From: Parafilimonas sp.
GTDB lineage: Bacteria; Bacteroidota; Bacteroidia; Chitinophagales; Chitinophagaceae
Direction: 5' to 3'
Assembly: GCA_019247895.1 (NCBI GenBank)
Contig: JAFBAF010000260.1
Span: forward strand, 1-32,026
DNA: 32,026 nt
Each line of letters starts with the position of its first letter. Within the stretch, counting starts at the first letter, position 1. The translations under genes and the position numbers were made by a program. The notes below the pieces were generated by a model that saw only the letters and a program-made list of their open reading frames with translations, had not been told where the DNA came from and did no database searches. Of the stretch, positions 1 through 32,026 are shown one piece after another.

Positions 1-50
1 GCAGACTCCTGTGCATCAGCGTTTGTGTTAACAATATTATTTTCACTCAT
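1..50 (-). CDS. N-terminal fragment of an unidentified protein (runs off the left edge)
   Basis: An ATG on the minus strand at 50-48 opens a frame that stays open to base 1 and encodes MSENNIVNTNADAQES. The frame continues outside the window, so the product cannot be identified. The polar, Asn/Asp-rich start has no signal peptide and suggests a cytoplasmic protein with a disordered N-terminus. It lies 82 nt downstream of the CBS-domain gene on the same strand. The start is inferred only from the ATG and the open frame. Confidence 0.4.
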   Translation of the reverse strand, partial: MSENNIVNTNADAQES

Positions 51-132
51 GATAAAATTCCCGTTGTTTTAACCGGGGCGGCAAAATTAGCAAAAAACCT
101 GGAAAAAGGAAGTTTTTCTGTAGGAATGCTAC

Positions 133-561
133 TTAGGAATGAATATAATTCTGAAGATGTTCGATAGTTTCTTTTTGGGTAAGAATAGTTTCAGTTACAA
201 CATCATTTATCGATATAATACCACTCAAATTACCCTGTTCAATCACCGGTAAATAACGAATGTTTAGCGACGAAAGTAATTGCATGCAATGTTCAATTGT
301 ATCATTTTTAGTAACTGACGGGTAATCAATACCCATAATCTCTCCTACTGTTGTTTCGTTTGAAGCACGGCCTTTAAGAATTACTTTACGGGAATAATCA
401 CGCTCAGTCATAAGCCCTACAAATTTTTGGTATTGAACAACTGCAACGGAGCCAATATTTTTATCTGCCATAAGTTGTAAAGCCTCAATAACTGTAAGCT
501 CAGATTCAACAGTTTCTACATGGCTGCCTTTTCGTTTTAATATATCAGCTACTTTTCGCAC
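133..561 (-). CDS. CBS domain pair protein
   Basis: A 142-residue cytoplasmic protein made almost entirely of two CBS domains, at roughly residues 8-64 and 75-131. The pattern GSVAVVQ...GLMTERD in the first and YLPVIEQGNLSGIISINDVV in the second is the typical beta-strand, Gly and Asp arrangement of CBS repeats. Stand-alone CBS pairs usually bind adenine nucleotides and act as sensors; no effector domain is fused here, so the partner is unknown. The gene lies 39 nt downstream of the secreted paralog pair and could share their transcript. Family assignment is firm; the physiological role is not. Confidence 0.85.
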   Translation of the reverse strand: MRKVADILKRKGSHVETVESELTVIEALQLMADKNIGSVAVVQYQKFVGLMTERDYSRKVILKGRASNETTVGEIMGIDYPSVTKNDTIEHCMQLLSSLNIRYLPVIEQGNLSGIISINDVVTETILTQKETIEHLQNYIHS

Positions 562-600
562 AAACTAAAACTACAAAATAAATTTATAAAAAAATAACTT

Positions 601-1323
601 TTATTGAATTGAGGAATTGATGCTGTCAAGCATTAAGATTGCATAAGCCTCATTAAAATTTCCGCCAGTATTTTTCACATAGTCTTCGGCTTTGCTTACA
701 TCATTTGGTTTAAAAGCTTTTGGAAAGCTTTTCTTTTTTAGTTCAACGGGATGTAACGAATTGTCATAAGCTAAAAAATAAGTTACCTTATCTACATACT
801 TTCCATAAGAGATTGATTGTGTCATTGCCTGCGAAGCCTTACTTGTCTCAGGCTCTTGAAAACTTGTAATGGTATATTTTACCAATGAATACTTTTTATC
901 ATCGTACACTAATGCTTCTACAAACTTACCCGCATAATCTTTACTAAATATATCACCGCGCATAAATGTATGCGGCTTATCAGTTATTAAAATAAATGAA
1001 TAAATTTTGGTTTGATCTGCTTCCATTATAGTTGTTGAGTCAGCATTTTTAAAATATAATGTGCCTGCAACTTTATCATACATGAACAATAACTTTTTGC
1101 TGAATTGCTGGTTATCGTTCGTTTGTACCGATCCCTTTACCCAATCTTTACTAAAATACGGATTACCCTCAACTTCACTGTTTGCTTTATAAGTAGGCAA
1201 CACAACATCGCCACCGTTAACTGCATAACCGGTGTAAACATTTTGAGTTTGAAATGCATTCTGTGCAAAAACGTGTATACCGCAAAACATTGTTATCAGG
1301 GTAATAAAATGAAACTTTTTCAT
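601..1323 (-). CDS. Secreted protein of unknown function, paralog 1
   Basis: A 240-residue protein beginning MKKFHFITLITMFCGIHVFAQ, a clear Sec signal peptide with cleavage near residue 20. The mature part is mixed alpha/beta without repeats or TM segments. It shares many short motifs in the same order with its upstream neighbour at 1368-2147: SKDWVKGSV, LLFMYDK followed by LYF, TDKPH.F, an LVyDDKkYSL.K.T block and a C-terminal NEaY..mL segment. The two are tandem duplicates 44 nt apart. I do not recognise a named domain. A periplasmic or outer-membrane-associated location is inferred from the signal peptide. Confidence 0.75.
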   Translation of the reverse strand: MKKFHFITLITMFCGIHVFAQNAFQTQNVYTGYAVNGGDVVLPTYKANSEVEGNPYFSKDWVKGSVQTNDNQQFSKKLLFMYDKVAGTLYFKNADSTTIMEADQTKIYSFILITDKPHTFMRGDIFSKDYAGKFVEALVYDDKKYSLVKYTITSFQEPETSKASQAMTQSISYGKYVDKVTYFLAYDNSLHPVELKKKSFPKAFKPNDVSKAEDYVKNTGGNFNEAYAILMLDSINSSIQ

Positions 1324-1367
1324 AAACTTTAAGTGTATCTGGTATTGAAAAACATTGATAAATAGAG

Positions 1368-2147
1368 TTATTGCTGATTAATTTCATTCAGCATTTTAAT
1401 CACGTAATCTTCATTAAACTTGCCTTTGTGGTTTTGGCAATATAAATCTGCCTTATCTTTTTTGATAACCATAGCATCTAAAAAAGCTGCTTTTCTAAGT
1501 TCAACAGGTTTTAAAACAGAATTATAATACAAAAAATATGTTGTTTTATCCTGGTATGCCCCAGATGTTAAGCTTTGCGTTATAGCCTGCGCCGCTTTGT
1601 TATCATTTGACTGTTGATATTCTCTTTTAGTAAATTTAAAAAGAGAATAATTTTTATCATTTAAAACAAGTACTTCGTAAAACTTGTTTTTATCCGCACC
1701 GGCAAAAAAATCGGATTTTATAAATACATGCGGCTTATCTGTCAACAGGTTAAAAGAAATGATCTTGTCCATATCTGCCTGCATTACAACAGCAGAATCA
1801 GGTTTTCTAAAATACAAATTGCCATTTATTTTATCATACATAAATACCAGATCAGCACCGTAAATATTACGATCGGTTGCTGTTACAGAACCCTTAACCC
1901 AATCTTTACTTAAGTAAGCATCATTATCAATTTCATCTTGTGCTGTATAACCCGGTAATCCGATGTTATTATTATTCTCCAGATTTTGTTTTTGAAAATA
2001 ATTACCACCAGTTAGCATTACCGTTGTGTTTGCAGACTGGCCCGGCAAAGAAACAGAAGTTGTACCAAAAGATTGAGACATTGTTTGTGCCTGCAAATCA
2101 TGGTTTATTCCAATAAACAACAGTAAACTGTAAACTAAACTTTTCAT
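1368..2147 (-). CDS. Secreted protein of unknown function, paralog 2
   Basis: A 259-residue protein with a probable signal peptide (MKSLVYSLLLFIGINHDLQAQ). It is homologous to the protein at 601-1323 but has an extra Ser/Thr/Asn-rich stretch after the signal peptide (about residues 22-60). Shared motifs include SKDWVKGSV, LVFMYDK, LTDKPHVF and NKNYSL-like segments. It starts 30 nt after yidC ends on the same strand, so it may be read through from yidC. Function unknown; the duplicated pair is the main information. Confidence 0.75.
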   Translation of the reverse strand: MKSLVYSLLLFIGINHDLQAQTMSQSFGTTSVSLPGQSANTTVMLTGGNYFQKQNLENNNNIGLPGYTAQDEIDNDAYLSKDWVKGSVTATDRNIYGADLVFMYDKINGNLYFRKPDSAVVMQADMDKIISFNLLTDKPHVFIKSDFFAGADKNKFYEVLVLNDKNYSLFKFTKREYQQSNDNKAAQAITQSLTSGAYQDKTTYFLYYNSVLKPVELRKAAFLDAMVIKKDKADLYCQNHKGKFNEDYVIKMLNEINQQ

Positions 2148-2177
2148 AATAAAAGATTACAGTTTAAAACTAATAAA

Positions 2178-4037
2178 TTATTTTTTATTCTTTGGATTTT
2201 GCTGCTGTTTCAATTGCTGCATTTTCTTTTGTGTCTCTATCATTTTCTCATACTGTTCCTGCCACTTGCTCTTTGGTTTTACTTTCGGGGTTTTTCTTCG
2301 TTCATCCATTTTGGCAAGAATTTTTTCGTGGTCAAGAATATAATTCTGAATGGTAAACTGAATGCCAAGCGTGATAAGATTTGATACAGTATAATACCAG
2401 GTTAAGGCTGATGGCAAAGAATTAAAAATCAGGATCATGAATATTGGGTAGATATACGGCATGTATTTAAGCGCCGGATTATTTGGGTCGCTTGGCGTCA
2501 TGTTCATATTATAAAGAGAAATAAGAAAACTTGTGCCAACAGCGAGTAAGGCAAATAAACTTATGTGATCACCTATGATAAAAATTTTGCTGTGAAATTG
2601 AACAAGCACGTCATTAGTTGAAAGATCGTTCGACCATAAAAAAGGCTGGCCTCTTAAACTAATGTTCGAATTGAAAAAACTATATAAAGCAAAAAAGATT
2701 GGAATTTGCAACAATAAAGGCAAGCATCCGCCTAAAGGATTTACACCGGCTTCTCTAAAAAGTTTCATTTGCTCCATTGCAAAACCTTGCTGATCTGTTC
2801 CAAATTTTTTACGCAATGAATCTAACTCAGGCCTGAGCAATTTCATTCTTGCGCCGCTTTTATAACTTTTATAAACAAGTGGCGATGTAATTAGTCTGAT
2901 GAAAATAGTAAGCAGAGCAATCACCCAGCCGTATACTGAAATAAAGCCGGCAAAAAAGTTAAACACAGGCATTACTATAAACTTGTTTATTGGCCGCACA
3001 AATGAATACATGTCTCGCCCGAGATTGATGATCTTGTCCATATCTGGTGCAGCAGTCTGCAATACTTTATAATCATTGGGGCCGTAAAACAATTGCATTG
3101 GAATATTAACCGAGGCCGATGCCGGTACCTGCATTTGAAGTGTTGCATCAACAACACCAATTGATCGGCTGCTATCCGTTTTGCGTGTCCATAAAACTTT
3201 ACCACTATTAAAATTATTTTTTGCAATAAGGGTTACGTTAAAAAATTGCTGCACCGCGCTTAACCATTGCACAGGTTTTTCAAATGTATGATCGGTATGG
3301 GAAGATATATAATCGAAATCATTGCCTTCAGAAAAACAAACATCACTCATACGGCGCTCATAATCTACAGATTTTTCAACCTGCATTGGTTCCTGTAAAA
3401 AATGAAAATTTAAAGCACTGTTTGTTATTAATGCCGATGCATTATTTAACTGTATATTCCAATCTATTAAATAACTGTTTGGTTTTATAATGAACTGATG
3501 AACAATTCCTGAGTGTGTTGAATCCTGTAATGTAAACTGAACTGTTTGGCTTCCGTCTGCATTTTTCACAGGTTGAGATGGTGTAAAATTTAGTTGAGTT
3601 GTTGAAGCTGCACGATTTGAACTTGTATTAATATTATATCCGATTCCATCATTATTACTTTCTCCAAGTATCACTTTACCGCCAAATTGAGAATTGTACT
3701 TTTTTAGTTCAACTTGTTTTATCATTCCTCCTTTGCTGCTAAAAACAACTTTGATAAGCTCGTTTTCAACTGTAACCAATTTTTCGGGAAGGTTAACATT
3801 ACCCGAAAATTGTCCTGCAGTATTTAATTTAGAAAGAGAATCGTTATGTAAAGAATCTATTCTTGCAGCCGCTTTTTGCTGCGGAGTTATTTTAGCTAAT
3901 GAATCACGATGCAGTGAATCTTGTATATGCTGTTGATGAGCCAGGTAATTGCTCTGCTCTTTATTGGTATACCAGAAAAAAACAAAAAAAAGTGCCGCCA
4001 GTAAAACAATACCAATAATCGTATTCTTATCCTTCAT
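2178..4037 (-). CDS. yidC: Membrane protein insertase YidC
   Basis: A 619-residue Oxa1/YidC family insertase that places proteins into the inner membrane, alone or with SecYEG. Residues about 5-23 (TIIGIVLLAALFFVFFWYT) form the N-terminal TM helix. A large periplasmic P1 domain follows to about residue 350, then the conserved 60-kDa inner-membrane core with SYKSGARMKLLRPEL, the motif GVNPLGGCLPLLLQIPIFFA and several TM helices. The C-terminal tail is Lys/Gln-rich (KSKWQEQYEKM...NPKNKK), as expected for ribosome contact in Gram-negative YidC. Length fits the Bacteroidota family. The usual rpmH-rnpA neighbours are absent. A good promoter lies just upstream, leaving a very short leader. Confidence 0.96.
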   Translation of the reverse strand: MKDKNTIIGIVLLAALFFVFFWYTNKEQSNYLAHQQHIQDSLHRDSLAKITPQQKAAARIDSLHNDSLSKLNTAGQFSGNVNLPEKLVTVENELIKVVFSSKGGMIKQVELKKYNSQFGGKVILGESNNDGIGYNINTSSNRAASTTQLNFTPSQPVKNADGSQTVQFTLQDSTHSGIVHQFIIKPNSYLIDWNIQLNNASALITNSALNFHFLQEPMQVEKSVDYERRMSDVCFSEGNDFDYISSHTDHTFEKPVQWLSAVQQFFNVTLIAKNNFNSGKVLWTRKTDSSRSIGVVDATLQMQVPASASVNIPMQLFYGPNDYKVLQTAAPDMDKIINLGRDMYSFVRPINKFIVMPVFNFFAGFISVYGWVIALLTIFIRLITSPLVYKSYKSGARMKLLRPELDSLRKKFGTDQQGFAMEQMKLFREAGVNPLGGCLPLLLQIPIFFALYSFFNSNISLRGQPFLWSNDLSTNDVLVQFHSKIFIIGDHISLFALLAVGTSFLISLYNMNMTPSDPNNPALKYMPYIYPIFMILIFNSLPSALTWYYTVSNLITLGIQFTIQNYILDHEKILAKMDERRKTPKVKPKSKWQEQYEKMIETQKKMQQLKQQQNPKNKK

Positions 4038-4053
4038 ATAAAAAAATGAGCGG

Positions 4054-4081
4054 CAAAGGTAACAGATTGAAGGAATTACAA
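4054..4081 (-). promoter_or_regulatory. Bacteroidota-type promoter of yidC
   Basis: On the minus strand, TTG (4081-4079), a 17-nt spacer and TACCTTTG (4061-4054) match the Bacteroidota sigma-A consensus TTG / TAnnTTTG. The -7 box ends 17 nt before the yidC ATG, so the leader would be only about 10-13 nt. Confidence 0.6.
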
Positions 4082-4130
4082 GTTTTGAAATTTAAAATGG
4101 TTTCTTAATATCGGTTAATGGCGGCAAACC

Positions 4131-5609
4131 TCATTTCAAACTACTAAAAGCGTCGCTTAAATGTTCAACTACATCGGAGGAAAGCATCGTTTCCTGTGAT
4201 TGCGTTTGCAATGCAAAATCAGCGGCCAAACCATGCAGGTAAACACCAAACAGAGCTGCCTGCAATGGTTCATATTTTTGAGCTAATAAAGCTGTAATTA
4301 TTCCGGTTAGAATGTCTCCGCTTCCGCCTTTTGCCAAACCAGCATTGCCGGTTGTATTAAACCAGCCTTCACCATTTTTTGCGATCAGTGTATATCTTCC
4401 TTTTAAAACAATGATAAGATTATGTTTTAATGATTGTTGCAAAGCCATTTCAATTCTCTCAAAATCATTTTTTGCTTCGCCAAATAATCTTTCAAACTCT
4501 TTTGGATGTGGCGTTAACACACATTCGCCGGGTAATTGTTCTAATAACTCTTTATTTTTTGAAATGATGTTCAACGCATCTGCATCAATCACCATCGGTT
4601 GTTTAAATTGTTGTAAAGTTGCTTCAACCAGTTGCTGTGCATCTTTTTCAGTACCTAAACCCGGGCCGATTCCAACAACATTTATTTTTTCAAAGTTTAA
4701 TTCTTCTTCACGCAGTTTGCACATTGCTTCGGGTAAATGTGAATGTACGGCATTTAAAAAATGCTTTGGAACATTTACAGTAGTTAAACCTGCACCCGTA
4801 CGCAAACAGGCATTTGTTGCCATCAATGCCGCGCCCATTTTTCCGGTGTTGCCGGCGATAATTAATGCATGACCGAAATTGCCTTTGTTTGAAAATGCTT
4901 TTCTTGGTTTGTAAATATGTTGGATTGCTGATTTACTGATGAGATGGTAAGTTGTTTGGATTGTACTTAAGTAATCTTGATCCAAGCCAATGTCGAGAAT
5001 TTTTAAATTGCCAATTTTTTCTGCACTTTCAGCAACCAGGAAACATAATTTATAACACTGGAAACTAAGCGTAACATTTGCTTCAATCACTGCATTGCCA
5101 ATGCTGCTTTTATCAATAAACATTCCGCTTGGTACATCAATGCTTATTACAAAAGCATTCGATTGATTGATATAATTAACCAATGCTGCGCTCAAATCTT
5201 TTAAAGGCCTGTTCAAGCCTGAGCCATATAATGCATCAATTACAACATCTTCTTTATTTATTTCAGGAAAAAAATCTTCAGCCTGTATAAAACGAATATC
5301 AGCAGACAACTCATGCAACCGCTGAAGATTTGTTTGAAAATCTTCAGTACCAACAGCGCCGAATTCAATTATATAAATACCTACATTATAATTTTGGTTA
5401 ATTAACTGCCTTGCAATCGCCAGCCCATCACCGCCATTATTGCCTTTGCCACAAAATATTTTAAAATGCTTCCCAAATAATTCCTGTTGTGAAATGTAAC
5501 CTGTACAGGCATGCGCGGCACGTTCCATTAAATCAATTGATGCTACCGGTTCGTGCTCTATTGTATAAGTATCCCAACCATGTATTTGTTGTGCAGTAAG
5601 AATTTTCAT
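4131..5609 (-). CDS. nnr: Bifunctional NAD(P)HX epimerase / ADP-dependent NAD(P)HX dehydratase
   Basis: A 492-residue metabolite-repair enzyme that restores hydrated NADH/NADPH. The N-terminal YjeF_N epimerase domain (about 1-215) carries GKGNNGGDGLAIARQL and VVIDALYGSGL, with the conserved Asp. The C-terminal ribokinase-like dehydratase domain (about 230-490) carries GNTGKMGAALMATNACLRTG, VIDADALNII, LTPHPKEFERLFG and the phosphate-binding GNAGLAKGGSGDILTGII. Both halves look intact and the total length matches the fused family form. It lies 93 nt upstream of yidC on the same strand, but yidC has its own promoter. Confidence 0.95.
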   Translation of the reverse strand: MKILTAQQIHGWDTYTIEHEPVASIDLMERAAHACTGYISQQELFGKHFKIFCGKGNNGGDGLAIARQLINQNYNVGIYIIEFGAVGTEDFQTNLQRLHELSADIRFIQAEDFFPEINKEDVVIDALYGSGLNRPLKDLSAALVNYINQSNAFVISIDVPSGMFIDKSSIGNAVIEANVTLSFQCYKLCFLVAESAEKIGNLKILDIGLDQDYLSTIQTTYHLISKSAIQHIYKPRKAFSNKGNFGHALIIAGNTGKMGAALMATNACLRTGAGLTTVNVPKHFLNAVHSHLPEAMCKLREEELNFEKINVVGIGPGLGTEKDAQQLVEATLQQFKQPMVIDADALNIISKNKELLEQLPGECVLTPHPKEFERLFGEAKNDFERIEMALQQSLKHNLIIVLKGRYTLIAKNGEGWFNTTGNAGLAKGGSGDILTGIITALLAQKYEPLQAALFGVYLHGLAADFALQTQSQETMLSSDVVEHLSDAFSSLK

Positions 5610-5744
5610 CAGGATAAAATTAATTGAATCTTATTAACCACATAAATGAACATTTATTCAGCATTAACAATCTCTTTATAAACGCAGCAAATCAAATACT
5701 ATCCTATATACATTAAAACATTAAACAACAAAAAAACAAAAAAC

Positions 5745-6113
5745 ATGAAAAAGATTTTTACTCTCGCAATTACCTTGCTCATTTTAAGTTCTGCAGCGTT
5801 TTCGCAGTCGTTTATTTCAGTTGCATTAAGAACTCCTGTAGTTAGCATCGGTTTCGGCCATCGTTTTGTAGAAACATATTCTTTCACACAATATGAACGA
5901 AACCTGCAGATACAAAAGATCAATGCAAACTATACCGAACAGGTTCGTGAAGTGATGAACTTACGTCTTGCAGCACCTAAAAAAGTTGATCTTATTCAAC
6001 AGTTGCAAAAAGAAAGAAACAATAAAATTCAGAATGTGAATGACCGTTTCTTTGATTACAGGAACAAATTCAACTATAATCATTACGATAGAAATTATAA
6101 CTGGATAAGATAG
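5745..6113 (+). CDS. Small secreted protein of unknown function
   Basis: A 122-residue protein with a textbook signal peptide (MKKIFTLAITLLILSSAAFSQ). The mature part has a short strand-like segment (SFISVALRTPVVSIGFGHRF), then a charged helical region with EQVREVMNL and LIQQLQKERNNKI, and an Asn/Tyr/Arg-rich end (YNHYDRNYNWIR). No family is recognised. It is a single-gene unit: divergent from nnr upstream and closed by a strong hairpin 24 nt after its stop. Confidence 0.7.
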   Translation: MKKIFTLAITLLILSSAAFSQSFISVALRTPVVSIGFGHRFVETYSFTQYERNLQIQKINANYTEQVREVMNLRLAAPKKVDLIQQLQKERNNKIQNVNDRFFDYRNKFNYNHYDRNYNWIR

Positions 6114-6136
6114 ATTTAGCAGCGATCATTAGCAAC

Positions 6137-6168
6137 AAGCCTTCCCGGTTTCCGGGAGGGCTTTATTT
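6137..6168 (+). terminator. Rho-independent terminator shared by a convergent pair
   Basis: A 12-bp stem (6137-6148 with 6152-6163, one G-T pair) and a 3-nt loop are followed by TTATTTTTT. It ends the small secreted-protein gene. The stop codon of the leftward MFS gene (6163-6165) touches the base of the stem, so the hairpin may serve both directions. Confidence 0.8.
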
Positions 6169-7452
6169 TTTAAATTCTTCAGCAATCGGATCTGTGATTA
6201 TCGGTAATTCTGCCTGTGAAGCAGAAACATATTTCTTTTGAAGACGGTTGAATAAAATCAATAATATCACAAGAATTGTTATTGGAATCAAGGAAAAATA
6301 AAAAGCGTTCTGACCGCCGTAATTGTCAAAAATCCGCCCCGTAAGTAAAGAACCCGTTGTGCCACCGATAGCAGAAAAGATTATTATCAATCCTGACATT
6401 ATTCCATGTTTTGGTTTGGGCAATGAACTTAAAATAACGGAATTGATTGCAGGATAGACCGGCGCCAACAATAAACCAATCAATGGAAAAATATATGCAG
6501 CAATTGGTGCATCTAACCAACCCGTAATAGGTTTGCCTGTTTCATTTTTTGCGAGTGGCATAGCAACTATAATAAGTAATCCAGCTAAGATTAAAGTTCC
6601 GGTTAAAACATATAACCAGTTCAATTTTTTTAATACGATGCCTGCAAAAAATCTTCCCAATGCGGTTGAACCCGCCAATATGCTTCCCATTTGTATGCTG
6701 AGAACCGCAGGCAACAAGAGCACTTTATTATTAAAGGTTGGCAAAAAATTTTGAATGCTTTGCTCTATCAATACATAGAAAAACGCAGAGAGAATAAATG
6801 CTATCACAATTGGCTCGCCCATTAGCCTGAACATGTCTGTAAACTTTATTAGTTGGGGTTTTCCGGCTTCTGTTTTAGACGCAGATTCATCAAGGGGCGA
6901 GGAAAGCAGTAAGAGGAATGCAAGCAACGATAATCCGCCTAACAAATAATATGCATTAAGCCATGATGTAGATTGCGGGGTGGCATTATCAACGAAAGAA
7001 CTAAAAATAAAATACAGTGATAGGTTACCTATCATAAAAAAAGATTCAATAAAGTTCATCATGCTAATATGTTCTTTTGAATCTTTTGTAACAATTCCGA
7101 TAGTGCTGTACACACTCATTTTAATTAATGCAAAGCAACTGCCTACGGCAACAAACAATAATTTAATTGCAAAAAACCCGGGTGTGTTTGGTATAATAAA
7201 GCACACTATTGAAACAAGACCTAACGCCACCAGCATTGCTTTTTTATAACCAAATCTTGTTATGGAAGATGCAACGAGAAAAGACAAAATTGCTATGCTT
7301 AAATCTTTGCAAGGATCAATCCAGGCAGCAGCTTGTTTGGTTACACCAAAATTATTTTGTACTTGCAGTATTGCAATGCCTGAACTGTTTAAAAGAATTG
7401 CAAATACAAAATAATTTATAAAAAGCGACAGTTTAATTTTCCAGTTTTGCAT
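6163..7452 (-). CDS. MFS transporter
   Basis: A 429-residue integral membrane protein with about twelve hydrophobic helices, in two six-helix halves joined by a polar loop near residues 195-215 (SSPLDESASKTEAGKPQLIK). The short motif ITRFGYKKAML after helix 2 resembles the MFS loop 2-3 signature. The C-terminal half contains GRFFAGIVLKKL and HGIMSGLIIIFSAIGGTTGSLL. The overall pattern resembles the sugar/FHS-like branch, but the substrate cannot be read from sequence. It is divergent from dapB (137-nt gap) and convergent with the small secreted-protein gene. Confidence 0.85.
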   Translation of the reverse strand: MQNWKIKLSLFINYFVFAILLNSSGIAILQVQNNFGVTKQAAAWIDPCKDLSIAILSFLVASSITRFGYKKAMLVALGLVSIVCFIIPNTPGFFAIKLLFVAVGSCFALIKMSVYSTIGIVTKDSKEHISMMNFIESFFMIGNLSLYFIFSSFVDNATPQSTSWLNAYYLLGGLSLLAFLLLLSSPLDESASKTEAGKPQLIKFTDMFRLMGEPIVIAFILSAFFYVLIEQSIQNFLPTFNNKVLLLPAVLSIQMGSILAGSTALGRFFAGIVLKKLNWLYVLTGTLILAGLLIIVAMPLAKNETGKPITGWLDAPIAAYIFPLIGLLLAPVYPAINSVILSSLPKPKHGIMSGLIIIFSAIGGTTGSLLTGRIFDNYGGQNAFYFSLIPITILVILLILFNRLQKKYVSASQAELPIITDPIAEEFKK

Positions 7453-7589
7453 AGCAAATCGTTTAGTAATATTCGCATGAAAATACGCATAAGATTTAAC
7501 TATTAAAATTTGATTACACTAAAAACAGGTTGATTCTTTTTCTGTTTTTATTAAGGTTATTTAATACAATTGCATTTATAAATATTGTT

Positions 7590-8306
7590 ATGAAAATTGC
7601 ATTAATCGGTTACGGCAAAATGGGTAAAGCCATTGAAGAAATTGCAACCGCACAAGGTGATGAAGTCGTTTTGAAAATATCATCATCCGGCAAAAATTTA
7701 TTTTCTATTAAAAATATACAACAAGCTGAGATAGCGATTGAATTTACAAAACCGGAAAGTGCTGTGGAAAATATAAAAATGTGTCTCGATGCAAATGTTC
7801 CGGTAGTTTGCGGAACCACAGGCTGGCTTAAACAATTCGATGAAATAAAAGATTATTGCAATCAAAAAAAAGGAACATTTTTATATGCCAGTAATTTTAG
7901 CGTCGGCGTTAATTTATTTTTTGCTCTAAACAAGTATCTCGCATCTTTAATGAGTGAACATGCAGAATACAATGTGAGTATCGAAGAAGTTCATCACACA
8001 CAAAAAAAAGATGCACCAAGCGGAACGGCTATAACTTTGGCAGAACAAATCCTTGAAAAAATAAAAATAAAAACAAGCTGGGTAAATAATGAAACTGACA
8101 AGCAATCAGAACTTGGAATAATAAGTAAACGCACGGGTGAAGTTCCCGGTATCCATACCATAAAATATAATTCCCCAACTGACGTTATTGAAATTACACA
8201 TTCTGCCCTCAACCGCAAGGGCTTTGCAAGCGGTGCTTTACTTGCCGCTAAATTTATTGTTGATAAAAAAGGAATTTTTACAATGCAGGATGTGTTAGGT
8301 TTATAA
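7590..8306 (+). CDS. dapB: 4-hydroxy-tetrahydrodipicolinate reductase
   Basis: A 238-residue cytoplasmic enzyme of the diaminopimelate/lysine pathway. The N-terminal Rossmann motif is IGYGKMG, VCGTTGW lies in the nucleotide-binding half, ASNFSVGVN precedes the catalytic segment, and HHTQKKDAPSGTA holds the catalytic His and Lys. The ATG at 7590 is chosen because it opens directly on the Rossmann strand (MKIALIGYG); an upstream TTG at 7530 would add a hydrophobic 20-residue extension not expected in DapB. The stop is one base before the histidine kinase start, so the two are co-transcribed. Confidence 0.95.
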   Translation: MKIALIGYGKMGKAIEEIATAQGDEVVLKISSSGKNLFSIKNIQQAEIAIEFTKPESAVENIKMCLDANVPVVCGTTGWLKQFDEIKDYCNQKKGTFLYASNFSVGVNLFFALNKYLASLMSEHAEYNVSIEEVHHTQKKDAPSGTAITLAEQILEKIKIKTSWVNNETDKQSELGIISKRTGEVPGIHTIKYNSPTDVIEITHSALNRKGFASGALLAAKFIVDKKGIFTMQDVLGL

Positions 8307-8307
8307 T

Positions 8308-10113
8308 ATGCCTCGCTTTGCTGCAACATCTTTACTGCTTATATTAAAACTCTGTGCATTTGCACAAAGCGTTGATAATATTCAACCATACATCGACACG
8401 ATCAAAAGCAATGCGGCTTACAAAATTAAAATAAGGTCTTACCAAAATTTATCTGCCCAGCTTATAATGCGCAAGGCAGACAGTGCTTTAATAGTTTGCG
8501 CTGAAGGCATGGCTCTGGCTTCTAAAAATAATGACAGCATTAGTATTGCTAAACTTATTCAAAATAAAGCATGGGCTTTAAACCTAACAGGTAAACGCGA
8601 TAGCTGCATGTTTTATTTATATGAAGCTGCAGGTATTTTTACCCGTAAAAATGATGAATCATCGCTTGCCTGGGTGTATAATGATATAGCAAGAATGTAT
8701 CGCAAAACAAATGATTACGATAAAGCGCTTGAATATTATAATAAGGCTTTAGCAATATTTAAAAAATTAAACGACTTAAATGGTCTTGGTACTATTTATA
8801 ATGAGTCAGGAGTTGTGTTTGAAGGCAAGGGTGATTTTGACGGAGCTATCAAACATTATAATGCTTCATTGCAAATTCAATTATCAAGAAATGATTCGGT
8901 CGGAATTGGCTATGCATTCGATTTTTTATCCGGCGCATATCTGCAAAAAAAAGATTTAAAAACTGCAGAAAACTATGCGTTGAAGGCATTGGATATTCGC
9001 AGCCGCTTAAAAGATTCATTTGCAATTGCAATAAATTATACTAATCTCGGTGATATTTACGCTGCTACAAAAAACTATGACAAAGCAATCGGGTATTATC
9101 TTAAAAGCAATGCATTTGCAGTAAAAATAAATTTTCTCGACTTGCTTTTAAATAACTATAAACAACTTTCCGTATTAAAGAAAGAACAATCGCAATTTGA
9201 AGCTGCTTACACTTATTTGCAACTGTATAATCATTTAAATGATTCTCTTTATAAAATAGAAAAAACAAAACAAATACAGGAGCTTTCAACTAAATATGAA
9301 ACTGCTGAAAAAGAAAAAGAGATTCAGCAACAACAGTTTGAAATTACAAAACGCAATTATTATATCGCGGCTATTTTAATAGTTTTTATATTAAGCAGTT
9401 TATTGGTTTATTCGTTTTACAGAAGAAATAAATTAAAACAAAAAGCGCGTTTGCAAGCTGAGATAATGCTGCAGCAGGAAATGTCAACAAAAGCTGTAAT
9501 TGAAGCAGAAGAAAAAGAACGCAAACGCATTGCGGGAGATTTGCATGATGGCGTTGGGCAAATGATGAGCGCAGCCCGCATGAATCTTTCTGCGCTCTCC
9601 CACTCTATTGGTTTTATAAATGATGAACAAAGAAAAAATTATGATCGCGTTGTCTCATTGATTGATGAAAGCTGTAATGAAGTAAGAACCGTTTCGCATA
9701 ATATGATGCCCAATGCGCTTGTTAAATCCGGGTTAGTGCCGGCGCTAAATGAATTTATTGACAGAATTGACAGGAACATTATTCAGATGAATTTATACAC
9801 TGAAGGCTTTGATAAGAAAACAGATTCAAATATTGAAATAGTGCTTTACCGCGTAATACAAGAAAGCGTGAATAACGTGATAAAACATGCACAAGCAACT
9901 GTGCTTGATATATCATTAATAAAAGAAACCAATGGTATTAGTATAACGATTGAAGACAATGGAAAGGGATTTAATTTAAATGAGAAAAAAAATTTTGAAG
10001 GCATTGGTCTTAAAAATATACAGACACGTATCGAATATTTGAGAGGAACAGTTGAATGGGATTCAGCGCCGGGAAAAGGAACTTTAGTTGCGATTTATAT
10101 TCCTGTGGTTTAA
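8308..10113 (+). CDS. TPR-containing HisKA_3 sensor histidine kinase
   Basis: A 601-residue NarX/DesK-like kinase. A short hydrophobic start (MPRFAATSLLLILKLCAFAQ) looks like a signal peptide. Several tetratricopeptide repeats follow from about residue 30 to 300, for example AWVYNDIARMYRKTNDYDKA. A coiled region leads to one TM helix near 352-374 (YYIAAILIVFILSSLLVY). The dimerisation domain has the phosphoacceptor His413 in ERKRIAGDLHDGVGQMM. The ATPase domain has the N box around Asn522 (VIQESVNNVIKHA), IEDNGKGFN and GIGLKNIQTRIEYL. The response regulator follows 22 nt downstream. The ligand is unknown; periplasmic TPRs suggest peptide or protein sensing. Confidence 0.93.
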   Translation: MPRFAATSLLLILKLCAFAQSVDNIQPYIDTIKSNAAYKIKIRSYQNLSAQLIMRKADSALIVCAEGMALASKNNDSISIAKLIQNKAWALNLTGKRDSCMFYLYEAAGIFTRKNDESSLAWVYNDIARMYRKTNDYDKALEYYNKALAIFKKLNDLNGLGTIYNESGVVFEGKGDFDGAIKHYNASLQIQLSRNDSVGIGYAFDFLSGAYLQKKDLKTAENYALKALDIRSRLKDSFAIAINYTNLGDIYAATKNYDKAIGYYLKSNAFAVKINFLDLLLNNYKQLSVLKKEQSQFEAAYTYLQLYNHLNDSLYKIEKTKQIQELSTKYETAEKEKEIQQQQFEITKRNYYIAAILIVFILSSLLVYSFYRRNKLKQKARLQAEIMLQQEMSTKAVIEAEEKERKRIAGDLHDGVGQMMSAARMNLSALSHSIGFINDEQRKNYDRVVSLIDESCNEVRTVSHNMMPNALVKSGLVPALNEFIDRIDRNIIQMNLYTEGFDKKTDSNIEIVLYRVIQESVNNVIKHAQATVLDISLIKETNGISITIEDNGKGFNLNEKKNFEGIGLKNIQTRIEYLRGTVEWDSAPGKGTLVAIYIPVV

Positions 10114-10135
10114 ATTTGAAAAATCCAAACATCAA

Positions 10136-10777
10136 ATGCGAAAAATTAGAATTGCTATTGTTGACGATCACCAGATTGTGATTGATGGTATAAATGCTTT
10201 ATTAAAAGATATCCCGGAATTTGAGATAATTGCCAGCACAACTTCTCCTTTAAAAATGCTGGAAATTTTAAAAGCAAATGAAGTAGATATTTTGCTTACC
10301 GATATAATGATGCCGGGGCTTACAGGTCAACAATTAGCGAAAAAAGTAAAAGAAGAATTTCCATCTATAAAGATATTGGCGTTAAGCATGAGCGGGCAAG
10401 CGGATATCGTAAATGAAATGATAGACGATGCTGATATAGCAGGTTATGTTTTAAAAAATATTGGTAAAAACGAGCTGGCGATTGCAATAAAAAAAATCGC
10501 TGATAATGGAATTTATTTTAGTGACGAGGTATTGGATGAGCTGAATCATGCAAACCGAATAAAAAAAGAAAATGACGAGACGCATTTAACACAGCGGGAA
10601 ATTGAAATTGTTCGTCTTATTGAAAAAGAAATGAGCAATAAAGAAATAGCAGATAAACTTGAGATTAGTGAACGTACTGTTGAAACTCATCGTAAAAATA
10701 TATTCCGTAAAACAAAACTCAACAGTGTTGTAGGGCTAATTAAATATGCTTATGAACATAGGTTAATTAATAACTAA
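10136..10777 (+). CDS. NarL/LuxR-family response regulator
   Basis: A 213-residue DNA-binding regulator. The receiver domain (about 1-120) has the acidic pair IVDDHQ, the phospho-acceptor Asp56 in LLTDIMMPG and a conserved Lys in GYVLKNIGKNEL. The C-terminal LuxR helix-turn-helix (about 148-205) reads LTQREIEIVRLIEKEMSNKE and continues with ISERTVETHRKNI. The ATG at 10136 is chosen because it begins on the first receiver strand (MRKIRIAIVDD); a longer frame from 10088 overlaps the kinase end without domain support. It is the expected partner of the upstream kinase. Its stop overlaps the stop of the convergent gene by 4 nt. Confidence 0.93.
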   Translation: MRKIRIAIVDDHQIVIDGINALLKDIPEFEIIASTTSPLKMLEILKANEVDILLTDIMMPGLTGQQLAKKVKEEFPSIKILALSMSGQADIVNEMIDDADIAGYVLKNIGKNELAIAIKKIADNGIYFSDEVLDELNHANRIKKENDETHLTQREIEIVRLIEKEMSNKEIADKLEISERTVETHRKNIFRKTKLNSVVGLIKYAYEHRLINN

Positions 10778-11283
10778 AACCCCAAATTGATACCTGCTTG
10801 TATTGTTAGCCATGAAGATATTCCTGATGGATGTTTTTCATGAAAATTATCCCATATCAATGCGGCCTCAAAAGCCGTGAACTTCACACCTGCTCCAAAA
10901 TCAAATGCAAAGGGCGAATAATTATCGCCATTTGCATGGTTAACAAACCCGATGCCTGCATTTCCCTGTACATATAAAAAATGAAGTGTAAGTGGAATAT
11001 ACTGCCGGATTCCAACCTTAACCGGAACATAGCTTTCATCGCCGAAGTCATTTGAATTATCCGCAAAGAAATGCGAGTAGCCTATGCTTCCGTTAAATCT
11101 TGTATTGCCTTTACCAACTAAAATGCCTGCAACACCACCGGCACCACCATTATACAATTTTTGGCTGCTGTTATCAAGCGGTGCTGCATACAATGCATGT
11201 ACATAAATGCCTGCATGTGGAGCTTGCGCATGGCAAACAGCCAGGGAGAAAACGAAAGCAGCAAGAACAAATATTTTTTTCAT
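10774..11283 (-). CDS. Predicted outer-membrane beta-barrel protein
   Basis: A 169-residue secreted protein starting MKKIFVLAAFVFSLAVCHAQ, a clear signal peptide; this ATG is preferred over one three codons upstream. The mature chain has alternating short strands with Gly and aromatic residues (GGVAGILVGKGNTRFNGSIG, GIGFVNHANG, FAFDFGAGVKFTAFEAALIW) and ends in a C-terminal Phe (QAGINLGF), typical of small barrels recognised by BAM. The function is unknown. It converges on the response regulator with no intergenic space. Confidence 0.72.
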   Translation of the reverse strand: MKKIFVLAAFVFSLAVCHAQAPHAGIYVHALYAAPLDNSSQKLYNGGAGGVAGILVGKGNTRFNGSIGYSHFFADNSNDFGDESYVPVKVGIRQYIPLTLHFLYVQGNAGIGFVNHANGDNYSPFAFDFGAGVKFTAFEAALIWDNFHEKHPSGISSWLTIQAGINLGF

Positions 11284-11361
11284 GAAAAGCATTTAATTGA
11301 TAACAGCATTTTTTATACCGAAATAATAAGGTTCAGCATAAACAAATAATTATTTTTAAGC

Positions 11362-12123
11362 ATGATTGTAAGTATAATTGGTTCTGGAAATACAGCAACA
11401 GTTTTAGGAAAATTATTAAAAGAAAAGAAATATTCGATAAATGAAATTCTCGGCACAAACAAAGACGCAGTAAAACAACTTGCAGGCGAGTTGAATGCAA
11501 ATGCTGTTTATAACTTTTCTGAACTCAGCCAACATAGCGATGTGTTTATTATTGCTGTTAAAGATGATGTGGTTGCTGATGTTGCGGCCCAATTGAATTT
11601 AAATGAAAAGATTGTTGTGCACACAGCCGGAAGTGTTTCAGTAAAAGTGCTTGAAAAAGCATCAAAAAATTATGGAGTTTTATATCCGCTGCAATCGCTG
11701 CGAAAAGAAATAAATAATTTGCCTGAAATTCCTTTCTTAATTGACGCAAATAATGACGAAACAAAAAAAATAGTTCAGCAGCTTGCTTTTTCTATTTCAT
11801 CTTTTGTTTCGGTTGCGGATGACACAACACGAGTGCAATATCATTTATCAGCAGTAATTGTTTCAAACTTCAGTAATCATTTATTTACATTGGCAAAAGA
11901 TTATTGCGATAAAAATAAAATTGGCTTCAATCAGTTATTACCATTGATTGAAGAAACTGTAAAACGTTTACATCAGTTTGAGCCATCTGAAATGCAAACC
12001 GGCCCTGCGATTAGAAATGATGTTGAAACAATGCAAGCCCATTTACGATTATTAAAAGATTTTCCCTTGTTGAATAAAATTTATGAAATGATGAGTGAAA
12101 GCATCATTGCGTTTAAGAAATAA
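11362..12123 (+). CDS. DUF2520 / Rossmann-like oxidoreductase
   Basis: A 253-residue soluble protein. The N-terminal domain begins MIVSIIGSGNTATVLGKLL, a dinucleotide-binding GxGNxA motif, and includes DVFIIAVKDDVVADVA and VVHTAGSVSVKVL. The C-terminal helical half (about 130-253) includes YHLSAVIVSNFSNHLF and ends in a helical RNDVETMQAHL segment, like the DUF2520 family related to pyrroline-5-carboxylate and hydroxyisobutyrate dehydrogenases. The exact substrate is not known. The neighbouring gene is ornithine aminotransferase, whose product becomes pyrroline-5-carboxylate; this is a suggestive association only, because the genes are convergent. Confidence 0.85.
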   Translation: MIVSIIGSGNTATVLGKLLKEKKYSINEILGTNKDAVKQLAGELNANAVYNFSELSQHSDVFIIAVKDDVVADVAAQLNLNEKIVVHTAGSVSVKVLEKASKNYGVLYPLQSLRKEINNLPEIPFLIDANNDETKKIVQQLAFSISSFVSVADDTTRVQYHLSAVIVSNFSNHLFTLAKDYCDKNKIGFNQLLPLIEETVKRLHQFEPSEMQTGPAIRNDVETMQAHLRLLKDFPLLNKIYEMMSESIIAFKK

Positions 12124-13356
12124 TTATTCCAAACACTTTAATGAGTCTGCAATTATATCAACACATTCCAATATTTGATCTTTCGTTATAATTAATGGCG
12201 GCGCAAAACGAATTTTATCTCCATGTGTTGGCTTTGCGAGCAAACCATTTTCTTTTAATTCCAAACAAAGCTCCCAGGCTGCATCTTTGTTTGCATGATC
12301 AATTACAATTGCGTTAAGTAAACCTTTTCCACGAATAATTGAGATAAACCGTGAATCTACTTTTTGTAATTCTTCCCGCAATAAAATTCCCATTGCTTCT
12401 GCATTCTGCATCATGTTTTCTTCTTTCAACACTTTCAAAGATTCAATAGCAACTGCACAAGCCAAAGGATTTCCGCCATAAGTTGAGCCATGTTCGCCTG
12501 GTTTAATATTCAGCATGATTTCATCATCAGCTAACACAGCAGAAACCGGAAGCGTACCGCCGCTTAATGCTTTACCAAGAACCAAAATGTCTGGTCTTAC
12601 ATTTTCATGATCGCATGCAAGCATCCTTCCTGTGCGGCACAAACCGGTTTGTATTTCATCGCCGATAAACAAAACATTATACGCTTCACACAATTGTTTT
12701 GCTTTAGAAAGATAACCTTCATCAGGAACACAAACACCAGCTTCACCTTGAATTGGCTCAACCAAAAACCCTGCAACAGCTTTATCTTCCAAAGCTTTTT
12801 GTAAAGCATTAATATCATTGTAAGGAATTACAATAAACCCCGGTGTATAAGGCCCGAATTTTTTATTTGACTGCGGGTCTGTACTAAAAGAAATTACGGT
12901 TGTTGTTCTGCCATGAAAATTGTTTTCACATACAATAATTTTTGCTTCGTTATCTTTTATTCCTTTCTTTTCGTAACCCCAGCGGCGGCAAAGTTTCAAC
13001 GCCGTTTCAACCGCTTCAACACCGGTATTCATCGGCAACAATTTGCCGTAACCAAAATATTCCGTTGCGAATTTTTCATATTCACCTAAAAGATTATTGT
13101 AAAATGCACGTGAAGTAAGTGTAAGTTTTTGTGCTTGTTCAATCAATTTATTTACAATACGTGGATGACAATGCCCCTGGTTTACTGCTGAATAACCGCT
13201 CAGAAAATCATAGTATTTTTTTCCATCAACATCCCAAACAAAAACGCCTTTACCTTTTTCTAAAACAACAGGCAAAGGATGATAGTTATGAGCACCGAAG
13301 TTTTCTTCCAATTCTAAATAATATTGCGTCTTTTCAGACAAAGTATGTATAAGCAT
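12124..13356 (-). CDS. rocD: Ornithine aminotransferase
   Basis: A 410-residue class III PLP aminotransferase that converts ornithine and 2-oxoglutarate to glutamate semialdehyde and glutamate. Visible signatures are the N-terminal [19 protein letters not shown], the cofactor region [29 protein letters not shown], the [12 protein letters not shown] block and the PLP lysine Lys262 in [20 protein letters not shown]. The [12 protein letters not shown] start is characteristic of ornithine rather than acetylornithine aminotransferases. Length is typical. The stop codon directly abuts the stop of the convergent DUF2520 gene. Confidence 0.94.
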
Positions 13357-13512
13357 AATGGCAATTAATGATTTAAAAATAAATGGAAAGCGAAGACGAA
13401 AGAATAATCAACCGGTGTTAGTGATTGAGCAGATCTAAATTATTGGAGAGAAATTTCATAATGTTTACCAGCGCAAGATAAAATATTTCTCACACATGAA
13501 TAGCTAAAACAA

Positions 13513-13544
13513 AAAACCCGGTCAAAAAAAATTGCCCGGGTTTT
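13513..13544 (-). terminator. Rho-independent terminator
   Basis: Perfect 9-bp stem AAAACCCGG (13513-13521) with CCGGGTTTT (13536-13544). Read leftwards it ends in a T tract, so it terminates the LTxxQ-type gene whose stop is at 13563. Being symmetric, it could also act rightwards. Confidence 0.75.
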
Positions 13545-13562
13545 AAAATGTTTCAATGAATG

Positions 13563-13901
13563 TTATTGTCCGGATTTTTGCCTCATGTTCATTTCCATCT
13601 CCTGCAGCTTTTGTATTTGGTCATCAGTAAGTAAACTCTTCAACCTTGTTTTCATTTCCTGTTTGACAGGTTTAGTTTTTTCCTTTTTCTGATCCTGGCT
13701 TAACGATTGATCACTCATTATTGTTTTTATTTGCGACATTGATTGCGATCTGATAGAGATAATAGAATCAGCGACAGACTCAGATACTTTTAAAGAATCC
13801 ATTAAAATTTGCTTTGATGCACCCATTTTTCCCTTTTGCGCAGAAGCAGAAAGTGTAAAAAAGGCTGAGGTAAACAAAAGGATAACGAAGAACTTTTTCA
13901 T
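13563..13901 (-). CDS. Small periplasmic LTxxQ/Spy-like protein
   Basis: A 112-residue protein starting MKKFFVILLFTSAFFTLSASAQ, a signal peptide; the ATG at 13901 is chosen because it begins that peptide, whereas an upstream ATG would add 14 unrelated residues. The mature part is entirely helical and charged (SVADSIISIRSQSMSQIKTI, SQDQKKEKTKPVKQEMKTRL) and includes LTDDQIQKLQEMEM, an LTxxQ-like motif seen in Spy/CpxP periplasmic chaperones. The match is to the general motif only. It has a terminator downstream and lies 53 nt after the arginine decarboxylase on the same strand. Confidence 0.7.
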   Translation of the reverse strand: MKKFFVILLFTSAFFTLSASAQKGKMGASKQILMDSLKVSESVADSIISIRSQSMSQIKTIMSDQSLSQDQKKEKTKPVKQEMKTRLKSLLTDDQIQKLQEMEMNMRQKSGQ

Positions 13902-13954
13902 AATAAGTTTTTTAAAATGTAAAGACTCAAAAAAACGAGCCAAAGTTTAATATT

Positions 13955-15382
13955 CTACAAATACCCTAAGATTTTAAGCATGCTTTGTGCTGTTTGCTGC
14001 TTTGCATATAACCAATCTGTAAGCTTGCCGTTTTTGTCATAGCCAACAATAACATGTTTGGGTGATGGAATAAGACAATGCTTAATTCCGCCGTATCCAC
14101 TTATTTGGTCTTGGTAAGCACCAGTATGAAAAAAGCCAACATATAAAGGTTCTGTATTTGAAGAGTCGGCACCATTATTTTCATTCACGATTTTTGGAAG
14201 AAAGACTTCATTAATATGTTCTTCCGAATCATAATAATCATGACTGTCGCAAGTCATTCCTCCCAATACCACACGCTGATATTCGTTTTCCCACTTATTA
14301 ATCGGCAGCATTAAAAACTTCTCACCTATTCCCCATGTGTCTGGCAATGTTGTTATAAACGATGAATCGATCATATACCAGCGCTCTCTGTCATTTTGCG
14401 TTTTTTGTCCAACTACACTATAAATATGCGCCATGCTTTCGCCAACGGTAAAGCTCCCGAATTCAGTGAATATATTAGGCATTGGAACATGCGCTTTCTT
14501 ACATGCTTTTTTGATGTTGCCAACAATTTCATTTATCATGAACTGGTAATCGTATTCAAAACCCAATGAATGTTTAATTGGAAAACCACCGCCAATATTA
14601 ATTGAATCGAGTTCCGGGCAAATCTTTTTTAACTGGCAGTAAAGATTGATGATCTTGTTCAATTCGCTCCAGTAATAAATATCATCTTTAATGCCTTTAT
14701 TTAAAAAAATATGAAGCATTTTTAGCTGAAACTTATTTTCATAACCTTCAATCTCATCTACATAAAATTCTAAAATATCTTTTGGTCTTATACCTAACCT
14801 TGATGTATAAAAAGGAAATGTTGGCTCTTCTTCTGCCGCAACCCGAATACCTAATTTAAAAGGTTGCTTTACACTGCGCTTATACATTTGCAGTTCATCT
14901 TTATTATCCAATACAGGTATAACATTATTAAAACCTGTATTTATCAATCGTGCAATTCTTGAAGTATAAGATTTTTGTTTGAAACCATTGCAGATAATGA
15001 AAATATCTTTATTTATTTTTTTTCTTTTGTATAACTGGTTAATAATTTCAATATCGTAAGCATAAGAAGTTTCAAGATGAATATTATGCTTTAATGCCTC
15101 TTCAACTACAAAAGAAAAATGCGAGCTTTTAGTGCAATAACAATAATTATAACTGCCTTCGTATTTATGTTTTTTAAAGGCAGCGGCAAACATTTTTTTT
15201 GCCTTGTTTATCTGCATCCCGATCTTCGGAAGGTAACTAAGTTTTAAAGGTGTGCCGTATTTATCAATGAGTGCTGTAAGATCAAGCCCGTTAAATTCAA
15301 GATAACCATCATCGTTAATATCAAAATCTTCCTGGGGGAAATGGAAAGTTTGCTTTACAAGCGAAGTGTAGGTATTTGTCAT
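13955..15382 (-). CDS. Fold-III PLP decarboxylase, probable biosynthetic arginine decarboxylase
   Basis: A 475-residue alanine-racemase-fold decarboxylase, shorter than the E. coli SpeA form. The PLP lysine is Lys85 in NYCYCTKSSHF. The phosphate-binding Gly-rich loop is SINIGGGFPIKH. A later TEFGSFTVGES supports cofactor binding, and the C-terminal GGMTCDSHDYYD has the Cys-Asp pair of the substrate pocket. The ATG at 15382 (MTNTYTSL) is chosen over one 21 codons upstream. This architecture is commonly annotated as arginine decarboxylase in Bacteroidota, making agmatine for polyamines; diaminopimelate or carboxynorspermidine decarboxylase homology cannot be fully excluded. It shares a strand with rocD. 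Confidence 0.8.
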   Translation of the reverse strand: MTNTYTSLVKQTFHFPQEDFDINDDGYLEFNGLDLTALIDKYGTPLKLSYLPKIGMQINKAKKMFAAAFKKHKYEGSYNYCYCTKSSHFSFVVEEALKHNIHLETSYAYDIEIINQLYKRKKINKDIFIICNGFKQKSYTSRIARLINTGFNNVIPVLDNKDELQMYKRSVKQPFKLGIRVAAEEEPTFPFYTSRLGIRPKDILEFYVDEIEGYENKFQLKMLHIFLNKGIKDDIYYWSELNKIINLYCQLKKICPELDSINIGGGFPIKHSLGFEYDYQFMINEIVGNIKKACKKAHVPMPNIFTEFGSFTVGESMAHIYSVVGQKTQNDRERWYMIDSSFITTLPDTWGIGEKFLMLPINKWENEYQRVVLGGMTCDSHDYYDSEEHINEVFLPKIVNENNGADSSNTEPLYVGFFHTGAYQDQISGYGGIKHCLIPSPKHVIVGYDKNGKLTDWLYAKQQTAQSMLKILGYL

Positions 15383-15451
15383 TCTTATTTTAAATTCATA
15401 ATATGTTGCTAACTGCTTACAAAAATAATTGTTTGCAATAATCATTTAAAT

Positions 15452-15476
15452 AAAAAAATCCCGCATGTGCGGGATT
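15452..15476 (-). terminator. Rho-independent terminator of rpmI-rplT
   Basis: Perfect 8-bp stem AATCCCGC (15457-15464) with GCGGGATT (15469-15476) and a 4-nt loop. On the minus strand it is followed by a run of seven T, directly after the rplT stop at 15500. Confidence 0.85.
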
Positions 15477-15499
15477 CAACAAATTTTTAAAGTGCTTTT

Positions 15500-15844
15500 T
15501 TATTTTATAGAAGCTATTAAAGCTTTAAAATTTTCAGGTTCATTCATTGCAAGATCAGCAAGAATTTTTCTGTTGAGTTCAATCCCTTTTGTATTCAACA
15601 AATGAATAAACTCGCTGTAGGTTAAACCTTCTTCTCTTACTGCAGCGTTGATACGTGCAATCCAAAGCTGGCGGTATTCACGCTTTTTGTTTTTGCGACC
15701 CACATAGCTGTAGGTCATACCTTTTTCGACTATATTTTTAGCAACGGTGTAAACATTTTTACGCTTACCATAAAAGCCTTTAGCTTGTTTGAGAATTCTT
15801 TTTCTTCTTGCCCTTGATGCAACTGCATTTACTGAACGTGGCAT
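15500..15844 (-). CDS. rplT: 50S ribosomal protein L20
   Basis: A 114-residue basic protein with the family start [20 protein letters not shown], followed by [17 protein letters not shown], a typical length, and [20 protein letters not shown] at the C-terminus. L20 is a primary 23S rRNA binder needed for early 50S assembly and represses its own operon in several bacteria. It follows rpmI by 97 nt and ends at a strong terminator. Confidence 0.97.
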
Positions 15845-15941
15845 ATTAATTATTTTAGATTTTAGATTTCGGATTTACGAATTTTCATCCTCATCTAAGG
15901 TGATTATAAAATTTTTCTTACTCCCATTAGGGGATAGGAGT

Positions 15942-16142
15942 TTATCCTTTTAAGCGTAATAAGCGCAATACAAAATTTCTGTTGGCATCACCAACAACAC
16001 CTTTTTGGCCAAGGTTTCTTTTACGCTTTTTTGATTTTTTAGTAAGAATGTGACGTTTAAAAGATTTCTGGTAAGTGATTTCACCGGAGCCGGTAACTTT
16101 AAAGCGCTTTTTAGCACTTGAGTTCGTTTTTACTTTAGGCAT
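15942..16142 (-). CDS. rpmI: 50S ribosomal protein L35
   Basis: A 66-residue basic protein with [20 protein letters not shown], then [16 protein letters not shown], the canonical L35 sequence and length. It is the first gene of the rpmI-rplT unit. infC and thrS, which often precede it, are not here; yajQ is. It has its own promoter (16230-16260) and a folded leader whose last hairpin lies immediately before the ATG. Confidence 0.97.
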
Positions 16143-16225
16143 TATAATCTTGTTAAGATTACTCCCTGCTGGCGTTCCCGAACTGTCGGGACTCTTGTTG
16201 AGCCTTGTGGGAAATTAAAATTTGG
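16143..16225 (-). promoter_or_regulatory. Structured 5' leader of rpmI-rplT, candidate ribosomal-protein autoregulatory element
   Basis: The leader, read as minus-strand RNA, shows nested pairing. UCCC (16212-16209) pairs with GGGA (16166-16163); inside it GGC (16204-16202) pairs with GCC (16173-16171); inside that is a 6-bp hairpin UCCCGA/UCGGGA (16191-16186 with 16181-16176) with a 4-nt loop. A separate 7-bp hairpin TAATCTT/AAGATTA (16161-16155 with 16151-16145) ends 2 nt before the ATG. L20 or L35 autoregulation of this operon is known in other phyla. That this leader does the same is inference. Confidence 0.45.
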
Positions 16226-16229
16226 AGCG

Positions 16230-16260
16230 CAAAAGTAATAGAATTTCACTAAAGGACAAA
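16230..16260 (-). promoter_or_regulatory. Bacteroidota-type promoter of rpmI
   Basis: On the minus strand, TTTG (16260-16257), a 19-nt spacer measured from the TTG element and TACTTTTG (16237-16230) match TTG / TAnnTTTG. The promoter sits between the yajQ stop and rpmI, giving the ribosomal genes transcription independent of yajQ. Confidence 0.68.
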
Positions 16261-16265
16261 GCAAT

Positions 16266-16757
16266 CTACGATTTCATATTAATAAACTGCAATGGCAAGT
16301 TTAAATTTGCCTGTTTGCAGGCAGCAATTACGCTCTGAAGATCATCAATCTTTTTACCTGTTACACGAATTATATCATCCATTATCTGCGCCTGTACTTT
16401 TAAGCCGCTGTCTTTGATCAATTTTACAATTTTCTTTGCATCATCCTGTTTTAATCCATTACTAACATGCACTTCTTTTCTTAAAACCTTTCCGCTTTGA
16501 TGTGCATCTTTTGAAAAATCAAAAGCGGTTGCATCAATGCCTTGTTTCATGGAACGGCTTATCAAAACATCAATTACGTGCTTCATTTTCATGTCACTGT
16601 CTACTTCTAACGTTAAAACATATTCCTTTTTATTAAGATCTATCTCAACATGAGAATCGCGAAAATCAAACCTGTTAACAATTTCTTTTTTGGCAGTGTT
16701 AACAGCATTGTCCAAAGTTTGCAAGTCAACTTTACTGGCAATATCAAATGATGGCAT
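16266..16757 (-). CDS. YajQ-family nucleotide-binding protein
   Basis: A 163-residue protein with MPSFDIASKVDLQTLDNAVN, NRFDFRDSHVEIDLNKKEY and the C-terminal QAQIMDDIIRVTGKKIDDLQ, diagnostic for the YajQ (UPF0234) family of two ferredoxin-like domains. Members bind cyclic di-GMP in Xanthomonas and tRNA/GTP in E. coli; the ligand here is unknown. Length is typical. The stop is directly before the rpmI promoter. Confidence 0.92.
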   Translation of the reverse strand: MPSFDIASKVDLQTLDNAVNTAKKEIVNRFDFRDSHVEIDLNKKEYVLTLEVDSDMKMKHVIDVLISRSMKQGIDATAFDFSKDAHQSGKVLRKEVHVSNGLKQDDAKKIVKLIKDSGLKVQAQIMDDIIRVTGKKIDDLQSVIAACKQANLNLPLQFINMKS

Positions 16758-16917
16758 ACATTAATAATTTATGAGCGCCTAATTTACTAACAACTTCAGA
16801 ATTACTTCAATATTAAACCTCAATTATCATTTTTTGTCAAAACAAGCATAAAACAAATAAATGTTTGTTTTTGGAACAAGACTTGAACTATATTAAAAAC
16901 ATTCAACAACAAGACAT

Positions 16918-18315
16918 ATGAAAGAGATTCTAAAAAAGATTGGTTACCCGCTGATGATTTTATTAATTGCTGCTTCCTGCAGTTCTCCCCGTTATGCTTC
17001 CGCTCAAAATGACGGGTATTATAACGACAATGGTTATAATAATAATGATACTTATAACAATGATCAGGATTATAATAATCAAGATCAGAATTACGATCAG
17101 AACAATGATAATTACAGTTATGATCAAAATGATGGGTATGATAACAATGATGGTTACGATGACAACCCGGAAGATTACGAGGAAGATCCTGCCGATGTAA
17201 ATATTAATGTATTCAATGATGCGTTAACTCCTTATGGCAGCTGGATGGAATATCCGAGTTATGGACGTGTATGGATACCGAGATACCATGGATTCGTTCC
17301 ATATTCAACCGGTGGGCACTGGGTTTATTCTAGTTATGGATGGACATGGGCATCTGATTATAGTTGGGGCTGGGCGCCTTTTCACTATGGCCGTTGGGCT
17401 TATGATGCTATGTACGGATGGATGTGGGTACCTGGTACAGAATGGGGACCAGCATGGGTATCATGGAGAACTGGCGGTGGTTATTATGGATGGTCACCTT
17501 TAGGGCCTGGTATGGGTATAGGTATAAATATTGGAGTTGGAGTTCCTTACAACCGTTGGGTTTTTGCTCCATGTCGTTATATGGGCTACCACAACATCGG
17601 TCACTATTATGTTCGCCCTAACACAACAATTATTAATCGTACAACTGTTATAAACAATACAACCGTTTATAATAACAGAAGATTTGTTGCCGGCCCAAAT
17701 AGAACAGAAGTTGAAAGATATACCGGAAGACCGGTGCAATCTGTGCGGATTGTAAATTCAAATAAGCCTGGTAACACTGTTATCAATAATAACAATACTA
17801 TTCAAATGTACAGGCCCGGTGTTAAAGCAAAAGCACAGCAATTGGCGAACAGGCAACCTAATAACCCAAATCGTAATCTGAATAATAATAATCAGCAAAA
17901 TTTAAATCAGGTTAATAAAAACAGGATTAATGAACAACAAGGCAACATTTCCCGTAATAATCAACAACAAAATGTTCCCCAGCCTGACCCTCGTTACAGG
18001 TTAAATCAGCCAAGAAATAATAATAATAATGCGGATGTTCAACATAATCGCCAACAACAAAATATTCCCCAACCTGATCAAAACAAGGTAAGGAACAATA
18101 AGCCTCCGCAAATGAATAATAATAATGAATTTAACCAGGGACGGATTCAAAATAATCGCCAACAGAAAAATGTTGAGAGACCTCAACAATGGAATAATAA
18201 TAATAATCAGTTTAATAATAGAAGACAGGAATTTAATCAACAGCAACAGCAAAGACAACAGCCAGTATTTAGACAACCGGAGAATAATGGCGGTGGCCGC
18301 AATAGAAGAAATTAA
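16918..18315 (+). CDS. YXWGXW-repeat (DUF6600-like) envelope protein with Asn/Gln-rich tails
   Basis: A 465-residue exported protein. The start MKEILKKIGYPLMILLIAAS is followed by Cys21, a lipobox-like site (AASC); a second possible cleavage is at ASAQ near residue 30. Residues about 31-90 are an Asn/Asp/Tyr/Gln low-complexity segment. Residues about 95-230 hold a Trp/Tyr-rich domain with PYGSWMEY, GGHWVYSSYGWTW, YSWGWAPFHYGRW and GWMWVPGTEWGPAWVSW, the YXWGXW style. Residues about 290-465 are extremely Asn/Gln-rich, with three imperfect copies of NxRQQxN (DNA starts 17959, 18046 and 18154). A cell-surface or matrix role is plausible but unproven. A bidirectional terminator follows. Confidence 0.75.
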   Translation: MKEILKKIGYPLMILLIAASCSSPRYASAQNDGYYNDNGYNNNDTYNNDQDYNNQDQNYDQNNDNYSYDQNDGYDNNDGYDDNPEDYEEDPADVNINVFNDALTPYGSWMEYPSYGRVWIPRYHGFVPYSTGGHWVYSSYGWTWASDYSWGWAPFHYGRWAYDAMYGWMWVPGTEWGPAWVSWRTGGGYYGWSPLGPGMGIGINIGVGVPYNRWVFAPCRYMGYHNIGHYYVRPNTTIINRTTVINNTTVYNNRRFVAGPNRTEVERYTGRPVQSVRIVNSNKPGNTVINNNNTIQMYRPGVKAKAQQLANRQPNNPNRNLNNNNQQNLNQVNKNRINEQQGNISRNNQQQNVPQPDPRYRLNQPRNNNNNADVQHNRQQQNIPQPDQNKVRNNKPPQMNNNNEFNQGRIQNNRQQKNVERPQQWNNNNNQFNNRRQEFNQQQQQRQQPVFRQPENNGGGRNRRN

Positions 18316-18330
18316 ATCTTAGCTCAACAA

Positions 18331-18364
18331 AAAAACAGGCCTGCGTTTACGCATGCCTGTTTTT
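18331..18364. terminator. Bidirectional Rho-independent terminator
   Basis: The stem AAAAACAGGC (18331-18340) pairs with GCCTGTTTTT (18355-18364); inner TGCG/CGCA pairs flank one mismatch. A and T tracts on both sides serve the YXWGXW gene and the convergent serine hydrolase gene. Confidence 0.85.
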
Positions 18365-18377
18365 TTTTATAAAGATG

Positions 18378-19244
18378 TTACCGATTGAAATGTTCCCACA
18401 ATAAAGCCGACAGTTTTCTTGTAAGTACCCATGCTTCATTATTAGATTCCCAGCTTGTATCCGTATTATTTTTTGTGAAGATGGAAAATATATACGGATT
18501 GTTTTTACAATTCACATAAACAACTTCATTACGGCTTTCATCAACAGCGCCGTTTTTATCAGCAACAAAAACACCTGCGGGAATTTGGCTTAATGCTTCT
18601 TCGTCCCAATATTGTCTGCTTAATAAACGCAACATTTTATCGCTTGATGCTTTACTTAATATTTTGCCATTTACAATTGCTTCCATGATCATTGCAATTT
18701 CACGTGGCGTAGTTTGTCCCCAGCCATATTGCGAACGATTGGCTTCTCTTCCAGGCGTTCTGCTATTTACGCGTGTATTAACGTAACCAATACTGTCTAA
18801 TAATGAATTTATTCTTGTGCCGCCGCCAGCTAAAGCCTGCAGCCAAAGACTCGCACAGTTGTCGCTAATAGTTAGCATCAACATCATTACTTTACTTAAT
18901 TCAATTGTACTGCTGTCTTTAAATCTTGAAAGAACATCATCGCCTTCATCGTAAAAAAGAGAATCAGTATAAGTCAGCCGTTGATGATAATCCAATTCAC
19001 CTTTTTGTATTTTATCCATAATGCCAATCAAAATTGAAACCTTTACAATACTCGCTGTTGGAAAAACAGTGTCAGCATTAATGGCTGCAACTTTGTTGTG
19101 TCTTAAATCGTGTACATAAATTCCGATATCTCCATGAAAACCTTGTATCAATTCAGTGATTTGCTGTTGCAGCTTAGTATCAGTTTTTTGTGCATTGGCA
19201 ATACATTGAATAAACAGTAAAAAACAAATCAATATTTTTTTCAC
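18378..19244 (-). CDS. Class A beta-lactamase-related serine hydrolase
   Basis: A 288-residue periplasmic protein with a signal peptide (MKKILICFLLFIQCIANAQ). The nucleophile motif is Ser65-x-x-Lys68 (PTASIVKVS) and Ser127-Asp-Asn129 matches SDN. A possible omega-loop glutamate is Glu167 in RTPGREANRS, and the KTG triad is altered to Lys230-Asn-Gly (VADKNGAVD). This preserves the penicilloyl-serine transferase fold, but the Asn in place of Thr and the unusual omega loop make true beta-lactamase activity uncertain. Muropeptide or other ester hydrolysis is an alternative. No AmpR-like regulator or mobile context is nearby. Confidence 0.85.
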   Translation of the reverse strand: MKKILICFLLFIQCIANAQKTDTKLQQQITELIQGFHGDIGIYVHDLRHNKVAAINADTVFPTASIVKVSILIGIMDKIQKGELDYHQRLTYTDSLFYDEGDDVLSRFKDSSTIELSKVMMLMLTISDNCASLWLQALAGGGTRINSLLDSIGYVNTRVNSRTPGREANRSQYGWGQTTPREIAMIMEAIVNGKILSKASSDKMLRLLSRQYWDEEALSQIPAGVFVADKNGAVDESRNEVVYVNCKNNPYIFSIFTKNNTDTSWESNNEAWVLTRKLSALLWEHFNR

Positions 19245-19372
19245 TTAAGTAGTTTTAGTGAAGATAAAAGTTTTGCTGCATAGAATGATACAGTACAAGG
19301 GAGTGACACAACGAAGATGCTATTAGTACAAAGCTGGCTACATAAAACTGCCACTAAAAATTTTAAACGAAA

Positions 19373-19401
19373 TTGCAGGCATGACATGAGCCATAAATTT
19401 G
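19373..19401 (+). promoter_or_regulatory. Bacteroidota-type promoter of kdsB operon
   Basis: TTG (19373-19375), an 18-nt spacer and TAAATTTG (19394-19401) match TTG / TAnnTTTG, 45 nt before the kdsB ATG. Confidence 0.6.
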
Positions 19402-19446
19402 AAATTTGATGGCAACTGCATGTGCAATTAAAAAATAAAATTTCAT

Positions 19447-20181
19447 ATGAAAAGGATTGCGGTTATACCGGCACGTTATGCTTCAACACGGTTTCCGGGC
19501 AAGTTAATGCAAGTGCTTGGCGATAAAACAATAATCAGAACGACGTATGAAAATACGGTTGCCACTAATTTATTTGATGATGTGCTTGTGGTTACTGACA
19601 GTGAAATTATTTATAACGAAATGAAAGGCGCGAATGTGATGATGAGTAAACGTGAACATGAAAGCGGCAGCGATCGTATTGCTGAAGCTGTGGAAAATAC
19701 TGACTGCGATGTTGTGATGAATGTGCAGGGGGATGAACCGTTTGTTGATGGAAAAATAATGGTGCAATTGCTAAATGTATTTGAGGATGAAGAAGTGATG
19801 GTAGCAAGTTTACTGCATGAACTGTTTGATGAAAATGATATTGAAAATCCCAATAACGTTAAAGTGGTGATAGATAAAAATTCAAATGCTCTATATTTTA
19901 GTCGCGCAGCAATTCCGTTTGCAAGAGATAAAGAAACAAGTGTAAAATATTATAAGCATATTGGTGTGTACGCGTACCGGAAAATTTGCCTGCTTCAATT
20001 CACAAAATGGCCGCAAGGCAGTTTGGAAAAGATTGAAAAATTAGAGCAGCTTCGTTATCTTGAAAACGGAGTGAAAATAAAAATGGTATTGACCGATCAC
20101 ACAAGTATTGGAATTGATACGCCGCAGGATTTGGAATTAGCAAAGCATTTTTTATCTGAGCAAAACAAATTGGAAATCTAA
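19447..20181 (+). CDS. kdsB: 3-deoxy-manno-octulosonate cytidylyltransferase (CMP-KDO synthetase)
   Basis: A 244-residue cytoplasmic enzyme that activates KDO with CTP for lipopolysaccharide inner core. Signatures are IPARYASTRFPGKLMQ (CTP loop), VVTDSEIIYNEM, SGSDRIAEA, NVQGDEPFVDG, YFSRAAIPFARD and a C-terminal IGIDTPQDLELA. Length is typical. It is the first gene of an operon: its stop overlaps the next ATG by 1 nt. It supports a KDO-containing outer membrane. Confidence 0.97.
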   Translation: MKRIAVIPARYASTRFPGKLMQVLGDKTIIRTTYENTVATNLFDDVLVVTDSEIIYNEMKGANVMMSKREHESGSDRIAEAVENTDCDVVMNVQGDEPFVDGKIMVQLLNVFEDEEVMVASLLHELFDENDIENPNNVKVVIDKNSNALYFSRAAIPFARDKETSVKYYKHIGVYAYRKICLLQFTKWPQGSLEKIEKLEQLRYLENGVKIKMVLTDHTSIGIDTPQDLELAKHFLSEQNKLEI

Positions 20182-20996
20182 TGTCAACACTTAGCTGTAC
20201 ACTAATTCAAACAAAATTATTTTGGCAGGATGCGGAAGCTAACAGGCAAATGCTGGAAGACAAAATCAATGCAATAAAAGAAAAAACGGAAGTTATAATT
20301 CTCCCTGAAATGTTTTCAACAGGGTTTAGCATGAAGCCTGAAAGGTTTGCTGAAACAATGGATGGCGAAACTGTTGCGTGGATGAAAAAAATTGCTGCAT
20401 CAAAAAAAGTTATACTTACCGGAAGCTTGATGATTAAAGATGACGAGCATTATTATAACCGGTTGATATGGATGTTACCAAATGGCTGCTGCGGTTGTTA
20501 TGATAAAAGGCACTTGTTTGCCTATGGTGATGAAAACAATCATTACAGCGCCGGCAATAAAAGATTAATTGCATCGGTGAAAGGATGGAAAATTAATCTG
20601 CAGGTTTGTTATGATCTGCGTTTCCCTGTTTGGGCAAGACAAAGCCCTTCTCCCTTTGAGAAGGGCTGGGGTGAGGTCTACTTTGAATATGATGTATTGA
20701 TTTATGTGGCGAACTGGCCCGAACGCCGCTCACTTGCATGGAAAACTTTATTGCAGGCAAGAGCAATCGAAAATCAATGTTACGTTATTGGCGTAAACCG
20801 CGTTGGTAGTGACGGCAATGGAATTTATCATGCAGGTAACAGTATGGTAATTGATCCGCTTGGCGAAATTTTATATCATAAAAAAGATGAAGAAGATATC
20901 TTCACAACAGAACTGAACAAACAACATCTTGAAGAAGTAAGAACACGATTTCCCTTTTGGAAAGATGCAGATAAATTTAATATCACCAATGAGTAA
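20181..20996 (+). CDS. Nitrilase-superfamily omega-amidase (YafV-like) carrying an in-frame repeat insertion
   Basis: A 271-residue carbon-nitrogen hydrolase with the catalytic triad Glu43 (ILPEMFSTGF), Lys109 (CYDKRHLF) and Cys143 (QVCYDLRFPVW). The sequence most resembles omega-amidase YafV, which removes ammonia from ketoglutaramate-like 2-oxo amides. Between CYDLRFPVWARQ and YFEYDVLIYVANWP, where relatives go almost directly from one to the other, there is an extra SPSPFEKGWGEV (about residues 155-166) encoded by a palindromic repeat. The frame is kept, so the protein may still be active with a longer loop. It overlaps kdsB by 1 nt and nagA by 8 nt. Confidence 0.88.
   Translation: MSTLSCTLIQTKLFWQDAEANRQMLEDKINAIKEKTEVIILPEMFSTGFSMKPERFAETMDGETVAWMKKIAASKKVILTGSLMIKDDEHYYNRLIWMLPNGCCGCYDKRHLFAYGDENNHYSAGNKRLIASVKGWKINLQVCYDLRFPVWARQSPSPFEKGWGEVYFEYDVLIYVANWPERRSLAWKTLLQARAIENQCYVIGVNRVGSDGNGIYHAGNSMVIDPLGEILYHKKDEEDIFTTELNKQHLEEVRTRFPFWKDADKFNITNE
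20643..20676 (+). repeat. Palindromic repeat inserted in frame in the omega-amidase gene
   Basis: AGCCCTTCTC (20643-20652) and GAGAAGGGCT (20658-20667) form a perfect 10-bp inverted repeat around a 5-nt centre, followed by GGGGTGAGG (20668-20676). It encodes SPSPFEKGWGEV, unlike any conserved part of nitrilases. Similar SPSP..(R/K)GWGE peptides recur in unrelated bacterial ORFs as I recall, consistent with a dispersed non-autonomous repeat. Confidence 0.75.
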
Positions 20997-22095
20997 TACT
21001 AACACTTATATCGCTGAACGAATTTTCACAGGTCATAAAATGTTGCAGCAACATGCAATAGTTGTAGAAAATGATATGATCAATGAAATCATTCCGGCAA
21101 ATAAAATAAATTCAGATAGTGAAATAATTGATCTTAAAGATGCAATAATAGCGCCTGCATTTATTGACGTTCAGTTGTATGGGGCACATAAAAGATTGCT
21201 TAGTGTTTATCCTGATGCAACATCAGTAAAAGCAATTTATGATTACAGTAAAGCAGGCGGCGCATCACATTGCATGCCCACTGTTTCAACAAATACGTAC
21301 GAAGTATTTTTTAAATGTGTTGATGCAGTAAAAGATTATTGGAAACAAAATGGTAAAGGCATTTTAGGATTGCATGTTGAAGGGCCATGGATAAGCAAAG
21401 AGAAACGTGGCGCACATAATGCTGATTGGATCTTCTCTCCTGCAATTGAACAGGCAAAAGAATTATTGGATTATGGAAAAGATATAATCAAAATGATAAC
21501 GGTTGCGCCGGAAGTTGTAAGCGAAGAAATAATTGATTTGATTCATTCGTACAATATTGTTGTTTCTGCCGGCCATACTAATGCAACGTATGAGCAGGCC
21601 ACTGAATCTTTTAATAAAATAACAACGGCAACGCATTTATATAATGCTATGAGTGGTTTGCAGCATCGTGCGCCTAATATGGCTGGCGCTATATTCGATC
21701 ATGATACAATTTTTTGCAGCATTGTACCGGATGGTTACCACGTAGATTTTGCAGCCATTCGCATTGCAAAAAAAATTATGGGCAAAAGATTATTTGCGAT
21801 TACAGATGCCGTTACAGAAACAAACGAAGGTTATTATAAACATATATTAGAAGGTGATAAATACACATCTAATGGAATTCTTAGTGGCTCAGCTTTAACT
21901 ATGAATAAGTGCGCAAAAAATTTTGTTGAACATTGCAATATAGGTGTTCAAGAAGCTTTGCGTATGTGCAGTTTATATCCTGCACACGTGATGCGAAAAG
22001 AAAACGAGTTAGGTTTAATTGAAACAGGCAGAAAAGCAAACATGGTTGTGTTAAACAATGATCTTGATGTTTTACAAACAATAACTGCTGAATAA
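20989..22095 (+). CDS. nagA: N-acetylglucosamine-6-phosphate deacetylase
   Basis: A 368-residue amidohydrolase that converts GlcNAc-6-P to glucosamine-6-P and acetate. Visible motifs are FIDVQLYG (Gln-x-Tyr where two-metal members have HxH, as in single-metal E. coli-type NagA), the metal-binding Glu in LHVEGPWISKEKRGAHN, VVSAGHTNATYEQ, ATHLYNAMSGLQHRAPN and the catalytic Asp in FAITDAVTET. The ATG at 20989 (MSNTNTYIAERIF) is preferred and overlaps the previous gene by 8 nt (ATGAGTAA), indicating translational coupling. Third gene of the kdsB operon; no nagB in the window. Confidence 0.94.
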   Translation: MSNTNTYIAERIFTGHKMLQQHAIVVENDMINEIIPANKINSDSEIIDLKDAIIAPAFIDVQLYGAHKRLLSVYPDATSVKAIYDYSKAGGASHCMPTVSTNTYEVFFKCVDAVKDYWKQNGKGILGLHVEGPWISKEKRGAHNADWIFSPAIEQAKELLDYGKDIIKMITVAPEVVSEEIIDLIHSYNIVVSAGHTNATYEQATESFNKITTATHLYNAMSGLQHRAPNMAGAIFDHDTIFCSIVPDGYHVDFAAIRIAKKIMGKRLFAITDAVTETNEGYYKHILEGDKYTSNGILSGSALTMNKCAKNFVEHCNIGVQEALRMCSLYPAHVMRKENELGLIETGRKANMVVLNNDLDVLQTITAE

Positions 22096-22114
22096 TCTTT
22101 TTTAAATAAAAACA

Positions 22115-22142
22115 AAAAGCTCCAGGTTTTTCTGAAGCTTTT
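22115..22142 (+). terminator. Probable terminator of the kdsB operon
   Basis: AAAAGCTCCAG (about 22115-22125) pairs with CTGAAGCTTTT (22132-22142) with one mismatch around a T-rich loop, 20 nt after the nagA stop. The T tract lies inside the 3' arm, so confidence is moderate. Confidence 0.45.
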
Positions 22143-22291
22143 GCGAACCAGACGCACAAGATTTATACGTAAAACTTTTTTATTTCTTACTACAAATAGT
22201 AATGAAGGTATTTAACTATAATTGAATTAAAACTCAGTTTGATTACTTGGTTTACCCAACTCTTAAAATTTTTATTTTTGGCTGTATTAAA

Positions 22292-22720
22292 TCAATCAAC
22301 TTTTACGAAATTTCCTTTCTCATCAAATATTAGATCTTTGCCTTTAATTTCTGCTTCGTAGGTAACCTTTCCATTTGCATCCGTTACCATTCCTGCTTCA
22401 TTAATTGTTGCGTTATTATAATGCGCTTTTATATAAGGCGCAACATTTTGCGGCAGCTTATTTACTGGAATCGCTTTTACTATTTCTATAAAGTTTCCGG
22501 CAGGCGTAAACATCACCGAATTATCTTCTCCTGATTTACCACCCCAGTTCGCTTCATAATTTCCATTTTCCTTTTCCCATGAAACAGATTTTGCTTCAGG
22601 ATATTTTTTGATTAGAGCAGATTTAACTGCTGCGGGCACATCAGTGCTTTTTAAATCCTGTGCGTAGCAACCGGTGATTATAAACGTTACTGTGATTGCA
22701 CCTAAAAAAAACTTTTTCAT
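22292..22720 (-). CDS. PepSY-like periplasmic protein
   Basis: A 142-residue protein starting MKKFFLGAITVTFIITGCYA, an export signal with a possible lipobox Cys18; the ATG at 22720 is chosen because the promoter -7 box is 27 nt upstream and a longer start would pass through it. The mature part has DVPAAVKSALIKKYPEAKSV, WEKENGNYEANW, then a second unit with NVAPYIKAHYNNATINEAGM and YEAEIKGKDLIFDEKGNFV. This is the PepSY-like (beta-lactamase-inhibitor-like) pattern frequent in Bacteroidota. Binding partner unknown. Confidence 0.8.
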   Translation of the reverse strand: MKKFFLGAITVTFIITGCYAQDLKSTDVPAAVKSALIKKYPEAKSVSWEKENGNYEANWGGKSGEDNSVMFTPAGNFIEIVKAIPVNKLPQNVAPYIKAHYNNATINEAGMVTDANGKVTYEAEIKGKDLIFDEKGNFVKVD

Positions 22721-22747
22721 TTGAATTATTTTATGGTAATTAAAGAG

Positions 22748-22776
22748 CAAACCTATCAGAGAAATCTGTTTACAAA
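22748..22776 (-). promoter_or_regulatory. Bacteroidota-type promoter of the PepSY-like gene
   Basis: On the minus strand, TTTG (22776-22773), a 17-nt spacer and TAGGTTTG (22755-22748) match the consensus, 27 nt before the ATG at 22720. Confidence 0.6.
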
Positions 22777-23000
22777 TTGAGCAACAGAATAATTTGCAAG
22801 ACAATTAGATCTTTTTAACAAAGTAGCAAAAAACTTTAAAAAATTTTAAACCGTTTGGATATTATTGGATAAAAGTTGCAGTGCTGAATAATTTATAACC
22901 CAACCGATTAATTACTTATTGCATCTACACAAATAGCTACTTTGAAAAGTTTACAGTAGCCTGAAAATTATTCCAAATTCTCACGTGTTAAAACCTTAGT

Positions 23001-23819
23001 ATGAAAAGAGTCATTTCAGCCACTTTTATCTTTTTTACAATGTTAAATGGTAAAGTGTTTGCCCAACTTGAAACAGAAGATGCATTGCCATTAGCACCAG
23101 GTCAGGTGGAATTAGGTGCAGCAGTTGAATTCCAGACGTCGAAAGAAGGAACTGAAAATGCAATTCCTTTAGCTATTGAATATGGATTATCAAAGAGATT
23201 TACTTTATTAGTTGAGCCGGTTGCTTATACAAACATAAACCCAAAAACAGGCACATCTGTTACAGGATTTGGGGATTTGGAAGCAACCCTTTTTTATCAG
23301 CTGTTAGCGGAAACAAAAGGCTTTCCTGCTGTTTCCCTTTCAGCTGAAATAAAATTACCTACTGCAAAAGATTCTTTAATTGGTACCGGCAAAACAGACT
23401 TTACTCCTTTTCTTATAGCGAGTAAAACGATTGGAAAGTTTTATACAAGTGCAAATCTTAGTTATACTTTTTTAGGCAAGCCACCAGGTGTAACCGCAAG
23501 CAATCTTTTTAATTATGCGCTTGGCACTTTATACGAGGCATCTGAAAAAAGTATCTTGTTTGCGGAAATTTATGGAAACACGTCTGCTTTGGGAGGAAAA
23601 GATGTGCCTGAAGGAACAATTAATACAAGCAACGCACCCGAACTTACTGGCGGCGAATTTGTAGCCAGCATTGGCTATGGTTATTATTTAAATAATAACC
23701 TGCAGCTATCGTTTAGCATAAGCTATGATAACAATAACGCAACTTTATTCAGGCCTGGAATCGTATGGACATCACACGGTGGAAGGAATTTTTTCAAAAA
23801 ACATTTTCAGAAAAATTAA
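23001..23819 (+). CDS. Secreted outer-membrane beta-barrel (transporter-like) protein
   Basis: A 272-residue protein with signal peptide MKRVISATFIFFTMLNGKVFAQ. The mature chain begins LETEDALPLAPGQVELGAAV and continues as amphipathic strands separated by Gly/Asn turns (GLSKRFTLLVEPVAYTN, TGFGDLEATLFYQLLAET, FPAVSLSAEIKLPTA, GKTDFTPFLIASKTIG), resembling the MetA-pathway/phenol-degradation barrel family often called a transporter. The substrate is unknown. The 280 bases upstream hold only a weak promoter-like TACTTTG. Confidence 0.75.
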   Translation: MKRVISATFIFFTMLNGKVFAQLETEDALPLAPGQVELGAAVEFQTSKEGTENAIPLAIEYGLSKRFTLLVEPVAYTNINPKTGTSVTGFGDLEATLFYQLLAETKGFPAVSLSAEIKLPTAKDSLIGTGKTDFTPFLIASKTIGKFYTSANLSYTFLGKPPGVTASNLFNYALGTLYEASEKSILFAEIYGNTSALGGKDVPEGTINTSNAPELTGGEFVASIGYGYYLNNNLQLSFSISYDNNNATLFRPGIVWTSHGGRNFFKKHFQKN

Positions 23820-23838
23820 ATTACAAATAAGACCCGTC

Positions 23839-23867
23839 ATTGATTTTATAATCAATAATTGTTTTTT
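23839..23867 (+). terminator. Weak AT-rich terminator candidate
   Basis: ATTGATT (23839-23845) and AATCAAT (23850-23856) form a 7-bp stem followed by AATTGTTTTTT, 19 nt after the barrel gene stop. The stem has only one G-C pair, so this is tentative. Confidence 0.3.
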
Positions 23868-23884
23868 ACCGAAATCTTCCGCTA

Positions 23885-25099
23885 TTAGATATTTAAACCT
23901 AATTCCGCTGCTTTACGGCGCAGACCTCTTTTGTTTCTAATCAGTTTAATAATCGACGAAACATTAATAATATTAAAAGATAACGACAGCACTAACCACA
24001 AAACCAGCAAACCGCTTCTATAGAAAATTGTCTCATAAAAATTTATTGCTGCAGTGGAATTATTTTGGGGCCTGGTAATGCCATTATATCTCAAAACCGG
24101 ATTTAAATACATAACGCTTGCTTTATTATAAATTACAGTACGTATGTAAGTGTCATTATTTTTAAAGTTGTAAAAAGCTTCATTTGTGTTGACGAAAGTT
24201 TTTCTAACTATTCCGTTTTGACCAATCAGTTGTATGCTGTCAGCTTTGGTTTGCAGTCGCACTTCGATAGTTAACCCTTTTGTTTTTACTCCTACCAGTT
24301 TATTATCATTCTTTGCATCGCTGCCATTTACCGCATAGGCACTTCCGCCGATAAGACTTTTTATTAGTGAATCTTTGTTTTTCTGTTTACAGTTAACCAT
24401 TGTCCAGTTTCTAAAAGTTTGATTTGTATCAAGCACATCATGCGTATCATCATCACCCACAATCCAAACAGGTTTACCTGCCGATAATGCAACATCCCAT
24501 TTATTGCAAGCATTGCCTGCATGATTTAATACTTCCATTAAATTATATCCGGAAAGTTTTTTCAAATCCTCATCACTATAACCGTTTCTGATTTTCGGAT
24601 GTGCCAATACAACTGCTTCCGCATCATAGTTTAGTTTATTAATCATAAATTGTTTTGAACTGGCGAATTGAAAAAGCGGGAAATCATTGTAGCAAACTTT
24701 TTTTGGCATTATAACCAATTGGTGTATTTTAAAAATGTTATAGCCATGCTCATATACTTCTACGGAATTAGGTTGTGCATCTTGCAATGCTATTTTTTCA
24801 TAATTAGATATTGATGCATAAGCATAACCTTTTTGCTTGTATAAATCGATCATATCACATGCGCTTTGTTTGCCGTTTGTAATTCCATTCCAGGCGCAAC
24901 TGTGAGCATGAAAGTTTGATTGCTGCCAACAATCAGAAGAATTCATGTATGGGTTATAAAGAAAATTCCCGCTAAACTTTGAAGACGATTGAAAGTTGTA
25001 AATATTGCACGGCAAGTATGCAATAATGCATAAGGAGACAATACTGAAAATAAAAATCCGGAAAAGTTTTAAAATTCTTTTTGTGAAAGAAATCCGCAT
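23885..25099 (-). CDS. Membrane-anchored PHP-like metal-dependent hydrolase
   Basis: A 404-residue protein with an N-terminal TM helix (about 11-30, KLFRIFIFSIVSLCIIAYLP) and a C-terminal TM helix (about 362-382). Between them is a PHP-like domain: His64 and His66 in SNFHAHSCAW, Glu117-His118, His168 in VVLAHPK, His193 in EVLNHAG and GDDDTHD (216-221). The usual second motif Asp-His is replaced by Asn99-Tyr100 (YASISNYEKI), so one metal site may be lost. A periplasmic strand-rich region follows. Known PHP proteins are phosphoesterases or polymerase-linked; the substrate here is unknown. Divergent from the sigma factor gene. Confidence 0.7.
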   Translation of the reverse strand: MRISFTKRILKLFRIFIFSIVSLCIIAYLPCNIYNFQSSSKFSGNFLYNPYMNSSDCWQQSNFHAHSCAWNGITNGKQSACDMIDLYKQKGYAYASISNYEKIALQDAQPNSVEVYEHGYNIFKIHQLVIMPKKVCYNDFPLFQFASSKQFMINKLNYDAEAVVLAHPKIRNGYSDEDLKKLSGYNLMEVLNHAGNACNKWDVALSAGKPVWIVGDDDTHDVLDTNQTFRNWTMVNCKQKNKDSLIKSLIGGSAYAVNGSDAKNDNKLVGVKTKGLTIEVRLQTKADSIQLIGQNGIVRKTFVNTNEAFYNFKNNDTYIRTVIYNKASVMYLNPVLRYNGITRPQNNSTAAINFYETIFYRSGLLVLWLVLSLSFNIINVSSIIKLIRNKRGLRRKAAELGLNI

Positions 25100-25261
25100 A
25101 ACTGCTTTTGCAGTTTATCAAGATGCAGAAATTCAACAGGAGGTTGGGAAGTAACGTTAAAATTGTCTATAAAAATAAAAAACAGGTTTGCTTCAGAAAG
25201 CAACCGGAATATTGTTGACAAAAATTCCCGGTTACCCAACCATTAAGATAGAAACTGCATC

Positions 25262-25843
25262 ATGAATTTGAAACAGGGCTTACAGTTGAAAGATGAAAAA
25301 TCGCTTGTAAATGGCTGCATTAACAATGACCGCTTTTTTCAAAATCAATTGTATAAAATTTTTGTTGCAAGAATGATGGGTGTTTGCCTTCGGTATGCGC
25401 AAACAAGAGAAGACGCAGAAGATATTTTGCAGGAAGGTTTTATGCAGGTTTTTTGCTGTATTGAACAGTTTAAGTTTAAAAGTTCACTGGAAGCATGGAT
25501 GAAAAAAATATTTATAAACTGTGCATTACAAAAACTGAGAAAAAAAGAAAACAGTTATTCATTTATAAGCATCCATTGTTTAACAGAAACAGCCTCAACA
25601 CTATATATCGAACCTGATACAATTGACCTGAAAAAATTAATTCAGTGCATACAAAATTTACCGGTGGTTAGCCGGCTGGTTTTTAACTTATATGTGTTTG
25701 AAGGGTTTAAGCACAAGGAAATTGCGGAGATGCTTAATATATCGGAAGGCACTTCAAAATCGAATTTATTTGATGCGCGACAAAATTTAAAGAAGCAATT
25801 AATTGAGTTTGATATTTCGAAAAAAACGGTAGCACATGGATAA
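25262..25843 (+). CDS. ECF-type RNA polymerase sigma factor
   Basis: A 193-residue sigma-70 family group IV protein. Region 2 spans about 25-95 with CLRYAQTREDAEDILQEGF and a following FKFKSSLEAWMKKIFINCAL. Region 4 spans about 125-180 with LPVVSRLVFNLYVFEGFKHK, EIAEMLNISEGTSKSNL and a final ARQNLKKQL. Its stop overlaps the start of the next gene by 8 nt (ATGGATAA), marking the downstream membrane protein as its partner. Whether the partner acts as anti-sigma is inferred. Confidence 0.92.
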   Translation: MNLKQGLQLKDEKSLVNGCINNDRFFQNQLYKIFVARMMGVCLRYAQTREDAEDILQEGFMQVFCCIEQFKFKSSLEAWMKKIFINCALQKLRKKENSYSFISIHCLTETASTLYIEPDTIDLKKLIQCIQNLPVVSRLVFNLYVFEGFKHKEIAEMLNISEGTSKSNLFDARQNLKKQLIEFDISKKTVAHG

Positions 25844-27146
25844 AAATTTACCTGATAATATTGATAAATTTTTTTTAGATAACCTGCAGGATTTTGGAGA
25901 AGAGCCAATAAACGACATTTGGACTGAAATTGATAAACGATTACCTGAGCAACAACAAAAAGAAAAATCTTTTGCCTGGAAGATGTTAGGTTTAAGTACT
26001 GCCGCAGTTTTAATCGGTTTATTACTGCCTTTTATTCTTAATGATGTTTTTCTGCACCCAAAAAAATACAATGAAAAATATGTTGGTAATAAAACAGACC
26101 ACCTTATTGTGAAGCCAGATAAATCAGTCTCGAACCATGATCATTTAACAACAGGCGGTTTTAAGAATTTTTTTTCTAGAAAGTTTGAAAACAACATTGA
26201 TGGTATTAGAAGCCTTGATAATGTCAGTAATATATTTCACAAACACTTTTTCAAAAACGCTGATTCGATAGCTATTGTTAGCAATTTATTTTTTCCGGAT
26301 ATATCACGTTTAAATCAATTTGATCCCTCAACAAATAAGCTAAGAGAAAGTGTAGTTAATGATGACATAGCAAGTTTTAATCAAAATCCTTCGAACACAA
26401 CATCCAATGTGATTTCCTTATCCATCAACAAACAAAAAGTGGAAGTGATTCCTTTCTTTTCCGTCGACCATATTTCCGGCAGGTTTATAGAACAGTACGA
26501 GTTTGATCATGAAGACAAGAATGATTATAACAATCGTGAGAAGCCTGATATGTCGTTCACAGGCGGCTTGCTGGTTGCATATAAAATAAATAAAAAATTG
26601 GCTTTAACATCGGGAGTTTCTGTATCTAAATCTGCGGTTGCGATATCATCGACCGCTGTAAACGCCTTAAAAGATGCCAATGGTGTTTATAAGTTTAAGC
26701 TGGCTACGTCTTACGGCTTCGCGGAAATTTCCAAAACTGGCGTTACACCAACAGCGGGAGATTCGCTTTTTGTTTCTAATGGTATGATGCAGTTGAATTA
26801 TATTTCATTCCCTGTATTGCTTAATTACAATTTTGGTAGTAAGAAAATGAATTGGAGCGTTCATGCCGGTATTGCACTAAACAAAGTGATGAGCGATAAA
26901 GTGCAGGTTGAATATACAATCAACAATAATGATGATAACGAAACCGTAAATAAAATCGAAGGGGTAAAAAGAATATTTTTTACATTGAATACAGGTGTTG
27001 AAGCAAAGTATTCCATAACTCGTTCTATAGCTCTGGGCCTGAGCCCTGAATTAAGATATGGTATTAACTCCATCAACAAAGGAACACCTGTAAAAACTTA
27101 TCCGATTAATTATGGTTTGGCAGCAAATATTCATATTAACTTGTAA
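25836..27146 (+). CDS. One-TM protein with C-terminal beta-barrel-like domain, putative regulator of the ECF sigma factor
   Basis: A 436-residue protein. Residues 1-45 are charged and cytoplasmic-like (DKFFLDNLQDFGEEPINDIW, ending in LPEQQQKEKS). One strong TM helix follows at about 47-67 (AWKMLGLSTAAVLIGLLLPF). A long Asn/Ser/Lys-rich linker runs to about 225, then a strand-rich C-terminus (GGLLVAYKINKKLALTSGVS, MQLNYISFPVLLNYNFGSKK, YSITRSIALGLSPELRYGIN) ends in NIHINL, like outer-membrane porin-family barrels. Sigma plus one-TM partner pairs are common in Bacteroidota. No signal peptide is visible, so how a barrel domain would reach the outer membrane is unclear. Confidence 0.75.
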   Translation: MDKNLPDNIDKFFLDNLQDFGEEPINDIWTEIDKRLPEQQQKEKSFAWKMLGLSTAAVLIGLLLPFILNDVFLHPKKYNEKYVGNKTDHLIVKPDKSVSNHDHLTTGGFKNFFSRKFENNIDGIRSLDNVSNIFHKHFFKNADSIAIVSNLFFPDISRLNQFDPSTNKLRESVVNDDIASFNQNPSNTTSNVISLSINKQKVEVIPFFSVDHISGRFIEQYEFDHEDKNDYNNREKPDMSFTGGLLVAYKINKKLALTSGVSVSKSAVAISSTAVNALKDANGVYKFKLATSYGFAEISKTGVTPTAGDSLFVSNGMMQLNYISFPVLLNYNFGSKKMNWSVHAGIALNKVMSDKVQVEYTINNNDDNETVNKIEGVKRIFFTLNTGVEAKYSITRSIALGLSPELRYGINSINKGTPVKTYPINYGLAANIHINL

Positions 27147-27296
27147 AGATTATTGTGCGGCAAGTCATATACTGCAATTATCTTTTATGGTAAGCCTTTT
27201 TTAGTACAACTCCTTTTTTTGCATAAGCAATCACGGGTAAGCCAGTTAGATATTAATGTCATTTTCAAATTCAATGAATACTAAAAAGAAAATTAT

Positions 27297-28025
27297 TTGA
27301 ACTATATTGGAAGGTACATTATTATGCTGGCAGGCATTTTTACAAAGCCCGAAAATTTAAAAGTTTATTGGAAAGAGTTTTTGCATCAGTGCGTTGAAAT
27401 TGGGTTTCGCTCCCTTCCCATCGTCAGCATTATATCGGTTTTCTTAGGTGCAGTATCAACGTTACAAACATCATATCAGTTAAAGAGCCCGCTTATTCCA
27501 AAATCAACTATTGCAAAAGTTGTCAGAGATAGTGTTATACTTGAATTTTCACCAACATTAATAAGCATTGTTTTAGCAGGCGTTATCGGCAGCAGGATTG
27601 CAGGAGAACTTGGCAATATGCGTGTTTCTGAGCAGATTGATGCATTAGAAATGATGGGGATAAATACAAAGAGTTATCTTATTCTTCCAAAGATGACTGC
27701 CGCTTTGCTCATGGTACCATGCCTCGTAATAATATCAATAATGCTTGCCATTTTTGGAGGAAGGGAAGTAGGAAGCTTATTAGGAATTATAGCAACTCAT
27801 ACTTTCGATGCAGGCTTAAGAAGCAAACTAAATTTCTCTGACATATGCTTCTCATTATCCAAAGCCTTTACGTTTGCATTTATCATTAGCACGGTACCTG
27901 CATATTTCGGATATTATGTTGTAGGCGGTTCAATTAATATTGGAAGAGCAAGTACTAAAGCTGTAATAGTAAGCTGCATTCTCATTTTGATCTTCGATTA
28001 TGTATTGGCTTCGTTGTTGCTTTAA
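27297..28025 (+). CDS. MlaE/YrbE-type ABC transporter permease, solitary
   Basis: A 242-residue MlaE-family membrane permease of the MCE lipid transport type. It has about five TM helices and family motifs: the amphipathic start IGRYIIML...FTKPEN, LGAVSTLQTSY, DSVILEFSPTLISIVLAG, IGSRIAGELGNMRVSEQIDA, LEMMGINTKSYLILPKM, and a C-terminal GGSINIGRASTKAVIVSC. The frame starts at a TTG overlapping the TGA of an eight-codon ORF; the first in-frame ATG (27324) would remove the conserved IGRY start. No MlaF ATPase or MlaD/MCE gene follows, unlike canonical operons. Confidence 0.85.
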   Translation: MNYIGRYIIMLAGIFTKPENLKVYWKEFLHQCVEIGFRSLPIVSIISVFLGAVSTLQTSYQLKSPLIPKSTIAKVVRDSVILEFSPTLISIVLAGVIGSRIAGELGNMRVSEQIDALEMMGINTKSYLILPKMTAALLMVPCLVIISIMLAIFGGREVGSLLGIIATHTFDAGLRSKLNFSDICFSLSKAFTFAFIISTVPAYFGYYVVGGSINIGRASTKAVIVSCILILIFDYVLASLLL

Positions 28026-28123
28026 TTTAGCAAAAGAAATTTTAATATTGAGTACAGAAGATTTGATAGTTTATTTCTCCTGCCCCGGTTTAGCTGATAT
28101 ACTATATAAAATGACAAACGTGT

Positions 28124-29653
28124 ATGTTAAAAAATAATTTGAAATTGACTCATTTTGTTTTGCTAATGAGTATGCTTAATTTTTTATTATTCCATTTTCC
28201 TTTTTATGTTTTTGTTTTTAAAAACGTTGATTATAAAAGCTTGAACGGCATTATTATTATTACCAGTTTAATTATTTTAATGCTGGTTGTAAATGCCTTT
28301 GCTTTTTACCTGATATTTTTTCTGTCACGTTTCGTTGGAAAATTTTTATTGGTCTTATTCTTTATTCTAAATGCAATTGCAGTTTACTTTATTAATACCT
28401 ATGGTGTTATAATAGATGAGAGTATGATAGGTAATGTACTCAATACTAATTACCAGGAAGCCAGCAGTTTTTTTTCTATAAAAATAATCTTGTACATTAT
28501 TTTATTAGGTGTTGTTCCCGCCATTTATATCATTAAAACCAAAATTATAAAAGAACCATTCAGGCGGTTTTTAATCACCTTTTCAATTGCTCTCTTATTT
28601 ATCCTGATAATGGTATTTGCAAATGCGAGCAATTGGTTATGGATTGATAAAAATTCAAAAACATTAGGCGGGCTTGCTATGCCCTGGTCCTACACCGTAA
28701 ACATTCCACTTTTTTATATTCACAAGCACCAAAAAAATGAAAAAGAAATTTTATTACCGAATGCTACTATAAAAGATAACCAGAAATCTGTTGTAGTGTT
28801 AGTGATAGGTGAATCTGCAAGGAGTGAAAATTTTTCTTTGTATGGATATAATAAAAATACCAATCCATTGCTTTCCAAAATACCTAATGTATTTCATTTT
28901 AATGCTACATCATGCGGCACGTATACCACGGCAGGTGTAAAATGCATTTTAGAACCTAACAGTAGTGATAAGCTATATGAAATTTTACCCAATTACTTAT
29001 ACAGAAATAATGCAGAGGTTATTTGGAGAACAACAAACTGGGGACAACCGCCACTACATATAAAAAATTATATGGACAAAGATTCTTTACAATCAAATTG
29101 TAAAGGCAAAGATTGTGATTACGATGAAATTCTTTTGAATGGATTAAAAGAACAAATATTAGCCAGCAAAAAAAATAAAATATTGGTAATACTGCATACA
29201 AGTACCAGTCACGGACCTGCATACAGCAAAAAATACCCGCCTCAATTTGAAACCTTTAAACCTGTTTGTAATAGTGTTGAATTAGGAAAGTGTTCTCATG
29301 AAGCATTGATCAATGCTTATGACAATACCATCGTTTATACTGATTACATTTTATCAAAGATTATTGATGATTTAAAACAATTGAAAGAGTATAACAGCGC
29401 AATGATTTTTGTTTCAGACCATGGTGAATCTTTGGGAGAAAAAAATCTTTATACGCATGGATTACCTTTAAGTTTGGCTCCCAAAGAACAATATGATATT
29501 CCTTTTATTGTTTGGGTATCTGATAGTTCAAAACAACTAAAGCCTCTTGAAACAGTTAATCAAAACTATGTGTTTCATAGTGTCCTGAATTTTTTACACA
29601 TACAAAGTCCTGTTTATAATGAAGAACTGAACATTTTTAAAGAGAAGCGATGA
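28124..29653 (+). CDS. EptA-like phosphoethanolamine transferase (sulfatase superfamily)
   Basis: A 509-residue inner-membrane enzyme with about five N-terminal TM helices (residues 10-175) and a periplasmic alkaline-phosphatase-fold domain. VLVIGESARSENFSLYGYNK is the metal-binding motif. The catalytic Thr268 lies in SCGTYTTAGVKC between Cys264 and Cys274, spaced as the disulfide pair around the nucleophile of EptA/MCR enzymes. HTSTSHGPAYSKKYP, FVSDHGESLGE and YTHGLPLSLAP hold further metal and substrate residues. These enzymes add phosphoethanolamine to lipid A or other envelope glycans; the acceptor here is not known. No PmrAB-type regulator is adjacent. Confidence 0.9.
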   Translation: MLKNNLKLTHFVLLMSMLNFLLFHFPFYVFVFKNVDYKSLNGIIIITSLIILMLVVNAFAFYLIFFLSRFVGKFLLVLFFILNAIAVYFINTYGVIIDESMIGNVLNTNYQEASSFFSIKIILYIILLGVVPAIYIIKTKIIKEPFRRFLITFSIALLFILIMVFANASNWLWIDKNSKTLGGLAMPWSYTVNIPLFYIHKHQKNEKEILLPNATIKDNQKSVVVLVIGESARSENFSLYGYNKNTNPLLSKIPNVFHFNATSCGTYTTAGVKCILEPNSSDKLYEILPNYLYRNNAEVIWRTTNWGQPPLHIKNYMDKDSLQSNCKGKDCDYDEILLNGLKEQILASKKNKILVILHTSTSHGPAYSKKYPPQFETFKPVCNSVELGKCSHEALINAYDNTIVYTDYILSKIIDDLKQLKEYNSAMIFVSDHGESLGEKNLYTHGLPLSLAPKEQYDIPFIVWVSDSSKQLKPLETVNQNYVFHSVLNFLHIQSPVYNEELNIFKEKR

Positions 29654-29825
29654 GTGAGGCGGAAGAAGCCTTTAAAATAGCTGCATAAACAGTAAAGATG
29701 ATTATATAAATAATCAACAACAAATTCGCAAAGAGTGCTTGATACAGTCATTAAAGCTAATGAAGAATACACATAGTGTTGATAAATGCTGAAAACAGCA
29801 TTTTAATTGTAAAGTGGTGTAAGTA

Positions 29826-29855
29826 AACAAGGATTACAGCTTTGTAATCCTTGTT
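29826..29855 (-). terminator. Terminator of tRNA-Asp
   Basis: A perfect 13-bp inverted repeat (29826-29838 with 29843-29855) around loop GCTT lies 4 nt downstream of the tRNA 3' end, and the minus strand continues with a T-containing tail. It could also end the rightward EptA transcript. Confidence 0.7.
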
Positions 29856-29858
29856 AAG

Positions 29859-29932
29859 CGGACCGGACGGGACTCGAACCCGCGACCTCCGCCGTGACAG
29901 GGCGGCATTCTAACCAACTGAACTACCGATCC
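29859..29932 (-). tRNA. tRNA-Asp (GTC)
   Basis: A 74-nt cloverleaf on the minus strand. The acceptor GGATCGG pairs with CCGGTCC (one wobble). The D arm has AGTTGGTTA in its loop. The anticodon stem CCGCC/GGCGG encloses CTGTCAC, giving anticodon GTC. The T arm is GCGGG-TTCGAGT-CCCGT. The discriminator is G, the Asp identity base. The CCA end is not encoded. A consensus promoter lies just upstream and a hairpin terminator downstream. Confidence 0.97.
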
Positions 29933-29947
29933 TTAAAATTCGGGATG

Positions 29948-29980
29948 CAAATATAGGGGTCTGCCCTCTTTTCCGGCAAA
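29948..29980 (-). promoter_or_regulatory. Bacteroidota-type promoter of tRNA-Asp
   Basis: On the minus strand, TTTG (29980-29977), a 21-nt spacer and TATATTTG (29955-29948) match the consensus. The -7 box ends 15 nt before the mature tRNA 5' end. Confidence 0.7.
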
Positions 29981-30140
29981 TCTTTTTAAATAAAAATTCT
30001 TTATTGTTTTTAAATAATTATCGCCAAATGTATTTGTGTACGCTGTTATTCGAACGGGGTAATTCCATGCTTAATGTTTTTACTTTATCAATTCTCATTT
30101 AAAAAATCTCTCTTACTTTTACGCCCCAACTAATTAAAAT

Positions 30141-31112
30141 ATGCCGCAGTATCCTAACAGGCAGTTTCTTGATTTTGAGCAGCCGATAAAAGATTTATAT
30201 GAGCAGATTGATCAAACAAAAAAACTGGCTGATAAAAATTCCAAAATAGATTACTCGCAAACTATTCAGCAGTTAGAAGCATCTGTTCTTGAAAAAAGAA
30301 AAAATATAACGGAACATCTTACGCCATGGCAGCGGGTGCAGTTAAGCCGTCATCCTGATCGTCCGTATACTTTAAAATACATTGAAAAAATTGCAACCAA
30401 CTTCATCGAAATACATGGCGACCGTAATGTAAAAGATGATAAAGCAATGGTTGGCGGATTGGGTGAAATTGACGGGCAAACGGTAATGCTCATCGGCCAG
30501 CAAAAAGGCATCAACACAAAAACACGCCAGCTTCGCAATTTTGGAATGGCCAATCCTGAAGGCTACCGCAAAGCATTGCGTTTAATGAAGATTGCAGAAA
30601 AATTCAATAAGCCAATTATTACATTAATTGATACTCCCGGCGCTTATCCGGGCATGGAAGCAGAAGAGCGTGGGCAAGGTGAAGCCATTGCACGTAATAT
30701 TTATGAAATGATGCGTTTGCGTGTGCCTGTTATCTGTTGCATTATTGGTGAAGGCGCCAGCGGCGGCGCATTGGGCATTGGTGTTGGTGATAAAATTTTA
30801 ATGATGGAAAATGCGTGGTATACCGTTATCTCTCCTGAAAACTGCAGCACAATTTTATGGAGAAGCTGGGAGAAAAAAGAAGTAGCAGCAGAGCAATTAA
30901 AATTGACAGCAACTGATATGCAGGGCTTTGGTTTGGTTGATGAAATTGTTCCTGAACCGGATGGCGGCGCACACTGGGATTATACCAAAGCTGCTGAAAT
31001 TTTAAAATCACATATTATTAAAGCGTTGAATGAATTAAGAGATATCAATCCTGATAAACGCATACAAATGCGCATTGAAAAATTTGGAAAGATGGGGCAT
31101 TGGAAAGAGTAA
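30141..31112 (+). CDS. accA: Acetyl-CoA carboxylase carboxyltransferase subunit alpha
   Basis: A 323-residue subunit that, with AccD, moves the carboxyl group from biotin to acetyl-CoA to make malonyl-CoA. The N-terminal helix region [20 protein letters not shown], then [81 protein letters not shown] and [11 protein letters not shown] are all family signatures. Length is typical and both ends are intact. It stands alone; no other acc gene is in the window. Confidence 0.97.
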
Positions 31113-31145
31113 ATATTTATATTAAATTGAATCAACCGAACTGCA

Positions 31146-31228
31146 CGTCATTTCCGCGAAAGCGGAAATCTCATTATCAACAACTATAGATCAAAATCAT
31201 GAGATGCTCAACCAAGTTGAGCATGACG
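31146..31228. repeat. Compound palindromic repeat (83 bp) between accA and a T9SS cargo gene
   Basis: The element is bounded by CGTCA (31146-31150) and TGACG (31224-31228). Inside are a 7-bp hairpin TTTCCGC/GCGGAAA with GAAA loop (31151-31168), an inverted pair ATCTCAT (31168-31174) / ATGAGAT (31199-31205), and a 9-bp hairpin ATGCTCAAC/GTTGAGCAT (31204-31224). Nested symmetry suggests a REP/MITE-like mobile repeat able to fold as a multi-branch structure. It contains no ORF. Confidence 0.7.
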
Positions 31229-31253
31229 AATCGAGTTACGACAGACATTAGAA

Positions 31254-32026
31254 CTATTGCTTCACCAACTTAATCCTGTAAACTGTATTTGCTGTTCTTA
31301 CTTCAATAAAATATAAACCCGCAGCTAAATTGTACGTTGGAATTTTAATAGTGCTTTGTGCGCTTGTATTGGCAATGCGTTCTACTATTCTGCCAACAAT
31401 ATTATACACCGTTATTTGTTTTATCTGATCTGTTCCCTGCTCAATATTTACATAAGTATTTGCAGGATTCGGATACATCAGCGGCGATGTTACATTCACT
31501 ATTTTCACATTCGCAATTGGTGAATAACTGATCTTGCCATCCTTATCAACGATCTTCAACCTATAATAACTTGTACCCGCCAACGGATGATAATCTGTAC
31601 TGCTGTAATTCTGCGTAAACTCACCATTATTTTCAGCATAAATTGTATCAACGCTTTGATAGTTCCAGAAATCTTTTGTGCGTTCAACAATAAAATAATT
31701 GGTGTTTGTTTCTCTTGTTGTGGTCCAATCTAAATCAACTGTTTTATTTAATGTAAGACTTGCAGTAAAGCTGATCAATTTCACTGCAAGCACTCCGCCC
31801 AAACTGTAATTATCTACATGCGCCGTTGAAAGGACGGTATTATCATGACTCGTTATTGCAAGACCAGCATAAACCGGCGAACCATTTCCAAAACCCGCAT
31901 CAACCGTATTGCCAACTTTTGTCCACGTTAAACCATCAGGAGAAACATAAGCTGTATAAGTTGATCCACTTATAACAAGCTTCAACCAATATGGCGCTTT
32001 AATATTTGATGTTGTGTTTGTGTTGT
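31254..32026 (-). CDS. C-terminal part of a T9SS-secreted protein (runs off the right edge)
   Basis: The minus-strand frame is open from the right edge to a stop at 31254; residues upstream of an internal TTG (NTNTTSNIKAPYWL) continue the domain, so the true start lies outside the window. The visible part has a lectin-like beta-sandwich segment (LKLVISGSTYTAYVSPDGLT followed by WTKVG), then a fibronectin-like region (VKLISFTASLTLNKTVDLDW), and a C-terminal type A type IX sorting domain, YPNPANTYVNIEQ through GLYFIEVRTANTVYRIKLVKQ. The protein is therefore exported across the outer membrane by the T9SS and probably attached to the surface or released. Catalytic content is unknown. Confidence 0.85.
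   Translation of the reverse strand, partial: NTNTTSNIKAPYWLKLVISGSTYTAYVSPDGLTWTKVGNTVDAGFGNGSPVYAGLAITSHDNTVLSTAHVDNYSLGGVLAVKLISFTASLTLNKTVDLDWTTTRETNTNYFIVERTKDFWNYQSVDTIYAENNGEFTQNYSSTDYHPLAGTSYYRLKIVDKDGKISYSPIANVKIVNVTSPLMYPNPANTYVNIEQGTDQIKQITVYNIVGRIVERIANTSAQSTIKIPTYNLAAGLYFIEVRTANTVYRIKLVKQ

Follow-up and report, generated by a model that had tools for sequence, protein, structure and literature searches.

Palindromic units similar to the one captured in an omega-amidase gene of the window (the whole 32,026-nucleotide stretch of DNA analyzed here), in inverted arrangement and with their tails pointing outward, flank in-frame DUF559 nuclease cassettes in conserved proteins, including the LeuRS of the same genome. 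The composition of the cassettes, the similarity of their ends, their embedding in frame, their recurrence and the conservation of the nuclease are directly observed. The interpretation that we favor, with moderate confidence, is that of an element that behaves much like a homing cassette, lies in frame, does without splicing and gives rise to non-autonomous palindromic derivatives; cutting and mobilization by DUF559 are inferred, not shown. The flanked cassettes lie beyond what a sequence-only reading of the window, which had called attention to the captured repeat, could see.

The palindromic unit in the omega-amidase loop

The host gene (20181..20996, on the plus strand, as are all features described here) is an intact frame of 271 aa that encodes an omega-amidase-type CN hydrolase. 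It scores 263.4 bits against NCBIfam NF007757 (cutoff 249) and matches Pfam CN_hydrolase at E 1.2e-35, and E43, K109 and C143 do not vary among 26 aligned sequences, the window's own included. We take these three residues to form the catalytic triad and the enzyme to be what is called an omega-amidase; both the family profile and the E/K/C residues expected of an omega-amidase (YafV-like CN hydrolase) are thus in place. Direct reading of the sequence reveals a palindrome (20643..20667) with perfect 10-bp arms, AGCCCTTCTC (20643-20652) and GAGAAGGGCT (20658-20667), around a 5-nt loop, CCTTT, followed by the tail GGGGTGAGGTC (20668..20678). The first part of the tail is GGGGTGAGG (20668-20676), and its end is GGTGAGGTC, a sequence with which the DUF559 cassette of LeuRS and several further units of the same genome also end. 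The whole captured unit, a singlet (20643..20678), encodes SPSPFEKGWGEV, residues 155-166, and occupies most of the native linker's place between WARQ and FEYD, flanked by the codon of Gln154 (20640..20642), where many of the units captured in orthologs have their left edge, and, on the right side of the loop, by the conserved Glu-Tyr-Asp (EYD) codons (20685..20693).

The sequence-only reading had placed a perfect 10-bp palindrome plus GGGGTGAGG, encoding SPSPFEKGWGEV, at 20643-20676 of an otherwise normal omega-amidase that retains its frame and three catalytic residues. All of this held, with the catalytic role presumed, except that the right end is now set at 20678 because many genome copies go on with GAGGTC. 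An AlphaFold2 model of the omega-amidase (pTM 0.83) shows the insert as a loop predicted with low confidence (pLDDT <50 at residues 159-165). A second loop of the protein (residues 84-92, before NRLIW; 20430..20456) contains no unit here and is palindromic in the orthologs L020, L076 and L099. The singlet has no terminal inverted repeats beyond its own palindrome, the 38 bases 20641-20678 contain neither a GTAG nor a CGTC tag, and no target-site duplication was evident by eye at the unit, where replacement of the linker precludes a base-by-base comparison of the flanks. On balance, the segment appears to be one copy of what we call the type-1 palindromic family, which consists of a C-rich arm, a G-rich arm and the tail GGTGAGGTC.

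The genome (label G000; the window is its contig C93) is a 3.76-Mb draft in 366 contigs, 93.89% complete with 6.17% contamination. The 19-mer GAGAAGGGCTGGGGTGAGG, with <=3 mismatches allowed, occurs at 16 places in this genome and its reversed-pattern control at none; within the window there is 1 match, compared to a mean of 0.00 over 100 shuffles. Among the 16 places, the window copy alone is clearly gene-internal, the rest being intergenic or located at ORF ends. The unit is 36-38 bp long and repeated in the genome, which meets the size criterion for a REP and not that of high copy number. At four loci of this genome (L003, L004, L008, L009), units form inverted doublets of 107-113 bp with outer ends CCTCAYC...GRTGAGG, which are followed by TC in 4/4 cases and preceded by GA in 2/4. 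Doublets of ~110 bp lie between genes, and singlets both within and between genes; the doublets and the LeuRS cassette of this genome share the terminal ends CCTCACC / GGTGAGG.

The loop is readable in six congeners. Four of these have linkers of 8-9 residues that are unrelated to the unit (CVKESDFE in G001, CVTEDKPE in G003, KFDNNNFE in G005 and QFDEENNFE in G007), the loop of a fifth (G006) holds another kind of palindromic unit, and that of the sixth (G004) is a GC-rich linker of 17 residues without a clear palindrome. The window's loop has 15 residues as opposed to 8-9 in the short-linker congeners, and most of the linker is replaced; therefore, this is not a clean 12-residue insertion. 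Accordingly, the earlier claim of an insertion of about 12 residues held only in part: residues 155-166 are encoded by the unit, but most of an 8-9-residue linker was replaced, and the 4/6 readable congeners that lack the unit do not lack exactly that segment. The broader proposal, that of a small repeat able to live inside proteins, is supported by the 16 genome places, by these short unrelated linkers and by the survival of the frame and of the presumed catalytic residues. The two outcomes that would have refuted it, a repeat unique in the genome or the same loop throughout the family, did not obtain: the genomic copies contrast with the empty reversed-pattern control, and most orthologs have short linkers. 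We conclude that the omega-amidase unit is recent in this genome and recurrent across the family.

The recurrence rests on a comparison of family orthologs. The 110 ortholog loci were reduced to 108 (L097 and L115 misfit the loop expression) and, after removal of identical proteins, to 102; the loop search demands an open frame, so that broken captures would go undetected. Under the stricter threshold, on which we rely, a GC-rich palindrome is present in the loop of 11/102 non-identical orthologs, compared to 7/1018 in-gene windows of loop length and 9/1018 in-gene windows of 60 nt. The looser threshold yields 13/102 loops, against 34/1018 (loop length) or 51/1018 (60 nt) in-gene windows and 11/795 windows taken 400-900 bp upstream of the loop, most of them beyond the gene. 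Loop length ranges from 3 to 38 aa across the family. A sequence-pattern search matched 308/394 genomes, and carriers picked by eye from that match list were kept out of the statistics. On a midpoint-rooted FastTree gene tree, over which the carriers are scattered, the 13 looser-threshold carriers require 13 changes from an empty root (node support not examined); a run with a tighter GC threshold gave 10 carriers and 10 changes, with a shuffle mean of 9.7, and missed the window's own unit.

By eye, L017, L018, L027, L053, L061, L063, L071 and L076 share the orientation of the window's unit, with the tail on the right, and the units of L050 (Terrimonas pollutisoli) and L055 are inverted; L054 and L099 pass the looser threshold only, and their orientation class could not be assigned by eye. 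The palindromic units in ortholog loops look independently acquired, and they are not an artefact of draft assembly because some carriers (L050, L053, L122) are isolates; Lacibacter luteus, Terrimonas pollutisoli and Flavihumibacter profundi are isolates with the unit. The loop of L122 contains a 15-bp palindrome of unrelated sequence. As a separate observation, made by eye, the loops of L099 and G102 show another repeat type, CCTTCGACTCCGCTCAGG / TCATCCTGAGC..GTCGAAGGAT, so that the omega-amidase loop may accept unrelated repeats. A joined-probe search of 394 genomes recovered no full DUF559 cassette in an omega-amidase among the part of its matches that was read. One row, G275:C7 (query 2-175), was not taken to be an omega-amidase, being an 886-aa frame at 35% identity whose locus was not fetched, and a few others with ~1100-aa frames, e.g., G186:C170 (from 18) and G152:C187 (from 25), extend a short way into the omega-amidase portions of the query; none was taken to span both parts of the probe.

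DUF559 cassettes and their palindromic edges

The cassettes came to light among other intragenic copies: LeuRS genes carry, in frame, a whole DUF559 domain with a palindrome on either side. PF04480 had matches in 9/9 chosen genomes, 66/147 Chitinophagaceae and 102/247 Bacteroidota. The Chitinophagaceae list comprised 133 rows, of which 36, mostly low-scoring, were not fetched; 65/133 lie in an open frame >250 aa. After duplicates and copies too near the locus edge were dropped, 111 DUF559 hits became 108 (L198 gave no hit). These 108 distinct Chitinophagaceae copies (109 loci) include 60 that are embedded, the open frame extending >=80 residues beyond DUF559 in both directions, along with 8 N-terminal fusions, 1 C-terminal fusion and 39 free-standing copies. 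The embedded copies fall into 13 host clusters, identified by a Pfam scan of one representative per cluster: LeuRS (27 copies), the C-terminal part of MetH (7), an IcmF-type mutase (7), chorismate synthase (5), CinA (3), adenine deaminase (2), a homocysteine S-methyltransferase part (2), MetRS (2), and M23 peptidase, Lhr helicase, HsdR, IspG and an Eco57I-type enzyme (1 each). No intein or other splicing domain was detected at E 1e-5 in the Pfam scans of these 13 partial host ORFs.

The census also yielded several side observations. In the N-terminal fusions (L201, L237, L244, L256, L268, L271, L276 and L204), DUF559 is joined to ~230-500 further residues. A type I restriction HsdR, L183 (G081:C9), carries GIY-YIG and DUF559 in frame, with a palindromic unit after DUF559. 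A tRNA synthetase frame read as IleRS, L167 (G086:C9), contains a palindromic unit together with a PBECR1-type nuclease domain (PF18809), and a different nuclease may use the same niche as DUF559. In L382, L383 and L385, from the phylum-wide search, DUF559 frames include runs of palindrome-derived peptides, e.g., SPTGRGAGGEG.

The edges of the cassettes are enriched in palindromes. Among embedded copies, a GC-rich palindrome is present in 95/120 edge windows, as opposed to 4/117, 8/114, 9/112 and 5/112 windows shifted by 250-850 bp, and a second implementation, from which two hits <90 aa were excluded, found palindromes on both sides in 40/60 embedded copies, compared to 0-1 of 51-55 shifted; windows running off the locus were excluded from the controls. 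The free-standing Chitinophagaceae copies show the same trend (33/78 edges vs 6/77, 6/77 and 3/77 shifted), with palindromes on both sides in only 9/39. Across Bacteroidota, palindromes mark 17/22 edges of embedded copies (0-4/22 shifted) and 27/35 edges of free-standing copies (6/35, 4/33 and 2/33 shifted), although the 29 phylum-wide loci (L382-L410) are the best-scoring matches and not a random sample. The left and right flanks match each other (score >=30) in inverted orientation in 31/60 embedded copies and in direct orientation in 11/60.

In the genome of the window, the LeuRS cassette (contig C1) reads GACCTCACCCCCAACCCCTCTCCAAAGGAGAGGGG, DUF559, CTCCCTCTCCTTTGGAGAGGGAGGTAGAGGGTGAGGTC, with ends that can be written as GACCTCACC...GGTGAGGTC or GACCTCACCCCCAACCCCTCTCC...GAGGGTGAGGTC. 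The two ends of this cassette share 86% and 76% identity with the omega-amidase unit, and a LeuRS singlet shares 81% with it; the cassette ends resemble both the MITE-like doublets and the omega-amidase unit of the same genome. Within the fetched 1.6-3.4 kb, type-1 units occur at 30/109 DUF559 loci vs 0/26 Y1_Tnp loci, with the caveats that the two locus sets were not matched for repeat density and that some of the 26 Y1_Tnp loci belong to genomes from other families.

Assigned by crude sequence patterns, the ends fall into classes. Type-1 ends (CCTCACCC / GGTGAGG) characterize 18/27 LeuRS copies (+2 with both classes) and 4/5 chorismate synthase copies (+1 both), and were also found at the HsdR copy and 3 free-standing copies. 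The second class is found in 3/3 CinA, 2/2 adenine deaminase, 4/9 MetH and 1/2 MetRS (+1 both) copies, as well as at M23, 1 N-terminal fusion and 8 free-standing copies. Neither class applies to 7/7 IcmF, 7/27 LeuRS and 28/39 free-standing copies. Mapped on the DUF559 tree, the class labels require 20 changes, compared to a shuffled mean of 44 and a minimum of 36 (500 shuffles). The end class thus follows the nuclease tree, and common descent is part of this agreement; the cassettes seem to change host genes because chorismate synthase and LeuRS copies intermix in leaf order. The free-standing type-1 cassettes L184, L205 and L206, from three genera, lie between one and the same pair of flanking genes, which we take to be trpB and trpA.

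LeuRS offers a view of occupied and empty sites. A cassette-sized insert is present at site A (before KLRVYTTRPDTIFG) in 14/90 loci and at site B (before LETNTMPGYAGSSW) in 8/90; these loci were chosen partly for long frames, so that occupancy is not a frequency. Site B has a plain 8-residue empty form in 43/79 readable loci, and in L368 it holds a palindromic unit alone, without DUF559, PSPLGEGRGEAGM. In the window's own assembly, a second LeuRS contig (C67, L322), 94% identical, has an empty site B, which is occupied in C1; given the contamination estimate of the assembly, the C67 LeuRS may belong to another strain or species. Sites C and D contain palindromes alone, site D in the window's own genome too. 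Occupied and empty LeuRS alleles are only an indirect sign of homing, that is, of cleavage of the empty allele and copying. Among the short LeuRS inserts, 26/140 segments of 9-60 aa contain a GC-rich palindrome, compared to 44/900 random windows, and, in view of the latter figure, some of the 26 are due to chance. Two further observations can be recorded here: the singlets at site D, before the C-terminal part of LeuRS, are of the PSPLERAGGEV type in several genera (L292, L293, L332, L374), and a single LeuRS gene can carry two DUF559 cassettes at two sites (L208 in G151:C3; L210/L236 in G019:C90).

The nuclease itself is well conserved. E25, D54, E65, D67, H71 and D80, presumed to be catalytic, are invariant in 60/60 embedded copies. 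The fold is close to that of 3hrl (Z 14.0, rmsd 1.2, 87 aligned), the homing endonuclease I-Bth0305I (Z 10.3, rmsd 2.3, 87 aligned) and Vsr (Z 8.8, rmsd 2.3, 94 aligned), and the DUF559 profile matches I-Bth0305I at E 9.3e-5. DUF559 thus satisfies the criterion of a Vsr / I-Bth0305I fold with conserved acidic and His residues. In Caulobacter, a DUF559/Vsr-like protein is reported to trigger an SOS response in a subset of methyltransferase-lacking cells (PMC12907096).

Proposed mechanism and rival explanations

In the scenario that we favor, DUF559 would cut host DNA at preferred sites, and repair would copy the cassette in, much as happens with a homing endonuclease, except that no intron or intein is involved. 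The palindromic ends, which are stop-free in the frames used, would leave the host gene open, and the doublets and singlets would represent non-autonomous derivatives, moved or left behind by the same machinery and tolerated in flexible surface loops, as in the omega-amidase. This explanation has its limits: we identified no target-site duplication, the unit stands in place of the linker instead of splitting it, the L122 unit is unrelated in sequence, and the derivation of the omega-amidase singlet from a cassette is not shown because no full cassette was found in an omega-amidase among the joined-probe matches that were read.

Several alternatives have to be weighed against this scenario. The units could be REPs mobilized by a RAYT (Y1 / HUH transposase, PF01797), with the intragenic copies being accidental. 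Indeed, the size of 36-38 bp and the palindrome-plus-tail layout are REP-like, the doublets are REPIN-like, and a search of 9 genomes for Y1_Tnp found two matches in G000. Nevertheless, within the fetched flanks, type-1 units accompany 30/109 DUF559 loci and none of the 26 sampled Y1_Tnp loci, in sets that are not matched, and the unit lacks the GTAG and CGTC tags of the two REP superfamilies (PMC3733652). We consider this alternative unlikely. It also seems improbable that cassettes and palindromes are unrelated and simply gather where proteins tolerate extra loops. In favor of this possibility, both occur in the same permissive LeuRS loops, and unrelated sequences enter the omega-amidase loop too (L122 and, by eye, L099); against it stand the palindromes on both sides of two-thirds of the embedded cassettes and virtually none of the shifted controls, the palindromes at the edges of free-standing copies, and the tracking of the nuclease tree by the end class.

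Even less plausible is the absence of the insert from the mature protein, through ribosome bypass or through RNA or protein processing, for which the precedent is that of palindromic bypassed elements reported inside genes of Magnusiomyces mitochondria (PMC6649704). The captures that we found have an open frame, which bypass does not need, with the reservation that the search itself demands an open frame (only 2/110 loci were misfits), and no intein or splicing domain was recognized in the partial host ORFs at the E 1e-5 cutoff. A single old insertion in the family ancestor, subsequently lost or diverged in most species, would account for the same gene, the same loop and a mostly shared orientation, but is similarly hard to sustain given the 13 changes from an empty root for 13 looser-threshold carriers (again, without examination of node support), the inverted units of L050 and L055, and the unrelated sequence of L122. 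Finally, the possibility that the loop is merely variable and its GC-rich palindrome fortuitous can be all but ruled out: the loop does vary in length (3-38 aa), and at the looser threshold, palindromes are not rare in 60-nt in-gene windows (51/1018), but the unit has genome-wide copies, a repeat count that already excludes chance for the window copy, and the stricter-threshold excess in ortholog loops over in-gene windows persists.

The homing-like scenario can be taken further. Under a bolder reading, which we would neither endorse nor dismiss at this stage, palindrome-ended, in-frame, unspliced DUF559 homing cassettes in Bacteroidota core proteins, together with their short derivatives, constitute a new class of mobile elements. 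If this is the case, many in-frame coding palindromes would be nuclease footprints, and the missing mobilizer of protein-coding palindromes would be supplied. Apart from this reading, the cassettes are an example of a mobile element that may spare the gene it occupies with no need for splicing, because the protein tolerates it in the form of a loop or an added domain; this would explain the oversized versions of core enzymes. Because similar units border one nuclease family and recur at fixed places in LeuRS and omega-amidase, with both empty and occupied alleles in related species, mobility is testable.

Relation to known systems

In the open-access literature that we searched, no link between such palindromic units and DUF559 was found; earlier work may exist elsewhere. 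The closest parallels come from several well-studied systems, each of which shares only some of the features. The REP, BIME and REPIN elements associated with RAYT are likewise palindromes of 20-40 bp, sometimes arranged in inverted doublets and with intragenic copies (PMC3733652); among tagged REPs found inside genes, two Xanthomonas species have a REP at about the same recB site (PMC3733652). In contrast, the units described here have no GTAG or CGTC tag, and the associated nuclease is a Vsr-like DUF559 rather than an HUH enzyme. The doublet criterion for a REPIN is not met by the window singlet, although doublets exist elsewhere in G000.

With the EDxHD / Vsr-fold homing endonucleases, exemplified by I-Bth0305I, the cassettes share the fold, a weak sequence match and recurrence at fixed sites of conserved genes. 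They differ from the I-Bth0305I type in that no intron or intein is in evidence, the coding frame runs through the cassette, its ends are palindromic, and there are short derivatives without the nuclease. I-Bth0305I is reported to have been treated in split-intein work. Inteins with a homing endonuclease resemble the cassettes in being inserted in frame into conserved proteins with a nuclease inside, but no splicing domain was seen in the 13 host representatives, so that the criterion of self-splicing is not met. Bacterial MITEs (e.g., ERIC/RU-1 and Correia) share doublets with terminal inverted repeats, the absence of a gene of their own and, sometimes, in-frame fusion (PMC2229807), whereas here, the autonomous partner appears to be DUF559 instead of an IS transposase, and no target-site duplication has been identified. 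The window singlet does not meet the criterion of terminal inverted repeats, while the doublets and the LeuRS cassette have such ends.

Coding palindromes of Rickettsia have been known for over two decades. The Rickettsia palindromic elements, 105-146 bp long, occur in 19 reading frames, and one host enzyme (gmk) was shown to remain active (PMC2229807), and coding palindromes were also found in Wolbachia (PMC2229807; PMC6649704). What these elements have in common with the units described here is the in-frame palindromic repeat in conserved genes that is also found between genes. The likeness to Rickettsia palindromic elements, proposed in the sequence-only reading, thus holds as an analogy and not as membership, given that a unit of 36-38 bp in a Chitinophagaceae genome meets neither the length nor the organism criterion. 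A further difference lies in the enzyme: for the Rickettsia and Wolbachia palindromes, no mobilizing enzyme is named in the relevant sections of PMC2229807, whereas here, a DUF559 cassette is flanked by similar units.
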